A stretch of DNA of 64,000 bases, taken from contig NZ_JAGYIU010000002.1 of assembly GCF_018402495.1 (NCBI RefSeq), positions 648,984-712,983 on the forward strand, given 5' to 3'. Each line of letters starts with the position of its first letter. The stretch's first letter is position 1. The notes beneath the pieces were generated by a model, which was not told the DNA's origin, searched no databases, and worked only from the letters and a program-made list of their open reading frames with translations. The position numbers and the translations under genes are program-made. The stretch comes from Pseudoalteromonas sp. GTDB lineage: Bacteria > Pseudomonadota > Gammaproteobacteria > Enterobacterales > Alteromonadaceae. This document shows, piece after piece, positions 1-64,000 of the stretch.

Positions 1-65
1 ATTATGATATTCGACACTTAAAAGTACAAAATGCGTCACTTTAAACCCTTCACTTAGTAAAGTAA

Positions 66-142
66 TGATCCCAGATAAGGTTAGTTAGTAATCGAGTGAT
101 CCCAGATTTATCTGGTAAGTAAAATACTGATCCCCTCAGATC
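66..142. repeat. Three TGATCCC repeats at 31-bp spacing
   Basis: TGATCCCAGAT begins at 66 and at 97, and a third TGATCCC begins at 128, so the three copies are spaced exactly 31 bp apart. The intervening sequence is only loosely conserved. The second copy is also part of the short palindrome CCAGATTTATCTGG. No gene is evident in 1-209. The function is unknown; it could be a degenerate tandem repeat or protein-binding sites. Confidence 0.5.
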
Positions 143-174
143 AAAAAAGCCAGTGCGTAAGCAACTGGCTTTTT
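143..174 (-). terminator. Rho-independent terminator after fba
   Basis: The inverted repeat AAAAGCCAGT / ACTGGCTTTT has a 9-nt loop. On the minus strand it ends in a T tract, which suits the end of the epd-pgk-fba operon; the A/T flanks make it potentially bidirectional. Confidence 0.8.
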
Positions 175-209
175 ATAATGAGTGCGAGAGTATCGCAGTT
201 ATTGGCTCA

Positions 210-1274
210 TTATTTTATTTTTGGGTTTAACTCACCACTTAAGTATTTAAGATGCATTTCATCGAGTGAAATTGGCTTAATTTTACTTGCTTGACCTGCA
301 GTACCAAACGCTTCATAACGGGCAATACAAATATCAGTCATGGCGTGTGTTGCAGCGGCTAAAAACTTACGTGGGTCGAAATTAGATGGGTTCATTGCTA
401 AGTGACGGCGAATTGCACCAGTAGAGGCTAAGCGTAAGTCAGTATCAATGTTTACTTTACGCACACCGTACTTGATCCCCTCAACGATTTGCTCAACTGG
501 GACACCGTAAGTTTCAGGAATTTCGCCACCGTATTGGTTAATCACTTCTAACCACTCTTGTGGAACAGAAGATGAACCATGCATAACTAAGTGGGTGTTT
601 GGAATACGCGCATGAATTTCTTTGATACGATCAATGGCTAAAATATCATCGGTTGGTGGGCGGGTAAATTTGTAAGCACCGTGTGATGTACCACAAGCAA
701 TCGCCAGTGCATCAACGTGGGTTTTATTTACAAAATCAGCCGCTTCTTCTGGATTTGTTAGCATTTGCTCTGTGGTTAATTTACCTTCAGCGCCAACACC
801 GTCTTCTTCACCTGCTTCACCGGTTTCAAGTGAACCTAATACACCTAGCTCACCCTCAACTGATACACCACATGCGTGTGCCATTTCAACAGTTTTACGT
901 GTCACATCAACGTTGTAATCGTAGCTTGACGGAGTTTTACCATCGCTCATTAATGAGCCATCCATCATCACAGATGAAAAACCTAACTGAATTGAACGTT
1001 GACATACACCCGGTGATGTACCGTGATCCTGATGCATAACCACAGGGATATGTGGCCACTCTTCAACTGCCGCTAAAATCATATGACGAATAAAAGGTGC
1101 ACCGGCATACGCACGTGCGCCCGCAGAACCTTGTACAATAACAGGGCTGTTTGTTTTATCAGCCGCTTCCATGATTGCACGCATTTGCTCTTGGTTATTT
1201 ACATTAAACGCGGGTACACCGTAACCATGCTCAGCGGCATGATCCAGAAGTTGTCGCATACTGATTAAAGCCAT
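210..1274 (-). CDS. fba: Class II fructose-bisphosphate aldolase
   Basis: The enzyme reversibly cleaves fructose 1,6-bisphosphate into dihydroxyacetone phosphate and glyceraldehyde 3-phosphate in the cytoplasm. The 354-residue protein has the class II signature HQDHG at 81-85 (catalytic Asp83, zinc ligand His84) and further zinc ligands His198 (GTSHGAY) and His232 (MHGSS). The length and the [12 protein letters not shown] segment fit the Calvin-cycle-type (IIB) subtype rather than the E. coli FbaA type. The start has a good ribosome-binding site, GGAGAA. It is the last gene of the epd-pgk-fba set; the 211-nt gap after pgk contains a hairpin, so it may also have its own promoter. Confidence 0.95.
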
Positions 1275-1435
1275 TGGGTATTCTCCAATTTATCGATAGT
1301 CATTTGACTACCTAGTTTGAACGGATTTGTTAGTTTGGTGCAATAACTGCACCTCGAACCTTAAAGCTCAACGCCTAAAATTCGAATTAAATAACTAATA
1401 AATAAAAGTGAGAGGTATTTATCAGTTAAGTGTAG

Positions 1436-1460
1436 CAGATGCAGACACGCCACATCTGCC
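1436..1460 (-). other. Hairpin in the pgk-fba gap
   Basis: The inverted repeat GCAGATG/CATCTGC lies just downstream of the pgk stop on the minus strand and lacks a T tract. It may be an mRNA processing or partial-termination site that separates pgk and fba expression; this is an inference. Confidence 0.35.
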
Positions 1461-1485
1461 TAACGGCTAGCTAATACTTAACGTA

Positions 1486-2661
1486 TTACTTAGCACGTGA
1501 TTCTAGCATAGCTACTGCTGGTAGCTTTTTACCTTCTAAAAACTCTAAGAAAGCACCACCACCGGTAGAAATATACGATACTTTGTCACTAATGCCGTAT
1601 TTATCAATTGCGGCTAAAGTATCACCACCGCCTGCAATTGAAAACGCTTTTGAATCAGCAATCGCTTGTGCAATAGCACGTGTGCCATTACCGAACTGAT
1701 CAAATTCAAAAACACCGACTGGGCCATTCCATACAACGGTGCCCGCATTAGCAATAATTTTTGCAAGTGTGTTTGCTGTATCAGGACCAATATCAAAAAT
1801 CATATCGTCGCTGGTGACTTCGCTTACATCTTTAAGTGTTGCCACGGCTGATTCTGAAAACTCATTACCCACAACAACATCAGTCGGTACCGGAATTTCA
1901 CCATTGTTAGCTTTTGCTGCTGCACATAAGCGATTGGCTTCGTCCATTAAATCAGCCTCATAAAGCGACTTACCAACAGGGTGACCTGCAGCAGCAATAA
2001 AGGTATTCGCAATACCACCACCGGTAACAAGTTGGTCAACAATTTTAGATAACGAATCGAGCACCGTTAATTTAGTTGACACTTTAGAGCCACCTACAAT
2101 CGCCACTAGCGGGCGTGCTGGGTTATCAAGCGCTTTTCCTAGTGCTTCAAGCTCCGCCGATAATAATGGACCGGCACACGCCACATCAGCAAATAAACCC
2201 ACACCATGGGTCGATGCTTGCGCACGATGCGCAGTACCAAAGGCATCCATTACGTAAACGTCACATAATGCAGCTAATTGCTTTGATAATGCTTCGTCGT
2301 CATTTTTCTCGCCTTTATTAAAACGCACGTTTTCAAAAACAACCACTTCATTATCTGCAACATCAACGCCGTTTAGGTAATCTTTTTCTAGGCGTACTGT
2401 TTGCTCAAGTGCATCATTTAAGTAATCAACAACCGGAGCCAATGAAAACTCGTCTTCGTATTGTCCTTCCGTTGGGCGGCCAAGGTGTGACATCACCATC
2501 ACTTTTGCGCCTTTTTCTAGTGCAAGTTTGATAGTAGGTAACGCAGCACGAATACGTGCATCTGACGTCACTTTACCTGCTTTAACGGGTACATTTAAAT
2601 CTTCACGAATTAATACACGCTTGCCGTTTAAATCTAAATCTGCCATTTTTATGACCGACAT
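1486..2661 (-). CDS. pgk: Phosphoglycerate kinase
   Basis: The kinase transfers phosphate from 1,3-bisphosphoglycerate to ADP in glycolysis, and works in reverse in gluconeogenesis. The 391-residue length matches bacterial monofunctional PGKs. The N-terminal substrate-binding segment [11 protein letters not shown] and the nucleotide loop GGGDT at 344-348 are present, as is the C-terminal [13 protein letters not shown] motif. The start follows the strong ribosome-binding site AAGGAGAT. It lies 49 nt after epd and upstream of fba, the usual gammaproteobacterial order, and is probably cotranscribed with epd. Confidence 0.97.
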
Positions 2662-2710
2662 GAATATCTCCTTAGTTAACGATACTAAACCTAAAAATAC
2701 GTTTTAAATA

Positions 2711-3724
2711 TTACTTAAATGCCATCATAGCACGTGCGGTATCGAGCATGCGATTTGCAAACCCCCACTCATTGTCGCACCAGACTAATAACTTTATCAG
2801 TCGTTTATGACTAACACGTGTCTGGGTGCCATCTATAATACAAGAATGTGGGTCATGGTTAAAATCAACCGATACCAATGGCTCTTCGGTGTAACTTAAA
2901 ATACCTTCAAGACGATCTTTGGCTTGTGCTTTAAGTGCATTATTAACCGCACTTAAATCAACATCTGCATTCACCGTGACACTTAAATCCATCGCCGTCA
3001 CATTAATAGTCGGTACACGCACAGCAATGGCCTCAAAGCGGCCTTTAAATTTAGGTAAAATACGGTCAATACCCCGAGCTAATTTTGTATCTACAGGAAT
3101 AATAGACTGGCTAGCAGCACGGGTACGACGTAAATCATGATGATACGCATCAATCACTTGCTGATCGTTCATTGACGCATGAATAGTAGTAATAGCGCCT
3201 GACTCAATACCAAACGCATCATCAAGTACCTTGATAACAGGGACGATACAGTTAGTTGTACACGAGCCATTAGAAACTATTGTGTGATCGCGCTTAAGCT
3301 CATCGTCATTAATACCGTAAACAATAGTGGCATCAACATCATTATCCGCAGGATGTGAAAACAGCACCTTTTTTGCGCCCGCAGTCAAATGTAATTGCGC
3401 GTGTTCACGCGAGTGATAAACACCCGTACATTCAAGCACCACATCAACATCTAAAGTTTGCCAAGGCAGTTCAACGGGGTTTTGTTCACAAAATAACGCA
3501 ATAGTATCATTTGCAACACGAATAGTGTCTTCGCCCAATGTGACAGGAAAAGCAAAACGACCATGAGAGGTGTCGTATTTTAATAAATGGGCAATAGCAT
3601 CAGGATCGGCTAGTTCATTAATTGCCACAATTTTGATCTCGTCGCTTAAGCCTGATTCGTATAGTGCACGGACAATATTTCGACCAATACGACCAAAACC
3701 ATTAATTGCAAGTTTGATTGCCAT
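2711..3724 (-). CDS. epd: Erythrose-4-phosphate dehydrogenase
   Basis: This is a GAPDH-family NAD-dependent dehydrogenase that oxidises erythrose 4-phosphate to 4-phosphoerythronate for pyridoxal phosphate synthesis. The 337 residues begin with the Rossmann motif INGFGRIGR. The active-site motif is SNGSCTTNC (Cys155), with His182 in TTIHASM. The Gly in SNGSC and the segments [20 protein letters not shown] and VDFNHDPHS follow E. coli Epd rather than GapA, so epd is preferred. It is the first gene of the minus-strand epd-pgk-fba operon. The ribosome-binding site is weak. Confidence 0.9.
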
Positions 3725-3907
3725 GAAATATAAAATCCACTCTAGTTACGTACAGAGAAAGGCAGCGTCGCCTTTTAGATGGCGGTATTGTAATCGACCT
3801 TGCTTGTGATTATAAGAGCCAAGCATTAGAAACTTTAAATTAACGCCATAATCAACACGCAATGCGCTTTTACTTTTAGCTCGGCTAATAGGTATTTGCG
3901 GTATTTG

Positions 3908-4654
3908 CTATTTTAGTTTTAAATCGAACACCACGTTTATTGATGCTTTAACGCTTATTTTTGCGCCTAAATATTGCTGCTGCGTAAATGGGCTCTCGTT
4001 ATTTCTAGCAGCCATGCTATTTCTGTGGCTAGATAAAATAATGTGCTTAACACCGCCCGCGTCATAATCGTAATCAGCACTGCTGGAATATGAACTAACA
4101 CTGTAAACCTTGCCAAGTTCAGCACCAAAAGCCTGAGCGAGCTTATTTCCCTTCGCTTTTGCGTTATCGATTGCTAATTGTGTCGCCTCTGCCTCTAACT
4201 GCGTGGCCTTGGAGGATAAACCATTAATTTTTTTGATATTGTCTATTTTTAAACTTTGAGCAAAATCAATAAATTCATCGACTTTTTTAATATCTTTTAA
4301 TGTGACTTTAACTGTTTTCAGGGCTAAATACTTATCGCCTGAAACAGTCCCAGATTCTGTACCAATCATAGTGTATACCTTGCTTTTTAAACCAGATATA
4401 TAAACGTCGTCTTGGCCAAAACCGTATTTGTCTGATTGTTCAAGTAGCAAGCTAATCCGGCCATCAAGCTCACGTTTAGCCTCAAGTAATGTATCTTCAG
4501 TGCTTTTTACTTCAAATATAATTTGAGCCATATCTGGCTCAACAAATACCTCAGCTGACCCCTGCACTGCAATATGACGATTAGCTGGCACGCTTGAATT
4601 AGCGAAAGAAATAAGTGGAAATAAGATTAGAAAAATACTGGTGATGAGTTTCAT
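3908..4654 (-). CDS. SIMPL-domain (DUF541) periplasmic protein
   Basis: The 248-residue protein has a signal peptide at about residues 1-18 (hydrophobic LITSIFLILFPLISFA) followed by a SIMPL/DUF541 domain. The domain is recognised from the GSAEVFVEPDMAQIIFEV opening and the conserved stretch in which repeated ATQLEAEATQLAIDNAKAKG helices precede the last strands. Family members such as YggE are periplasmic or membrane-anchored and are linked to oxidative-stress tolerance; the biochemical role is not settled. The start is supported by AAGGAA upstream. It seems to be monocistronic. Confidence 0.8.
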   Translation of the reverse strand: MKLITSIFLILFPLISFANSSVPANRHIAVQGSAEVFVEPDMAQIIFEVKSTEDTLLEAKRELDGRISLLLEQSDKYGFGQDDVYISGLKSKVYTMIGTESGTVSGDKYLALKTVKVTLKDIKKVDEFIDFAQSLKIDNIKKINGLSSKATQLEAEATQLAIDNAKAKGNKLAQAFGAELGKVYSVSSYSSSADYDYDAGGVKHIILSSHRNSMAARNNESPFTQQQYLGAKISVKASINVVFDLKLK

Positions 4655-4754
4655 GTTCGTTCCTTGAATTGATAATTAGACACGCGTTCCCATAATTATA
4701 CAATTGAGCATAAAAGTAAACTGCATACAACTAAGCCATTGTGCATACTTTATA

Positions 4755-4786
4755 GTTGGGTTTCGCTTCGCTCTGCCCAACCTACG
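4755..4786. repeat. Dispersed GTTGGG...CCCAAC hairpin repeat
   Basis: A 32-bp imperfect palindrome starts GTTGGGTTTCGC and ends CCCAACCTACG. Two close relatives lie at 45420-45450 and 45500-45530. On the minus strand the GTAGG end supplies the TAG stop of the exonuclease gene, so the repeat has probably inserted at, or grown into, the 3' end of that gene. It could act as a terminator. Confidence 0.75.
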
Positions 4787-5405
4787 TTAAATCACCGACT
4801 TTAAGTTCTTTACCAGCGCTTATTTGGTGGCACTGGGCTAACAACAACTCGGCAGTGGCTTGCGCATCGGTGAGGGCATGATGGCAATGGTAGCTCGGTA
4901 AATCGTAGCGTTTACGGCATTCATTTAGGATTAAATCATCTAATTTTATATCGCTACCTTGTTGTAGTAGGCGCTTTTTTTCTATTTGTAATGTGTCGAT
5001 GATCAATTTTGGCCGTTGTGTGATCCCTGTATTTTTTAGTGCTAATTTTAAAAACCCCCAGTCGAGCATAGCATTATGAAATACTAAAATGCTGTCACTA
5101 AAATGAGTACTTAACATCGTTAAAATACTTTGTAAACTTTGCCCATGTGCGAGCGATTCACTACTAATACCATGGAAAATAGGGCTCTGCGCTAAGCTTA
5201 TTACCTCTTTATTAACCAAATGCTGCGCCTGACTATTTTTAATGCATTCATTATCAATCAGTACCCAAGCAACCGAGACAATTTCATGTAGCTTAGGATC
5301 AAGCCCTGTTAACTCTAAATCAATCACTAAGTAACGTTGCTTTAAGGCGCTTTGCGCAAGCAAATGGCGGCGCTTTAAATAACGAGTAATAAGCTGCTTA
5401 ACCAT
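4782..5405 (-). CDS. DnaQ-like 3'-5' exonuclease
   Basis: The 207-residue protein carries a DEDDh exonuclease domain: Exo I is VIDLELTGLD (Asp29, Glu31), Exo II is VFHNAMLDWGFL, and Exo III is HHALTDAQATAELL with the catalytic His and Asp. It resembles the DNA polymerase III epsilon proofreading subunit but lacks the polymerase-binding C-terminal extension. It lies 5 nt after the cNMP/CBS/DUF294 gene and is probably cotranscribed with it, a pairing common in marine gammaproteobacteria beside an acetate-type symporter. The substrate is unknown. Its stop codon falls inside the dispersed repeat at 4755-4786. Confidence 0.85.
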   Translation of the reverse strand: MVKQLITRYLKRRHLLAQSALKQRYLVIDLELTGLDPKLHEIVSVAWVLIDNECIKNSQAQHLVNKEVISLAQSPIFHGISSESLAHGQSLQSILTMLSTHFSDSILVFHNAMLDWGFLKLALKNTGITQRPKLIIDTLQIEKKRLLQQGSDIKLDDLILNECRKRYDLPSYHCHHALTDAQATAELLLAQCHQISAGKELKVGDLT

Positions 5406-5410
5406 TATTA

Positions 5411-7249
5411 TTACAAGCTCCCGCGCGCAAATTTAAACGCTGCGCCCTGCTGTGCTTGCTTTACTAAGTAAAACGCTTCTTTAAGCTGATGACGCTCTAA
5501 TGAGTTGAGTTTGTCTGGGTTAATACAATTACTGGGTAACCCTTCTTCATTTATTTGCGTGCGCAACCTAAGCTGAGTTAAGAACCGCCAACAATCTTTT
5601 AAATTGTAAATATCTTCTTTGCTTAATAAAGAATACTTTAATAAGGCATCTAATCGCTCTTGTGTATTAGCACGCCGAATACCCACTTTTAACGCATAAA
5701 GCCGCGCCAGATCGTTTATGATCACCACACCGCGTTTTTTAAGATCAATGTACTTATGATGCTGCTGTGTTTTCTCAGTTTTAAAGTTATTAAATAAACC
5801 AATCGGCGCACTGTTTGCGTTTACATCGCTGGCCATGGCTGCATAAAAAAGATCGTTGCGAGAAATATGGGTTAACTCTTCACAAAACTGGCTATAGAGC
5901 GTGGTTGATCCTTCAATAAAGCGCAAATCAAAAAATATTTTACAGTTGAGCATTGCCTGGGGTGTGGGGCTGGTGATCCACTTTAAAAACTTCGCCCGCC
6001 AATCACTAACACTCATTCGACACGCATCACTGCTGGCCATAATGTTACCGGGGCAACGACGAATACCGCACTCAACTAAGTTTTCACAAACAAATTCACC
6101 CATTTGTTTAAAGTAGGCATGCTGATCATCGTTTAGGCCATCAGGTAACAACAAGCCGTTATCTTGATCAGAATGAAGTGTTTGTTCTTCGCGCGCTTGA
6201 GAGCCAAAACAAATAAAACTAAAGCTCGAAGGTGCAGTCCCATGCTGTTGTTGAAATAAAAATATTAGCCGCGAGGTTAGCGCATCGGTTAAACCGCTGA
6301 GTAATTTTCCAATCAGTGAAATATCATCAATATTATTAGAAAACCCCTTTAATAATTCAGGGATTTCGTTAGCGTAACGCTTTAAATCAGCCACATTATG
6401 CGCTTTGTAAATACGACCAATGAGCTGTACAGGATCGCTTTTTTGTTGGCGTAACAAATCGGTACTAGTGATCATACCCAGTGGTTTATGATTTTCGTCA
6501 AGCACAGGTAAATGGTGAATATTATGCTTTAGCATTAAATGCAGCGCTGAAAATACGCGATTATTTTCAAATATAAACTTAGGTTTGCAGGTCATAATGC
6601 TATTAATGGCTTGGCTGGGGTCGACATCATCTGCAAGTACCCGATTACGTAGGTCACGATCTGTAACTACACCGATAAGATGATCATGTTCAGTGATCAT
6701 TATTGACGACACTCCCTGCTCTTGCATTTTTTTAGCGCCATGACGAATGCTTTCATCGGGTGGCAATGTAATCGCTTTACGCGTCATGATCTCAGATATT
6801 TTGCGCTCTGACCAACTATCGTTATTATTTTTATAGTGCGATGATAGTAATCGGTTAGCATGAGCGCGAACAAAGTACTGCTCAAACGCTTTATATTCTC
6901 GGCGTAAATAATCGAAATGAGCTTGGTCGAGCATATACACTATGCCTTCTTTTTTAACTGCTAAGCTATTTTGTATTGCGTCCCCTGTCAGTAACGAAGG
7001 GTAACCAAAATAATCGCCTTGCGTTAAATGTGTTATTGTATTGCCTTTAGGATCGACTAAATCATATGCCCCAGAGCGAATTAAAAATAATTTAGGGGAT
7101 TCACTTTTAAGCCATTGCGTTTGGTTTTCTCGTGTTAAGTAAATACTATCGAGATGGTTTACAAAATAACTACTGGCACTGTCTTGTAACATAGCAAACG
7201 GCGCTTGCTTGCAAATAAACTGCCAGACTTCCTGTTGCTCATTATTCAT
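5411..7249 (-). CDS. cNMP-binding/CBS/DUF294 nucleotidyltransferase-like protein
   Basis: The 612-residue cytoplasmic signalling protein has four parts: an N-terminal cyclic-nucleotide-binding-like domain (about 10-130, with ITHLTQGDYFGYPSLL), two CBS motifs (about 150-270, ending GMITSTDLLRQQ), a DUF294 nucleotidyltransferase-like domain (about 300-440, GSQAREEQTLHSDQDNG, a pol-beta-like GS...DxD pattern) and a C-terminal helical substrate-binding-like domain. By analogy with GlnD-like enzymes it may modify a protein or transporter, but this is unproven. It is followed at 5 nt by the exonuclease and preceded by a terminator behind the symporter. The start has GAGGA. Confidence 0.85.
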   Translation of the reverse strand: MNNEQQEVWQFICKQAPFAMLQDSASSYFVNHLDSIYLTRENQTQWLKSESPKLFLIRSGAYDLVDPKGNTITHLTQGDYFGYPSLLTGDAIQNSLAVKKEGIVYMLDQAHFDYLRREYKAFEQYFVRAHANRLLSSHYKNNNDSWSERKISEIMTRKAITLPPDESIRHGAKKMQEQGVSSIMITEHDHLIGVVTDRDLRNRVLADDVDPSQAINSIMTCKPKFIFENNRVFSALHLMLKHNIHHLPVLDENHKPLGMITSTDLLRQQKSDPVQLIGRIYKAHNVADLKRYANEIPELLKGFSNNIDDISLIGKLLSGLTDALTSRLIFLFQQQHGTAPSSFSFICFGSQAREEQTLHSDQDNGLLLPDGLNDDQHAYFKQMGEFVCENLVECGIRRCPGNIMASSDACRMSVSDWRAKFLKWITSPTPQAMLNCKIFFDLRFIEGSTTLYSQFCEELTHISRNDLFYAAMASDVNANSAPIGLFNNFKTEKTQQHHKYIDLKKRGVVIINDLARLYALKVGIRRANTQERLDALLKYSLLSKEDIYNLKDCWRFLTQLRLRTQINEEGLPSNCINPDKLNSLERHQLKEAFYLVKQAQQGAAFKFARGSL

Positions 7250-7305
7250 AAATCATCCTCGAAAAAATACCTATTAAACAATGTAGTCATTTTTTAAACA
7301 AATAA

Positions 7306-7329
7306 AAAGCCCGACTTAAGTCGGGCTTT
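7306..7329 (-). terminator. Terminator after the symporter gene
   Basis: The perfect 24-bp palindrome AAAGCCCGACTT/AAGTCGGGCTTT is followed on the minus strand by TTTATTTG. It separates the symporter operon from the DUF294 gene. Confidence 0.85.
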
Positions 7330-7356
7330 GATGCGTTATATCATTAGATATATGGA

Positions 7357-9081
7357 TTAGTGAGCATGTGCTTCACTAGACCCTTTAGGATTACGAATAC
7401 CTTCTACCATTTCTTGAATTTCAACTGGCGTCGGTTGAGTCATTTTCATTACAACTGCTGCTACTGCGAAGTTAATGATCATCCCAATTAGGCCAATACC
7501 TTCTGGAGAAATACCTAAGAACCAATTTTCAGGGCTATTCAGCTCAGGGCTCACAAACTTGAAATAGATGATATAAGCCGCGGTAAAGGTAATACCCGTT
7601 ACCATGCCTGCAATCGCACCAAATTTGTTCATTGATTTAGAGAAAATACCCATAATAATCGCAGGGAAGAAGCTCGCTGCCGCTAAGCCGAAGGCAAAGG
7701 CTACAACCGAGGCCACAAATCCTGGCGGGTTAATCCCAAAGTAGGCGGATATTACAATAGCAATCATCGCTGCTAACCTCGCTGCAAGCAACTCTTGCTT
7801 ATCAGTAATGTCAGGCTTGAGTGTCCGTTTGAGTAAATCGTGCGATACCGAGGTTGAAATAACGAGTAATAAACCTGCGGTTGTAGACAAGGCTGCGGCA
7901 ATACCACCCGCGGCAACCAGTGCAATGACCCATGCTGGTAAGTCAGCAATTTCAGGGTTCGCTAGTACCATAATGTCGCGATCGACATTAACCTCATTTG
8001 CGCTATTAGGATCATCTATTGACCCTGAGGTGTAGAACATTTTGCCATCACCATTTTTATCATTAAAAGTGATTAGCCCCGTACGTTCCCAATTTTTAAC
8101 CCATGTAGGGGCATCAGCATACGCTGTACCGCTTCCGTCTTTACCGTTAATTGTGTCAATCATGTTTACCCGTGCAAACGAAGCAACAGCTGGTGCTGTA
8201 GTGTATACAATAGCAATAAACACCAGTGTCCACGCCGCTGAAATACGTGTGTCCTTTACGCGAGGTACAGTGAAAAAGCGAACAATTACGTGAGGTAAAC
8301 CGGCTGTACCCACCATGAGAGCACCTGTGATTGCAAATACATCAATCATGCTCTTCGAGCCTTCAGTGTATTGACCAAAGCCCAACTCAGTACTTAAACC
8401 ATCTAATTTATCCAATACATACATGCCTGAACCATCACTTAGCGTGGCACCAAAACCTGTTTGTGGGAAAAAGTGACCGGTTGCCATCATCGAAATGAAA
8501 ATAGCCGGTACTAAATAAGCAAATACCAGTACACAGTACTGCGCAACTTGCGTGTAAGTAATGCCTTTCATGCCACCAAGTACAGCATAAAAGAAAACAA
8601 TGACCATACCGATGTAAACGCCGGTTTCAATTTCAACTTCTAAGAAACGAGAGAACACCACACCCACACCACGCATTTGACCAGCAATGTAAGTAAAACA
8701 AATAAAGATGGCACATAAAATAGCCACTAAGCGCGCAGTACGTGAGTAGTAACGATCCCCGATAAAGTCTGGCACGGTAAACTTGCCGAATTTACGTAAG
8801 TAAGGCGCTAAACACATGGCCAGTAGTACATAACCACCTGTCCACCCCATTAAGTAAACACTACCGTCATAGCCAGCAAACGAAATAATACCTGCCATTG
8901 AAATAAATGACGCAGCACTCATCCAATCCGCAGCAGTAGCCATACCATTAGCAAGTGGAGGTACACCACCACCGGCAACATAGAATTCATTTGTTGACCC
9001 TGCACGCGCCCATATTGCAATACCAATATAAAGTGCAAAAGTTAAACCGACGATTATAAAAGTGAGTATTTGAACATCCAT
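7357..9081 (-). CDS. Sodium:solute symporter, ActP-like
   Basis: The 574-residue polytopic inner-membrane protein belongs to the sodium:solute symporter (SSF) family. The N-terminal helix leads to the motif VAGGGVPPLANGMATAADWMSAASFISMAG, which is typical of the ActP-like branch with a small DUF4212 partner. It is expected to import acetate or another short carboxylate with sodium; the substrate is inferred. An inserted hydrophilic segment rich in acidic residues and glycine (about 310-370) lies between helices. It is preceded by the DUF4212 gene at a 10-nt gap (ribosome-binding site AGGAGC), and the two form an operon. Confidence 0.88.
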   Translation of the reverse strand: MDVQILTFIIVGLTFALYIGIAIWARAGSTNEFYVAGGGVPPLANGMATAADWMSAASFISMAGIISFAGYDGSVYLMGWTGGYVLLAMCLAPYLRKFGKFTVPDFIGDRYYSRTARLVAILCAIFICFTYIAGQMRGVGVVFSRFLEVEIETGVYIGMVIVFFYAVLGGMKGITYTQVAQYCVLVFAYLVPAIFISMMATGHFFPQTGFGATLSDGSGMYVLDKLDGLSTELGFGQYTEGSKSMIDVFAITGALMVGTAGLPHVIVRFFTVPRVKDTRISAAWTLVFIAIVYTTAPAVASFARVNMIDTINGKDGSGTAYADAPTWVKNWERTGLITFNDKNGDGKMFYTSGSIDDPNSANEVNVDRDIMVLANPEIADLPAWVIALVAAGGIAAALSTTAGLLLVISTSVSHDLLKRTLKPDITDKQELLAARLAAMIAIVISAYFGINPPGFVASVVAFAFGLAAASFFPAIIMGIFSKSMNKFGAIAGMVTGITFTAAYIIYFKFVSPELNSPENWFLGISPEGIGLIGMIINFAVAAVVMKMTQPTPVEIQEMVEGIRNPKGSSEAHAH

Positions 9082-9091
9082 AGATTAGCTC

Positions 9092-9355
9092 CTATTCGTC
9101 TACGCCATATTTTTTATCTAACGTATTCATTTTGAAAACGTAAACAAAAATCAAAGCTACAAAGGTATAAATCGCGCCTTGCTGGGCGAACCAGAAGCCA
9201 AGTTTAAACCCAAAAAAACGTACTTCGTTAAGTACATCAACCAGTAATATGCCAAAGCCAAAAGAGACAACAAACCATACTGCTAATAACTTAAACAATA
9301 ATGAAATGTTTTCTGCCCAATAAGCTTTTGCTTGTTCTTCATTTTTAAAAGCCAT
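9092..9355 (-). CDS. DUF4212 small symporter subunit
   Basis: The 87-residue protein has two membrane segments and is the small partner usually encoded just upstream of ActP-like symporters. An upstream in-frame ATG at 9436 would add 27 residues. The start at 9355 is chosen because AAGGGGAAAATAAAA precedes it as a clear ribosome-binding site and because MAFKNEEQAKAYWAENI is the usual family opening. It is the first gene of the operon with the symporter, read from the long divergent intergenic region. Confidence 0.87.
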   Translation of the reverse strand: MAFKNEEQAKAYWAENISLLFKLLAVWFVVSFGFGILLVDVLNEVRFFGFKLGFWFAQQGAIYTFVALIFVYVFKMNTLDKKYGVDE

Positions 9356-9816
9356 TTTATTTTCCCCTTTAAGTATCGCAAGATTACGATGGGTGGTTTT
9401 TTTACATTCGTTAATTAATTTAGCAACGCAATGCAAATATTGAATTGCGACAATAGTCGTAACAAGCTGTTAACGTTTTCGTAAACTGTAGGCGCTTAAT
9501 GAGTAAACAGCCAGTGAACTACTTTAATTTCAGTAAGTTAATTAATTAGTTTGTGAAATGATCACGTCATTTTTTTAGTAAAGCGTGGGAATAAGACATT
9601 AGTCTAACTACATAAGTAAAAACATATTACTCCTTTAAAATTATGTAGTTAATTTATTTATAGATAACATAAATAAAAAATATACCCCCAACTTAATCCA
9701 CTACAAGGTAGTGTAAATAGCCAAATCACCTCAAATGCCAACTGAGACTCGCATCTTGAAATAGTTTGGGTATAGTTATGGCAAATTATAAAAATATTCT
9801 TGAAGGTTAAATAAGC
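9356..9816. promoter_or_regulatory. Divergent intergenic region, symporter versus sensor kinase
   Basis: This AT-rich 461-bp region lies between the divergent symporter operon and the sensor kinase gene and must hold both promoters. I cannot place -35/-10 boxes with confidence. A TGTGAAATGATCACG sequence near 9551 resembles a CRP site, but its half-sites are one base too close. No convincing gene is visible. Confidence 0.4.
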
Positions 9817-12800
9817 ATGACGGCTGTATTACTGATTGTTGCTTTTGGCTACATAGGCGTGTTGTTTTGGCTGGCAAATTGGGGTGATAAAACCACGCCT
9901 CTTGCTAAGCGCATTAGTCATCACCCGTTTGTGTATTCATTTGCATTAGGGATTTATTGTACGTCGTGGACTTACTACGGCTCAGTAGGTACCGCAGCCA
10001 CCAGCAGCTGGAGTTTTTTACCTATTTTATTGGGCCCCGCTTTACTGTTTTTTTTCGGCCAAGGCTTTTTACGTAAGCTGATACTGGTGAGTAAAAAACA
10101 AAACATCACCACGATTGCCGACTTTATTTCAGCCCGCTATGGCAAGCGCCAAACCACCGCCATCATGGTGACGATAATTGCCTTGTTAGCCACCATTCCT
10201 TATATCGCATTGCAATTAAAAGCGCTCAGCTCTAGCTTTCTGCTCCTGCAAAGTAGTAATCAAATATCGGGTGATATCTTAGCGTTATCGGCCACGTTAA
10301 TGATGGCGCTATTTGCTATATTTTTTGGTACGCGCAAAGTTGATGTGACTGAATACCGCTCCGGTTTAATGCTTGCTGTGGCGTTTGAGTCGTTGATAAA
10401 ACTCCTTGCTTTAGGCGCTGTAGCAGGACTTGCAATATATAGCTTATTTAATTTACCTGCAGAAAGTGCTAAAAAAATTACCGATTCAATCTGGTTACAT
10501 TGGTCACAGTTCGACTTTTTTAGCTTTAACTTTGTAGGCCAATCACTTATGGCAGCCGCAGCTATTATTTGTTTGCCACGCCAATTTCATGTAACCGTGG
10601 TCGACAACCAAGATAAACGCCATTTATTTACTGCCCGTTGGGCGTTTCCGCTGTATTTGTTATTAACCGCAGCCATGATTTTACCCATTGCCACTGCTGC
10701 CATTCATCCAGAAATAGGCCAAAGCTTGTCACCCGACAGCTTTGTATTAGCTTTGCCTATGTTGCATGATAATGCCTTTTTAACCACCTTTGTATTTATT
10801 GGCGGACTTTCAGCTGCCACCGCTATGATAGTTGTTGCCACATTAACGTTAAGTACCATGATCTCAAATGATGTAGTTTTGCCCTTAATGCTACGTCGTA
10901 AATTTAAACGTAATTTAATTACCAGCAGCTATAAATCCCGTATTTTATTAGTGCGTCGATTTACCATTGCTGGGTTGTTGACTTTAGCTTACTTCTACCA
11001 GCAGTGGTTTGGCCATGGCAGTGCCCTTGCTAGTATGGGACTGGTTGCTTTCTCACTGGTATCACAACTATTACCTGCGATTGTTGGTGGCTTATACTGG
11101 CGAAAAGGTCACGCTTATGGTGTTTATGCAGGGTTACTAGCGGGCATAATTTGTTGGGTGCTGTTTTTATTGCTGCCAATTTTAGATGCCCCAAACCCAT
11201 TAGACAGTGAGTTACAACAAACTCTAATTACTCGCGGTACACTTATCGCTTTGTTCGCTAATATTGGCTGCTATATTAGTTTTTCACTAGGGGCTGAAGA
11301 GCGATTAATTGATAAAATTCAAGCAGCTGCCTTTGTTAACCCAAAAGATCAGGCTATTTTATCGCGTCGCTTAAATAAAAATGTAAAAGCCACGGTATAC
11401 GACTTTAAAATACTGCTACAAACCTTCTTAGGTATTCAACGCAGCCAACAAGTATTATCACACTATGCACTTCATCACGATTTAAACGACAATAATGTAT
11501 ACCCTCAACCGGAATTTATCGCTTATTGCGAGCGGGCACTTACAGGCGTATTAGGTGCCTCTTCGGCGCAAGCACTTATTCACACCGTATCGTCGGGTAA
11601 ACGCATGGCGTTTGAAGAGGTAGTCAACTTTTTTGATGAAACCACACAAGCATTGCAGTTTAATCAAAATTTACTGTTTACCTCGCTAGAAAATTTAAGC
11701 CATGGGCTATCTGTTGTTGATAAAGACCTAAACCTCGTGGCGTGGAATAAGCGCTACAGTGAAATGTTTAACTACCCCGAGGGCTTTCTACAAGTTGGCC
11801 AACCTATTGAGGAAATAATCCGTTATAACGCTGAGCGCGGTGAATGCGGCCCAGGTGAAATTGACCGCCATGTAGATAAACGTGTTCAGCATTTAAAAAA
11901 TGGCAGTTCACATCATTTTATTCGCCATCGTCGAAACGGCCAAGTATATGAAATGATAGGTAATCCTCTTCCTGATGGCGGATTTGTGACTAGTTTTTCT
12001 GATATTACCACTCACATCAGTACGCAAAATGCGCTAGAAGAAATTAATATGGACTTAGAAAACCGTATTGAAGCGCGTACCCAAGAAGTGCAAACCATAA
12101 ATAGTAACTTGCAAGCACAAATAGATAGCCGCGTACAAACAGAGCAAGCACTTACTTTAGCTAAACGCGAAGCAGAAAAAGCAAATGACAGTAAAACGCG
12201 CTTTTTAGCACTTGCCAGTCATGATATTTTACAGCCATTAAATGCAGCGCGTTTGTACCTTGCCGCCATTGATGAAACACAACTCGATAGTACCAATAAA
12301 AATAATTTTAATAAGCTTGGCGATAGCTTAGATTCAACGGTGCATTTAATGTCGGCTTTATTAGAAATTGCTAAGTTAGAACAAGGGGCAATGACCCCAA
12401 GTCCACGCCACTTTTGCATTGACGATATTTTAGAGCCACTTAAAAGTGAATATGCCATTTTATCGAGTGATAAAGGACTTTCGTTTAAAGTACGTTCTAA
12501 CAAGCAAATAGTGCATAGCGACATTACTTACTTACGCCGAATACTGCAAAATTTACTGTCTAATGCGATTAAATACACCGAAAGTGGTCGAGTATTAATT
12601 GCCTGCAGAAATCGTAAACACAGCCTACGCATAGAGGTATGGGATACCGGCCCTGGCATTAGCGATATTGAACAAGCAAAAATATTTAACGACTTTTACC
12701 GTATTGAAGCAGGCGACAATAAAGGCGTTGGCCTAGGTTTAGGGGTAGTTAAACGGATGGCTGATTTACTTAGCCTGCCGATTGATGTGGTTTCTTTACC

Positions 12801-13257
12801 TAATAAAGGCAGTCGATTTAGCATAGAAGTGCCTTATGGTGATGCACAATTAATACAACAAAAACAAACAAGCAAAAATATAGTCGACAACCGCGCCGCG
12901 ATTAATATTATCGCCATTGATGACGATCCTGAAAACTTAGCCGCGATGGCCAGCTTATTGAAAAAATGGCAAGCAAATTACACTCTATTCGACAAAGTGG
13001 AGGCGGTGTTAACCCATGCTAAAACACATCCCGCACCCGATGTAATCTTAATGGATTATCAATTAGGTAATGATTGGGATGGCATTACCTTAATTAAAAC
13101 GCTGCGAGAAATTTGGCAAAGCGACATTGCGGCCATCTTAATTACCGCCGTACGTGACACTGAGCTAAAGCAAATCACCAAGGCTGAAAATATTCATTAC
13201 CTGAGTAAGCCAGTAAAACCAGGTAAACTTAAAGCCCTGCTTAATCATAGTACTTAA
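9817..13257 (+). CDS. SSF-fused hybrid histidine kinase/response regulator
   Basis: The 1146-residue protein consists of an SSF-transporter-like membrane domain (about 1-500), a PAS domain (about 620-745), a coiled coil, HisKA with phospho-acceptor His802 (ASHDILQPLNA), HATPase_c (N box LSNAIKYTE, G boxes DTGPGI and GVGLGLG) and a C-terminal receiver with Asp1080 (ILMDYQLG). This is the NahK/ErcS and CrbS-type architecture; CrbS in Vibrio controls acetate use through acetyl-CoA synthetase. The divergent symporter operon and the acyl-CoA synthetase at 25969 are plausible targets, by inference. No LuxR-type partner regulator is in the window. Confidence 0.9.
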   Translation: MTAVLLIVAFGYIGVLFWLANWGDKTTPLAKRISHHPFVYSFALGIYCTSWTYYGSVGTAATSSWSFLPILLGPALLFFFGQGFLRKLILVSKKQNITTIADFISARYGKRQTTAIMVTIIALLATIPYIALQLKALSSSFLLLQSSNQISGDILALSATLMMALFAIFFGTRKVDVTEYRSGLMLAVAFESLIKLLALGAVAGLAIYSLFNLPAESAKKITDSIWLHWSQFDFFSFNFVGQSLMAAAAIICLPRQFHVTVVDNQDKRHLFTARWAFPLYLLLTAAMILPIATAAIHPEIGQSLSPDSFVLALPMLHDNAFLTTFVFIGGLSAATAMIVVATLTLSTMISNDVVLPLMLRRKFKRNLITSSYKSRILLVRRFTIAGLLTLAYFYQQWFGHGSALASMGLVAFSLVSQLLPAIVGGLYWRKGHAYGVYAGLLAGIICWVLFLLLPILDAPNPLDSELQQTLITRGTLIALFANIGCYISFSLGAEERLIDKIQAAAFVNPKDQAILSRRLNKNVKATVYDFKILLQTFLGIQRSQQVLSHYALHHDLNDNNVYPQPEFIAYCERALTGVLGASSAQALIHTVSSGKRMAFEEVVNFFDETTQALQFNQNLLFTSLENLSHGLSVVDKDLNLVAWNKRYSEMFNYPEGFLQVGQPIEEIIRYNAERGECGPGEIDRHVDKRVQHLKNGSSHHFIRHRRNGQVYEMIGNPLPDGGFVTSFSDITTHISTQNALEEINMDLENRIEARTQEVQTINSNLQAQIDSRVQTEQALTLAKREAEKANDSKTRFLALASHDILQPLNAARLYLAAIDETQLDSTNKNNFNKLGDSLDSTVHLMSALLEIAKLEQGAMTPSPRHFCIDDILEPLKSEYAILSSDKGLSFKVRSNKQIVHSDITYLRRILQNLLSNAIKYTESGRVLIACRNRKHSLRIEVWDTGPGISDIEQAKIFNDFYRIEAGDNKGVGLGLGVVKRMADLLSLPIDVVSLPNKGSRFSIEVPYGDAQLIQQKQTSKNIVDNRAAINIIAIDDDPENLAAMASLLKKWQANYTLFDKVEAVLTHAKTHPAPDVILMDYQLGNDWDGITLIKTLREIWQSDIAAILITAVRDTELKQITKAENIHYLSKPVKPGKLKALLNHST

Positions 13258-13270
13258 CCACCAATAAACG

Positions 13271-13299
13271 TTTAAGCCCAGTAAAATACTGGGCTTAAA
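13271..13299. terminator. Bidirectional terminator between convergent genes
   Basis: A 13-bp perfect stem TTTAAGCCCAGTA/TACTGGGCTTAAA with a 3-nt loop lies between the 3' ends of the sensor kinase and the YqaA-family gene. Confidence 0.85.
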
Positions 13300-13321
13300 C
13301 CTTAGCTTAACACCAATTGCA

Positions 13322-13906
13322 TTAAATTAGTGTGCTAATAACCCAGCCAACAGCAACTAAAATAGTTAACCCAATCATGGTCTTAGTTTTATGCTTGCTA
13401 ATAATACGTTCAGCTTGGTTGCCAGCATAGTATACCAGCAACGCTAAACCAAAATAGCGTATTGAACGAGCAATAGCGCTTGCTAATAAAAACAGCATGA
13501 GCGAGTACTGAGTAGCGCCAGCTGCCAACATCGCAATTTGAAACGGAACAGGCACAATACCTAAGCTCAACACAAACCAAAAACCCTGTGCTTGCATTTT
13601 TTGCTTAACGTTTTCAAATTGCTCAGGGCTTGAAAACGTATTGATAGCCCAATCGCCAATAACATCAAATAAGTAATACCCCAAGGCATAGCCAAACAAA
13701 GCTCCAATAACGCACCCTATGGTGGCCATAAGAGCAATTTGCCAGAGCTTCTCTCGCCTTGCTTGCATTAATGGTACAAGTACTGCTTCAAGTGGAATTG
13801 GCACTATAGTGGATTCTAAAAATGAGGCAAACGTAATTCCGCCTAACATATTTTTAGACCCAATAAACTGACGCGTTTTTTGCTTTAGTTTTTTTTGTAT
13901 AGCCAT
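13322..13906 (-). CDS. YqaA-family (VTT/DedA-like) membrane protein
   Basis: The 194-residue integral membrane protein has about five hydrophobic segments and a VTT/SNARE-associated domain. The reentrant-loop motif FASFLESTIVPIPLEAVLVPLM and the later GIVPVPFQIAMLAAGA are characteristic of the YqaA branch of the DedA superfamily. Family members act in membrane homeostasis or lipid handling, and the exact role is unknown. The start is supported by AGGAT 7 nt upstream. It converges on the sensor kinase across a shared terminator, and its upstream region holds the MITE-like element. Confidence 0.8.
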   Translation of the reverse strand: MAIQKKLKQKTRQFIGSKNMLGGITFASFLESTIVPIPLEAVLVPLMQARREKLWQIALMATIGCVIGALFGYALGYYLFDVIGDWAINTFSSPEQFENVKQKMQAQGFWFVLSLGIVPVPFQIAMLAAGATQYSLMLFLLASAIARSIRYFGLALLVYYAGNQAERIISKHKTKTMIGLTILVAVGWVISTLI

Positions 13907-13980
13907 TAAACATCCTGTTTTAGGGAGTAGCTAAATTATCTCATGAAAAGATTAACGCAGTATGAAGTATTCAGTCCTGC

Positions 13981-14338
13981 TAGGGTCTGTTGACCTTTGC
14001 GGATTACAATTTATTCAAACTAGGGGCGGTTTAATCGCCCCAAGAGGCTTGTAACCTAGTGGGCTCGATAACTGCTCCTGCGTTATTCTACTAGCTTACA
14101 TCCATGTAAGAATAAGTCAAAACCGAGCAAAGCTTCCGTGCCCTACTCACGCCCCTTACCACCATCCACAGTGGCAACAAAGAGTAAATCGCCCCTAGGC
14201 AGAATCCGAAGGGCAGCACCTGTTTAGCATTGATGCTGCGTTATCGCCTATTTATGGGGAATAACCACATAGGCTCTGCCTTGCCTAACTACCAAACAGA
14301 CTGCTGCAAATTCAACCTTGAAAGGTCAACAGACCCTA
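13981..14338. mobile_element. MITE-like element with 18-bp perfect terminal inverted repeats
   Basis: The 358-bp element is bounded by TAGGGTCTGTTGACCTTT (13981-13998) and its exact reverse complement (14321-14338). The outermost TA at each end could be a duplicated TA target. Subterminal inverted copies are also present: CTAGGGGCGGTTTA near 14021 and TAAATCGCCCCTAG near 14184. No transposase-sized reading frame is inside, so it is a non-autonomous element that probably depends on a transposase elsewhere. It lies between the YqaA-family gene and the yqhD 3' end. Confidence 0.85.
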
Positions 14339-14374
14339 AATGTCAGCGGCGCTATATAAAAACCCTATTCGTTA

Positions 14375-15520
14375 TTAAGCAACCGCTTGCTCTAAAATTT
14401 CACGGCTTTCTTTTAACGTAATCGCTTGGTTTTCACCAAGGGCGACCATGCCATGCGCTTCAAGCTTGCCAATAATATTATCAATCGCAGCCGCTTTATC
14501 ATCGCCATGTTCAGTTAGCTGTGTTGCCACCTCAAGGCTGTGGTAAAACGCTTCAATAGCTTGAATTGTTTGCTCTGCTAAATCGTCTGTTTGCTCAAGG
14601 CCAAATACGTTTTTACCCATTTGCTCTAGTTTCGCTTTTTTAACTGCAAATTGGTTGCGCAGTAAAGAAGGCTGAACAATAGCAAGCGAACGCGCATGGT
14701 CAACACCATAGGCGGCAGTAAGCTCATGGCCAATCATGTGGGTTGCCCAATCTTGCGATACGCCAGAACCAATTAAGCCATTAAGTGCTTGGTTAGCTGC
14801 CCACATAAGGTTTGCACGCCATGCATCGTCTTGGTTTTCAAAGTTATCGCCCAATGTTTTAAGCGCTTTTAACAGTGCCTCTGCGTAACCTTCTTGTACC
14901 AATGCGCCTTCAGGGAAGGTAAGGTATTGCTCACAAGTATGCACCCAGGCATCAACTAAACCATTTACAAGCTGGCGCTGCGGTAATGTTTTCATTACGT
15001 CAGGGTCCATAATTGCAAATTTAGGTAATACTTTAGGTGAGGCAAACGGTAATTTTTCTTTAGTAGATTCTTTGCTTACCACTGAGTTTTGGTTAGATTC
15101 AGAACCTGTCGCTGGCAGCGTTAATACGGCACCAATTGGTAATGCACTGGTAATTGTATGCTTACCAGTAGGAATATCCCAACCTTCGCCGTCGTATACT
15201 GCACAAGCCGCAATGTATTTAACGCCATCTATTACAGAGCCGCCGCCTACCCCTAGTACAAAATCGATGCTTTGTTCTTTACACATTTTAACCGCCTGGT
15301 CGAGCACTTCAATTGTTGGGTTAGCACCCACACCCGAGAATTCGACCCAATCAAAACCTTCAAGTGCAGCAACAACTTGATCATACACGCCGTTCTTTTT
15401 AATTGAGCCGCCGCCATAAACAACCAATACTTTTTGATCTTTTGCGATCAAGTCGCTAAGTGCGGCAATTTGCTGTTGGCCAAATTGGATGAGAGTGGGA
15501 TTTACGTAGCTAAATTTCAT
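14375..15520 (-). CDS. yqhD: NADPH-dependent aldehyde reductase, iron-containing ADH family
   Basis: The 381-residue group III iron-containing alcohol dehydrogenase reduces short-chain and reactive aldehydes with NADPH. The nucleotide-binding segments VVYGGGSIKKNG and GVGGGSVIDG fit YqhD. The metal ligands correspond to Asp190, His194 (DAWVH), His261 and His275 (HMIGHELTAAYGVDH). The start has GGAGC. The gene is divergent from an AraC-family regulator resembling YqhC, the known activator of yqhD in E. coli, so aldehyde-inducible expression from the 183-nt intergenic region is likely. Confidence 0.9.
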   Translation of the reverse strand: MKFSYVNPTLIQFGQQQIAALSDLIAKDQKVLVVYGGGSIKKNGVYDQVVAALEGFDWVEFSGVGANPTIEVLDQAVKMCKEQSIDFVLGVGGGSVIDGVKYIAACAVYDGEGWDIPTGKHTITSALPIGAVLTLPATGSESNQNSVVSKESTKEKLPFASPKVLPKFAIMDPDVMKTLPQRQLVNGLVDAWVHTCEQYLTFPEGALVQEGYAEALLKALKTLGDNFENQDDAWRANLMWAANQALNGLIGSGVSQDWATHMIGHELTAAYGVDHARSLAIVQPSLLRNQFAVKKAKLEQMGKNVFGLEQTDDLAEQTIQAIEAFYHSLEVATQLTEHGDDKAAAIDNIIGKLEAHGMVALGENQAITLKESREILEQAVA

Positions 15521-15703
15521 TATTTTGCTCCTAGGTGACGGTTAATTTCATAATGCTTTACTTAGTCACATATCAAGTAAAGCTTTGATGGATGCATATT
15601 AGTAGCAAAGTTAATATATAAAAAGCCCAATAACTGCCTAAAGCTTGCCTAAAACTACCAGCACTGTTATTTTACGCAAAATATTTTAATTACAGATACT
15701 TTT
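15521..15703. promoter_or_regulatory. yqhD-yqhC divergent promoter region
   Basis: The 183-bp region between the divergent aldehyde reductase and AraC-family genes is expected to carry both promoters and the operator for the regulator. I could not define an operator from the sequence alone. Confidence 0.4.
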
Positions 15704-16582
15704 ATGCCCATCATAGCCAAAATGTTGCAACAATACGCCGAGCACAATAATTTACTAAGCTTTGAGGGCACCATGGAAACAATTATTCCTGGAGTGTATT
15801 TTCATCGCGCTACCAAAAGTTCACCGCGCCAGCCGCTTATTTATAATTCAGGCATAATCGTGGTTGGCCAAGGCCATAAAATAATTCATTTCCCAGAACA
15901 TCAAATAAAATACGGCGAAGGTGATTACTTGGTACTAGGTGTACCGGTCCCATTAGAGTGTGAAGCGTTTACCGATAACAACTTACCGGTTATGGGCATA
16001 GCTATAGATATAAACCCTGCCATGTTGCACAAACTGGTTAATCAGATGATGCAGTACCAGCCTTTATCTGTCTCCAGCGCGAACATTGGCGCAGTACAAT
16101 CAGCCAAGCTAGACTGCGCAATGGAGCAGGTGACATGTAGGTTACTAAGGGTTTTAAATAATCCACTTGAAGCTGAGGTATTTGGCGAAGATATAGTAAA
16201 AGAGCTAGTGTATCGTGTTCTTTGCGGCCCCCAAGGGCATACTTTAATAGGCCTAGCTATGCATGATGGTCATTATGCGCGTATAGCTCGCACACTAGCA
16301 ACGATGCACCAGGACTATGCTAATCCTATTACTGTTGAAGGTTTAGCTGAAGCGGTTAATATGAGCGTTTCCTCTTTTCATCGTGCATTTAGACAGGTAA
16401 CGTTTGAATCTCCCTTACAATACTTAAAAAAAGTACGTTTAGCTAAAGCAAAAGAGTTAATTACCACAGCGGGAAGCAAAGCAAATGAAGCTGCTTTTAA
16501 GGTAGGTTACACCAGTGCATCACAGTTTAGCCGTGAGTTTAAACGCCACTTTAATAAAACCCCGAGTGAAATACAGTTATAA
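15704..16582 (+). CDS. yqhC: AraC-family regulator, YqhC-like
   Basis: The 292-residue transcriptional regulator has an N-terminal AraC_N-type ligand domain (about 20-180, GVYFHRATKSSPRQPLIYNSGI, LVLGVPVPLECEA) and a C-terminal pair of helix-turn-helix motifs (about 190-292: ANPITVEGLAEAVNMSVSSFHRAFR and EAAFKVGYTSASQFSREFKRHF). This architecture and the divergent yqhD neighbour match YqhC, which senses aldehydes and activates yqhD. The ribosome-binding site before 15704 is weak, so a downstream start is possible. The symbol is based on context and similarity. Confidence 0.8.
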   Translation: MPIIAKMLQQYAEHNNLLSFEGTMETIIPGVYFHRATKSSPRQPLIYNSGIIVVGQGHKIIHFPEHQIKYGEGDYLVLGVPVPLECEAFTDNNLPVMGIAIDINPAMLHKLVNQMMQYQPLSVSSANIGAVQSAKLDCAMEQVTCRLLRVLNNPLEAEVFGEDIVKELVYRVLCGPQGHTLIGLAMHDGHYARIARTLATMHQDYANPITVEGLAEAVNMSVSSFHRAFRQVTFESPLQYLKKVRLAKAKELITTAGSKANEAAFKVGYTSASQFSREFKRHFNKTPSEIQL

Positions 16583-16693
16583 AAATAAGATTTATCCATT
16601 CATGCGCTATATCAAACTTTATCATTAACTTTTACTAGTAAAGAAAATAAGCTTTGTTAATATAAGGTAACTACCCTTTTTTATAATCCTATT

Positions 16694-18325
16694 ATGCTCA
16701 ATATCACCGTAACAATAAGGAAGCACTTACATACAACCACCTCCTTATGTATTAAATTTTGCGGTGTTTTATTAACCCTGTTTATTTTTTTTATGAGCAA
16801 TGTGGTTGCTGCAAAGGATAGTTGCCATTTAAGACCTATCGAAAATCATGTATCAACTCCCTTGTCGCAAGGTATTGCAGCCAATATAAAGCTGAAAAAG
16901 GGCATCAACCAATTTGAGTTGGCATGCACGCTAAGCAAAAGCGGTGTTTTTACGTTTACCCGCCCAGCACTTGAAAGCTTTTCGTGGCAACAAAATAACC
17001 AATTAAAAGTGCCTTTAAAAACAAATCAGATGGCCATTTTAATGGAGCAAGGCAGCTTTAATGCAAAGCTCACTTTAACCACTACCGCTGGCTATAACCC
17101 TCGTTTTACCTGGCTAGATTCACAGCAATTTATTGAAAAAATTCAATTATATAATCTAATTTTTTGGGTGTTTTACGGATTATGTGCCACGCTTATTTTT
17201 TATGCCTTAATCATAGGTTATGGCATTAAAGACGCTATTTTTAAATTGTATGGCATCTATCTTTTTTGCATCGCTAGCTTTATCTTTTTACAAGAAGGTC
17301 AAGCCTATTTGTTTACCAAGGGTTACTTTTACGAAAATATCACCCACCTTTATATATTGAGTATTGGCTTAACGATAGTAAGCGCCACTTGGTTTATGAG
17401 CGCCATATTAGAACTTCCTGAATATTGGCCAAAATTAAACTATATGTTAAAAGTCAGCGCGTTATGCGTACTGACTCTATGCTTACAAAAAATAGCCCTA
17501 GACTTACCATTAATAACCAATATAACCTCAGCCATAACAGGCTATTTATCATTATTTATTGTCATGACTATTTTTATACTTGCTGCACTTCAAGCTAAGC
17601 AAGGTGTAAATGAAGCTAACTTGGTATTTATTGCTTTGAGCTGTGTATTTATCAGTATGATTTTTAGGGTGTTACTAACCGACTATAGCCCGTTTATTCA
17701 ACGTTATGGATTCGTTATTGCGTTTACTATTGAGTCATTACTGCTTGCGATTGCAGTTGGTTGGAGAGTGCAAAGGTTAAGCTATGCAAAAAAACAGGCT
17801 GAGCAACATGCTAACGTTGATCATTTATGCAATATATACAACCGTCGTGGTTGGAGCCTAAAAGCAAACGAGTTACTGACAGCGCATAAAAAGCGAGGGG
17901 GTATTTTATGCTTTTTATACATAGATTTAGATCGTTTTAAAGCGATTAATGATACTTACGGGCACGATGTGGGCGACAAAGTACTGTGCACGGTTGCAGA
18001 ATCAATTAGTCAGCATATGCGTAGTGAAGACGCCGTTGGGCGTTTAGGCGGGGATGAGTTTGTGGCAATGGCATTATTTACTGGCAAAGATAACATTAAG
18101 CAACGGATTAATGGCCTTGAACAAAAGTTAAATACGCTTAGTTTGGATCACCAAGGCAACACCATTGCCATTTATGCAAGCGTAGGGCAAATAAGCTATA
18201 ACGAGACGCCTAAAAACCTAGATGAGGTTTTAAAAGCGGGTGATGCAGCAATGTACCAGAAAAAGTCTCAAAGAAAGGCAAAACAAGCTGAGAAAACAGC
18301 GATAACTAAGATAAAAATCGCTTAA
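16694..18325 (+). CDS. Membrane-bound GGDEF diguanylate cyclase
   Basis: The 543-residue protein has a signal or anchor segment (about 20-40), a short periplasmic DISM-like sensor region (to about 150), roughly seven membrane helices (150-360, 7TMR-DISM type) and a C-terminal GGDEF domain. The active-site GGDEF is intact at 452-456, and an inhibitory RxxD site (RSED) lies five residues upstream, so an active, product-inhibited cyclic di-GMP synthase is expected. No EAL domain is present. The ligand sensed is unknown. It appears to be a single-gene unit. Confidence 0.88.
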   Translation: MLNITVTIRKHLHTTTSLCIKFCGVLLTLFIFFMSNVVAAKDSCHLRPIENHVSTPLSQGIAANIKLKKGINQFELACTLSKSGVFTFTRPALESFSWQQNNQLKVPLKTNQMAILMEQGSFNAKLTLTTTAGYNPRFTWLDSQQFIEKIQLYNLIFWVFYGLCATLIFYALIIGYGIKDAIFKLYGIYLFCIASFIFLQEGQAYLFTKGYFYENITHLYILSIGLTIVSATWFMSAILELPEYWPKLNYMLKVSALCVLTLCLQKIALDLPLITNITSAITGYLSLFIVMTIFILAALQAKQGVNEANLVFIALSCVFISMIFRVLLTDYSPFIQRYGFVIAFTIESLLLAIAVGWRVQRLSYAKKQAEQHANVDHLCNIYNRRGWSLKANELLTAHKKRGGILCFLYIDLDRFKAINDTYGHDVGDKVLCTVAESISQHMRSEDAVGRLGGDEFVAMALFTGKDNIKQRINGLEQKLNTLSLDHQGNTIAIYASVGQISYNETPKNLDEVLKAGDAAMYQKKSQRKAKQAEKTAITKIKIA

Positions 18326-18331
18326 AAACAC

Positions 18332-18354
18332 GAGCTAGTCAGCCAGACTAGCTC
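18332..18354 (-). terminator. Terminator between convergent GGDEF and VOC genes
   Basis: The stem GAGCTAGTC/GACTAGCTC has a 5-nt loop. The T run (GTGTTTTT) lies on the minus-strand side, so it mainly serves the VOC gene. Confidence 0.7.
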
Positions 18355-18365
18355 AGCGAGAGCGT

Positions 18366-18785
18366 CTAATCCTTTTTAAATAGTACTTCAGGATTAACCA
18401 TGGTTTTCATTTCAAGTACATTGCCGTTTGGATCTTCAATAAAAAACGTTTCTTGCTCAAATTCATCACCAACAAAACGGCGGTAAGGCTTATCTAAGTA
18501 ACCAAGGCCGGCGTCTGCAATACGCTGCTTTAATCCTTGAAACTCACTTTCTGATAAGTGAATACCAAAGTGCGGTACAGCCACTGCGCCCATATCAACA
18601 TCATGGCGAACCGTTGGTAAGCGCTCCTCGCTTTGATGCAAGGTTAACTCGTTACCCCAAAAATCAATATCTACCCATCGTCCAGCTTCACTATTACCCG
18701 TTTTACAACCGAGCACGTCACAATAAAACGCTTTCGCTTTTTCAAGATCTCCAGCTGGAATAGCCAAATGCAAACAGTTAGACAT
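18366..18785 (-). CDS. VOC-family (glyoxalase/dioxygenase-like) protein
   Basis: The 139-residue single-domain vicinal-oxygen-chelate protein has two beta-alpha-beta-beta-beta halves. Likely metal ligands are His6 (CLHLAIP), the His in VAVPHFGIHL and the Glu in GNVLEMKTM. The sequence resembles uncharacterised glyoxalase/bleomycin-resistance proteins; the substrate cannot be named. The GGTAA sequence precedes the start. Nothing in the neighbourhood indicates a pathway. Confidence 0.8.
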   Translation of the reverse strand: MSNCLHLAIPAGDLEKAKAFYCDVLGCKTGNSEAGRWVDIDFWGNELTLHQSEERLPTVRHDVDMGAVAVPHFGIHLSESEFQGLKQRIADAGLGYLDKPYRRFVGDEFEQETFFIEDPNGNVLEMKTMVNPEVLFKKD

Positions 18786-19000
18786 AAATTACCTTTAGTT
18801 ATAACTTTTAATATATGAAATATGCTGCATTATACATAACTTGTAATTTATAGAACATTCACGGCATTATTTTTAGTAAATTATTGCGTATAATAGAAGA
18901 GCTACCATCGTTTTTCTTTTGCAGTCTATAATCGCTTTTACTCTTAAATCGTCGATTTTCACTATTAAAGCTAAAACTGAACCTTTAAAATACGCTTGCT

Positions 19001-19369
19001 ATGACTAAATTCATATTTTTAAAATTCATCACCTTTTTTATCGGCTGCTTGTCGTGCTTTATAATGCATACTACATTGGCATTACCTATTGTTGTGTCTG
19101 CTGCTTTAACAGGCCTTATCGGTTCATTCATTCCATTTCCTGCACGTTATCAAAACCATCCTTATGCCTCCATTTATGCAGGTAGTTTTGCCGGTATGTG
19201 TTCCACCAGCTTAATTAGTAACTATTGGGAAATCGCTATTGTTTCTGCCATTGGCGCTGTTTTATATACACTCACACTTAACCTATTTGCGGGGTTTGGC
19301 GGACGATTAGGCAGTATTGCATTTGCCAGTGTAGCCCTGTTTGTTTTAGCTAAAGGATTGCTGATATGA
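19001..19369 (+). CDS. Small four-helix membrane protein, first of a paralogous pair
   Basis: The 122-residue very hydrophobic protein has about four membrane segments and is not a family I recognise. It shares motifs with its downstream neighbour: YAGSFAGMCS here matches FGGTFIGMSA there, and FAGFGGRLGSIAFASV matches LDGFGGALGVSAFLSV at the same relative position. The stop overlaps the next start by 4 nt (ATGA), so the two are translationally coupled and may form a heteromeric membrane complex. The ribosome-binding site is weak. Confidence 0.6.
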   Translation: MTKFIFLKFITFFIGCLSCFIMHTTLALPIVVSAALTGLIGSFIPFPARYQNHPYASIYAGSFAGMCSTSLISNYWEIAIVSAIGAVLYTLTLNLFAGFGGRLGSIAFASVALFVLAKGLLI

Positions 19370-19749
19370 CTATTACATACCCAATATTAGCCTTGACTGG
19401 TGCTTTTTTAACCTTTTATTTAGCTAAACATAATCGCTTTGATGCTATAAGAGCCTCAGCTGCACTCTCAATTATTGCCTATTTAATATTGTCACAATTT
19501 AGCCTCAATGCAGAACTATACAGTATTGTCTTTTTTGGCGGCACCTTTATTGGTATGAGTGCCCCTCACCGCTTTGGGGTATATACGCTTGCCAGTTCAG
19601 CAATTATATTTTCACTGTTTTTTGCCTATTTGGTTCCCAATCTTGATGGTTTTGGTGGTGCGTTAGGGGTGAGTGCATTTTTATCTGTGTGTATTTGCCA
19701 CGTCTTTATTTTACTGGGTGCACCGCGCAGTAAAAAAACTAAAATTTAA
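19366..19749 (+). CDS. Small four-helix membrane protein, second of a paralogous pair
   Basis: This 127-residue polytopic membrane protein overlaps the preceding gene by 4 nt. It carries the same FxGxFxGMS and GFGGxLGxxAFxSV motifs, pointing to an ancient duplication. The C-terminus is basic (PRSKKTKI) and probably cytoplasmic. I cannot assign a function. Conservation of glycine-rich motifs in both copies suggests packed helices of a small channel or transporter made from two different subunits, but this is inference. Confidence 0.6.
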   Translation: MTITYPILALTGAFLTFYLAKHNRFDAIRASAALSIIAYLILSQFSLNAELYSIVFFGGTFIGMSAPHRFGVYTLASSAIIFSLFFAYLVPNLDGFGGALGVSAFLSVCICHVFILLGAPRSKKTKI

Positions 19750-19841
19750 GACTTACTTGAATAAAAATTCAATTAAATCTTACACCTATTAAATCGTACA
19801 AAAATAACGCTTCTTTTTTGATCAACACAGCGCCTAGCTAC

Positions 19842-19876
19842 GTAACATTCACAAAGCTGTAACACTGTAACATTCA
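19842..19876 (+). promoter_or_regulatory. Direct repeat GTAACATTCA upstream of the FAS1 gene
   Basis: GTAACATTCA occurs at 19842 and 19867, 25 bp apart, with a further TGTAACACT between. The pair sits immediately upstream of the ribosome-binding site of the FAS1 lipoprotein gene and could be an operator or a sigma-factor recognition element. Confidence 0.3.
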
Positions 19877-19891
19877 ATTAAAGGAAAAAAT

Positions 19892-22081
19892 ATGAATAAA
19901 GTATTTAAGCTCGGTGCTATCATACTTCCCTTGTTACTCATTCAAGGTTGTAGTAGCGACGATGATAACAACGCCCCTGTCACTGTAGATCCACAACCAG
20001 CCGTTTCTGTTTTTGATGCCGCTCAAGGTTCTGGAGAATTCACTACCCTTGTTGCAGCTTTAGAAGCAACAGGTCTAGATGAAACACTCGATGATTTAAC
20101 TAATAGCTATACCGTTTTTGCTCCTACCGATGAGGCGTTTGCATTATTAGGTGAAGAAACTATCAATAATTTATTAGCTGATCCTGATACTCTAAGCTCA
20201 ATTTTAACTTATCATGTGATCTCTGGCAGAGTAGATGCACAAGCAGCAATTGGTTTAGCAGGCACAACCGTTGAAACGGTAAATGGACAAAGCATTGCAT
20301 TGTCTTTAAATGGTGAAAGCTTATTAGTTAATACCAGCACGGTAACAATGACCGACATTAAAACCGACAACGGTATTATTCATGTTATTGACGCAGTACT
20401 CACACCAAAAACAGTGTCAGAGACAGCACCAACCAACAATATTATTGAAACAGCCCAGCAAGCCGGCGACTTTAGCACCTTACTGGCAGCGCTTGATGCA
20501 GCAAATCTTACCTCAGCACTGGCTGATGAATCATCAGAGTTTACCGTATTTGCACCAACTGATGCTGCTTTTGAGGCAGTAGGTAGCAAAATGATTAACA
20601 CCTTGCTCGCTAACCCTGGTGTATTAGGTGATATTTTAAAGCAGCATGTTATATCTGGATCTGTAGATTCTGTCACTGCAATGTCTCTTAACGGCCAATC
20701 AGCTGAAACCTTGCTTGGAAATACTTTACCTATTGCGATTAACGCAGACACTAACATGTTAATGTTTGGCGGTGCGAACGTGGTGGTGACTGATATAGAA
20801 ACCACCAATGGTATTATTCATGTCATTGATTCTGTGATCGTTGGCGATGTTGCCCTACCCGAGAGCTTTGGCACAATCGCAGATGTTGCAAGTGAAAATG
20901 GCAACTTTACTACATTACTTGCTGCACTTTCAGCAACGGGTTTAGACACTGTAGTGAGCGACCCTACCAACACCTTTACTGTATTTGCACCAACTGATGC
21001 AGCATTCTCGGCACTTGGTCAAGACACCATTGACGCGTTACTAGCAGATACCGACACGCTTCGTGATATTTTACTCTATCACGTAGTTTCTGACGCAAGT
21101 GTATTGTCTGATGCAGCAGTGACCATTGCTAACAGTGAAGACAATAAAGTTGAAATGGCTAATGGAGATATGGCTGCGCTATCGTATGTAGACAGCTCGC
21201 TATTTATTAATGATGCGGCGGTAACTACAGCGAATGTAACGGCTGACAACGGTGTTATTCATGTATTAAATAAAGTGATGATGCCCCCCGCTGAAATAGG
21301 CACACCAACTAAAACGATTGCAACCGTTGCCACAGAAACACCTGCATTATCTACACTAGTAGCTGCACTGCAAGCAGCAGGGTTAGTGGATACATTTAAC
21401 GATACCACACAATCATTTACGGTATTTGCACCAACAAATTCGGCATTTAGTAAAATTCCTACCGCTGATTTAAATGCGTTATTAGCTGACACGACAGCAC
21501 TTACTGGCGTACTTACTCAACATGTATTAGCTGCCCAAGTAGGTAGTACTGATGCATTTGCTGCTAACGGTAAAATGGTCACTACACTTGCGGAAAATAT
21601 GCTAAGCGTAAACGTGGTAGATTTTACCAGTACCGAAAATACAGCAACAGACAGCGTAGCTTATGATGTAACTAATAATCGTTTAGTAACGGGTATGGCT
21701 GATACAATGCCTGGTAAAACGCTCTACGTATTTGATAACGACTTAGGGGAAGCAATGAGCGTATGTGAAGCCGCTTGTGCAACAACGTGGCCACCCGTGC
21801 TAGGCACTGCGGCATCTATTGAAAATATTCCAGGTTTATCATTAATTGCTCGCTCAGATGACAGCATGCAAGTCGCTTACCTTGGCCGTCCTTTATATAC
21901 CTTCTCAGGTGATACGGCAGCCGGTCAAAACAACGGTCAAGCTGTGAACGATATTTGGTGGCAAGTAAGCTTACCGGCTACATCACTGCAAGTCGCTGGC
22001 AGCAACGTAACAACCACTGATATTTACACTAGCAATGGCGTTGTGCACTTAATTGATACAGTGATCACAACGGCCAAATAG
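19892..22081 (+). CDS. Four-domain fasciclin (FAS1) lipoprotein with inserted repeat domain
   Basis: The 729-residue predicted lipoprotein has the lipobox LIQGC (Cys20) followed by an acidic linker. Four FAS1 adhesion domains start near residues 40, 182, 326 and 473, each with TVFAPTD/N and the closing NGIIHVID or NGVVHLID motif. The fourth is split: a segment at about 589-696 (TLYVFDND, CEAACATTWPPV, YLGRPLYTFSGD, WWQVS) matches the secreted-repeat family PF03640, and the FAS1 closing strand follows it. A cell-surface or periplasmic adhesion role is likely. The start has AAAGGA. Confidence 0.87.
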   Translation: MNKVFKLGAIILPLLLIQGCSSDDDNNAPVTVDPQPAVSVFDAAQGSGEFTTLVAALEATGLDETLDDLTNSYTVFAPTDEAFALLGEETINNLLADPDTLSSILTYHVISGRVDAQAAIGLAGTTVETVNGQSIALSLNGESLLVNTSTVTMTDIKTDNGIIHVIDAVLTPKTVSETAPTNNIIETAQQAGDFSTLLAALDAANLTSALADESSEFTVFAPTDAAFEAVGSKMINTLLANPGVLGDILKQHVISGSVDSVTAMSLNGQSAETLLGNTLPIAINADTNMLMFGGANVVVTDIETTNGIIHVIDSVIVGDVALPESFGTIADVASENGNFTTLLAALSATGLDTVVSDPTNTFTVFAPTDAAFSALGQDTIDALLADTDTLRDILLYHVVSDASVLSDAAVTIANSEDNKVEMANGDMAALSYVDSSLFINDAAVTTANVTADNGVIHVLNKVMMPPAEIGTPTKTIATVATETPALSTLVAALQAAGLVDTFNDTTQSFTVFAPTNSAFSKIPTADLNALLADTTALTGVLTQHVLAAQVGSTDAFAANGKMVTTLAENMLSVNVVDFTSTENTATDSVAYDVTNNRLVTGMADTMPGKTLYVFDNDLGEAMSVCEAACATTWPPVLGTAASIENIPGLSLIARSDDSMQVAYLGRPLYTFSGDTAAGQNNGQAVNDIWWQVSLPATSLQVAGSNVTTTDIYTSNGVVHLIDTVITTAK

Positions 22082-22100
22082 TTAAATTTTACTGTGAGAT

Positions 22101-22137
22101 AAGCCGGGAGTAGTGCTATTTGCTCCTGGCTTTTTTT
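22101..22137 (+). terminator. Terminator after the FAS1 gene
   Basis: The near-perfect stem AGCCGGGAG/CTCCTGGCT is followed by TTTTTTT. Confidence 0.8.
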
Positions 22138-22152
22138 ATATAAAAAATAGGC

Positions 22153-22977
22153 TTACTTATTACTACTTTGAGAGCTAGTAGGGTAACCAAATAATACTTT
22201 TAATTTAGCTTTTAACCCTATAGCTTGGTAAGTAGTTTTAAATAAATACTGCCATTGATGAAAGGTAATTTTGATTGGGTTATTACTGTTTAGCTGACCA
22301 ATAATGCCGTATTTACACGGTTTATTTTCATCTTCTTCGACGTAAGTGCCAAATAATTTATCCCAAACAATTAAAACACCTGCAAAGTTTTTATCTAAAT
22401 AGCCATTATTTATAGCGTGATGCACCCGATGATGCGAAGGGGTATTAAATACGTTTTCAAACCAACCTAGCTTTTTTACCACTTGCGTGTGCACAAAAAA
22501 TTGATACGCTAAATTTATCGCCACCACAGCAAAAACAATCACAGGCTCAAAGCCTATTAATATCATTGGCATCCAAAACACCCACATACCCGCCAGCGGA
22601 TACGTTAAACTTTGCCTAAATGCCGTGGTAAAGTTCATTTTAGTAGAGCTATGATGCACTACATGAGCGGCCCATAACCAATGAATATGGTGTGATGCAC
22701 GATGAAACCAATAGTATAAAAAATCTTGCAGTACAAAAGCACCTAATACAGTAAATAGCGTCAATTCAATTTCAAATAGTCGAAACTGATACAGCCAATA
22801 AAAAAACGGCATTAATAATATTAATGCAATGGCATCAGCGCCTTGATGTAATAAGGCCAGCACAGCGTTGGCTAAACTATCTTTTATGTCGTAGTAACGT
22901 CTAAATTTTATAAATTCAATACCAACAAACAGCAAAAAAACAGGGCTCAGCGCCAATAAAATAATTTCAATGCTCAT
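22153..22977 (-). CDS. Sterol desaturase/fatty-acid hydroxylase family protein
   Basis: The 274-residue membrane di-iron oxygenase family protein has histidine clusters HRASHH, HVVHH and HRVHH between hydrophobic helices, the classic eight-histidine pattern. It is expected to hydroxylate or desaturate a lipid; the substrate is unknown. The start is supported by AGGAGAA and lies 11 nt inside the end of the SRPBCC gene, indicating translational coupling. An AraC-family regulator is divergent from this pair. Confidence 0.83.
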   Translation of the reverse strand: MSIEIILLALSPVFLLFVGIEFIKFRRYYDIKDSLANAVLALLHQGADAIALILLMPFFYWLYQFRLFEIELTLFTVLGAFVLQDFLYYWFHRASHHIHWLWAAHVVHHSSTKMNFTTAFRQSLTYPLAGMWVFWMPMILIGFEPVIVFAVVAINLAYQFFVHTQVVKKLGWFENVFNTPSHHRVHHAINNGYLDKNFAGVLIVWDKLFGTYVEEDENKPCKYGIIGQLNSNNPIKITFHQWQYLFKTTYQAIGLKAKLKVLFGYPTSSQSSNK

Positions 22978-23416
22978 GGCGTTTCTCCTGAAAATAACGG
23001 GCTATTTTTTTAAGTGCTTGGCTAACATCTTTTTTTATAAAAAAAGCCAGTATAAAATCGGGTAGCCATAAAGGCGCAATGCAACTAATATGATAGCTTA
23101 TGTCGGTGAGTGATTGCTGAGCATTATTGGCTTTTAAGTAAATATCACCACGGTGCTGTGCAACGGGTTTATCGCCTAAAATACGATAACTTATATGGCT
23201 GTTATCGGCCGTTATTATTTGCTCTTTAAATGTTGTACCTTGCATTTTTATTTGTCTAATAGTGCCTTTTCCACCACTTATTTCACCCGAGTCTTGCGGT
23301 GTTAACACTTCAAACTGCGCATTAAAAAAGCGCCCCAAATCAGCATGCGCTAATAATAAGGTGCATAATTGTTCAGGTGTTGCTGCCACACTATGTTTAA
23401 CGTTTATCTCAATCAT
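22967..23416 (-). CDS. SRPBCC-family protein
   Basis: The 149-residue protein has a START/SRPBCC-like fold: it begins with the strand MIEINVKHSVAATPEQL, has a central KGTIRQIKMQG strand and ends in a helix rich in basic residues. An in-frame ATG further upstream would add 17 residues. The start at 23416 is preferred because AGGGGG precedes it at proper spacing. It overlaps the sterol desaturase-like gene by 11 nt, so the two may share a lipid substrate, for example binding the hydroxylated lipid. That role is inferred. Confidence 0.7.
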   Translation of the reverse strand: MIEINVKHSVAATPEQLCTLLLAHADLGRFFNAQFEVLTPQDSGEISGGKGTIRQIKMQGTTFKEQIITADNSHISYRILGDKPVAQHRGDIYLKANNAQQSLTDISYHISCIAPLWLPDFILAFFIKKDVSQALKKIARYFQEKRHEH

Positions 23417-23512
23417 TGTGTGCCCCCTATTATTTTTATAGATCTCTAGCATATAAAAATATTGCATGGCAAACTTGCGATTAGATGACTATTTTTTAGC
23501 TTTAGGCGACAA

Positions 23513-24511
23513 ATGAAAACCTTAGCCGATCATTACTTTTCTAGCTGTTTGGATTATCTGCAAAGCAAAGGGTTAGATAGCCAAGAGATACTAACTGCCA
23601 TTGAATTTGCTGAATATACAAATAAGCAAACACAACAATTAGCGCCACGTATTAGCTTAAAAAGCTATAATGCGCTGCTTAGTTATGCACAGCAAACGCT
23701 AAACGACTCCTTATTTGGCTTTGAGTTAGGAAAACAAATACGTACCGCTGATTTTGGTGTACTTGGGTATTTAATTGAATCCAGTACAAATTTAGCCAGT
23801 GCCATTACTGCACTACTGAGTTACGACAGCCTAGTGGCTAACATAGGGCGTGCTGAGTTTGCACAGCAACAAACACTTTGCAAGGTAACCTGGTTAGCAG
23901 ACCCACAGTGCAGCCCACAGGCCGTATTACGAAATATGACCGCGTGGGTAAGTGTTATACGCCAACTGCTTAATCCTCAGCTTTCGCCTAGTTGCGTTTA
24001 TTTTACAGCACGTTTTTCGGACAGTGAGTTACAACAATTAGCGCAATGGTTTAATTGCCCAATAAAAGCTGGCGCTAACTTTAATCAAGTAGAGTTTCCA
24101 AGTAGTTACTTAACCCTGCCTTTTAAAACCGATAACTCCCAGATTAACGCTGTGCTTAAGCAAATGTCAGAGCAACAGCTATCCCAGTTTAAAAGTCAGC
24201 AATTATTAACAGAAAAAATTAATCATATTTTAATGGCTAAATACGATTTGCAGGACTGTTCACTGATCAGAACGGCTAGTGCTTTAAATATGACCCCGCG
24301 CACAGTGCAACGTCATCTAAAGCAAGAAAACACCAATTTTGCAGCTCTTCTTGAGCAAGAGCAAAAACGCCGTTTGTTAACATATATTCCTCATTATTCG
24401 CTAAGCAGTATTGCAACTATGTTGGGGTTTAATGATCAAAGTTCCTTTAACCGTGCTTTTAAGCGCTGGTATCATTGCTCACCTCGCCAATTTATAAAAA
24501 ACAATAATTAA
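23513..24511 (+). CDS. AraC-family regulator with Arabinose_bd-type N domain
   Basis: The 332-residue regulator has an N-terminal ligand-binding domain of the OruR/ArgR type (about 15-195) and a C-terminal AraC helix-turn-helix domain (about 235-332, with SSIATMLGFNDQSSFNRAFKRWYHCSPRQF). It is divergent from the SRPBCC/sterol-desaturase operon with only 96 nt between, and is likely its regulator. Relatives often sense fatty or organic acids, but the ligand is not deducible here. Confidence 0.85.
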   Translation: MKTLADHYFSSCLDYLQSKGLDSQEILTAIEFAEYTNKQTQQLAPRISLKSYNALLSYAQQTLNDSLFGFELGKQIRTADFGVLGYLIESSTNLASAITALLSYDSLVANIGRAEFAQQQTLCKVTWLADPQCSPQAVLRNMTAWVSVIRQLLNPQLSPSCVYFTARFSDSELQQLAQWFNCPIKAGANFNQVEFPSSYLTLPFKTDNSQINAVLKQMSEQQLSQFKSQQLLTEKINHILMAKYDLQDCSLIRTASALNMTPRTVQRHLKQENTNFAALLEQEQKRRLLTYIPHYSLSSIATMLGFNDQSSFNRAFKRWYHCSPRQFIKNNN

Positions 24512-24604
24512 ACACCTTGATTACTTAAAATATACATTTACCGTGTACCTTTTTATTAATTTTATTTACACTAGCCTCATGTGTTGCTTTAAAGACAATT
24601 ATTT

Positions 24605-25366
24605 ATGCGTTTGCGTATGGTGTTAACTGTTTTTGTATTGGTTTTTTATAGTGCGGTCTGTCACGCAAACCCGGTTACCTTCATCGCTGAAGATTTGCCC
24701 CCTTATCATTTTAAAAACCCTCAAGGTGACGCGCAGGGCGCCTTAGTAGATATCGCTAAAGCAGTATTAAAAGGCACAGCTTTAACAGCAAAGTTTGAAA
24801 TAATGCCGATGGCGCGTATGTTTCAGCAGCAACAAGCCAACCCGAATGCTATTATGCTATCGCTGCTCAAAACACCAAACAGACATCATCTATATAAGTG
24901 GCTGGGGAAAGTGTATTTTGCAGATGCATACCTAGTAAGTTTACGCAGTCATAACGATGAAGTGATTCACTTAAACTTTGCCAAAGAATACAAAGTAGCC
25001 ACTATTCGCGGTTATTCTGCTCAGGCTTATTTAGAAGCCCAAGGCTTTACTGAAAGTGAGAATCTAGTCTTAGTGAGTTACTACCAGCAGCTATGGAAAA
25101 TGCTGTATAAAAATCGTATCGATTTTGTGGTAACTAACACCCTCACACTTGAAAACGAGTTAAAGCGCACAGGGCTCGACCCAAGCTTAATTACTAAACG
25201 CATCCACTTAGATGAACTACCTTCTTCTCTTCACTTTGCAGCCAGTAATCAGCTTGACTCACACACAGCAAAAATTATTAGCGATAGGTTAAATGCCATC
25301 AAGGAAAGTGGTGAATATCAGCAAATTTTACATAAATGGCAACTCCCTATGCCAAAAAACCTTTAA
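24605..25366 (+). CDS. Periplasmic substrate-binding protein (SBP_bac_3-like)
   Basis: The 253-residue protein has a signal peptide (about 1-21, ending CHAN) and a type II periplasmic binding fold: TFIAEDLPPYHFKNPQGDAQGALVDIAKAVL opens the domain and KVATIRGYSAQAYLEAQGF marks the second lobe. No ABC permease is adjacent. Relatives in marine bacteria are often orphan binding proteins. The ribosome-binding site is weak. The stop TAA overlaps the convergent NUDIX stop in a shared TTAA. Confidence 0.78.
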   Translation: MRLRMVLTVFVLVFYSAVCHANPVTFIAEDLPPYHFKNPQGDAQGALVDIAKAVLKGTALTAKFEIMPMARMFQQQQANPNAIMLSLLKTPNRHHLYKWLGKVYFADAYLVSLRSHNDEVIHLNFAKEYKVATIRGYSAQAYLEAQGFTESENLVLVSYYQQLWKMLYKNRIDFVVTNTLTLENELKRTGLDPSLITKRIHLDELPSSLHFAASNQLDSHTAKIISDRLNAIKESGEYQQILHKWQLPMPKNL

Positions 25367-25785
25367 TACTCAGCGGACAAGGTATTCTGTGCTAAATAAT
25401 TTTTTAATGAGGTAAACAAAGGTGAGGGCAAGTCATTAATATCGCACCAACGCCACTGTAAACATTTGTTAGGTTCTTTATTTACAGGCTCGCCACCTTT
25501 ATACGTTGCCTGCACGTATAAGGTAATATAGTGCTTGTTCTCGACGCTAAAAATATCGTTGGTAAAATCGAGTTTACGAATATTAGTAACATTAAGCCCT
25601 GTCTCTTCTGCTACTTCACGCACTGCACATTGCTCTAGCGTTTCACCAAATTCTAAATGTCCACCGGGTGTTGCCCAAGTATTTGCACCATGTGCGCCTA
25701 TCCGTTCACCAAGTAAAATTTTATTATCATGCATTACTATCACTGCAACGCCTACTCTGACCATTTGATTCATTCTTACATCCAT
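25363..25785 (-). CDS. NUDIX hydrolase
   Basis: The 140-residue protein has a complete Nudix box at 41-64 (GGHLEF, GE, REVAEETGL), which binds magnesium and the diphosphate of a nucleoside-diphosphate-X substrate. The size and the VRVGVAVIVMHDNKILLGER opening resemble small MutT-like or dinucleotide hydrolases; the substrate is unknown. The first ATG at 25785 is used, but starts at Met5 or Met8 are also plausible because GAGAG is only 3 nt from the first ATG. Confidence 0.85.
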   Translation of the reverse strand: MDVRMNQMVRVGVAVIVMHDNKILLGERIGAHGANTWATPGGHLEFGETLEQCAVREVAEETGLNVTNIRKLDFTNDIFSVENKHYITLYVQATYKGGEPVNKEPNKCLQWRWCDINDLPSPLFTSLKNYLAQNTLSAEY

Positions 25786-25968
25786 TTACTCTCATTAATT
25801 ACTGATACATTTTACATTAGTTGGAACTTTTTAGTTCCATACAATCATTACGTTGAACAAACATCAGAACCAGAGCTTATTATTTGACCGACTATGGTCG
25901 AATATCGCTATTAATAAAAAGCGCTTAATTTTAAATAAAGTTATATTTAATTTTGTTCAGGAGCCTTT

Positions 25969-27858
25969 ATGTCAGGTGAATACAAACAACACTACAACGA
26001 GTTTAAACAAAACCCGGCAGCGTTTTGGTTATCGCAAAGTAAACGCCTCCATTGGTACCAGGCTCCAGAAACAGCTTACACACAAGATGAAAACGGTTTA
26101 TATCACTGGTATGCCGACGGCCAACTTAACAGCTGTTTTTTAGCTCTTGATCAGCATGTTATTGCCGGCCATGGCGATGAAACAGCGTTAATATATGACT
26201 CACCCGTAACCAATACCGCGCGCACCTACAGCTACGTTGAACTGCAACAAGAAGTCGCTAAATTCGCAGGAGTAATGCAGTCTTTAGGCGTAACAAAAGG
26301 CGACCGCGTGGTTATTTACATGCCCATGATCCCCGAGGCCGTAATTGGTATGTTAGCCTGCGCCCGCATCGGCGCTATTCATTCGGTCGTTTTTGGCGGG
26401 TTTGCAGCACATGAGCTTGCCGTAAGAATTGATGACGCCAAGCCTAAGTTAGTACTCAGTGCCTCTTGCGGTGTAGAAGTGAATACCGTAATTGAATACA
26501 AAGAGTTACTTGATAACGCCCTCGCATCAGCCTCGTATAAAGTAGAACATTGTATTATTTATCAGCGTGAGCAAGTAACTGCACCACTTATGCCTGAGCG
26601 TGATATTGACTGGGCTGTTGCAATGCAAACAGCTACTGGCGTTGATCCCGTTCCGGTAAGTGGCGATCACCCGCTTTATATTTTATACACGTCAGGCACA
26701 ACGGGTACTCCCAAAGGGGTTGTTCGTGAAAATGGCGGCCATGCCGTGGCCATGCATTACAGCATGGAAACCGTATACGGCATGAAACCGGGTGACGTGT
26801 TTTGGGCCGCTTCGGATATTGGTTGGGTTGTAGGCCATTCGTACATAGTGTATGCCCCGCTTATGTACCGCTGCGCCACTATTTTATTTGAAGGTAAACC
26901 CATTAGAACCCCAGATGCCAGCGCATTTTGGCGAGTGGTTGAACAGTACAAAGTAACGGCTTTATTTAGCGCGCCAACGGCCTTTAGAGCGATAAAAAAA
27001 GAAGACCCCAATGCCGATGGGTTTAAACAATACGATACTTCAAGCCTAAAACGCTTGTTTTTAGCAGGCGAGCGTTTAGATCCCCCCACCTACGATTGGC
27101 TCAAAGAAAAAACAGGCCTACCTGTGCTTGATCATTGGTGGCAAACAGAAACCGGTTGGGCGATAGCCTGTAATCCTGTCGGCATTGAACACCTACCTAC
27201 AAAAGCAGGCAGTTCAACGGTTGCGACTCCTGGGTTTGACGTACGTATTTTAGATATGAATGGTGACCAATGCGCCCCCAATGAACAAGGTGCGGTCGTT
27301 ATTAAACTGCCTTTACCACCAGGATGTTTACCCACTATTTGGCAAAATACCGAACGCTTTAAAGCCGGTTATTTAAGTGAATATGAAGGCTATTATCTTT
27401 CTGGCGACGGCGGTTATATTGATGATGATGGCTACCTATTTATTATGGGCCGCACCGATGATGTAATTAATGTCGCGGGGCATCGTTTATCAACCGGTGA
27501 AATGGAAGAAATTGTCGCCGCTCATCCCGCGGTTGCTGAATGTGCCGTATTTGGTGTTAATGATGCGCTCAAGGGTCAAAACCCCATGGCCATGGTGGTG
27601 TTAAAAAATGATTTTCAGGGCTCGTATAAAGAAGTAGAGCAGCAATTGGTGCAAACCGTGCGTAATCAAATTGGTGCTATTGCGTGTCTTAAAAATATTA
27701 TGTGTGTACAGCGCTTACCAAAAACACGCTCAGGTAAAATTTTACGCAAAAACTTACGTCAACTTATTGATGGTGAAGAACTACAAATTCCATCAACCAT
27801 TGACGACCCGAGTATTTTTGAAGAGCTTACCCAGCAACTCGTACAAAGCAAAGTGTAA
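25969..27858 (+). CDS. prpE: Propionyl-CoA synthetase-like acyl-CoA synthetase
   Basis: The 629-residue ANL-superfamily enzyme activates a short acid with ATP and CoA. The P-loop-like motif is ILYTSGTTGTPKGV, the acyl-binding region has ASDIGWVVGHSYIVYAPL, and the C-terminal domain has GRTDDVINVAGHRLSTGEMEE and the catalytic-lysine motif PKTRSGKILRK. Length and sequence follow E. coli PrpE more than Acs (ASDIGWVVGHS, LDPPTYDW, LPPGC), so propionate is the likeliest substrate. No other prp genes are adjacent. AGGAG precedes the start. Confidence 0.85.
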   Translation: MSGEYKQHYNEFKQNPAAFWLSQSKRLHWYQAPETAYTQDENGLYHWYADGQLNSCFLALDQHVIAGHGDETALIYDSPVTNTARTYSYVELQQEVAKFAGVMQSLGVTKGDRVVIYMPMIPEAVIGMLACARIGAIHSVVFGGFAAHELAVRIDDAKPKLVLSASCGVEVNTVIEYKELLDNALASASYKVEHCIIYQREQVTAPLMPERDIDWAVAMQTATGVDPVPVSGDHPLYILYTSGTTGTPKGVVRENGGHAVAMHYSMETVYGMKPGDVFWAASDIGWVVGHSYIVYAPLMYRCATILFEGKPIRTPDASAFWRVVEQYKVTALFSAPTAFRAIKKEDPNADGFKQYDTSSLKRLFLAGERLDPPTYDWLKEKTGLPVLDHWWQTETGWAIACNPVGIEHLPTKAGSSTVATPGFDVRILDMNGDQCAPNEQGAVVIKLPLPPGCLPTIWQNTERFKAGYLSEYEGYYLSGDGGYIDDDGYLFIMGRTDDVINVAGHRLSTGEMEEIVAAHPAVAECAVFGVNDALKGQNPMAMVVLKNDFQGSYKEVEQQLVQTVRNQIGAIACLKNIMCVQRLPKTRSGKILRKNLRQLIDGEELQIPSTIDDPSIFEELTQQLVQSKV

Positions 27859-27868
27859 AAATATGAAA

Positions 27869-28040
27869 TAAAGCCTATTTATAAAAATCTAACCTAAGGT
27901 TAAGAGTTTTACAGTGAAAACAAGGCGAGTTTTCGCGTCAATAGCAGGCCTATTGCAAGTAAATTCAGCGCAACTAGCGTTAAAAATAGCTGCGCGAAAT
28001 AAATTTATTAACCAGAGTTCATCAGGTTAAATAGGCTTTA
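27869..28040. repeat. 172-bp palindrome-ended intergenic repeat
   Basis: TAAAGCCTATTTA at 27869-27881 is exactly inverted at 28028-28040, with AACCT/AGGTT extending the symmetry on the inside. The interior carries further short palindromes, such as CAATAGCAGGCCTATTG. It contains no gene and lies between prpE and a convergent lipoprotein gene. It looks like a dispersed MITE- or ERIC-like repeat, but only one copy is in the window. Confidence 0.5.
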
Positions 28041-28188
28041 GTTTTTGCTATTTTTACATAAACAAATACTTATTTAGCGCTTTATAGAACTAAATAAAAA
28101 GACAGAAGCAACGTAAGCGAATAATGCTTTTATAACATGGCACGCTAAGGTTTAGCCGAAGCGCCCAAAGGCAACTTTTTAGGACAAC

Positions 28189-28716
28189 CTATTGTTTTTC
28201 AATGACTGCTTTTAGATTGTTTAATGCTGAAACAGAAAAACCACGATCATAAAAGTAAATAATTTTGCCATTTTCATCAAGCAGTATTACGCGGCTGTTA
28301 TTCGGGTTTTCGTTACCAGTAAATGCCTGAACCTTATCGCCATCTTTATAAATTGTGATCACCCCGCCCCACAACTCTTTTGGGATCCCTTTACGCATAC
28401 CGCTATCGATTAAGGTACTGAACATACGAGGAACCATACCTTGAATAGTTGGCAACTCATAAGCCGTCACATCAACTGCGCTCATATCTAAACCGATAAG
28501 CCAACGATCAATATCGAACTGACTATCTTGCTTATAACCAATTAATAGCAACGTATTGGGGTTGTTAAAATCATCAGGAATAGTAAATGACGTTTGCTCT
28601 AAGCTTTCTCCTGTCACCGTAGGAAACTGTTTACCAAGTAGTGCTTGATTGGGATACTGAGTTGAGCAACCACTTACCACTACAACTATCACCAGTGCCA
28701 TTATTGCCTTTAACAT
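28189..28716 (-). CDS. Putative lipoprotein, thioredoxin-like fold
   Basis: The 175-residue protein has a lipobox VVSGC (Cys17) after a hydrophobic segment. The rest resembles a thioredoxin-fold domain in its order of strands (GKQFPTVTGESLEQ, NTLLLIGYKQDSQFDIDRW, VILLDENGKIIYFYDRGFS), but no CxxC motif is present, so a redox role is doubtful. The family is conserved in marine gammaproteobacteria and its function is unknown. AAGGAA precedes the start. Confidence 0.65.
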   Translation of the reverse strand: MLKAIMALVIVVVVSGCSTQYPNQALLGKQFPTVTGESLEQTSFTIPDDFNNPNTLLLIGYKQDSQFDIDRWLIGLDMSAVDVTAYELPTIQGMVPRMFSTLIDSGMRKGIPKELWGGVITIYKDGDKVQAFTGNENPNNSRVILLDENGKIIYFYDRGFSVSALNNLKAVIEKQ

Positions 28717-29008
28717 ACCTTTACTTCCTTTTTTAAATAAAAAGCTAAAGTGAACAAATTAACTTAATGCCTCGTATTAAATTTACGATTTTAACAGCAG
28801 TTACGATCTTACTTTTATGTAGTAAACCCCATAAATTAAAGAAAATACAATAATGTAAGCTAAATTTTTCAACAGGTTGCTTATTCGTTATATTCTAATA
28901 TTATTACTATATTCATTTTAATTCTAACCCATAGCGAAAGTGTATTTTGTTAACGTCTTACAAAGCGTTAAAGTGCCGCGCTAATTCACAGCTATAAAAG
29001 AGGGTACC

Positions 29009-30349
29009 ATGTCGCTTGCTGTATTATTAATGTTGGCATTATTTGTCGGTTTGCTATTCGCGATTTATCTTTTTTCGCAAAAAAACAGCTCTTTATCTCG
29101 TACCGTTTTATTTGGCTTAGTGCTTGGTAGCGCCTTTGGTCTAGCCCTACAATTTTTGTTTGCCCACTCTCCAGAGACGATTAAAGAAATACTCAGCTGG
29201 GTAAGCATAGTAGGTAAAGGCTATGTCGGTTTATTAAAAATGATCATCATGCCACTGGTATTGGTATTTATGATTGCCGCCGTAGTCAAACTCGAAAACC
29301 AAGGCTCACTAGGAAAAATATCTTTCATAAGCATCAGCGTGTTGCTTTTTACCACCGCTATTTCGGCTTTGGTAGGCATTGCTGTCACTTACGGGTTTGA
29401 TTTAAGTATTGAAGGACTGGTTTCAGGCACTCGCGAAGCCGCCCGAATGGACGTCCTGCAAAGCAAAGCCGGCAATGTAGCTGATTTAAGTGTGCCACAA
29501 ATGCTGCTTAGCTTTATTCCTGAAAATCCTTTTGCTGATTTAAGCAATCAACGTTCAACTTCAATTATTGCCATTGTTATATTTGGTGTACTTGTTGGTA
29601 TAGCTGCACGCAAAGTGATGCTTGAAAAAACGGAGCTGGCAGGCCCTATTCGCAATGGCGTCAATGCCTTACAAGCTACAGTAATGAGCCTAGTACGCAT
29701 GATTATCGCCCTAACACCCTACGGTGTTGCAGGGCTCATGGCAAGCGTAGTGGCAAATTCTAGCAGTAACGACATTTTAAATTTACTCGCCTTTATTGTC
29801 GCCTCTTACGTGGCTATTTTGTTAATGTTTGTTGTGCATGGCTTATTACTTAGCTTTGTAGGGGTTAATCCAAAGCATTATTTTGAAAAAATCTGGCCAG
29901 TACTGACCTTTGCATTTAGCTCGCGCAGTTCAGCAGCCTCCATTCCGATGAATGTCGATGTGCAAATTAATCAGTTAAAAGTACCACCAGCAATTGCTAA
30001 CTTATCGGCTTCTTTTGGTGCCACTATTGGTCAAAATGGCTGTGCCGGTATTTATCCTGCAATGCTCGCAATGATGGTCGCGCCAAGTGTGGGAATAGAC
30101 CCACTTACATTTGAGTTTATTTTACCGTTAATTGGTATTGTGGTTATTAGCTCGTTTGGTATTGCAGGCGTTGGCGGTGGTGCGACATTTGCCGCATTAG
30201 TTGTATTACCAACCATGGGATTACCTATAGAAGTGGTGGCTTTACTTATTTCTATTGAGCCATTAATTGATATGGCGCGTACTGCGCTCAACGTATCAGG
30301 TTCTATGACCTCAGGTGTGATCACCAGTAGGTTAATGAAAACTCAATAG
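29009..30349 (+). CDS. tcyP: L-cystine symporter (DAACS family)
   Basis: The 446-residue membrane protein belongs to the dicarboxylate/amino acid:cation symporter family. The substrate-binding hairpin and helix contain AFSSRSSAASIPMN, and the later cation-site segment is GQNGCAGIYPAMLAMMVAP. These features fit the TcyP/YdjN cystine branch rather than glutamate or C4-dicarboxylate carriers. It is expected to import L-cystine across the inner membrane. It is monocistronic, with the ribosome-binding site GAGGG and a strong terminator. Confidence 0.82.
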   Translation: MSLAVLLMLALFVGLLFAIYLFSQKNSSLSRTVLFGLVLGSAFGLALQFLFAHSPETIKEILSWVSIVGKGYVGLLKMIIMPLVLVFMIAAVVKLENQGSLGKISFISISVLLFTTAISALVGIAVTYGFDLSIEGLVSGTREAARMDVLQSKAGNVADLSVPQMLLSFIPENPFADLSNQRSTSIIAIVIFGVLVGIAARKVMLEKTELAGPIRNGVNALQATVMSLVRMIIALTPYGVAGLMASVVANSSSNDILNLLAFIVASYVAILLMFVVHGLLLSFVGVNPKHYFEKIWPVLTFAFSSRSSAASIPMNVDVQINQLKVPPAIANLSASFGATIGQNGCAGIYPAMLAMMVAPSVGIDPLTFEFILPLIGIVVISSFGIAGVGGGATFAALVVLPTMGLPIEVVALLISIEPLIDMARTALNVSGSMTSGVITSRLMKTQ

Positions 30350-30368
30350 CACTCATCTCTTATTTAAT

Positions 30369-30393
30369 AGCCCAGCAATTGCTGGGCTTTTTT
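30369..30393 (+). terminator. Terminator after tcyP
   Basis: The perfect palindrome AGCCCAGCAA/TTGCTGGGCT is followed by TTTTT. Confidence 0.85.
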
Positions 30394-30675
30394 ATGCGTG
30401 GCGCTTTGCAAAGCCTTCTCTGTATATTTTTTTGATTTGTTTATTTAATTAATAAACTTCTAAAAATCGCTTTTATCGATTACATCAATCGCTTTATTTC
30501 TCACACGGTTTTTAGCCCCTTTACTATACTATCTCCACCACTTAGTTATTCGAGCTAAGTTAGCAATAGCTTGAATGAAGTACTAGCCCACTAATTTTTA
30601 AATTATTAGATTCTATTTTTAATAATAGTAATACGCTTTATATAACGAAATTCGTTAACTTTAAGGAAGCTGACA
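30394..30675 (+). promoter_or_regulatory. katG upstream region
   Basis: The AT-rich stretch between the tcyP terminator and katG must carry the katG promoter. I looked for an OxyR-type ATAG/CTAT array; a CTAT...ATAG pair near 30616 has the wrong order and spacing, so no regulator site is called. Confidence 0.35.
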
Positions 30676-32943
30676 ATGAAAAACCGATCATTTACTAAAA
30701 AAGCACTTGTTGGATTTATAAGTATGGCGCTTATGTCTGGCGCTGCTTTTGCTCAAGAAAAGCCACAAATGTCTAAGCCTCAAGGCGCAGTTGGCATGGG
30801 TGAGGCTAAAATGGGTGCAACGAGAACAAACCAGTTTTGGTGGCCAAATCAACTTGATCTAGCCCCTCTTCGTGATCATGATGAACGCTCAAACCCTTAT
30901 GGCGGCGACTTTAATTATGCCGAGGCATTCAATAGCCTAGATTTAGACGCTGTAAAAAGTGATATAGACGCCCTACTTACGCAGTCTCAAGACTGGTGGC
31001 CAGCAGATTTTGGTAACTATGGCCCATTTTTTATTCGTATGACTTGGCACAGCGCAGGGACCTACCGTACGCTTGATGGGCGTGGTGGCGCAGGGGGTGG
31101 CCAACAACGTTTTGAACCGCTTAATAGCTGGCCAGACAACGTAAGCCTAGATAAAGCACGCCGTTTACTTTGGCCAATTAAACAAAAATACGGTGAAGCA
31201 CTTTCATGGTCAGACTTAATCGTATTAGCGGGTAATGTCGCCCTAGAAAACATGGGATTTGAAACTTATGGGTTTGCCGGTGGCCGACCTGATGACTGGG
31301 AACCAGACATGGTTTACTGGGGGCCTGAAGTCGAAATGCTTGCCAGCGACCGTGAAGATGCCAGTGGTAAATTAGAACGCCCATTAGGTGCAACTCACAT
31401 GGGTTTAATTTACGTAAATCCTGAGGGCCCTAAAGGGGTGCCTGATCCAATCGGTTCAGCTAAAAATATTCGTGTTGCATTCGAGCGCATGGCCATGAAC
31501 GACGAAGAAACACTGGCACTTATTGCTGGTGGCCACACCTTTGGTAAAATGCATGGTGCCCATAAACCTAAAGATTGTGTGGGTGCAGAGCCCGCAGCAG
31601 CAGGCATTGAAGAGCAAGGTTTAGGGTGGAAAAACAAATGTGGTAAAGGCCATTCTGAAGATACCGTATCAAGCGGTTTAGAGGGCGCATGGACACAAGC
31701 ACCTACTCGCTGGTCATCACTGTATTTAAGCAATCTACTTAACTTTGAGTGGAAGCAAACACGCAGCCCTGCAGGTGCTATTCAGTGGATCCCAACGGAT
31801 GAATCATTACATAGTGCTGTCCCTGATGCTCACGTTAAGGGTAAGTTTAATCCACCAGTAATGACCACCGCCGATTTAGCATTAAAGTTTGATCCAGAGT
31901 ATCGTAAAATTGCTGAACGCTTTTTAAATGACCCTAAAGAATATCAGCTTGCCTTTGCTAAAGCTTGGTATAAATTAACTCACAGAGATATGGGGCCTGC
32001 TCGTAACTTTTTAGGTAAAGAAGTGCCTAAAGAAGAGTTAATTTGGCAAGATCCTATTTCAGCAGAGACTAAATCAAACATTGACGCTGATGCTGTGAAA
32101 GAGCTTAAAGCCGCTATTTTAGACTCTAACCTAAGTGTACCTGAGTTAGTACGTGTTGCCTGGGCCTCGGCTGCTAGTTATCGTGATTCTGATATGCGAG
32201 GCGGTGCTAATGGTGCACGCATTGCGCTTGCTCCACAAAAGGATTGGGCAGTAAATAACCCAACCGAAACCGCAAAAGTGATTAAAGAATTAAAAGCGAT
32301 ACAAGCTAACTTTAATGGTAGTTTCTTTAGTAAAAGTCACGTATCACTGGCTGATTTGATTGTATTAGGTGGTAACGCCGCAATTGAAAAAGCAGCAAAA
32401 GATGCAGGTTACACAATAAACGTTCCGTTTAATGCCGGCCGTGGCGATGCTACGCAAGCACAAACAGACGTAAATGCATTTAGCTTATTAGAGCTGCATG
32501 CCGATGGCTTTAGAAACTACTTTGATGCTGAACAAAGTTATAAATCGCCAACTGAAATGCTAATAGATAAAGCCGATCAGCTTGACCTAACCGTACCAGA
32601 AATGACCGTGTTAGTAGGCGGCTTGCGTTCACTTAATGCGAACTATAAAGGCACTGACTACGGCGTATTTACCGATAAGCCAGGTACACTAAATAACGAT
32701 TTCTTTGTTAATTTGTTAGATATGTCGACGGTATGGAAAAAATCGTCAGATGCGGGCATTTACCATGGTTTTGATCGTCAATCGGGCGAGCAAAAATACA
32801 GCGCCACTTCTGTTGACCTTATCTTTGGTTCAAATTCAGAACTGCGTGCCGTTGCCGAAGTATATGCCTTTGATACCTCTAAGCAAAAGTTTGTAGAAGA
32901 CTTTGTTGCAGCATGGACTAAAGTAATGAACCTAGACCGTTAA
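30676..32943 (+). CDS. katG: Exported catalase-peroxidase
   Basis: The 755-residue bifunctional heme enzyme decomposes hydrogen peroxide. A clear signal peptide (residues 1-26, ending AFA) predicts periplasmic location, as in KatP-type enzymes, whereas many KatGs are cytoplasmic. The distal triad is Arg121, Trp124 and His125, the proximal heme ligand is His287, and the Trp124-Tyr246-Met272 cross-link residues are all present. A second, degenerate peroxidase half follows. AAGGA precedes the start. Confidence 0.95.
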
Positions 32944-32966
32944 TAACCAGTCAATAATACAACCAT

Positions 32967-32995
32967 AGCGCTGCAACTAATTGCAGCGCTTTTTT
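32967..32995 (+). terminator. Terminator after katG
   Basis: The stem AGCGCTGCAA/TTGCAGCGCT with a 4-nt loop is followed by TTTTTT on the plus strand. Confidence 0.85.
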
Positions 32996-32998
32996 ATT

Positions 32999-34879
32999 CT
33001 ACTTTAGAGCAACCACGCGTTCGCGCAAATCATCAGCATTAACTTCCTGCGCAGCAACCTTCTCACCAATGCTCACACTAACCAATGACCATTTGGGTCT
33101 AGGTAATCGCCACTTTGTTTTTCGGCTAAACATACTGCCCCATAATCCATCTAGATGAACAGGAATAACAGGTACTGGGGTGCGCTGAATTATTTTTTCA
33201 ATACCACGGCGAAATACATCAACCTCGCCATCACCACTGAGCTTGCCCTCAGGAAAAATTCCCACCAACTCTCCACGCTCTAGTGCCTGAGCAATGTCGT
33301 CAAAGGCTTTATTAAACGCCTTAGGGTTTGCTTTTTGACTGTCAATTGGAATGGCTTTAGCCATTTTAAATAACCAATTGAGTGCAGGTGAATAATAAAT
33401 AGGAGCAAACACGACAAATCGAATTGGCCTAGGCGAGGCGGCTAAAATAAACATCCAATCAACAAAGCTAACATGGTTACTTACCACCACAGCCGCTCCA
33501 TCATCGGGTATATTAAGCTCACCTTTAGTGCGCACTCGGTACATACAAATCGCTAAAATATAAATAATAAACCGTAAGAAAAATTCCGGTACTTTGGTGT
33601 ATATATAAAGCGATATCAATAAATTAAGGCCTGCCAATAACAATAATAATTGTGAAATTTGCCAATGTAACAGCGTTAAAGTAACAATACTTAAAATGGC
33701 GCTACCCACCATAAATAAAGCGTTTAATACATTATTAGCTGCAATTACCCGTGAACGGCTATCTGGATGAGTACGCTGCTGAATTAACGCATACAGTGGC
33801 ACAGTATAAAACCCCGCCGCTATGCCAATACCGGCCATCCAAATAAAGTGCCAGAGCATATCGCCGGTATTAATCACTTGCTCTAGAGTCAGTTGCGGTT
33901 CGTTAGTTTGGCGGTAAAACTCGATGTTTGGCTCTTGGCTTAATAAATATAAAAATAAGGTAATTAACAATGCACCAAAAGGCACAATGCCCAGCTCAAT
34001 ACGTGAGCGCGATAATTTTTCACAAAGCAAAGACCCCAATGCAATACTCAACGAGAACACCACTAAAGCAGAGGTAACCACTAGCTCATCGCCTCCCATT
34101 ACATGCTTTACGTAATTAGGAAGTGTGGTTAATATCACCGCACCAATAAGCCAAAACCAACTGATCCCCAATACCGATTTACCCACCGACTCGGTTTGTG
34201 CGTTAAGTGCATTAAATACACTTTTGGTCGAAGAAATAGGGTTAAGTGATACCTTTAAATTAGCATCATTGGCTTCACTTTTTGGTATAAAACGACTACT
34301 CAAATAACCAATAACCGCAAGGCTCACTATTGCAATACTGATATAAATAGGACCTGAAGACTGGGTTATATAATAAGTACCAAATACGGTACCTAACAAA
34401 ATAGCCACAAAAGTGGCAGATTCGACTAACCCGTTGGCTTTAGTTAACTCATTTGGAGCTACATGCTGGGGTAATATAGAGTATTTTAATGGTCCAAAAA
34501 AAGTACTTTGTAAACCCATTAAAAAAACCGTGGCGAGCATAAGCCAAATCTGTTCAGTTAAAATCGATACCACGCCTACCAGCATAATTGGAATTTCGCA
34601 AAACTTAACAATTCTGATCAGCGCTGATTTCTCCATTTTTTCTGCTGTTTGCCCAGCCATCCCTGAAAATAAAAAAAACGGCAAAATAAATAATCCCGCA
34701 GCCACATTAGAATAAAAGGCACCATCGGCTAACGTCGCGGCCTGAAAAATTAAAATAAGCAGGATTGATTGCTTGTAAACATTGTCATTTAAAGCGGAGA
34801 AAAACTGTGTCACAAACAGAGGCAAAAACCGCTTGCTGCTCAGTAAAGCTCCTTGATATTGTTGTTTGTTTTCCTTCAT
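32999..34879 (-). CDS. LplT-like MFS transporter fused to PlsC acyltransferase
   Basis: The 626-residue fusion has an N-terminal MFS domain (about 1-420) resembling the lysophospholipid flippase LplT and a C-terminal PlsC acyltransferase domain with NHVSFVD (His about 469) and FPEG (about 541). In E. coli LplT and Aas are separate, and Aas adds an acyl-ACP synthetase domain. Here only the flippase and acyltransferase are joined, so acyl donors must come from elsewhere. The likely role is import and reacylation of lysophospholipid at the inner membrane. GAGG precedes the start. Confidence 0.85.
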   Translation of the reverse strand: MKENKQQYQGALLSSKRFLPLFVTQFFSALNDNVYKQSILLILIFQAATLADGAFYSNVAAGLFILPFFLFSGMAGQTAEKMEKSALIRIVKFCEIPIMLVGVVSILTEQIWLMLATVFLMGLQSTFFGPLKYSILPQHVAPNELTKANGLVESATFVAILLGTVFGTYYITQSSGPIYISIAIVSLAVIGYLSSRFIPKSEANDANLKVSLNPISSTKSVFNALNAQTESVGKSVLGISWFWLIGAVILTTLPNYVKHVMGGDELVVTSALVVFSLSIALGSLLCEKLSRSRIELGIVPFGALLITLFLYLLSQEPNIEFYRQTNEPQLTLEQVINTGDMLWHFIWMAGIGIAAGFYTVPLYALIQQRTHPDSRSRVIAANNVLNALFMVGSAILSIVTLTLLHWQISQLLLLLAGLNLLISLYIYTKVPEFFLRFIIYILAICMYRVRTKGELNIPDDGAAVVVSNHVSFVDWMFILAASPRPIRFVVFAPIYYSPALNWLFKMAKAIPIDSQKANPKAFNKAFDDIAQALERGELVGIFPEGKLSGDGEVDVFRRGIEKIIQRTPVPVIPVHLDGLWGSMFSRKTKWRLPRPKWSLVSVSIGEKVAAQEVNADDLRERVVALK

Positions 34880-35088
34880 TACGGCCTCTTAAAATTAGCT
34901 CCAGTGTTTAGATTACCACTGTGTAAAACAAATACGAACCCACTTTTTAATTACTTGTGCACGCATAACCCCAAATAAAACGAACAATAATTAAACAAAT
35001 CAGCCAAGTCTTGCGTATAGTTGTTTATGGGTTGTAAATAAAACATCTATGTTCTAAACCTAAAAGATGACTAAAAAGGAGCATCTTT

Positions 35089-35868
35089 ATGCCAACTACA
35101 AACACAATAGAAAAAGACATCAAATTTGCACGTTGTTTAGAGTGCAACAAAGTAAATACATTCGCTGCTTTTCATTGGCTCTCGTTAGCGCTTAAGGATA
35201 TGGCGCGTGCGCCCATGTTGAGCTTAATTTACGGTTTAATCTTTACACTTATTCCCGTGGCGATTGTTTATTCTGCCGTACTTACCGACAGCCATCTTGT
35301 TATATTGCCAGCAACCGTTGCATTTGCCTTAATAGGTCCAGTATTTGCGGTTGGCTTATACGATGTAGCATGGGAGCTTGAAAAAGGCCACAAACCTACG
35401 CTTGGTCACTCACTAAAATCAATGTTTCGTAATCCTGTAGGTGAATGGGGATTTGCAATTTTACTTCTGGTAATTATGATTATTTGGATGAGGCTGGCTG
35501 CTATAGTACATGCATTATACCCAAGTCATGCTAACCCAACATTTGAAGAGCTTTCTGCGTTTTTAACCATAGGCAGTATTATTGGCGGCATTTTATTAGT
35601 GAGTGTGTTTGCCATTTCAGCGTTTACACCACAAATAATGATGGAAAGACGTGTTGATATAATGACTGCGGTGGTTTCTTCAATCCATGCTGTTAAGGAA
35701 AACTTTGCAGCTATGGTTGTGTGGTCTATTTGTATATTTGTACTAGTGGCACTTGGTTTTGCAGCAGGGGCAGCTGGATTTATAATTATTATGCCATTAC
35801 TTAGTTACGCCAGCTGGCACGGGTACATTGCAGTTATTAAAACTAAAAAAGAACGCGGTTACGAATAA
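35089..35868 (+). CDS. DUF2189 membrane protein
   Basis: The 259-residue integral membrane protein has about six helices and belongs to DUF2189. It is recognised by the N-terminal W-rich amphipathic stretch (HWLSLALKDMARAPMLSLIYGLIF), GPVFAVGLYDVAWELEKG and the C-terminal PLLSYASWHGY. Members often sit near cytochrome c oxidase genes in other bacteria, but not here. The function is unknown. AAGGAG precedes the start. Confidence 0.8.
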   Translation: MPTTNTIEKDIKFARCLECNKVNTFAAFHWLSLALKDMARAPMLSLIYGLIFTLIPVAIVYSAVLTDSHLVILPATVAFALIGPVFAVGLYDVAWELEKGHKPTLGHSLKSMFRNPVGEWGFAILLLVIMIIWMRLAAIVHALYPSHANPTFEELSAFLTIGSIIGGILLVSVFAISAFTPQIMMERRVDIMTAVVSSIHAVKENFAAMVVWSICIFVLVALGFAAGAAGFIIIMPLLSYASWHGYIAVIKTKKERGYE

Positions 35869-35890
35869 AATTTACCCATAATCAATTTTA

Positions 35891-35930
35891 ATCACTTAAT
35901 TAAACGCTTTAGGGCGTTTTATTAAGTGAT
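35891..35930 (+). terminator. Long hairpin terminator after the DUF2189 gene
   Basis: The stem ATCACTTAATTAAACGC/GCGTTTTATTAAGTGAT is 17 bp with minor mismatch. No strong T tract follows, but the position suits a terminator. Confidence 0.6.
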
Positions 35931-36044
35931 GACTGTTTCTCCCCTGTGAATTAAATCTGCAACAACCTTGATCTCAATAAGGTGCAAAGCCTAAAAATCG
36001 CGCTAATATAATGTGATATACCCTACGCTTTATAAGGAATTAAC

Positions 36045-36464
36045 ATGATTCATAACGTGACAGATCTGATGACAGCTAACCCATTTTCGGTTGATATAAA
36101 AAGCACCCTACATGATGCGCATAACTTAATGAAAGAAAAAAATATTCGACATATTCCCGTTATAGACGAAGACGGTGCGTTTGTAGGCATGTTGACACAA
36201 AAAATAATGGTCGCAAAAGTAATGGGGATCATGGCTACATTTGGCGCAAATGCGTTACAACGAAAAGAAAAACTCACAAAAGTAGAAGACATTATGGTGA
36301 GTGATTTTATCACCGTTACCCCTGCACAACCTTTATCTGATGTTGTGAAGTTTTTTGTTGAGAATCGACATGGCTGTATGCCTGTTGTTAACGAACAAGG
36401 TCAACTAGTCGGTATTTTAACGTCTTCTGACTTTGTGCGTCTCGCTGCGGCGTTATTATCTTAA
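36045..36464 (+). CDS. Two-CBS-domain protein
   Basis: The 139-residue cytoplasmic protein is built of two CBS motifs only (about 1-60: MTANPFSVDIKSTLHDAHNLMKEKNIRHIPVID; about 80-139: MVSDFITVTPAQPLSDVVKFFVENRHGCMPVVN). Such stand-alone Bateman modules bind adenine nucleotides and regulate partner proteins; the partner is unknown. It is monocistronic with a good ribosome-binding site (AAGGAA) and a downstream terminator. Confidence 0.85.
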   Translation: MIHNVTDLMTANPFSVDIKSTLHDAHNLMKEKNIRHIPVIDEDGAFVGMLTQKIMVAKVMGIMATFGANALQRKEKLTKVEDIMVSDFITVTPAQPLSDVVKFFVENRHGCMPVVNEQGQLVGILTSSDFVRLAAALLS

Positions 36465-36486
36465 CTTAACAGCACAATAAAAAAAC

Positions 36487-36520
36487 CTGCGTTTTGAATT
36501 TACCCAAAACGCAGCCATTT
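36487..36520 (+). terminator. Terminator after the CBS gene
   Basis: The 10-bp stem CTGCGTTTTG/CAAAACGCAG is followed by CCATTTTTA. Confidence 0.75.
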
Positions 36521-36632
36521 TTATTGACGAATACCTGCCCAGAAGCCTCTTCGTATATAGCTAAGTCACTAACAGACTGTTATGGTAAACAGCGCTACTT
36601 TCAGCAGTTATTACTAAAAGGTAATTTGTCAT

Positions 36633-36995
36633 ATGGCTAATCAATTAAATGTATTGGGAACTCGCCTACAACTATGTTGTGGCAATGGCGGCTATACTCG
36701 CGAAGGGTTTTGCTATGTACCAGATTCAGACTTTGGTAATCACAGTGTGTGCGCCATTATGACCGACGAATTTTTGCAGTTTTCTAAAGCGCAAGGTAAC
36801 GATTTAATTAGCCCTAATCCTTTGTATGATTTTGCAGGCTTAAAAGCTGGCGATAAATGGTGCTTATGTGCGATTCGTTGGTATCATGCCATTGCTGCAA
36901 ATGTTGCTCCCCCTGTTGTACTTGAAGCAACAAACCAAAAAGCGCTAGACATTATTCCCCTTGAAGTATTAAAAGCCCATCAGTATACCGGGTAA
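36633..36995 (+). CDS. DUF2237 family protein
   Basis: The 120-residue protein is recognisable as DUF2237 by NVLGTRLQLCCGNGGYTREGFC near the N-terminus, SVCAIMTDEFLQFSKAQGNDL in the middle and GDKWCLCAIRWYHA with conserved cysteines and tryptophans. The conserved Cys pairs suggest a metal or redox site, but the function is unknown. AAAGG precedes the start. It converges on corA. Confidence 0.82.
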   Translation: MANQLNVLGTRLQLCCGNGGYTREGFCYVPDSDFGNHSVCAIMTDEFLQFSKAQGNDLISPNPLYDFAGLKAGDKWCLCAIRWYHAIAANVAPPVVLEATNQKALDIIPLEVLKAHQYTG

Positions 36996-37028
36996 TGATT
37001 TGAGCGCTCAGCTTGCAATATTAAAGTA

Positions 37029-37985
37029 TTACAACCACCCTTTATGTTTAAAAAATAAATAAGGGGCAAAGCCCGACAGCAACATAATGCCAATTGCAAA
37101 TGGATAACCCCATTGCCATTGCAGCTCTGGCATTATATTAAAGTTCATCCCGTAAACACTGGCCACAACAGTGGGCGGTAAAAAAACCACTGAGGCAATA
37201 GAGAAGGTTTTAATAATCTGATTTTGTTCAATATTAATAAAACCTTGTGTTGAATCCATCAAAAAGTTTACTTTATCAAACAAAAAAGCACAGTGTGACA
37301 TCAAAGTCTCTATATCAAGTACAATTTCTCGAAGTGTTTCGCGGTCGTCGTTTTGCGCACCTAAGCGTCGTATTAAAAACGAAATATTGCGCCGAGTGTC
37401 CATTAAACATAAACGTACCTTCCCATTCGCATCTTCTAAGCGAGCGATACGACTAACCGCCTCTTCTAAATCTGAGTCGTCTTCTTCAAGTACATAAGCG
37501 CTGAGTTTCTCTAATTGATGATGCATATCTTCGAGCATATCAGCATGGTTTTCGACTTTTTGATCGAATAAAGTAATTAATAATTGTTTTGGTGTATCAC
37601 ATATTACTTGACCTTTACGCGCCCTTAAACGTAATAGCCTAAAGTCAGCCAATTCCTCATCACGAATAGTAAGTAAGCAATTACTTTGCAGCAAGCAAGC
37701 AACCGTGACTGTATTAAATCGCCCATCATTTGGTGACATAAACAATGCATGCACATGCAAGCCTTCGTTATCAATAAAACATCTCGCCGAAGTTTCAATC
37801 TCTTCTACGTCGACCGATTCAGGAAAGGTTATATTGAGTGTTTTTGCAAGAATGCTTCGCTCCTGCGGCGTTGGATTAATTGTATCAATCCAGTGTGCAT
37901 TTTTAATTGATACCTCAAGGGGGGTATTTGGCGCGTGTTCCTGCTCTTTAATAACCCCTTGCTCAATAGAAAAAAACCTCAGCAT
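37029..37985 (-). CDS. corA: Magnesium/cobalt channel CorA
   Basis: The 318-residue protein matches CorA over its whole length: a large N-terminal cytoplasmic domain, the stalk helix with KVNFLMDSTQGFINIEQNQIIKTF, two C-terminal membrane helices, the signature YGMNF (GMN at 279-281) with the MPEL periplasmic loop, and a basic C-terminus KHKGWL. It forms a pentameric magnesium channel. AAGGAGA precedes the start. It is monocistronic. Confidence 0.93.
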   Translation of the reverse strand: MLRFFSIEQGVIKEQEHAPNTPLEVSIKNAHWIDTINPTPQERSILAKTLNITFPESVDVEEIETSARCFIDNEGLHVHALFMSPNDGRFNTVTVACLLQSNCLLTIRDEELADFRLLRLRARKGQVICDTPKQLLITLFDQKVENHADMLEDMHHQLEKLSAYVLEEDDSDLEEAVSRIARLEDANGKVRLCLMDTRRNISFLIRRLGAQNDDRETLREIVLDIETLMSHCAFLFDKVNFLMDSTQGFINIEQNQIIKTFSIASVVFLPPTVVASVYGMNFNIMPELQWQWGYPFAIGIMLLSGFAPYLFFKHKGWL

Positions 37986-38316
37986 GCACTTCTCCTTCTA
38001 TTACAAATTAGGCTCAGTATATGTAACAGATCATTAATCAACAATGATAATACATCAATTATGGCTACTATTAAGGTCAGGTATCCGCTAACACAATCCA
38101 GCACTGCTGTTTGCAGAATTTACAAAAAATGTATATTTTTCATAGTCTTTAAGTTAAACACGTCTTAAACCTCCGCAAAATAAAAATTAAAACCTTATAT
38201 TACAATAGGTTAAACAAAAAGCCACTGACGGCATAGTCATTGCTTTGTATAAACTAACGCATGTTCATAAGCACGACTAAGCGCTGTGAACATTCCTTAT
38301 AAAAACAGGAGGAATA
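37986..38316. promoter_or_regulatory. corA-dps divergent intergenic region
   Basis: This 331-bp AT-rich gap carries both promoters by position. No gene, strong hairpin or known riboswitch is recognisable, and I see no M-box-like leader ahead of corA. Confidence 0.3.
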
Positions 38317-38841
38317 ATGAGTCACAATAACGAAGCAAACAAAATCGCTGAATTTACTGCCCCAGGTATGAATGAGGAATCTGCAAAAAACACCATAGCT
38401 ATACTCGATAATCGTATGGTTGCCCTCATTGACTTACAGCTTACTCTTAAACATATTCATTGGAATGTAGTCGGTCCAAACTTTATTGGTGTGCATGAAA
38501 TGTTAGACCCTCAAGTTGAGACTGTTCGTGAAATGACTGATACTATCGCCGAGCGTATTGCTACTTTAGGTGGCGTACCAGTAGGTACCCCTAAATCGAT
38601 TGTTGATCGTCGTACATGGCAAGATTATTCAATTGGTAAAGGGCTCGTTACAGATCATTTAAGTGCCCTAGATAAAGTTTATAACGGAGTGAATGGCGAT
38701 CACCGAACAGCGATTGGCAAGCTCTCAGAGCTCGACCCTGTATCTGAGGATATGCTGGTTAGCCAGCTTGCTGATTTAGAGCAATTTCAATGGTTTGTAC
38801 GCGCACACATAGAATCATCAACAGGTCAATTGAACAGCTAA
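38317..38841 (+). CDS. dps: Dps ferritin-like DNA-protection protein
   Basis: The 174-residue protein forms a dodecameric mini-ferritin that oxidises iron with peroxide and compacts DNA. The inter-subunit ferroxidase residues His48, His60, Asp64, Asp75 and Glu79 are all present, and the N-terminal tail is available for DNA binding. The ribosome-binding site CAGGAGGAATA is very strong, fitting an abundant protein. Expression in stationary phase or oxidative stress is expected from the family. Confidence 0.94.
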   Translation: MSHNNEANKIAEFTAPGMNEESAKNTIAILDNRMVALIDLQLTLKHIHWNVVGPNFIGVHEMLDPQVETVREMTDTIAERIATLGGVPVGTPKSIVDRRTWQDYSIGKGLVTDHLSALDKVYNGVNGDHRTAIGKLSELDPVSEDMLVSQLADLEQFQWFVRAHIESSTGQLNS

Positions 38842-38866
38842 TTCTTAAAGCGGCCATTTATCTTAC

Positions 38867-38896
38867 AAAGCCCAGCAAATATGCTGGGCTTTTTGT
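38867..38896 (+). terminator. Terminator after dps
   Basis: The stem AAAGCCCAGCA/TGCTGGGCTTT has a 4-nt loop and is followed by TT. The rest of the gap to 39160 shows no gene. Confidence 0.85.
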
Positions 38897-39160
38897 AAAA
38901 TTATTTTAAGTCTTATCTTATGTGTTTGGCTCCATGCACAATATCTCCCCTGCCTCTCTTTTACATTCGCTATTTACCAAAAGCTAAAGCTGTTTTTATA
39001 AAGTATAAATGCTTAACATGCCGCACTCTTGAAAAGGTAGAAGATAATCATATAAAAAAAGCGCAGCCGATAAAACATCAAAAATTATAACTTACGCCGA
39101 GTTAGTAACCTTTTACAACCAAACTACAAACTCATTCCCTATCGCGAAACTAATTATCAC

Positions 39161-39871
39161 CTACTCAGCATTTACCATATCTTCAAACTTCATACCGGTT
39201 AATTTAGTCAGTACTTTAATCACATAAATAAAAATACCAATAAGCATTACCATAGAAGGAATAGCAATAACGGGATAACTTAATAAAGTCATTTCACCAA
39301 GTTGTTCGTTAAATTCAACACTGCCTGCAGGGCTTGTAACAATCCATTTAGCTAAAATGTAATTCATGGTCGATGAAAAAACAAAAGTAAGCGCTAATAG
39401 GTAATTAGCCTTCGTTATTTTTTGTTTGAACAGTTGCGTGTTACCACGCACATCTAAGGCATCGTAAATAGTATCTAATTTAAATAAGAGTGAGTTTAAT
39501 AGCAGCTTAGCAAGTAAAGGTTTGCCAAAAAAACCAGACATTAATACGGTAAAGCCGATAATGGCAGGAATAGCTGCTTCTTTAATGGCTAACCACTCTA
39601 CATCCATTTCAAATAATGCTATTCCCCCTGTTAGTAGGGTACTTAAAAAGCCTAAAAGTGAAATAAAGTTTAATGCACCCGCTTTTATAAAATCATAAAC
39701 CCCATAACTAATAGGGAATATAAGCGCGACAATTAAGCCAACCACACTGCCTAAATATTCAGGACCAGTAAACTTCATTAAAATGACTGAAGGGATGATG
39801 ATATTAAATACGATTTCAATAAGTGGATTATTTTTTTTACGCTTATTTGTAGCTTGATTATTACTGGTCAT
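39161..39871 (-). CDS. VC0807-family membrane protein
   Basis: The 236-residue polytopic protein has about seven helices and resembles the VC0807 family of uncharacterised membrane proteins (NPLIEIVFNIIIPSVILMKF, RGNTQLFKQKITKANYLLALTFVFSSTMNYILAKWIV). A TTG codon at 39883 would add four residues; the ATG at 39871, with GGAA upstream, is the better start. The function is unknown. Confidence 0.7.
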   Translation of the reverse strand: MTSNNQATNKRKKNNPLIEIVFNIIIPSVILMKFTGPEYLGSVVGLIVALIFPISYGVYDFIKAGALNFISLLGFLSTLLTGGIALFEMDVEWLAIKEAAIPAIIGFTVLMSGFFGKPLLAKLLLNSLLFKLDTIYDALDVRGNTQLFKQKITKANYLLALTFVFSSTMNYILAKWIVTSPAGSVEFNEQLGEMTLLSYPVIAIPSMVMLIGIFIYVIKVLTKLTGMKFEDMVNAE

Positions 39872-40153
39872 TTTTAGTTCCAAAAAATATTACTGCTGCC
39901 ATCAATTTCCCCTTTGTAGAGTAAATAACGCTAAACATTACTTCATTGCATAATACCCGTAATGCCCTTGCTATTCTAGCTCGAGCTAAGGGCATCTATT
40001 TTTTAGCTCATTGGTCACCAAAAAACATACTAACATTTGTTTTATGTTGTTCAATTAAGGGAGTTATTTTATGGGGTTCTCATTTTTACAACTTGGAAAA
40101 CCACCGCGCTTGCTCTAGTATCTAGTTTTTCTTAGTTCATAACTTGCATTTTA

Positions 40154-41485
40154 ATGAAATCATTTCCGTCACTGTACTTTGCCAATTTATTTTTAATTAT
40201 TGGTACCGGTTTACTCACTACCTATTTAGCGCTTTATTTAGGTAAACAAGGCACGTCTACGTTTTGGATAGGCTTAATGACTTCGTGTTATTACCTTGGC
40301 TTATTACTGGGTTCAAAGCTTGGCTATCACCTTATCAAATCGGTAGGTCATATCAGAACCTTTGCTGCAAGCACCGCTGCAGTAACTGCTTGTGTAGCCG
40401 CCCATGGGGTGAGTGACAATTTATATATTTGGCTAGCTCTTAGGTTTTTTGTTGGCTTAGGTATGATGTGTAATTACATGGTGCTAGAAAGCTGGCTAAA
40501 TGAACAATCGGCGCCCGAATCACGTGGCCGAGTATTCTCGTTTTACATGATCACTTCATACTTGGGGATGATTTTAGGGCAATTAGCGCTGGCACAATTT
40601 CCTGAGCTAGGTTATGCGCCGCTATTTTTAGTCTGCATGGCGTTAGCAATAGGCATTATTCCTATTTCTATCACCCGTAGAATTCACCCAAAGCCTTTAA
40701 AACCGATAAAAATGAGCCTGTTTGATTACGCTAAAAAAGTACCGCAGTCACTTACCGCAGTGCACTTTGCAGGCATTATAAACGGTAGTTTTTATGGCCT
40801 TGCACCCATTTTTGCCAAATTATCAGGCTTTGACGCCGCTGACATTGCTATTTTTATGTCACTCACTATTTTAGCGGGCTTATTAGCGCAATGGCCAATG
40901 GGGATGCTCTCTGATCGCGTCCGCCGTAGTGTATTAATTCGCACCAATGCCGTCACTATCGGTGTGGTCAGCTTAGCATTGTGTTTATTGCCCACTTCAC
41001 AACTTACAGCTTATATACTCACCTTTATTTTTGGTTTATTTGCATTTACCTTGTATCCGCTTTGTTCGGCACTGGCCAATTCACGGGTTGAAGACGAGGA
41101 ACGCGTAGGCGTGTCATCGGCGTTATTAGTTGCTTTTGGCGCTGGGGCGGCAATCGGCTCTACGGTTAACGCACAGCTAATGAGTTACTTTGGGCACCAA
41201 GCATTGTATGGCTCTATTTCGCTACTAACCGTAGTCATGTATTTATTACTTACATTTATAAATTCTAAACAAAAATTAGAACAACCCGAACCGAGTGATT
41301 ATGTAGTCGGTACTTCCGATGTAACTAATTCGCCATTGGCAGCAACGATGGATCCGCGTATTGAAGAAACCACCGCGCAAGAACAAATGCTCGTTGTAGA
41401 CGACGAAGAAATAAATGATGAGTTTTTTGAACACCCCCAAGGTGAGCTGTTTAAAGACCTAGAAAACGAGCAAAAAAAAGAATAG
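40154..41485 (+). CDS. MFS transporter, YcaD-like
   Basis: The 443-residue major-facilitator protein has 12 predicted helices and an acidic cytoplasmic C-terminal tail (about 375-443, rich in Glu and Asp). The sequence ALRFFVGLGMMCNYMVLESWLNEQ and the loop WPMGMLSDRVRR are typical of the YcaD-type subfamily of uncertain substrate. The long acidic tail is unusual in length. The ribosome-binding site is weak. It is followed by a hairpin at 41533-41561. Confidence 0.8.
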   Translation: MKSFPSLYFANLFLIIGTGLLTTYLALYLGKQGTSTFWIGLMTSCYYLGLLLGSKLGYHLIKSVGHIRTFAASTAAVTACVAAHGVSDNLYIWLALRFFVGLGMMCNYMVLESWLNEQSAPESRGRVFSFYMITSYLGMILGQLALAQFPELGYAPLFLVCMALAIGIIPISITRRIHPKPLKPIKMSLFDYAKKVPQSLTAVHFAGIINGSFYGLAPIFAKLSGFDAADIAIFMSLTILAGLLAQWPMGMLSDRVRRSVLIRTNAVTIGVVSLALCLLPTSQLTAYILTFIFGLFAFTLYPLCSALANSRVEDEERVGVSSALLVAFGAGAAIGSTVNAQLMSYFGHQALYGSISLLTVVMYLLLTFINSKQKLEQPEPSDYVVGTSDVTNSPLAATMDPRIEETTAQEQMLVVDDEEINDEFFEHPQGELFKDLENEQKKE

Positions 41486-41532
41486 CACTTCACACAAATC
41501 AAATAGTTAATTGGTTTTAAATGCGTATGTAC

Positions 41533-41561
41533 CCTAACTGTTACATTCATTAACAGTTAGG
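41533..41561 (+). terminator. Hairpin after the MFS gene
   Basis: The perfect 11-bp stem CCTAACTGTTA/TAACAGTTAGG has a 7-nt loop. There is no proper T tract, so termination is likely but not certain. Confidence 0.55.
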
Positions 41562-41704
41562 CGTAATAATTATTGTATATTACTGTCTTTTTGTTTATAA
41601 ATGCGTATCAGAACGGATTCTTGAATAATGTCATAAGCCTATCAGCGTAAAGCAGCGTCTCAAGTATTCGTTTTAAATAATCCCTTACGAATATTGGAAA
41701 GCCC

Positions 41705-42388
41705 ATGCTAAAAAATAAAAAATACTTAACAACAGCCCTAATTGCTGCACTTGCAGCAGGTACTTTATCGGGCTGTGCCACAACGTCCTCTAAAGCATTA
41801 GAAACCCCCAAGGTAGACACCTACAACACAACTTACTCAGGGGCTAAAAGCAAATTAGTTGTGGGCCAGTTTGTTAACCGCTCTAGCTTTCAAAATGGTA
41901 TTTTTTCATCAGGCCAAGACCGCTTAGGCAGCCAAGCAAAAACAACCTTAATGAGTCACTTACAGCAAACGAATCGTTTTAGTGTGCTTGATCGCGACAA
42001 CATGCAAATGCTTGCAGAAGAAGCCAAAAGAACCGGTGCAAACCAAGTTATTAGCGGCGCAAAGTTTGTTGTAACCGGTGATGTAACAGAATTTGGTCGC
42101 AAAGCCATTGGCGATCGCCAGTTATTTGGACTGCTAGGAAAAGGTAAATCACAAATAGCATACGCCAAAGTTACACTTAATGTTGTTGATGTAACCACCT
42201 CAGAAGTTATTTACTCAGTACAAGGGGCTGGCGAATACAGCCTATCAGAACGTGAAGTTGTAGGCTTTGGTAGCACCGCCTCTTACGATGCAACACTAAA
42301 TGGTAAAGTACTCGATTTAGCCATTCGAGAAGTTGTAAATAAACTCGTTACAGGTCTTGAAGCAGGCCAATGGGGTAACAAAGCATGA
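41705..42388 (+). CDS. CsgG/HfaB-family lipoprotein
   Basis: The 227-residue lipoprotein (lipobox LSGC, Cys24) has a CsgG-like domain: NRSSFQNGIFSSGQDRLGSQAKTTLMSHLQQTNRFSVLDRDNM and the later YAKVTLNVVDVTTSEVIYSVQGAGEY. It is shorter than the curli secretion pore CsgG and lacks curli neighbours. It is the first gene of an overlapping set with DUF4810 and DUF799 lipoproteins, an arrangement conserved in several proteobacteria and proposed to form an envelope complex. Confidence 0.85.
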   Translation: MLKNKKYLTTALIAALAAGTLSGCATTSSKALETPKVDTYNTTYSGAKSKLVVGQFVNRSSFQNGIFSSGQDRLGSQAKTTLMSHLQQTNRFSVLDRDNMQMLAEEAKRTGANQVISGAKFVVTGDVTEFGRKAIGDRQLFGLLGKGKSQIAYAKVTLNVVDVTTSEVIYSVQGAGEYSLSEREVVGFGSTASYDATLNGKVLDLAIREVVNKLVTGLEAGQWGNKA

Positions 42389-42732
42389 AAAAGTTAATCG
42401 CCTGCGCCTTAGTATGCGCTGCGCTTACTGGGTGTAATAACACCAAAGAACCGCTTTATTATTATGGTGACTACAACAGTGCCGTTTACGCCTACTTAAA
42501 AGCCGATGACGTTTCGGTTGAAGAACAAATCACCATACTAGAACAAGTTATTGCTGATGCAGCTAATAACGGTAAAGCTATCGCACCTGGTCTGCATGCA
42601 CATTTAGGTATGTTGTATTTTGATACCGGTAACGCTGCACAAGGTATGACCCACTTTGAAACAGAAAAACAACTGTTTCCTGAGTCAATTCAATATATCG
42701 ACTTTCTTCTAAAATCGGCAAAGGGTGCCTAA
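42385..42732 (+). CDS. DUF4810 lipoprotein
   Basis: The 115-residue lipoprotein (lipobox LTGC, Cys17) starts mature sequence NNTKEPLYYYGDYNSAVYAYLKADD, a DUF4810 signature, followed by a short TPR-like helical region (HAHLGMLYFDTGNAAQGMTHFETEKQLFP). It overlaps the CsgG-family gene by 4 nt (ATGA) and is tightly followed by the DUF799 gene. It probably binds the other two products at the outer membrane. Confidence 0.85.
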   Translation: MKKLIACALVCAALTGCNNTKEPLYYYGDYNSAVYAYLKADDVSVEEQITILEQVIADAANNGKAIAPGLHAHLGMLYFDTGNAAQGMTHFETEKQLFPESIQYIDFLLKSAKGA

Positions 42733-42733
42733 T

Positions 42734-43414
42734 ATGCGCTATTTAAAGTTTATCACTATCGCAACATTATTAACGGCGCTTGCTGGGTGTGTATCACCGC
42801 CACCAAGTCACGACTACAGTGCATTTAGACAAGCTGACCCTCACTCAATCCTTGTACTACCTCCTTTAAACAACACACCAGAAGTTATCGCGCCATATAG
42901 TGTAATGACGCAAATGATGACCCCGATTGCAGAATCTGGTTTTTATGTATTCCCGGTCGCTGTTGTTGATCAAACGTTTAAAGGCAATGGTTTAACGGTT
43001 GCAAACGACATACATCAAGTGCCTGTTGACAAGCTACATGAAATTTTTGGAGCCGACTCAGCTCTTTATATAACTATTGAAGAGTACGGTACTAGCTATG
43101 TTGTGATTTCAAGCGAAACAGCGGTTACTGTATCAGCACAGTTGGTCGACTTACGAAGCGGTGATGTTTTGTGGCAACATAAAGCCAGAGCCTCATCTGC
43201 AGAGCAACAAAACAATAACACCGGTGGTGGTTTAGTCGGCATGTTAGTTGTAGCTGCAATTAATCAAATAGCTGAAACGGTAACTGATAAAGGTTTTGAA
43301 ATTGCCGCTATTACCTCTAACCGTTTACTTTCATCTGATACATACAATGGTTTATTGTATGGACCGCGCTCACCAAATTATGGTCAGCCGGCCACAAGTG
43401 AAAAGAAAAAGTAA
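42734..43414 (+). CDS. DUF799 (GNA1162-like) lipoprotein
   Basis: The 226-residue lipoprotein (lipobox LAGC, Cys19) belongs to DUF799, which includes the meningococcal antigen GNA1162 with a TolB-N-like fold. Conserved segments are HSILVLPPLNNTPEVIAPYSVMTQMM and LYITIEEYGTSYVV. The ATG at 42734 is chosen over a GTG at 42725. It closes the three-lipoprotein operon and is followed by a strong terminator. Confidence 0.85.
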   Translation: MRYLKFITIATLLTALAGCVSPPPSHDYSAFRQADPHSILVLPPLNNTPEVIAPYSVMTQMMTPIAESGFYVFPVAVVDQTFKGNGLTVANDIHQVPVDKLHEIFGADSALYITIEEYGTSYVVISSETAVTVSAQLVDLRSGDVLWQHKARASSAEQQNNNTGGGLVGMLVVAAINQIAETVTDKGFEIAAITSNRLLSSDTYNGLLYGPRSPNYGQPATSEKKK

Positions 43415-43433
43415 TAATAAAGCACACTGTTAT

Positions 43434-43468
43434 AAAAAGGCCGAGTTAAATATTCACTCAGCCTTTTT
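43434..43468 (+). terminator. Terminator after the lipoprotein operon
   Basis: The stem AAAAAGGCCGAGT/ACTCAGCCTTTTT has one mismatch and a 9-nt loop, and the T tract is on the plus strand. Confidence 0.8.
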
Positions 43469-43551
43469 AATTTTAAAATTATTTCACCCCTTTTCTGTTT
43501 GCCAGCCGTTATAGCTCTGAAACAACCTAATAAGTTAATTTGGAGCGGCTT

Positions 43552-44184
43552 ATGCACACACTAACATTCCCTAAAAACCCCATGTTTAAAACATCCACCG
43601 CCGTGATTGGCGGTGCTGCGATGACCTTTATTGCATTTGCCTTTATGCAATACTTAATTAGTGGCGAGCAAAGAGCACCTATTAAATTGGGTGATGATAT
43701 GACTGTTGAGATTTTTCAAGCGCCAGAAGATAAACAAACCACGCACATTAAAAGAATACCGCCACCACCTACACCTAAAATACCGCCTAAAGCACCACCA
43801 CGTGTAACACCAAGTAATGAGCCAATAACAGCAATAAGCACAGCTCCCCCCATAGTTATTGACGGATTTGATGACGATATGAAGCAAACAATTACCCGCC
43901 CCACAGGAGATGCTTCACCCATTGTGCGCATAAATCCTAAATACCCAACTACCGCAGCACGTGATGGGATAGAAGGCTGGGTGCAACTTAGCTTTAATAT
44001 TTCGCCCACAGGTGAAGTGATTGACGCCACAGTAATAAATGCCGAGCCTAAACGCATATTTGACCGCGAAGCGCTACGCGCCATCAAACGCTGGAAATAT
44101 CGTCCAAAAGTGATTGAAGGTGTGGCACAATTACAAACAGGTCAAACCGTACAGCTTGATTTTAAATTAGACAGTTCGCAGTAA
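43552..44184 (+). CDS. TonB-family energy transducer
   Basis: The 210-residue protein has a single N-terminal membrane helix (about 20-40), a proline/lysine-rich spacer (KRIPPPPTPKIPPKAPPR) and a C-terminal TonB domain (about 120-208, PIVRINPKYPTTAARDGIEGWVQLSFNI, FDREALRAIKRWKYRPK). It would couple the proton motive force to outer-membrane receptors. No exbB/exbD lies beside it. The ATG at 43552 follows GGAG, and a TTG 12 nt upstream is less likely. It is followed at 14 nt by an ECF sigma gene. Confidence 0.85.
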   Translation: MHTLTFPKNPMFKTSTAVIGGAAMTFIAFAFMQYLISGEQRAPIKLGDDMTVEIFQAPEDKQTTHIKRIPPPPTPKIPPKAPPRVTPSNEPITAISTAPPIVIDGFDDDMKQTITRPTGDASPIVRINPKYPTTAARDGIEGWVQLSFNISPTGEVIDATVINAEPKRIFDREALRAIKRWKYRPKVIEGVAQLQTGQTVQLDFKLDSSQ

Positions 44185-44198
44185 AGGAATAAGCGCCT

Positions 44199-44783
44199 AT
44201 GCTATTGAGTATTAAGTCATGGTTATTTGAAGCGCCAAGCAAAGATTGCATGGCGCGGTATGCAAAAAGTGGCGACAACCGTCACTTAGAGCAGCTTATT
44301 GCATTATACAGTAACGATTTATACCATTACTTAGTGACGCAATCTAACGCTCAGTTAGCCTACGATATAAGCCAACAAACATGGCTAAAGGTTATTGAAA
44401 AGCGCCACCTTTACCAAGCACAAACCACGCCCAAAGCCTGGTTATTTAAACTAGCGCGCAACACCCTGATAGACGAATACCGTAAACAAAAATACTTTGT
44501 AGAGCTTGACGAAAAAAGCCAACTACCTGCGCAAAGTGGTAATCAAAGCGAATTAACAAGTAGTGATTCGCATATAGGCGACACACACATAAGTTACGAA
44601 GCATTTAACACTGCGCTCAAGCAACTTAGCTTTGTGCAGCGCGAAGCCATCACCTTACAACAAGAAGGTTTTAGCCTTGCCGACATAGAGCTTATAACGC
44701 AAAGCAACGCCCAAACCATAAAAACAAGGCTACGCTACGCCAAACAAAACCTAAAACAATTATTAGGAGACTGTAATGAATAA
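44199..44783 (+). CDS. ECF-type RNA polymerase sigma factor
   Basis: The 194-residue protein has sigma-70 region 2 (about 30-95, YHYLVTQSNAQLAYDISQQTWLKVIEKRHLY, WLFKLARNTLIDEYRKQ) and region 4 (about 135-190, LSFVQREAITLQQEGFSLADIELITQSNAQTIKTRLRYAKQNLKQLL). It lies between a TonB-like gene and a gene with a single membrane helix that overlaps it by 8 nt, the usual ECF/anti-sigma layout. A role in envelope or metal-uptake control is inferred. AAAGGAA precedes the start. Confidence 0.88.
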   Translation: MLLSIKSWLFEAPSKDCMARYAKSGDNRHLEQLIALYSNDLYHYLVTQSNAQLAYDISQQTWLKVIEKRHLYQAQTTPKAWLFKLARNTLIDEYRKQKYFVELDEKSQLPAQSGNQSELTSSDSHIGDTHISYEAFNTALKQLSFVQREAITLQQEGFSLADIELITQSNAQTIKTRLRYAKQNLKQLLGDCNE

Positions 44784-45387
44784 GCCTGATGAGCAGTTTG
44801 ACCAATCACTCTCAAACCACTTTAAAGCGCGTAAAGCACGCACCAGCCTTTCGCATGCTCAACAACAGGCGTTAAAACACTCCGTAATCAAAAAACAACC
44901 TAAAAAGCTTGGCTTTGCCCTGCAACTCACAAGTCTTACCTGCGCACTGGGATTACTGGCCTTTATAGTGTTCGATAGCAACAACGTGATAAATACAGCC
45001 CCTAAAACCGTACTTAATACCATCAATATTTATGATTATTCCGTTATACAAACCCACGAAATAGATCAAACAGGTAGCTACGCAAGCGCTATAACACAAC
45101 AAAAACGCGCCCTCGAAACCCAATTAGCAAACGATTTACGCCGCCATCAACAACGCATCACCGAGTACGGTAAACTTATTAAAGTAGATAGCGACTGGTA
45201 CATAGCCAGCTGTAATAAAGAAGTGCTAGTGCAAATTAAGCAGTCACTGCTCAGTGATTTAAAAGGAAAGCACGCAGTTGAAAGTGGTATCAACACCGGC
45301 GACATGCTCGCTATGGCACATAATGGCAAAGGGCAAATTATTGCACTGAAGCATATGGGTACTGGGGTGAGGCAGTGCGGAGCTTAA
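44776..45387 (+). CDS. Probable anti-sigma factor, single membrane helix
   Basis: The 203-residue protein has a cytoplasmic basic N-terminal part, one membrane helix (about 53-70, LQLTSLTCALGLLAFIVF) and a periplasmic domain with two cysteines (SCNKE and RQCGA). It overlaps the ECF sigma gene by 8 nt and so is translationally coupled; this context, not clear similarity, supports the anti-sigma call. No zinc-binding HxxxCxxC motif is visible. AGGAG precedes the start. Confidence 0.6.
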   Translation: MNKPDEQFDQSLSNHFKARKARTSLSHAQQQALKHSVIKKQPKKLGFALQLTSLTCALGLLAFIVFDSNNVINTAPKTVLNTINIYDYSVIQTHEIDQTGSYASAITQQKRALETQLANDLRRHQQRITEYGKLIKVDSDWYIASCNKEVLVQIKQSLLSDLKGKHAVESGINTGDMLAMAHNGKGQIIALKHMGTGVRQCGA

Positions 45388-45419
45388 GTTGGAACAGGCA
45401 TTCAATTATTAAGCGATCC

Positions 45420-45530
45420 GTTGGGTTTCGTGTCACTCAACCCAACCTACATGTAAACAAAAACCCTACAAATTTACAGGCTTTGAATTCACTCACTTTG
45501 TTGGGTTTCGCTACGCTCTACCCAACCTAC
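45420..45530. repeat. Two copies of the GTTGGG...CCCAAC hairpin repeat
   Basis: Copies at 45420-45450 and 45500-45530 share GTTGGGTTTCG and CCCAACCTAC with the copy at 4755-4786. They lie just downstream of the anti-sigma gene and may act as terminators. The 300-bp gap also holds the possible small peptide gene at 45570-45632. Confidence 0.7.
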
Positions 45531-45569
45531 AAAACAGTTAAGCTCGTTACTAAGTAAGCCATATAAACG

Positions 45570-45632
45570 TTAAGCGCCGCCTAAAATAGCGCCTACCACC
45601 AGCAATGGCGGTAAAATAGAATACCAATGCAT
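45570..45632 (-). CDS. Possible 20-residue membrane peptide
   Basis: A short frame encodes MHWYSILPPLLVVGAILGGA, a single hydrophobic helix of 20 residues with an aromatic N-terminus, preceded by AAGG at a suitable distance. It is on the same strand as, and 55 nt after, the serine hydrolase gene. The composition resembles known small bacterial membrane proteins, but no family is recognised and a chance frame cannot be excluded. Confidence 0.35.
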   Translation of the reverse strand: MHWYSILPPLLVVGAILGGA

Positions 45633-45687
45633 AACGCAACCTTATTTATTTTTACAATAGCAACGCTTTAAAGTCACTTACTAACAC

Positions 45688-47328
45688 TTATTGATTTAAC
45701 AATGCCTCATAAACAAGCGACACAACAGAGCCATATTGCGCTGTTTCATAGGTTTTACCCACAAATTGATAGCGCTTTTCAGAGCCTTTAATTGGAGTAT
45801 GCCGTGCATTGGTGAGTAAAATAATGGCTAAATCGTAAGCCGGATCAATCACAGTCACTGTACCAGTCCAACCTGTGTGGCCATATGCTTGCGGGCTAGC
45901 ATACGGGCCAAAGTGCCAGCGCCGTGCTTGGTTATTACCGGCAAGACGAAAACCTAAACCGTAGGTTTCATCGCTGCTTTGTGGCGTTAAAAATTGCGCT
46001 AAGCTACTGGCATTAAAAATTTGCGTATCACCGTAACCGCCTTTATTAAGTAACACTTGGCATAAAATGGCTAAATCAGGAGCGTTACTAAATAATCCCG
46101 CATGGCCTGCAACACCATCGAGTGAATAAAAAGCCCGCTCGTCATGCACTTGTCCTTGCAGTACATGAGTGCGAATATTATCAAAGTAAACACGGCCGTC
46201 GCGGGTATTACCATTTAGCTCAGTGGCAGCAAATTGTTGCGGGTTAAAGCCTTTTTTAAGGGGGTTAAATACAGTGTTACTAAGCTTTAAAGGCGCGTAA
46301 ATATGTTGCTCTAGGTATTCATCGAGTGGCTGGCCGCTAATGCGTTCAATTAAAACACCTAAAATCATGTAATCAATATCAGAGTAAACATGCGGCGCTG
46401 TAGGTTCAGAGGTTAATGGCACGCTAGTAAGCAGTAACTGTTTAGTGGTGTCGCTGGCTTGTGAAAAAAATGCATCGCCATAAGCGGTATCTTTACGATG
46501 AAAATCGAACACCGGCGGATAACCTGCTTTATGAGTGAGTAGGTCTTTAACTTGGCGGTACTCTCGGCCGTCTCCCTGATACTCTTTTAGGTATGAATGC
46601 ACCGTATGATTTATGTTTAACAGCCCTTCGCTCACAAGCTTCATTAGTGCAAAGTTTGTGGCAAATATTTTAGTGTTTGAGGCTAAATCAAATAAGGTAT
46701 TTGTTTGCATGGGCTCAGGGCGCATTAGCATTAAATCACCTTGATCATATCGCTTTGCATCGCCATACGCGGTTAACTTTAATACCTTACCCGCTTTAAC
46801 AACCGCTAATACCGCACCGGGAAAGCCTGCTTTTATATCGTTTTCAATAAGCGTATCAACTTGGCTAAAGTCGATTTCTTTTGTGGCGGTATTTTCTAAG
46901 GTAGCAAAAGCAAAGCGCAGGGTTAAACTGCCGCCAGCAGGTTGAATATTCTCCACCTTAAAGGTGTTCACGCCATTATGAGTATAGCGCCCTAAATTAA
47001 AGTTGTACTCGGTGTTAGCAAGTAATGGCTCATTAACTGAGAGCTTTTTATTATTGATGTATATATCGGCACTCAGTGCATTTTTGTTTTGTAGCAATAA
47101 TTGCCCGCGCCCTTGGTAGGCCTTAAAGGTACCACGGTTATTTACATACTCTCTATTGCTGGGGTTTTGCTCAGGAAAGGTTGCAATTACTTGCGCATTA
47201 GCGAGGGTTTGAACCTGACTAGGCACATATGGGCGCTGTGATTTAATCGCAGTAGAGCGACTACAACCTGCAATAATAATGCTAAGCAGTAATACAACTA
47301 CTTTATAGTACGTTTTATTGTTTACCAT
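45688..47328 (-). CDS. Serine hydrolase lipoprotein, beta-lactamase/PBP4B-like
   Basis: The 546-residue lipoprotein (lipobox IAGC, Cys22) has an N-terminal beta-rich domain (about 55-145) and a class C beta-lactamase-like domain. Catalytic motifs are SNTK (Ser217, Lys220), YSD (Tyr315) and HTG near the C-terminus. It follows the NamZ-like gene by 15 nt, so the pair is an operon. In Bacillus a NamZ gene is likewise linked to a beta-lactamase-like protein in peptidoglycan recycling, suggesting a D-amino-acid peptidase or esterase role in the periplasm. Confidence 0.82.
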   Translation of the reverse strand: MVNNKTYYKVVVLLLSIIIAGCSRSTAIKSQRPYVPSQVQTLANAQVIATFPEQNPSNREYVNNRGTFKAYQGRGQLLLQNKNALSADIYINNKKLSVNEPLLANTEYNFNLGRYTHNGVNTFKVENIQPAGGSLTLRFAFATLENTATKEIDFSQVDTLIENDIKAGFPGAVLAVVKAGKVLKLTAYGDAKRYDQGDLMLMRPEPMQTNTLFDLASNTKIFATNFALMKLVSEGLLNINHTVHSYLKEYQGDGREYRQVKDLLTHKAGYPPVFDFHRKDTAYGDAFFSQASDTTKQLLLTSVPLTSEPTAPHVYSDIDYMILGVLIERISGQPLDEYLEQHIYAPLKLSNTVFNPLKKGFNPQQFAATELNGNTRDGRVYFDNIRTHVLQGQVHDERAFYSLDGVAGHAGLFSNAPDLAILCQVLLNKGGYGDTQIFNASSLAQFLTPQSSDETYGLGFRLAGNNQARRWHFGPYASPQAYGHTGWTGTVTVIDPAYDLAIILLTNARHTPIKGSEKRYQFVGKTYETAQYGSVVSLVYEALLNQ

Positions 47329-47343
47329 TTTTAAAACCCACTG

Positions 47344-48516
47344 TTAATAAAGCAAATAAGGCGCTCTTTGCTGTTTAAACTGCTCAAGAGCGGCTTGCCA
47401 ACTTTGTTTAATTTCCTCAGCTGATTGCCCTGCTTCTATGGCAAGTCTTAATTTATCAGTTCCTGCGAGCTTATCCATAAAATCAGCGCGCTCAAAAAAC
47501 ACCAGCTTAGCTTGAGTGAGCTGCCGATAAGCATTTATTAAATAATTTAAATTTAAACCTGTGGTATCACTCTCGCGCAAATCAATCCCTTTCACCATTT
47601 GGTTTTTAAACTTTGGATTAAGCGCTGCGCCTTTTATTGAACGCGGGGTAAAACTAAAGTCCCCAAGAGCTACGGGTGAATAACCCATAACCTGAAAGGC
47701 AAAGTCAGTTCCTCTACCTATACTAATAGGAGTGGCTTCAAAAAAGCAAAGTGATGGATAAAGCGCAATTGATTGATCGTTAGGTAAATTAGGGCTTGGC
47801 TTTACCGGTAAACTGTATGGCGTTGTGCGGGTGTAGCCTGCAATTGGGATCACGTTTAGCTTTAAATCATGAGCTTGATTGATCCATCCCTCGCCTTTGA
47901 TCATGTTAGCAAGCTCGCCTACCGTCATACCATGCAATACAGGAATGGGGTGCATACCTACAAACGATTTAAATTCTGGTTCTAAAATTGGCCCATCAAT
48001 ATGGCTAATATTTGGGTTTGGCCTATCTAGTACAATAAACTCAACACCCTGCTCTGCCGCGGCCTCCATCATGTAATGCATGGAGCTAATATAAGTATAA
48101 AAACGTACGCCCACATCCTGAATATCAAAAATAATCACATCAACATCGCTAAGTACCTTGGCGCTCGGCTTTTTATTTTTACCGTAAATAGAAATGAGCG
48201 CAATGCCGGTTTTACTATCTACGGCGTTTTTAACATGCGCACCGGCATCGTGATCGCCCCGAAAGCCATGCTCAGGTGCAAAAATTTTACTAATGTTGAT
48301 GTTTTTAGCCAATAAGCTATCAACTAAATGCGTTTGCTCCACAAGCGAGGTTTGGTTAACCACCAACCCAACACGTTTATTTTTTAATTGCGGTAAGTAC
48401 AAAGTAAACTGCTCCGCCCCTACAGCAATAGCACGTTTAGCATCATTCGCGTACGCGCTTAGCGTAAACACTGTGCTAACTATAAACAAAAAAGTGAAAA
48501 ACACGGTTTTAAACAT
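47344..48516 (-). CDS. NamZ-like exo-beta-N-acetylmuramidase (DUF1343)
   Basis: The 390-residue secreted protein has a signal peptide (about 1-24, ending AYA) and a DUF1343 domain. Conserved segments are VGLVVNQTSLV, FAPEHGFRGDHDAGA, DVIIFDIQDVGVRFYTYISSM and YPSLCFFEATPISIGRGTDFAFQ. The family includes NamZ, which removes terminal N-acetylmuramic acid from peptidoglycan fragments. The ATG at 48516 with AAGGA upstream is preferred over an upstream ATG adding nine residues. It is cotranscribed with the serine hydrolase. Confidence 0.85.
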   Translation of the reverse strand: MFKTVFFTFLFIVSTVFTLSAYANDAKRAIAVGAEQFTLYLPQLKNKRVGLVVNQTSLVEQTHLVDSLLAKNINISKIFAPEHGFRGDHDAGAHVKNAVDSKTGIALISIYGKNKKPSAKVLSDVDVIIFDIQDVGVRFYTYISSMHYMMEAAAEQGVEFIVLDRPNPNISHIDGPILEPEFKSFVGMHPIPVLHGMTVGELANMIKGEGWINQAHDLKLNVIPIAGYTRTTPYSLPVKPSPNLPNDQSIALYPSLCFFEATPISIGRGTDFAFQVMGYSPVALGDFSFTPRSIKGAALNPKFKNQMVKGIDLRESDTTGLNLNYLINAYRQLTQAKLVFFERADFMDKLAGTDKLRLAIEAGQSAEEIKQSWQAALEQFKQQRAPYLLY

Positions 48517-48594
48517 ACAGCAAGTTCCTTTTAAACAAGGCATTTAAAATAACACAGCCGAGCGAAAAGAGCAGCTTAGATACGGGGTTCGTTA

Positions 48595-48636
48595 CCCGTA
48601 ACCCGTCGCCCGCTGCCCGCAACCTTTCACCTTTGT
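48595..48636 (+). repeat. Heptamer array CCCGTAA/CCTTTCA
   Basis: Six consecutive 7-bp units: CCCGTAA, CCCGTCG, CCCGCTG, CCCGCAA, CCTTTCA, CCTTTGT. CC is fixed and the rest varies. Confidence 0.8.
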
Positions 48637-48942
48637 ATTTAATCACTTCCTCTGTGCACTCTGTGACCTCTGTGGTAAATAAAATCATTAACCGACGCGG
48701 GGCAAACCCGCTGCTACATGTGCGCGGCGTAAAGCCCCGCCTACAAAATATTTTTTACCACAGAGAGCACCGAGGCGCTGCGCGCTACACAGAGAAGAGC
48801 CACGGGTAACGGGCTGTAAATCCTAGCACCTAGTCACTTCCCTAACACCTAGTCACTTTAATCACTTACTCTGTGACCTCTGTGGTAAATAAAATAACTA
48901 AAAATATAACAACAAGCCGCCCTGCGGCTAACGTGAGCAAGC

Positions 48943-49061
48943 TCTATATTGGAGATGAAATTGGCTATTTACCAAAAGGTATAAGCCAAGTATGGGTTTT
49001 AGAAACAAAAGAGTTAGCAGCTATGCTAACTAGCTTAAAAAATAGGTTCGACTCTGCTTGA
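48943..49061 (+). pseudogene. Four-helix-bundle gene fragment (C-terminal 39 codons)
   Basis: The sequence is identical to the 3' part of the intact gene at 62186-62530 (reading YIGDEIGYLPKGISQVWV to RFDSA and stop) but lacks everything upstream. It is the start of a 345-bp block (48943-49287) repeated at 62412-62756 with about four mismatches. Confidence 0.9.
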
Positions 49062-49206
49062 TTTCTGATTTCTACTATCTGATTTCTAAAACCTGCTCTT
49101 TAACCTTTAACTATTCGCCTTTAACCTTCTTTTTGCACCACAGAGAACAACGAGGCGCTTCGCGCTACACAGAGAAGACAAAATAATTAAAACACGGTGC
49201 TTAACC

Positions 49207-49267
49207 GTAGGCGGGAGTTTACCTCGCGCATGTTTAAGTAAAGTGCGCGGCATAAAGCCCCGCCTAC
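49207..49267. repeat. 61-bp inverted REP pair (BIME-like)
   Basis: The unit begins GTAGGCGGGAGTTTACC and ends GCCCCGCCTAC. Each half is a GTAG-headed imperfect hairpin, and the halves are inverted. It is identical in design to the units beside the RAYT gene. Confidence 0.85.
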
Positions 49268-49292
49268 AAAACAATTAAAACACGGTGGTTTC

Positions 49293-49369
49293 CCCGCAAC
49301 CCGAAGCCCGTCGCCCTTAACCTTTCGCCTTTAACCTTTAACCCTTAACCTTCACCCTTTAACCTTTAT
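49293..49369 (+). repeat. Heptamer array, 11 units
   Basis: Eleven contiguous 7-bp units run from CCCGCAA through CCCGAAG, CCCGTCG and CCCTTAA to CCTTTAA and CCTTTAT. It is directly followed by the block that is perfectly inverted at 53967-54060. Confidence 0.85.
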
Positions 49370-49456
49370 ATTTAATCACTTACTCTGTGCACTCTGTGAC
49401 CTCTGTGGTAAATAAAATCATTAACCGACGCGGGGTAAACCCGCTGCTACATGTGC
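49363..49456 (+). repeat. 94-bp repeat, perfect inverted copy at 53967-54060
   Basis: The segment from CCTTTATATTTAATC to GCTGCTACATGTGC is exactly reverse-complementary to 53967-54060, over all 94 bases I compared. The two copies flank sspB-sspA-petC-petB-petA. Confidence 0.9.
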
Positions 49457-49572
49457 TAACTAGCTTAAAAAATAGGTTCGACTCTGCTTGATTTCTGATT
49501 TCTACTATCTGATTTCTAAAACCTGCTCTTTAACCTTTAACCTTTAACCTTTCACCTTATAACAGACATAAA

Positions 49573-49596
49573 AAAACCGCTTATTAAGCGGTTTTT
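49573..49596 (-). terminator. Terminator after sspB
   Basis: AAAACCGCTTA/TAAGCGGTTTT forms a perfect stem with a T run on the minus strand. Confidence 0.85.
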
Positions 49597-49612
49597 ATCT
49601 AACATTTACCAG

Positions 49613-50050
49613 TTATTTTATAACACGCAAATGTGAGCCTTTTTTCTTTTCAGGCTTAGGATCAGGTGTTTCATCAACACTTTCAGGTGATGAATCAACA
49701 CTTTCAAGCTCTGGAGCAAAATCGTCTTCGTCCTCTAAAAACTCATCTGCAGTAAAGACTGTGCCTTCGCCATTTTCGCGTGCATATATTGCAAGTACAG
49801 CCCCTAAAGGCACATACACTTGCATTGGCTGGCCGCCAAAGCGTGCGTTAAAGCTAAGCTGAGAATTATCTAACGAAAACTGCGTGACCGCTGAAGGGCT
49901 TATGTTTAATACAATTTGGCCGTCTTGGACAAACTGTGTAGGCACTTGCACTGCAGGAAAATCAGCATTAACCACTAAATGTGGCGTGCAATCGTTATCA
50001 ACAATCCAATCAAAAAAAGCGCGTAGTAAATAAGGACGATTAGAGGTCAT
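49613..50050 (-). CDS. sspB: SspB, ClpXP specificity-enhancing factor
   Basis: The 145-residue adaptor delivers ssrA-tagged proteins to the ClpXP protease. The N-terminal domain (RPYLLRAFFDWIVDNDCTPHLVV, GQIVLNISPSAV, FNARFGGQ) is the tag-binding dimer, and the acidic linker ends in the basic ClpX-binding motif GSHLRVIK. It overlaps the sspA stop by 1 nt (TAATG) and is translated with it. A terminator follows. Confidence 0.95.
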   Translation of the reverse strand: MTSNRPYLLRAFFDWIVDNDCTPHLVVNADFPAVQVPTQFVQDGQIVLNISPSAVTQFSLDNSQLSFNARFGGQPMQVYVPLGAVLAIYARENGEGTVFTADEFLEDEDDFAPELESVDSSPESVDETPDPKPEKKKGSHLRVIK

Positions 50051-50676
50051 TATAAACGGATCTCACGCTCTGCTTCAGTTAAAGAAGCTTGGAATGAATC
50101 ACGTTCAAATAAACGGATCATATACTCTTTAAGTTCTTTAGAGCCTGCACCACTTAGCTCAATACCAAACTCAGGTAAACGCCATAATAGTGGAGCTAAA
50201 TAACAATCCACTAAGCTAAACTCTTCACTCATAAAGTAAGGGGCTTCACTAAAAATGGGGGCTATTGCAAGCAATGCTTCGGTAAGCTCTTTACGAGCCT
50301 GCGCTGCACCAGAGGTGTTGTTAATGATTTTTTCAGCTAGGCTGTACCAATCAGTATCAATACGATGCATCATTAAACGGCTACGACCACGCATGACCGG
50401 ATATACAGGCATTAGTGGAGGATGAGGAAAACGTTCATCAAGGTATTCCATGATGATGTTTGCCTGATATAAACCAAGCTCACGGTCGATCAGTGTGGGG
50501 ACTGTACCGTAAGGGTTAATTTCGTGAAGTGCTTCTGGCAGATTATCCTTTTCAGCCATATGAATATCTACACTTACACCTTTTTCTGCAAGTACAATGC
50601 GTACTTGGTGGCTATACATACAGTTAGCACCAGAAAAAAGGGTCATTACAGGGCGCTTATTGGCAGCTACGGCCAT
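50050..50676 (-). CDS. sspA: Stringent starvation protein A
   Basis: The 208-residue glutathione-S-transferase-like protein binds RNA polymerase and affects stress and stationary-phase transcription. It has the thioredoxin-like N domain (MTLFSGANCMYSHQVRIVLAEKGV) and the conserved YLDERFPHPPLMPVYPV. The ATG at 50676 with GGAGGT upstream reproduces the E. coli start MAVAANKR, so an upstream ATG 12 nt earlier is rejected. sspB overlaps its stop. Confidence 0.95.
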   Translation of the reverse strand: MAVAANKRPVMTLFSGANCMYSHQVRIVLAEKGVSVDIHMAEKDNLPEALHEINPYGTVPTLIDRELGLYQANIIMEYLDERFPHPPLMPVYPVMRGRSRLMMHRIDTDWYSLAEKIINNTSGAAQARKELTEALLAIAPIFSEAPYFMSEEFSLVDCYLAPLLWRLPEFGIELSGAGSKELKEYMIRLFERDSFQASLTEAEREIRL

Positions 50677-50703
50677 GCCTACCTCCATTAAATAACTAAA
50701 ACA

Positions 50704-50729
50704 GCAATAGGGGCTTAAGCCCCTATTGC
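50704..50729 (-). terminator. Terminator/attenuator between petC and sspA
   Basis: The 26-bp perfect palindrome GCAATAGGGGCTT/AAGCCCCTATTGC is followed on the minus strand by TGTTTTAG. It probably reduces readthrough from the pet operon into sspAB. Confidence 0.65.
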
Positions 50730-50755
50730 AAAATTACCTTTAAATATGTTCAAAC

Positions 50756-51499
50756 TTAATGAACATCTCTCCAGTATTCTTTCTTCAGCATAAATGCCAA
50801 GATAAATAAAATCACTAAGAATCCAAGTACCTTAATACCAAGCGCTTCCGACTCAAGACGTGTAGGTTCACCTACATACTCTAGGAAATTCGTTAAATCA
50901 CGAACTGCTTGGTCGTATTCATCTACACTTAATTCACCCGTACCGTCTGTTTCAGTACCAACAATTTTAGTAACTGTTTTACCATTCACTGTTACTTCTT
51001 CAGTGATTGCAGTAGGCACACCTTGCAGCTCTTGAAGAACATGCGGCATACCCACTAATGGAAACACACTATTGTTAACACCAAACGGACGAGACTCATC
51101 TTTATAAAACGATTTTAAATAAGTATAAATCCAATCACTGCCACGCACGCGTGCAACATTGGTTAAATCAGGTACTGCCGCACCAAACCATTTTGCAGCA
51201 TCGTCTTTATCCATAGCATTAAGGATATGACCACCTACTTTTGAACCATCAAAAATAAGCGTCTCTTGGCCTACCTCTGTTGGAATACCAATATCACGGA
51301 AAGTACGTTCATAACGTTGATACTGCATTTGGTGACAACCTAAACAGTAGTTCATGAACAACTTAGCACCGCGCTGCAAAGATGGCTGATCAGATATATC
51401 GTTACCCGCTTCCATTAAAGGAACCGACGGACCCGCCGCCATTGCTGGTAACACGTTTACTGATAAAGCAAATAAACCGATTAGTAGCTTTTTCATCAT
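50756..51499 (-). CDS. petC: Cytochrome c1 of the bc1 complex
   Basis: The 247-residue protein has a signal peptide (about 1-22, ending AMAA), the covalent heme motif CLGCH at 52-56, a candidate axial Met in LVGMPHVLQEL and a C-terminal membrane anchor (about 222-240). It passes electrons from the Rieske protein to soluble cytochrome c. The start overlaps the petB stop by 4 nt (ATGA). Confidence 0.95.
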   Translation of the reverse strand: MMKKLLIGLFALSVNVLPAMAAGPSVPLMEAGNDISDQPSLQRGAKLFMNYCLGCHQMQYQRYERTFRDIGIPTEVGQETLIFDGSKVGGHILNAMDKDDAAKWFGAAVPDLTNVARVRGSDWIYTYLKSFYKDESRPFGVNNSVFPLVGMPHVLQELQGVPTAITEEVTVNGKTVTKIVGTETDGTGELSVDEYDQAVRDLTNFLEYVGEPTRLESEALGIKVLGFLVILFILAFMLKKEYWRDVH

Positions 51500-52761
51500 T
51501 TCGTTAACCTCTCAGGCAATGGCTTAGTTTTTTCATTCTTACTGTAAACAAATAACAGCACGAAGAACATAAAGTAAGTCACAGTACAGATTTGCGAAAC
51601 CAGCGTTTTAAAATCAGTTTGTGGTGTAGCACCAACCCAACCTAAAAGAACGAAAGTCACAACAAAACCTGCAATGTTCCATTTGTGGAAACCACAACGG
51701 TAACGAACTGAACGAACCGAACCACGGTCAATCCAAGGCAGTAACGCCAATACAACAATGGATGCACCCATTGCAGCAACACCCATCAGTTTATCAGGGA
51801 TTGCACGTAAAATTGCATAAAATGGCGTAAAGTACCAAACAGGGAAAATATGCTCTGGTGTTTTAAGCGGGTTAGCTGCTTCAAAGTTTGGCGCTTCAAG
51901 GAAGAAACCACCCATAGCAGGCATAAAGAACACAACCCAACAGAACAAGATTAAGAAACCTACCACACCCACAATATCTTTTACTGTGTAATAAGGGTGG
52001 AACGGAATCGCATCTATAATATCTTTTTTATCAGTATAGTATTCATGAAACTTAAATTTAGGCTTGTCTTCTTCTGGTACAGTGCCTTTTTTACGTTTGT
52101 TATCAATACCGTCTGGGTTGTTAGAACCCACTTCGTGTAATGCAACAATATGTAAAAATACCAAAATAACAATTACTAATGGTAATGCAATGACATGTAG
52201 CGCAAAGAAGCGGTTAAGCGTTGCACCTGAAATTACATAATCACCACGGATCCACAGTGTTAAATCATCACCAATAACCGGAATCGCCCCGAATAGTGAA
52301 ATAATTACCTGTGCACCCCAAAACGACATTTGCCCCCATGGTAATAAGTAACCCATGAACGCTTCAGCCATTAGCGCTAAGAAAATAAGCATACCAAATA
52401 CCCACAATAGCTCACGTGGTTTTTGATAAGAGCCGTAGATCATGCCACGGAACATATGTAAATAAACAACAACAAAAAATGCAGAGGCACCCGTAGAGTG
52501 CAAATAACGTAAAAGCCAGCCGTATTCTACATCACGCATAATGTATTCAATTGATGCAAACGCACCCTCGGCTGATGGTACATAATTCATTGTTAACCAA
52601 ATACCCGTAAGTATTTGGTTTACTAGTACTAACATGGCTAAAGAGCCAAAAAAGTACCAAAAGTTAAAGTTTTTTGGTGCTGGATACTGTGCAATGTGCA
52701 TGTTCCAAACACGTGTCATTGGGATACGGTCGTCTATCCAACCGATAATTTTACCAAACAT
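51496..52761 (-). CDS. petB: Cytochrome b of the bc1 complex
   Basis: The 421-residue quinol-oxidising subunit has eight expected helices. Heme-b histidines lie in YLHSTGASAFFVVVYLHMFRG and in FALHVIALPLVIVILVFLHIVALHE. The PEWY-like Qo motif appears as PVWYFTPFY rather than PEWY, a variation seen in several proteobacteria. The start overlaps the petA stop by 1 nt (TAATG). It is the middle gene of petABC. Confidence 0.95.
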   Translation of the reverse strand: MFGKIIGWIDDRIPMTRVWNMHIAQYPAPKNFNFWYFFGSLAMLVLVNQILTGIWLTMNYVPSAEGAFASIEYIMRDVEYGWLLRYLHSTGASAFFVVVYLHMFRGMIYGSYQKPRELLWVFGMLIFLALMAEAFMGYLLPWGQMSFWGAQVIISLFGAIPVIGDDLTLWIRGDYVISGATLNRFFALHVIALPLVIVILVFLHIVALHEVGSNNPDGIDNKRKKGTVPEEDKPKFKFHEYYTDKKDIIDAIPFHPYYTVKDIVGVVGFLILFCWVVFFMPAMGGFFLEAPNFEAANPLKTPEHIFPVWYFTPFYAILRAIPDKLMGVAAMGASIVVLALLPWIDRGSVRSVRYRCGFHKWNIAGFVVTFVLLGWVGATPQTDFKTLVSQICTVTYFMFFVLLFVYSKNEKTKPLPERLTK

Positions 52762-53348
52762 TATGCTACCCCTTCTTCACCCACTAAAATAGTGGTCTCA
52801 TCAAGAAAAGTATAAGGCGGTATTTCTAAGTTTAACGGCGCAGGCACCGACTGGAATACACGACCAGCCATATCAAACCGAGAACCATGACACGGACAGA
52901 AGAAACCATCATCAGTGCCTTCTACTAACTCACCAAAGCCACCTTGTAAAAAGCTAGGTGAACACCCCAAATGCGTACAAATACCCACAGCGACAAAAAT
53001 CTCTGGGCGTATTGAACGATAATCATTGGTTGATGACTCTAATTGTTGTGGCTCTTGCGATTGCGGATCACGAAGTTGATCTTCATGCCCTTTCAATTGC
53101 TCAAGCATTTTTGGGGTACGCGATATAACCCATACAGGTTTACCACGCCACTCGACACGTATTAATTGTCCTGGTTCAAGTTTGCTGATATCTACTTCTA
53201 CAGGCGCACCCGCAGATTTAGCTCGCTCACTTGGATTCCAAGACGCAATAAAAGGAACAGCAGCCCCAGCCGCACCAACACCACCAACAACAGAGGTAGC
53301 TATGGTTAAAAAGCGACGTCGGCCATTGTCTACAGGCGCATTGCTCAT
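52761..53348 (-). CDS. petA: Rieske iron-sulfur subunit of the bc1 complex
   Basis: The 195-residue protein has a twin-arginine-type N-terminus (GRRRFL at 9-14), a membrane anchor (about 17-36) and the Rieske cluster motifs CTHLGC (Cys124, His126, Cys129) and CPCHGS (Cys151, Cys153, His154). It accepts electrons from quinol at the Qo site. It is the first gene of petABC. In related species it follows rpsI closely; here 1.9 kb of repeats intervene. Confidence 0.95.
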
Positions 53349-53813
53349 CCACTTATCTCCACTATGATTCTCAACACTTGCTATATTGAGAACATCAGTT
53401 ACAGCAGGTTAATTTTTCGAATTTTAAAAAAGAAACGATCATAATTAAAACCCTTGCTTAAAACAAGGTTATTTACAGACTCTCACTCGAATAATACCAG
53501 CTTATCCAAATACATGAATAAGCAAGCTCAAGAAAAAACCAAATGACTAATACCGCTTCAGTAAAAAATAATATGAAAGTAAAAACAAACCCACCATAAC
53601 AAACAGTCACAACTGTATTAGGTGGCTTTATACTCACTTACTTTATTTGCCCGCCAATTGTAGCAAAAAAATTCACCAATTAACTGATGGATTTAAACTA
53701 ATTGCGATAATTATTTAACTTTTTTTGCGTTAGTAGGCTATTTTTAAGCTTTCGCTCAATAAATACGCACGCTACGCCAATTTTGATCAAGCTAATATCG
53801 ACATTAGTCGTAA

Positions 53814-53918
53814 GGGGTTCGAGGTTCGGGGTTCGGTGTTCGGGGTTCGGTGTTAGGTGTTAGGTGTTAGGTGTTAGGTGTTAGGTTAAAGGTTGCGGGT
53901 GACGGGCTTCGGGTTGCG
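53814..53918 (+). repeat. Heptamer array, 15 units
   Basis: Fifteen consecutive heptamers, nearly all starting GG: GGGGTTC, GAGGTTC, GGGGTTC, GGTGTTC, GGGGTTC, five GGTGTTA, GGTTAAA, GGTTGCG, GGTGACG, GGCTTCG, GGTTGCG. The 7-bp phase is never broken. Confidence 0.9.
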
Positions 53919-53966
53919 GGGGAACCACCGCGTTTTAATTGTTTTGTAGGCGGGGCTTTACGCCGC

Positions 53967-54060
53967 GCACATGTAGCAGCGGGTTTACCCCGCGTCGGTT
54001 AATGATTTTATTTACCACAGAGGTCACAGAGTGCACAGAGTAAGTGATTAAATATAAAGG
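53967..54060 (-). repeat. 94-bp repeat, inverted copy of 49363-49456
   Basis: This is an exact reverse complement of the block before sspB. With it the sspBA-petCBA block becomes an invertible segment in principle. Confidence 0.9.
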
Positions 54061-54116
54061 TTAAAGGCGAAAGGTGAAAGGTTAATGGCGACGGGTTACG
54101 GGCGACGAGGCGCGGG
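54059..54116 (+). repeat. Heptamer array, 8 units
   Basis: GGTTAAA, GGCGAAA, GGTGAAA, GGTTAAT, GGCGACG, GGTTACG, GGCGACG, AGGCGCG in unbroken 7-bp phase. Confidence 0.8.
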
Positions 54117-54187
54117 TAGACATTAAACCTCGAACATGCGCGAGGTAAACTCCCGCCTACGGTTAAGCACCGTGTTTTAATTGTTTT

Positions 54188-54336
54188 GTAGGCGGGGCTT
54201 TATGCCACGCACTTTACTTAAACATGCGCGAGGTAAACTCCCGCCTACGATTAACCACCGCGTTTTAATTGTTTTGTAGGCGGGGCTTTATGCCGCGCAC
54301 TTTACTTAAACATGCGCGAGGTAAACTCCCGCCTAC
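54188..54336. repeat. Two 61-bp REP pairs (BIME-like), inverted orientation
   Basis: Units at 54188-54248 and 54276-54336 begin GTAGGCGGGGCTTTATGCC and end CTCCCGCCTAC, the reverse complement of the unit at 49207-49267. An ACCACCGCGTTTTAATTG spacer lies between. Confidence 0.85.
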
Positions 54337-54472
54337 GGTTAAGCACCGTGTTTTAATTATTTTGTCTTCTCTGTGTAGTGCGCAGCGCCTCGGTGCACTC
54401 TATGGTGCAAAAAGAAGGTTAAAGGTGAAACTATGCTCAAATATTTTTGAATGGATATAATTTTTGAAAAAA

Positions 54473-54893
54473 TTACTCCCAAGCATCGATTGATTTCATC
54501 AATGCCGAAATCATACGGGAAAGTTCACGAGTCTCCTCAATCCATTCACTGGCCTTTGTCGTATCAACCTCACCTATTTTTAATGCAATGTAAATTTGAG
54601 AGCGTAATTCTCCACAACTCCCCTTAGAATATGATAAAAATCGAGCATAATCTTTAGGTGTTACTCGTTCATAACGTTATTCGATAAGTCCGTTTATCTC
54701 ACCTCTTCGAGGCCGCGCAAGCGCGTTCAAAATTTGCTCCTGCAATTTTGTCTGCTATATTTGAAGAAATTGAAAGTGCAGATCGTGTTATTTGATCTTT
54801 TAAACCAAACTCTTTGCTCTGCTTAAAATGTAAATAAATCTCGCAGGCTAAATCGGCTGAACGTTGCCATACCCTTAAATCTTCAAACCTCAT
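54473..54893 (-). pseudogene. Four-helix-bundle (S23/IVP-like) gene, interrupted
   Basis: The N-terminal part (MRFEDLRVWQRSADLACEIY to ITRSALSISSNIA) ends where the family motif SNIAEG should continue. About 79 bp of foreign, hairpin-rich sequence follows and introduces a TGA stop. The frame then resumes with YERVTPKDYARFLSYSKG through RSQIYIALKIG to DAWE and a TAA at 54473-54475. In gene orientation GGTTCAA heptamers lie upstream and TTTCACC/TTTAACC, the inverted counterpart, lies downstream. Confidence 0.85.
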
Positions 54894-54971
54894 AACATAA
54901 CCAGTCAGCTAAAACATGCTTAACTTATAACTGTAAAATAAGAAAGACACAAAGCTTAGATCAAACTTATA

Positions 54972-55211
54972 GCTTGAACCTTGAGTCTTGAACCTTGAAC
55001 CTTGAACCTTGAACCTTGAGTCTTGAACCTTGAACCTTGAACCTTGAGTCTTGAACCTTGAGTCTTGAACCTTGAACCTTGAACCTTGAGTCTTGAACCT
55101 TGAACCTTGAACCTTGAGTCTTGAACCTTGAACCTTGAACCTTGAACCTTGAACCTTGAACCTTGAACCTTGAGTCTTGAACCTTGAACCTTGAACCTTG
55201 AACCTTGAACC
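54972..55211 (-). repeat. Heptamer array GGTTCAA, about 34 units
   Basis: Written on the minus strand, the array is GGTTCAA repeated, with interspersed GACTCAA variants. It fills the gap between the rpsI terminator and the interrupted four-helix-bundle gene. Confidence 0.92.
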
Positions 55212-55233
55212 AAAATCTTATAGCTACAAAACA

Positions 55234-55259
55234 AAAAACCCAGCATAAGCTGGGTTTTT
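55234..55259 (-). terminator. Terminator after rpsI
   Basis: AAAAACCCAGC/GCTGGGTTTTT with a 4-nt loop. Arrays begin immediately downstream. Confidence 0.85.
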
Positions 55260-55280
55260 GAATTCTTGATAACGTAAAAA

Positions 55281-55670
55281 TTAACGTTTTGAGAATTGTG
55301 GACGCTTACGCGCTTTCTTAAGACCCACTTTCTTACGTTCAACTTTACGTGCATCACGAGTAACGAAACCTGCTTTACGAAGTTGTGGACGTAGTGACTC
55401 GTCAAACTCCATAAGTGCACGAGTGATACCGTGACGGATAGCACCAGCTTGACCAGTAGTACCACCACCAGAAACGGTGATGTGTAAGTCAAACTTCTCT
55501 TTCATGTCAACAAGCTCAAGAGCTTGGTTAACAACCATACGTGCTGTTTCGCGACCAAAGTACTCTTCTAAAGAGCGCTTGTTGATTACGATATTACCAG
55601 TGCCTGGGCGTAAGAATACGCGAGCACTTGAACTTTTACGACGACCTGTACCGTAGTATTGATTTGCCAT
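55281..55670 (-). CDS. rpsI: 30S ribosomal protein S9
   Basis: The 129-residue ribosomal protein starts [20 protein letters not shown] and ends with the conserved [12 protein letters not shown] tail that reaches the P-site tRNA. It is cotranscribed 11 nt after rplM. AAGGAG precedes the start. In many gammaproteobacteria petABC-sspAB follows directly; here the repeat block intervenes. Confidence 0.97.
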
Positions 55671-55681
55671 GATAGTGCTCC

Positions 55682-56110
55682 TTAAATGTCTAGAACCTGA
55701 GGCTGTTGTGCAGCATGGTTGTGCTCAGTACCTGCGTAAACTTTAAGTTTACGGTACATAGCGCGGCCTAAAGGACCACGTGGCAACATGCCTTTTACAG
55801 CTTTCTCGATGATCATTTCAGGCTTTGCAGCTTGAAGTTTATCAAAAGTAGTAGACTTAAGACCACCTGGGAAACCAGAGTGAGCATAGTACACTTTGTC
55901 TTTGAATTTATTACCAGTAACAGTAACTTTTTCAGCGTTGATAACGATGATGTAATCACCAGTATCTACGTGCGGTGTGTACTCAGCTTTATGCTTACCG
56001 CGTAGGCGATGAGCGATTTCAGTAGCGATGCGACCTAAAGTTTTACCTTCAGCGTCAACTACGTACCAGTCACGTTTTACTGTTTCTGGTTTAGCAACAA
56101 ACGTTTTCAT
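55682..56110 (-). CDS. rplM: 50S ribosomal protein L13
   Basis: The 142-residue ribosomal protein has [28 protein letters not shown] at the start and [25 protein letters not shown]. It is the first gene of the rplM-rpsI operon. The gap upstream to the plus-strand four-helix-bundle gene contains the TCAGCGG heptamer array. Confidence 0.97.
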
Positions 56111-56329
56111 TTATAAAAATCCAATGTTTTTCAATTAAAACCACAGGTAGTTATGATTAACTACCGCTCTAAGTATGCTACAACCCCTTCGAGTTTTAGA
56201 CTTTTGCGCCGCTCACAAGTGGCTAAACTATATGAGGGCATAGAACGCAACGTGGCAGACGCGAGAGTATACCAGCACTTAAAACACATTACTACCAGCC
56301 GGTTGTTTTTTCCGCAAGAAAGTTATTAC

Positions 56330-56396
<67 letters not shown>

Positions 56397-56509
56397 AAAA
56401 GCTAATTATAACTTTAGAGTCAACAGAAAATACTTCCTTGCTGAAAATAGATATTTGTAGTTAATAAAATATCAACTAGGATAAAAACTGAGTATAAGGA
56501 TTTGGTATT

Positions 56510-56857
56510 ATGAACTTTGAAAACTTAGAAGTATGGAAGCGCTCAGCCCGCCTTAGCGCTGATATTTACAAAAATACACAACTAATTAAAGACTTTAGCT
56601 TTAGAGATCAATTAACACGCTCTGGTTTATCTGTTCCTAGTAATATAGCTGAGGGCATGACAAGAGAGAGTGATAAAGAAAAAACACGCTTTTTAGATAT
56701 CGCTCGCTCTTCGCTTGCAGAGGCAAGAACCCAAATATATATTGGCATCGATATTAACTATATTGATACCGACATAGGTAAGTCTTGGCTAAATGAAACA
56801 GTCCAGCTGTCAAAAATGCTAACAAGTTTGATAGCAAAAATAAAAACAAGTGAGTAA
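56510..56857 (+). CDS. Four-helix-bundle protein (S23/IVP-like)
   Basis: The 115-residue all-helical protein opens MNFENLEVWKRSARLSADIYK and has the family motif RDQLTRSGLSVPSNIAEG, then ARTQIYIGIDI. The family is named for proteins encoded in intervening sequences of 23S rRNA genes and is structurally related to Avd of diversity-generating retroelements. No reverse transcriptase is near. It is about two-thirds identical to the gene at 62186. TCAGCGG heptamers lie upstream and inverted CAGCTGA units lie downstream. AAGGA precedes the start. Confidence 0.88.
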   Translation: MNFENLEVWKRSARLSADIYKNTQLIKDFSFRDQLTRSGLSVPSNIAEGMTRESDKEKTRFLDIARSSLAEARTQIYIGIDINYIDTDIGKSWLNETVQLSKMLTSLIAKIKTSE

Positions 56858-56866
56858 CCATTCTTA

Positions 56867-56903
56867 CTGACAGCTGAAAACTTACAGCTGACAGCTGACA
56901 GCT
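56867..56903 (+). repeat. Heptamer array CAGCTGA downstream of the four-helix-bundle gene
   Basis: Units CAGCTGA/CAGCTGA with AAACTTA interspersed. Read on the minus strand they are AGCTGTC, one base different from AGCGGTC of the upstream array and inverted to it. The mutM 3' end follows at 56909. Confidence 0.8.
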
Positions 56904-56908
56904 ATTCT

Positions 56909-57718
56909 CTACTTCTGACACACCTCACAAAAAACGGTGCTGCGTTGCCCTAGGCGGATTTCGGTTAATTCGGTATCGCAATTTACACAAGGCAGGCCTT
57001 TTCGGCCATACACTAATAGCTGCTGAGCAAAGTAACCCGGCTTACCATCACTTTGAGCAAAGTCTTTTAACGTAGTGCCACCTTGGGTAATGGCAGCGGC
57101 TAAGGTGTCTTTTATAATTGGGATCAACGCTTGGTAGCGTTTAAGGCTTACTTTACCGGCCTCTTTACGAGGATCAATACCCGCCTTAAATAACGACTCG
57201 TTAGCGTAAATATTACCGACCCCCACCACCACCGCGTTATTCATAATAAACTGCTTAACGGGCACTTTTTTATTGCGAGACTGCTCATAAACACGCTTAG
57301 CAAAAAAATCATCAGTAAGTGGCTCAGGGCCTAATTTAGCAAGTAGCGTATGCTCCTCATTGGGGGCTTGCCATAAACAACAACCAAAGCGGCGTGAATC
57401 GTTTAAACGCAGCGCCTTATTATTAGCAAAAATAAACTCAACATGGTCATGCTTTTTAAGCGGCTCAGTTTTATTAACAACGCGTAAATTACCCGACATC
57501 CCTAAATGTAAAATGGTAGCGCCTAGCTCACAATGCAAAAGTAAATATTTAGCGCGGCGCTCAATACTCGTAACAACTAACCCCTCAAGTTGGTACACCT
57601 CATCTGGCACAGGCCAGCGCATACTGGCATTATAAATATTTACCTTAGTAACAACTTGGTTTAACACATGGGGAGTAATGCCCATACGGCTTACTTCTAC
57701 CTCGGGTAATTCGGGCAT
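56909..57718 (-). CDS. mutM: Formamidopyrimidine-DNA glycosylase
   Basis: The 269-residue base-excision enzyme removes 8-oxoguanine and cleaves the strand. The start MPELPEVE provides the catalytic Pro2 and Glu3. The helix-two-turn-helix has VVGVGNIYANESLFKAGI, and the zinc finger at the C-terminus is CVNC...CEVC. It follows a small membrane-anchored gene by 14 nt. Confidence 0.96.
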   Translation of the reverse strand: MPELPEVEVSRMGITPHVLNQVVTKVNIYNASMRWPVPDEVYQLEGLVVTSIERRAKYLLLHCELGATILHLGMSGNLRVVNKTEPLKKHDHVEFIFANNKALRLNDSRRFGCCLWQAPNEEHTLLAKLGPEPLTDDFFAKRVYEQSRNKKVPVKQFIMNNAVVVGVGNIYANESLFKAGIDPRKEAGKVSLKRYQALIPIIKDTLAAAITQGGTTLKDFAQSDGKPGYFAQQLLVYGRKGLPCVNCDTELTEIRLGQRSTVFCEVCQK

Positions 57719-57732
57719 TTTAAAACGCTCAC

Positions 57733-58233
57733 TTATAAAAAATTAAAACTAGGAAATAATTGCTCAGCCACGGCTAAATCAAGCATAAATACGCGCTGAC
57801 TACTTTTATCGAATAAATAATATTGCCCTTGTACTTTATATAATAAATACACCCAAGCCAAAGGCTCACCAGCAAGTTCGAACGTAGCGGCCGTTAAAGA
57901 TCTATTTAAATCAACAGATTCAGGCAAAGTGGTGGTCATCAACGCGGTATTTTGCCATAAATAGACCAGCTCACTCAGTTGCTGCTCAGTACCTTGCCAA
58001 TAAAGCGGCACTTCATTTTGTAAGGCAGTAGTACGCCAGCTTGTACCTATACGCTCAATTTTTTGGTCGCTAAAAGTAAGCGTTAATACAAAACTTTGCA
58101 CAGGAAGTAGTGGCTGCAATTGCGCCTGCGTTTCATCGTTGCCAATTTTTTTATGCAAACCATTTAAAAAGAAGATCATGATCAACATAGAAAAAATAAT
58201 AACGTTATTCCAACCTTTGCGGCTTAATCGCAT
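57733..58233 (-). CDS. Hypothetical membrane-anchored protein before mutM
   Basis: The 166-residue protein has one N-terminal membrane helix (about 11-24, VIIFSMLIMIFFLNG) and a periplasmic domain with no recognised family. The position immediately before mutM, 14 nt away, suggests cotranscription. GGAA precedes the start. The function is unknown. Confidence 0.7.
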   Translation of the reverse strand: MRLSRKGWNNVIIFSMLIMIFFLNGLHKKIGNDETQAQLQPLLPVQSFVLTLTFSDQKIERIGTSWRTTALQNEVPLYWQGTEQQLSELVYLWQNTALMTTTLPESVDLNRSLTAATFELAGEPLAWVYLLYKVQGQYYLFDKSSQRVFMLDLAVAEQLFPSFNFL

Positions 58234-58350
58234 ATGCAGTTCCTAATTTGTATAAGGTTTTCAAGTTTAGCTAAAACTTAATTGCACTGTCTATATGTTA
58301 AAACCTAAAGACTTTGCTAAAATACCAACAAATTTTAAGGAGTTTAGTCA

Positions 58351-59274
58351 ATGTCAATGTATGTAGTAGGCCATAAAATCCCAGATTCTGATTCAATTTG
58401 CGGTGCAATTGCGCTCGCTTATTTAAAAAATCAAATTGATGAACCAGCAATCCCAACCCGCCTTGGTGAAGTATCGCCAGAAACACAATTTATTTTAGAT
58501 AGATTTGGCTTTGAAGCACCCGAGCTAAAACTAAGCTACGCAGGCGAAGACGTTTATATTGTAGATCACACCGAAAAAACCCAAGCGCCTGACGACATAG
58601 ACCAAGCTCGCGTTGTTGGCGTGGTAGATCACCACAAACTAGGTGATTTAACCTCATCAACACCGCTTGAGTGTTGGATCCGCCCTGTTGGTTGTTCTAA
58701 CACCATTATTAAAATGATGTACGATTTTTACAACGTAGAAATCCCCAAAGATATCGCTGGCATTATGCTTTGCGCTATTTTAAGTGACACCGTTATTTTT
58801 AAATCGCCAACCTGCACCACTGCCGATATAAAATGTGTTGAAGCCCTTGCTGAAATTGCCGGCATTGAAGACTTTAAAGAACTAGGCATGGACATGTTCC
58901 GCGTTAAATCAGCCGTTGAAGACACACCCGTACGTGACTTAGTAATGCGCGACTTTAAAGACTTTAACATGAACGGCAACCTCGTTGGTATAGGCCAATT
59001 AGAAGTTATAGACCTTGCGGTATTTGACGACATAAAAGCCGACCTTGAAGCCGACATTGCCAAACTTAAAGAAGAAGGCGGCCGCCACTCAGTATTTTTA
59101 CTGCTAACCGACATAATGAAAGAAGGCTCACAAATGCTAATTGCATCAGACGACGCAAGCCTAGTTGAGCAAGCCTACGGTGAAAAACCACAAGACGGTA
59201 AAGTATGGCTAAACGGCGTATTAAGCCGCAAAAAACAAGTAGTCCCCCCACTACAAGACGCTTTTAAAAGCTAG
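58351..59274 (+). CDS. ppaC: Manganese-dependent inorganic pyrophosphatase (family II)
   Basis: The 307-residue DHH-family enzyme hydrolyses pyrophosphate. Metal ligands His8, Asp12 and Asp14 (VGHKIPDSD), Asp72 (VDHTE) and the DHH motif at 93-95 are present, as is the C-terminal SRKKQ substrate motif at 292-296. AAGGAG precedes the start. The last G of its TAG stop is the first base of a GGTTCGA heptamer array. Confidence 0.95.
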   Translation: MSMYVVGHKIPDSDSICGAIALAYLKNQIDEPAIPTRLGEVSPETQFILDRFGFEAPELKLSYAGEDVYIVDHTEKTQAPDDIDQARVVGVVDHHKLGDLTSSTPLECWIRPVGCSNTIIKMMYDFYNVEIPKDIAGIMLCAILSDTVIFKSPTCTTADIKCVEALAEIAGIEDFKELGMDMFRVKSAVEDTPVRDLVMRDFKDFNMNGNLVGIGQLEVIDLAVFDDIKADLEADIAKLKEEGGRHSVFLLLTDIMKEGSQMLIASDDASLVEQAYGEKPQDGKVWLNGVLSRKKQVVPPLQDAFKS

Positions 59275-59308
59275 GTTCGAGGTTCGAGGTTCGAGGAGTG
59301 GGCTTCGA
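59274..59308 (+). repeat. Heptamer array GGTTCGA starting in the ppaC stop codon
   Basis: Three GGTTCGA units, then GGAGTGG and GCTTCGA, in phase. The array begins at the G of the ppaC TAG stop and precedes the terminator. Confidence 0.8.
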
Positions 59309-59316
59309 GAAATTTA

Positions 59317-59348
59317 AAAACCTTGCGGTAAACATCGCAAGGTTTTTT
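59317..59348 (+). terminator. Terminator after ppaC
   Basis: The stem AAAACCTTGCG/CGCAAGGTTTT has an 8-nt loop and is followed by more T residues. Confidence 0.85.
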
Positions 59349-59370
59349 TATACCTGTAGCAGCGAGTTCA

Positions 59371-59644
59371 CCTCGCGTCGGTTTTAGATTTAATGTCTAC
59401 CCGCGCCCCGAAGCCCGCAACCCGCAACCCGTAACATAAAGTGCGCGGCATAAAGCCCCGCCTACAACACAATTAAAACGCGGTGCTTAACCGTAGGCGG
59501 GAGTTTACCTCGCGTCGGTTTTAGGTTTAATGTCTACCCGCGCCCCGAAGCCCGCAACCCGTAACATAAAGTGCGCGGCATAAAGCCCCGCCTACAAAAC
59601 AATTAAAACGCGGTGCTTAACCGTAAGCGGGAGTTTACCTCGCG
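59371..59644 (+). repeat. Tandem 137/130-bp REP-heptamer blocks
   Basis: Two consecutive blocks start CCTCGCGTCGG at 59371 and 59508, and a partial third begins at 59638. Each has a CCCGCAA heptamer run, a REP half (GCGCGGCATAAAGCCCCGCC) and GTAGGCGGGAG (GTAAGCGGGAG in the second copy). Block 1 is longer by exactly one CCCGCAA heptamer. Confidence 0.88.
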
Positions 59645-59714
59645 CAGAGTTTAGATATTGTGCAACCCAATTAATTACCTGCTATGTTTATCTATAAAAC
59701 CACAAGATATAAAA

Positions 59715-60167
59715 ATGAAAAAATCACAAAACCTAAGGACGGGTCGTATTTCAATTCCCAATCACTTTTACAGCGTAACCCTAGTTATTAATAACAGACA
59801 AAGGTTATTAAGCGACTTGAGCCTCAACAGAAAAATAATTTATGAAATTAAGCAACTTGAAGAAGAAGGTGCCTGTAAAAGTATTGCTTTTGTCTTCATG
59901 CCAGACCATATACATTGGCTTTTTCAGCTAAAAGTAAGCATGCATTTAAGCGCTTTAATTAGGCTATTTAAAGGCCGTTGCACCAAACTTGCTAGGGAGC
60001 ACTACAAAATTAATAAGCTTTGGCAAAATGATTATTACGATCATATGATACGGGACGAAAAAGATCTAATTAATTATGCGCGCTATATAATTGCAAACCC
60101 GCTTAGAGCTAATATCGTTAATAACGTTGGCGATTACCCATTTTGGGATTGTATTTATTTAAAATGA
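59715..60167 (+). CDS. REP-associated tyrosine transposase (RAYT)
   Basis: The 150-residue single-domain HUH/Y1 transposase has the histidine pair in FVFMPDHIHWLF (His65, His67) and the catalytic-tyrosine region YARYIIANPLRA (Tyr124 or Tyr121). The N-terminal RTGRISIPNHFYSV is typical of RAYTs. GTAG-headed REP palindromes flank the gene on both sides, as expected of a REPtron. The ATG at 59715 is preferred to one at 59658; the ribosome-binding site is weak. Confidence 0.88.
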   Translation: MKKSQNLRTGRISIPNHFYSVTLVINNRQRLLSDLSLNRKIIYEIKQLEEEGACKSIAFVFMPDHIHWLFQLKVSMHLSALIRLFKGRCTKLAREHYKINKLWQNDYYDHMIRDEKDLINYARYIIANPLRANIVNNVGDYPFWDCIYLK

Positions 60168-60181
60168 AATATAAAAACCTT

Positions 60182-60330
60182 GTAGGCGGGAGTTTACCTC
60201 GCGCATGTTTAAATAAAGTGCGCGGCATAAAGCCCCGCCTACAAAACAATTAAAACGCGGTGCTTAACCGTAGGCGGGAGTTTACCTCGCGCATGTTTAA
60301 GTAAAGTGCGCGGCATAAAGCCCCGCCTAC
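60182..60330. repeat. Two 61-bp REP pairs downstream of the RAYT gene
   Basis: Full units at 60182-60242 and 60270-60330. They share the head GTAGGCGGGAG and tail CCCCGCCTAC with the units at 49207 and 62676, separated by ACAATTAAAACGCGGTGC. Confidence 0.9.
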
Positions 60331-60361
60331 AACACAATTAAAACGCGGTGGTTAACCGCGT

Positions 60362-60424
60362 CTCGTCGCCCGTAACCCGTCACCCGTCACCCGTAACCCG
60401 TGGCCCGTGGCCCGCAGGCCGCCG
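60362..60424 (+). repeat. Heptamer array CCCGTAA/CCCGTCA/CCCGTGG
   Basis: Nine heptamers from CTCGTCG to GCCGCCG, with CCCGT core. It ends 26 bp before the start of the MBL-fold gene and reads open in one frame, which gives a spurious N-terminal extension of that gene. Confidence 0.85.
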
Positions 60425-60450
60425 ACAAAACAACAAATAAGGAGCACACA

Positions 60451-61839
60451 ATGAACATACTTCACCACGGAGCGGTTAATGGCGTAACAGGCTCGTGCCA
60501 CCAGCTGGTTATAAACAACCACTCATCAATACTTATAGATTGTGGGTTATTTCAAGGCGAAGACAGCAAAGCCGACCTATCAATCGAATTTAATATAAAC
60601 ACCATAAACGCATTAATAGTGACCCATTGCCATATTGATCACGTAGGCCGCATTCCTTACCTACTTATGGCAGGATTTAAAGGGCCCATATTTACCTCAG
60701 TGGCATCGGCCAGCTTACTGCCACTCGTTATTGAAGACGCATTAAAAGTAGGCGTTACCCGCGATCAAAAAATAATAAATGCCTGCTTAAAATTACTTAA
60801 ACAGCAAGTTGTAGCGGTTGATTTTAAAACCTGGTTTGAGCTGCCCTGCAACGGCGAACATACAGCCAAAGCGCGATTACAACGAGCAGGGCATATTTTA
60901 GGCTCAGCCTATGTAGAAATAGACATAATCCCAGCAGTGCATAAAACCAAAAACAGCCACCGCGTAGTGTTTTCTGGCGATTTAGGCGCGCCTTACACAC
61001 CTTTATTACCCGCCCCCAAAGCCCCCTACAAAGCCGATACCTTAGTGATAGAATCAACCTATGGTGATAAAAACCACCAAGGCCGTAAGCAACGCACGCA
61101 AACATTAAAAGCCGTGATTGAACGCGCCGTAGCCGATAACGGCGTAGTGCTTGTACCCGCGTTTAGCATAGGGCGCACGCAAGAGCTGTTATACGAGCTT
61201 GAACAGCTTATTCATGCATCAGCCAAACACTCACCGTGGCGCACAATAAACGTAATACTCGACTCACCCATGGCCGCAAACTTTACCCAGCAGTACCGCA
61301 AGTTTAAATATTTATGGGATGAAGAAGCCAAACAAAAAGTAGCCAAAGGCCGCCACCCGCTCGACTTTGAAAACCTGACCACCATAAACACCCACAGCGA
61401 GCACTTAGCAATAATAAATTACTTATCCACCCGACAAACACCCGCCATTATTTTAGCTGCAAGCGGTATGTGCAGCGGTGGGCGAATTGTTAACTACCTA
61501 GAACGCTTTTTAACCGACAAAACCACCGACGTACTCTTTGTAGGTTACCAAGGGCGCGGCACCCTAGGGCGCGATATACAAAAATACGGCCCACGTAACG
61601 GCTATGTATTTATAAATAATACGCGCATTAATATAAACGCCCAAATACACACCATAAGCGGCTACAGCGCCCACGCCGATCAAACCGGGTTAATTAAATT
61701 TGTAACCGGCATGCGTAAAAAACCCAGCCACATAAAAATAGTCCACGGCGACAACGACGCCAAAAACGCACTCGCAGCAAAATACAAAGAAATATTAGGA
61801 AACGATGTAAATGTTGAAATTGGAAAGGGTAAAGAATAG
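60451..61839 (+). CDS. MBL-fold RNA-processing nuclease (beta-CASP family)
   Basis: The 462-residue protein is a metallo-beta-lactamase fold hydrolase with an RNA-metabolising (beta-CASP) domain. The zinc motif is THCHIDH (His59, His61, Asp63, His64), then AGHILGSAYVEI and FSGDLG, the beta-CASP segment VLVPAFSIGRTQELLYEL and C-terminal YSAHADQ and VHGD. It resembles predicted exonucleases of the YsgA/CPSF type; RNA is the likely substrate. AAGGAG precedes the ATG at 60451. It lies between the RAYT and a four-helix-bundle gene. Confidence 0.88.
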   Translation: MNILHHGAVNGVTGSCHQLVINNHSSILIDCGLFQGEDSKADLSIEFNINTINALIVTHCHIDHVGRIPYLLMAGFKGPIFTSVASASLLPLVIEDALKVGVTRDQKIINACLKLLKQQVVAVDFKTWFELPCNGEHTAKARLQRAGHILGSAYVEIDIIPAVHKTKNSHRVVFSGDLGAPYTPLLPAPKAPYKADTLVIESTYGDKNHQGRKQRTQTLKAVIERAVADNGVVLVPAFSIGRTQELLYELEQLIHASAKHSPWRTINVILDSPMAANFTQQYRKFKYLWDEEAKQKVAKGRHPLDFENLTTINTHSEHLAIINYLSTRQTPAIILAASGMCSGGRIVNYLERFLTDKTTDVLFVGYQGRGTLGRDIQKYGPRNGYVFINNTRININAQIHTISGYSAHADQTGLIKFVTGMRKKPSHIKIVHGDNDAKNALAAKYKEILGNDVNVEIGKGKE

Positions 61840-61842
61840 AAG

Positions 61843-62160
61843 AAATTAGAAATTAGAAGTTAAAAGTTAAAAGTTAGAAGTTAGAAATTAGAAATCAGAA
61901 ATCAGAAGTTAGAAGTTAGAAGTCAGAAGTCAGAAGTCAGAAGTCAGAAGTCAGATATTAGAAATTAGAAATTAGAAATTAGAAATTAGAAATTAGAAAT
62001 TAGAAATTAGAAATTAGAAATTAGAAGTCAGAAGTCAGAAGTCAGAAGTTAGAAGTTAGAAGTTAGAAGTTAGAAGTTAGAAGTTAGAAGTTAGAAGTTA
62101 GAAGTTAGAAGTTAGAAATTAGAAGTTAGAAATTAGAAGTTAGAAGTCAGATATCAGAAG
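61843..62160 (+). repeat. Heptamer array GAAGTTA/GAAATTA/GAAGTCA, about 45 units
   Basis: About 318 bp of contiguous heptamers of the form GAARTYA (GAAATTA, GAAGTTA, GAAATCA, GAAGTCA, rare AAAGTTA, GATATTA and GATATCA). It ends 25 bp upstream of the four-helix-bundle start. Confidence 0.93.
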
Positions 62161-62185
62161 TCTTATTTTAATCTAGGAGATCGTA

Positions 62186-62530
62186 ATGAACTTTGAGCAT
62201 TTAGATGTATGGAAAAGATCTGTAAAACTCAGTTGTGAAATTTATAAATCTACCGCTAATTTAAAAGATTATGGGTTTAGAGATCAGTTAACTCGGTCTG
62301 CGCTATCGGTTCCCAGCAATATAGCTGAGGGGGTTTGCAGAGAAAGCTTTAAAGAAAAAAGCCGCTTTATTGATATTGCACGCGCCTCACTAGGTGAAGC
62401 GCGCACCCAAATCTATATTGGAGATGAAATTGGCTATTTACCAAAAGGTATAAGCCAAGTATGGGTTTTAGAAACAAAAGAGTTAGCAGCTATGCTAACT
62501 AGCTTAAAAAATAGGTTCGACTCTGCTTGA
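62186..62530 (+). CDS. Four-helix-bundle protein (S23/IVP-like)
   Basis: The 114-residue protein opens MNFEHLDVWKRSVKLSCEIYK and has RDQLTRSALSVPSNIAEGVCRES and ARTQIYIGDEIG. It is intact, with AGGAG before the start. GAAATCA-type heptamers are just upstream, and inverted TGATTTC units begin in its own TGA stop codon (62528-62534) and continue downstream. The 3' end is duplicated at 48943-49061, and short tails recur at 49464 and four times at 62971-63411. Confidence 0.9.
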   Translation: MNFEHLDVWKRSVKLSCEIYKSTANLKDYGFRDQLTRSALSVPSNIAEGVCRESFKEKSRFIDIARASLGEARTQIYIGDEIGYLPKGISQVWVLETKELAAMLTSLKNRFDSA

Positions 62531-62562
62531 TTTCTGATTTCTGCTATCTGATTTCTAAAACC
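62528..62562 (+). repeat. Heptamer array TGATTTC starting in the stop codon
   Basis: TGATTTC, TGATTTC, TGCTATC, TGATTTC, TAAAACC in phase. These are the reverse complement of the GAAATCA/GATAGCA type found upstream of the same gene. Confidence 0.88.
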
Positions 62563-62675
62563 TGCTCTTTAACCTTTAACTATTCGCCTTTAACCTTCTT
62601 TTTGCACCACAGAGAACACCGAGGCGCTTCGCGCTACACAGAGAAAACAAAACAATTAAAACACGGTGCTTAACC

Positions 62676-62824
62676 GTAGGCGGGAGTTTACCTCGCGCAT
62701 GTTTAAGTAAAGTGCGCGGCATAAAGCCCCGCCTACAAAACAATTAAAACACGGTGCTTAACCGTAGGCGGGAGTTTACCTCGCGCATGTTTAAGTAAAG
62801 TGCGCGGCATAAAGCCCCGCCTAC
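62676..62824. repeat. Two 61-bp REP pairs
   Basis: Full units at 62676-62736 and 62764-62824, in the same orientation as those at 49207 and 60182. Confidence 0.9.
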
Positions 62825-62849
62825 AAAATAATTAAAACGCGGTGGTTTC

Positions 62850-62919
62850 CCCGCAACCCGAAGCCCGTCGCCCGCAACCCTTCACCTTTAACCCTTCCCC
62901 TTTCACCTTTAACCTTTAT
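62850..62919 (+). repeat. Heptamer array, 10 units
   Basis: CCCGCAA, CCCGAAG, CCCGTCG, CCCGCAA, CCCTTCA, CCTTTAA, CCCTTCC, CCTTTCA, CCTTTAA, CCTTTAT. It parallels the array at 49293-49369 unit by unit, with a few changed and one fewer. Confidence 0.88.
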
Positions 62920-62970
62920 ATTTAATCACTTCCTCTGTGCACTCTGTGACCTCTGTGGTAAATAAAATAA

Positions 62971-63459
62971 CTTAAAAAATAGGTTCGACTCTGCTTGATT
63001 TCTGATTTCTACTATCTGATTTCTAAAACCTGCTCTTTAACCTTCACCCTTTAACCTTTATATTTAATCACTTCCTCTGTGACCTCTGTGGTAAATAAAA
63101 TAGCTTAAAAAATAGGTTCGACTCTGCTTGATTTCTGATTTCTGCTATCTGATTTCTAAAACCTGCTCTTTTACCTTCACCCTTTAACCTTTATATTTAA
63201 TCACTTCCTCTGTGCACTCTGTGACCTCTGTGGTAAATAAAATAACTTAAAAAATAGGTTCGACTCTGCTTGATTTCTGATTTCTACTATCTGATTTCTA
63301 AAACCTGCTCTTTCACCCTTAACCTTTCACCTTTAACCTTTATATTTAATCACTTACTCTGTGACCTCTGTGGTAAATAAAATAACTTAAAAAATAGGTT
63401 CGACTCTGCTTGATTTCTGATTTCTACTATCTGATTTCTAAAACCTGCTCTTTCCCCTT
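62971..63459 (+). repeat. Tandem 133-142-bp repeats with four-helix-bundle tail
   Basis: Four copies start CTTAAAAAATAGGTTCGACT at 62971, 63104, 63246 and 63386. Each begins with the last codons and stop of the four-helix-bundle gene, then TGATTTC heptamers, CCTTTAA heptamers and CTCTGTGNN nonamers. Lengths of 133, 142 and 140 bp differ by one 9-bp unit and one 7-bp unit. Confidence 0.9.
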
Positions 63460-63473
63460 TCCCCAAAACGAAA

Positions 63474-63497
63474 AAAAGCCGCATAAATGCGGCTTTT
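63474..63497 (-). terminator. Terminator after the partial secreted-protein gene
   Basis: AAAAGCCGCAT/ATGCGGCTTTT with a 2-nt loop, followed by T residues on the minus strand. Confidence 0.85.
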
Positions 63498-63529
63498 AGG
63501 CTTAATCCCCAATAGGAACTAACAAAATA

Positions 63530-64000
63530 TTAGTTACCGCCAGTACCACCGGTACCGCCAGTAGTTGTATCACACTCTAAAGATTCAGTGCGAGTTTCGT
63601 TCTCACCGTCAGCTGTTACAGTAAATGTTGCATCAGCAATTGACTCTAAAGTACCTGTGTACTTAACATTTACAGTGTAAGTTTCGCCGTCAACCATGTT
63701 GTCTAATGCATAGTTACCAGCGCCATCGCCTTTAGCGATACGAGATGACTTACCAGCACGGTTGTATTTAACTAACGCGCCAGATGCACCAACAGAAACA
63801 TCAGTATCGTTACTACACTGAGCAACAATAGCTAAAGACTCTGATTGGTAAGTAACTTCAGGTGCTGATAGAGCAACATTTACGTCACCACAAATTGCAA
63901 CTTCACTTTCTGAATCAAACCAAACGTTACCTTCAAGGTCACGCATACGAACACGAGTTTGAGCTGTATCACTAATACCAATAAACGAAACTAAAGCAGT
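63530..64000 (-). CDS. C-terminal part of a hypothetical secreted protein
   Basis: The frame stays open to the end of the window, so at least 156 residues are visible and the start lies beyond 64000. The sequence has beta-rich, Thr/Val/Gly-rich repeats (NVALSAPEVTYQSESLAIVAQC, YTVNVKYTG, ATFTVTADGE) and ends in a Gly/Thr-rich tail (TTGGTGGTGGN). Several cysteines suggest disulfides and export. No family is recognised. Met at 63946 is internal, not the true start. Confidence 0.6.
   Translation of the reverse strand, partial: TALVSFIGISDTAQTRVRMRDLEGNVWFDSESEVAICGDVNVALSAPEVTYQSESLAIVAQCSNDTDVSVGASGALVKYNRAGKSSRIAKGDGAGNYALDNMVDGETYTVNVKYTGTLESIADATFTVTADGENETRTESLECDTTTGGTGGTGGN

Follow-up and report, generated by a model that had tools for sequence, protein, structure and literature searches.

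The closest described relatives of the locus studied here are the intervening sequences of 23S rRNA genes, known for instance in Coxiella and Leptospira, where terminal inverted repeats likewise enclose an S23 gene (PF05635). The open reading frame of Coxiella is preceded by GACAGAT heptamers, two to three in tandem; this is the only report in the literature searched that joins heptamers to S23, and the part of it consulted describes neither a matching downstream array nor copies outside rRNA (PMC4990558). Here, the arms are arrays whose unit varies by lineage and site, and the copies in our window, as well as all fetched copies but one (L190), lie outside 23S rRNA, as far as the fetched loci were compared with 23S. 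Tandem heptamer repeats near stop codons have been described in Xanthomonas (GGGAATC) and Nostoc (GGGGA(C/T)T), with 70 and 75 inverted heptamer pairs in two xanthomonads (Rehm 2015, PMC4692102). That study reports one unit type per genome and, in the part consulted, no link to S23, the terms S23 and four helix being absent. A search of 369 genomes with the XCC0516 stretch gave a best match of 64% identity, and no Xanthomonas copy was seen among them. Like MITE and REP/BIME sequences, the units described below have gene-less inverted-repeat forms in intergenic gaps, but the ends of MITE and REP/BIME are inverted repeats of fixed sequence, whereas those of the S23 unit are heptamer arrays. Terminal inverted repeats are also shared with DNA transposons, here as tandem heptamer arrays; DNA transposons, however, encode a transposase.

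The window, that is, the whole stretch of DNA analyzed, comprises 64,000 nt of Pseudoalteromonas sp. (GCF_018402495.1, contig NZ_JAGYIU010000002.1, positions 648,984-712,983, forward strand). A genome search found three S23 copies, all in the window, and one C-terminal fragment (48924-49034) as the only PF05635 genes in the genome. The relevant features are as follows.

48924..49087, plus strand: copy of the 62186 gene lacking its 5' part (profile positions 70-106 present), with a TGATTTC arm attached
54417..54430, minus strand: two heptamers, plus-strand GGTTAAA GGTGAAA, forming the downstream arm of the broken S23 copy
54473..54893, minus strand: broken S23 copy, PF05635 profile positions 1-50 at 54744-54893 and 50-105 at 54506-54673
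54672..54748 (limits approximate), minus strand: structured insert of about 75 bp in the broken S23 gene, at the conserved NIA/EG codons
54973..55211, minus strand: about 34 GGTTCAA units (as read on the gene strand), forming the upstream arm of the broken copy
56330..56396, plus strand: upstream arm of S23 copy 2, (TCAGCGG)9.6
56510..56857, plus strand: S23 copy 2, intact S23/IVP four-helix-bundle gene, 115 aa, PF05635 E-value 2.7e-32
56867..56903, plus strand: downstream arm of copy 2, units CTGACAG and ACAGCTG (TCAGCTG as reverse complement)
59273..59296, plus strand: solo heptamer array, (AGGTTCG)3.4, over the stop codon of the 58351-59274 gene, with no adjoining S23
61841..62158, plus strand: upstream arm of S23 copy 3, a mixture of AGAAGTT, AGAAATT, AGAAGTC and AGAAATC
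62186..62530, plus strand: S23 copy 3, intact S23/IVP four-helix-bundle gene, 114 aa, PF05635 E-value 2.3e-29
62528..62556, plus strand: downstream arm of copy 3, TGATTTC-type units, the first overlapping the S23 stop codon
62942..63453, plus strand: tandem units of 133-142 bp in which the 62186 gene's 3' end is repeated together with its downstream arm

All window copies have protein-coding ORFs, not 23S rRNA, as neighbours, and between the arms S23 is the sole gene, with no transposase encoded there. The sequence-only reading of this DNA had described inverted, locus-specific arrays on both sides of all three copies. This holds, except that the downstream arm of the broken copy is weak because it consists of just two units; the gene itself is split into two profile parts by the insert of about 75 bp. 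In copy 2, the reverse complement of the downstream unit agrees with the upstream TCAGCGG in 6/7 letters. In copy 3, the upstream arm begins 1 bp past the stop codon of the preceding gene, and the reverse complement of the downstream unit, GAAATCA, is present upstream as a minority unit. Terminal inverted repeats of the kind that bound the 23S intervening sequences thus occur in the window arms, and they recur in the population samples, though not at every copy.

Heptamers in the window are not confined to these arms. Twelve period-7 segments scoring at least 12 were found, all between 49.3 and 63.4 kb, compared with 0.0 in block shuffles. Further solo arrays lie at 53816-53886 and 60369-60414, an additional copy of the 3' end of the 62186 gene is found at 49471, and copies of this gene end recur within the tandem units at 62978, 63111, 63253, and 63393. 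The 88-130-bp repeats and the Y1 transposase gene of the window are sequences distinct from the heptamer arms.

The two intact genes score 111.6 and 102.2 bits against PF05635 (curated cut-off 33.8), and the N-terminal part of the broken copy scores 50.9. The AF2 model of copy 2 (mean pLDDT 97.4) is a four-helix bundle, with TM scores of 0.90 to 2gsc and 0.82 to 2rld. The protein had been called S23/Avd-like from sequence alone, and the comparison of the model with 2gsc and 4dwl bears this out: the fold resembles that of Avd from diversity-generating retroelements (TM 0.79 to 4dwl), with a Foldseek E-value of 0.009 and 16% identity. Avd is a pentamer. Though patchily present, S23 is strongly conserved (dN/dS about 0.07).

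PF05635 genes from many phyla frequently have inverted tandem heptamers on either side; left and right units agree at a given locus, and the unit varies from one locus to another. Identical inverted heptamers were found on both sides of 39/119 non-Pseudoalteromonas loci, where pairing the flanks of different loci predicts 0.98. Two samples taken later gave 11/69 loci in Bacteroidota (0.46 expected) and 16/22 in Gammaproteobacteria (0.71 expected). The first count leaves out seven Pseudoalteromonas loci, duplicate gene sequences, and profile scores below 60; in the gammaproteobacterial sample, the already-sampled L499, L519, and L520 were also omitted, and 4/26 copies had flanks too short, leaving 22. 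The sequence-only reading had proposed comparing left and right flanks with mismatched pairs, and over many genomes its expectation was confirmed: inverted matching was far more frequent than in mismatched pairs of loci, in direct orientation, or at control genes. On the other side, the strict match fails in 80/119, 58/69, and 6/22 loci, and no matched arrays were detected at two sites of a second genus (20/57 copies); we count both against an element. Arrays are scarce in Bacteroidota (upstream 11/71, downstream 14/71); a test based on arrays had 7 pairs only, with 1/5000 permutations equally good, and at a stricter threshold 4 pairs, with 189/5000. S23 was detected in 21 of 72,556 plasmid records, of which four were read, and these loci, from Nostoc and Riemerella, have identical units on both sides in 2/4 cases. 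There was no match among 50,697 phage records. We interpret the units as small mobile (selfish) elements, each made of one S23 four-helix-bundle gene and terminated on either side by a tandem array of a lineage-specific heptamer, the two arrays being inverted relative to each other, and on these sequence comparisons we put the probability of this interpretation at roughly 0.6.

Slippage at stop codons could instead generate heptamer arrays regardless of the gene, with S23 as a passenger in array-prone gaps. Such an origin agrees with the solo arrays in the window and at the 3' end of one gene, and with the abundance of inverted heptamer pairs and of repeats near stop codons in Xanthomonas, as far as that account was consulted (PMC4692102). 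The dominant array period is 7, which is rare at control genes: among control ORFs of the same loci, 7-8/102 adjoin a period-7 array, but only 1/102 has such arrays on both sides, compared with 25/117 S23 copies (copies with flanks under 200 bp omitted, duplicates kept). The sequence-only reading would have been refuted by heptamers equally common beside unrelated genes; arrays on both sides are far rarer there than around S23, though heptamers are not exclusive to it, and we consider the passenger explanation very unlikely.

Units were identical in 94% of pairs at 90-99% S23 protein identity and in 0-2% below 70%, loci without a called array dropping out of these comparisons. In Pseudoalteromonas, at 75-85% protein identity, identical units were found in 13/17 same-site pairs versus about 9/67 different-site pairs, these pairs not being independent. 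The opposite trend was seen at 85-89% identity, where only 1/4 same-site pairs had identical units, and in the second genus, at 75-80%, there was no difference between sites (3/5 versus 3/6, few pairs). Units at different sites tend to differ by one or two letters instead of being wholly new. They track the S23 lineage yet vary more from site to site, so the suggestion that the repeats are re-made at each site is partly supported.

Two explanations of the unit were considered and rejected. Copying from the target was suggested by TGAATGG at nuoC-nuoD, which equals the stop plus start of the empty allele L340; on the right, however, the flank of the filled site is more like a different empty allele. 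In-unit stop codons, as a reason for the heptamer, are not enriched in upstream sense units (21/39 versus 18.5 in letter-shuffled units). As separate observations, stop codons are enriched on the opposite strand of upstream units (19 versus 9.4 letter-shuffled) and in downstream sense units (21/58 versus 12.9), and AG is enriched in upstream units (33/39 versus 23.8; 0/300 shuffles as high).

Empty sites, which the sequence-only reading had proposed to look for in related strains, were found. In one genus, array-gene-array units are located between a stop codon and the following start in nuoC-nuoD and acdA-mmsB, with reading frames intact at both junctions, while many relatives are empty. Among 30 nuoC-nuoD loci read (of 60 genomes matched), 21 are empty and 6 filled, and different S23 lineages share this gap, with three unit types and different S23 proteins. 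The 72 acdA-mmsB sites read (of 99) include 20 with S23, 41 empty, 2 deletion derivatives, 4 gene-less inverted arrays, and 1 octamer form. No movement was observed, and reading the junctions of either gap by eye gave no consistent target-site duplication. Simple repeated gain and loss at acdA-mmsB was rejected: the flank tree requires no fewer than 14 changes in S23 label, yet filled alleles share a ribosome-binding region unlike that of empty ones. Given this region and a dS of about 0.9, recombinational exchange of old alleles could explain the patchiness, and allele exchange likely accounts for the label changes. The proposal of an undescribed mobile unit thus retains its inverted, locus-matched ends and a mobile-like presence and absence at orthologous gaps, the latter with exchange as an alternative source.

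The same gaps bear on autoregulation, in which a putative S23 pentamer would bind heptamers in the untranslated regions on either side of its own coding sequence, the arrays being operators, not ends. The covariation of units with protein lineage, the strong conservation of S23, and a fold like that of Avd, a retroelement ribonucleoprotein component (8ube and others), are what such a system would display. Operators would nevertheless leave filled and empty gaps unexplained, the arms are inverted, not direct, and gene-less inverted arrays occur in the same acdA-mmsB gap; we regard autoregulation as quite improbable.

Among loci with a called array and a same-strand upstream ORF, the array starts no more than 12 bp from the upstream stop codon in 20/33, 6/8, and 9/13 cases. 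In a separate reading of such distances, they are 0-9 bp in L376, L377, L378, L394, and L401, the only loci used there since the upstream stop was called too early in many. Both neighbours are co-directional with S23 in 85/109 loci (both opposite in 5), compared with 51/84 control ORFs (both opposite in 12). This sense placement would suit an RNA-level intervening sequence, whose arms pair in the transcript, join the neighbours, and are cut by RNase III, so that selection on the stem and not DNA mobility keeps the arms complementary. The Coxiella intervening sequence ends in a 28-bp stem that RNase III cleaves, according to the part of the account consulted (PMC4990558). The sense duplex is much stronger than the antisense one (-106.1 versus -72.5) in L190, the only fetched locus to match 23S as far as 23S was looked for, which carries S23 inside 23S rRNA between degenerate heptamers; L112 and L172 likewise favour sense. 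However, the RNA-pairing test was negative, with 10 wobble-compatible (G-U) and 11 incompatible arm differences, and of the 27 structured loci, 18 have the stronger duplex on the antisense strand and 9 on the sense strand (150-bp flanks, neighbouring sequence included). An RNA-level origin of the arms is, in our opinion, unlikely, if less so than the two other alternatives. For 23S rRNA itself, the best reading is that the intervening sequences are an rRNA-resident form of the putative mobile S23 element.

If the S23 units are indeed small mobile elements, they may lodge with little harm in transcribed gaps, either between a stop and the next start or in an RNA helix cut by RNase III. The putatively pentameric S23 protein could recognize its own heptamers in DNA or RNA. 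Slippage inside an arm would keep units alike and alter array length, while during a move the new ends could be founded by a single arm or some of its units, with the other arm copied from it, so that both change jointly. Since the unit encodes no such enzyme, strand transfer or reverse transcription would be supplied by the host or another element. In the broadest and more tentative form, possible but short of probable, the units would be a phylum-spanning, previously unrecognized mobile class that is ended by short-unit arrays instead of a fixed sequence. Travelling with a single arm or just some of its units, such an element would start a slightly altered heptamer at each new site and duplicate it into the two inverted arms. 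An Avd-like putative pentamer would be its sole protein, and the 23S intervening sequences and scattered inverted heptamer pairs its rRNA-resident and gene-less forms.

If true, this would reveal an overlooked family of tiny mobile elements lodging at the ends of other genes, and would unite the S23 intervening sequences of 23S rRNA, the intergenic S23 genes found across bacteria, and the long-noted intergenic heptamer repeats. It offers a concrete binding hypothesis for the S23/Avd-like protein, the ligand being its own heptamer, and the natural empty and filled alleles would provide a system for studying a transposase-less element with changing ends.

The genome that holds the window (3.85 Mb; the window covers positions 648984-712983 of its contig) contains three PF05635 (S23, 23S-IVP) genes, all inside 8 kb, plus one C-terminal fragment, and a PF05635 match is present in 38 of 108 Pseudoalteromonas genomes. 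The sequence-only reading had described these four-helix-bundle genes as bounded by inverted heptamer arrays, and direct reading of the arms bears this out: each intact copy is flanked by an arm on either side. The third copy (54473-54893) also has arrays, but its downstream arm comprises just two units and the gene is broken by an insert of ~75 bp. Period-7 segments scoring at least 12 occur 12 times in the window, all at 49.3-63.4 kb, and block shuffles give none. Many Pseudoalteromonas S23 copies are similarly flanked, the upstream unit and the reverse complement of the downstream unit being, for instance, GTCAGCC/ATCAGCT, GGTTCAA/GGTTAAA, or TGGTTAG/TGGTTAG; some copies lack an array on one or both sides. 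Other elements of the window are as follows.

48924-49087, 49471, and 62978-63453: 5'-truncated copies of the 62186 gene retaining its 3' end and downstream arm, two at a distance of 13 kb and four in tandem
54133-54365, 59364-59644, 60182-60358, and 62647-62844: repeats of 88-130 bp around the Y1 transposase gene
54672-54748 (-): ~75-bp structured insert with four short hairpins, in the broken S23 copy; also found at sampled loci L041, L042, L043, L045, L046, and L047
59658-60167: Y1 transposase gene (PF01797, RAYT-like), sitting among the 88-130-bp repeats

Outside Pseudoalteromonas, 125 distinct S23 copies were collected from a phylum-wide draw and a named-genome scan (best 80 of 564 relatives, from which 7 Pseudoalteromonas loci were dropped); the sample is biased towards the query's relatives, since the scan supplied its best 80 loci. 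Period-7 arrays (score at least 10, within 300 bp) lie upstream of 41, downstream of 62, and on both sides of 25 of 117 S23 copies, compared with 7, 8, and 1 of 102 control ORFs from the same loci. Periods 4-6 and 9-11 are nearly absent beside S23 copies, and period 8 is rare (upstream 4, downstream 8, both 3). The left-right matching of units also withstands comparison with shuffled pairs. Among 40 loci with both arms called (score at least 8), the upstream unit is the reverse complement of the downstream one in 18 and at most one letter off in 27, whereas random cross-locus pairing yields 1.1% identical, direct orientation yields none, and 0 of 5000 permutations are as good. A less threshold-dependent statistic, which asks for one and the same heptamer as tandem repeats left and right of the gene, finds non-Pseudoalteromonas loci inverted in 39/119 cases (0.98 expected) and direct in 7. 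The matched loci from the named-genome scan include records named Verrucomicrobia, Clostridia, Caldiserica, Nitrospirae, Bacteroidota, and several proteobacterial groups. In Gammaproteobacteria, represented by the best loci of the search, the counts are 16/22 inverted (0.71 expected) and 1 direct (0.24 expected). In Bacteroidota, sampled as the 29 best-scoring loci and 40 places hand-picked, one per genome, among the matches listed, they are 11/69 inverted (0.46 expected) and 2 direct (0.04 expected); arrays are sparse there (upstream 11, downstream 14 of 71), and comparing called arrays is limited to 7 pairs (1/5000 permutations as good) or, at a stricter threshold, 4 pairs (189/5000). Of four plasmid loci from Nostoc and Riemerella, two carry the same unit left and right of the gene. 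The arrangement is real and general.

The arrays often begin where the preceding gene ends, within 12 bp of its stop codon in 20/33, 6/8, and 9/13 loci of three samples over phyla. Both neighbours share the S23 orientation in 85/109 cases and oppose it in 5/109 (control ORFs, 51/84 and 12/84). The gene names nuoC, nuoD, acdA, mmsB, rplM, and mutM used here are our presumptive readings of translations and neighbours. In genus g78, tentatively Mesorhizobium (genomes mostly 6-8 Mb), 30 loci between nuoC and nuoD were read of 60 matched genomes: 21 are empty, with 2-15 bp between the aligned nuoC end and nuoD start, 6 are filled, two hold other sequence, and one is cut by a contig end. The copies read there represent distinct S23 lineages with AGTAGTG, TAGCGAA, or GAATGGT units; in filled loci the stop codon is the array start, and both junctions keep the reading frames. 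Of the 99 g78 genomes searched for the acdA-mmsB gap, 72 allowed it to be read. It is empty in 41 and holds S23 between AGTAGGC-type arms in 20, one broken by N and one with barely over a unit downstream; four have gene-less inverted arrays (AGTAGTG in one, TGGTGAA in three), two are internally deleted, three hold an unrelated palindromic element (L257, L261, L270), one is an octamer form, and one is other. The octamer-type arrays (GCAGTAGG) are those of L266; period 8 is slightly enriched overall. The filled alleles carry a ribosome-binding region distinct from that of the empty ones, so exchange of old alleles is likely at this site. Pseudoalteromonas loci show a favoured place at the 3' end of the 60400-61839 gene: among 30 loci, the window's included, an S23 gene of one of several lineages lies nearby in 9, in either orientation, and arrays of many different units in 12. 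The 56510 copy sits in rplM-mutM, a neighbourhood seen in 5 of 30 loci read (its own included); three have the gene and arrays very unequal in length, two N-terminal remnants. N-terminal 22-residue S23 pieces are also repeated upstream of another S23 gene (L064, 10553-10909; L069, 4452-4517; L037, 3272-3337), and at the L064 site the relative L061 has a complete first S23 gene. No consistent target-site duplication was found at the nuoC-nuoD and acdA-mmsB junctions, which were read by eye.

Units are identical in 94% of pairs at 90-99% protein identity, 32% at 80-89%, 15% at 70-79%, and 0-2% below 70%. At 80-89%, they agree in 91% of same-site (n=108) versus 17% of different-site pairs (n=52), and in Pseudoalteromonas alone at 75-85% in 13/17 versus ~9/67, the pairs being non-independent in both comparisons. 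The trend is contrary in Pseudoalteromonas same-site pairs at 85-89% (1/4), and the few g78 pairs at 75-80% show no contrast (3/5 versus 3/6). Therefore the unit is inherited, remaining stable in place over dS ~0.9, and is probably altered once the element sits elsewhere. The proposal that repeats are re-made at each site is partly supported. On the sense strand, upstream units are G-rich and C-poor, and AG is commoner than letter composition predicts.

Were the arms to act as an RNA stem, changes between them should lean towards G-U compatible ones. No such bias was seen (10 compatible, 11 incompatible), and of 27 structured loci, 18 form the stronger duplex in antisense and 9 in sense; thus the RNA route is unproven outside rRNA. 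The sense duplex is strongly favoured in L112, L172, and L190. The last is an S23 copy inside a full 23S rRNA match, and its arms (GGATTCA GGAATCA GAGTTCA GGAATTA GGTATCA / CTGATCC CTGATCC CTGACCT CTGATTC) form a degenerate inverted heptamer array. Its genome has two further copies outside rRNA, L092 with clear arrays and L189 with degenerate ones, and another S23 copy scores equal to L190. The Coxiella intervening sequence likewise has heptamers (tandem GACAGAT) upstream of its S23 ORF, as well as a terminal stem of 28 bp that RNase III cleaves (PMC4990558). From this one copy and that one paper, 23S intervening sequences therefore appear to be an S23-heptamer element in its rRNA-resident form.

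Median dN/dS is 0.05-0.08 at five g78 sites, array-less ones included, so the S23 protein is kept by selection. Its predicted model (mean pLDDT 97.4) matches XCC0516 (TM 0.90), a homopentamer (PMC4990558), BT_0352 (TM 0.82), and Avd of a phage diversity-generating retroelement (TM 0.79). We suggest that the protein binds its own heptamers.

The ~75-bp insert occurs in 7 copies from 5 genomes; the S23 genes concerned belong to different lineages and all carry it at the same conserved codons (NIA|EG). All seven strong matches in 107 genomes lie within S23 genes, with one additional weak match of 26 bases. It resembles Rfam AaHKsRNA22 at 31.9 bits, below the gathering threshold of 39.8, and seems to be a tiny element that homes into S23 genes. 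In g59, another proteobacterial genus (family f30), L195, L196, and L198 contain a ~70-bp insert of similar layout a few codons off in the same motif, for which an Rfam search up to E 1 gave no match.

The S23 ORF and intervening sequences with inverted ends are already known. Heptamers upstream of an S23 ORF are described for one case (PMC4990558). Xanthomonas has heptamers close to stop codons, inverted pairs among them (PMC4692102), and the heptamer TAACTGA is reported from Beggiatoaceae, cyanobacteria, and Bacteroidetes (PMC4679880). In open-licence PMC literature, we found no account of S23 genes in general bounded by matched inverted heptamers, or of intervening sequences as their special case; as far as this search reached, the arrangement as a whole is undescribed. 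Since the 23S copy links it to S23 intervening-sequence elements, we place it among these. On a bolder reading, the S23-heptamer units would constitute a new class of mobile elements whose array ends change.
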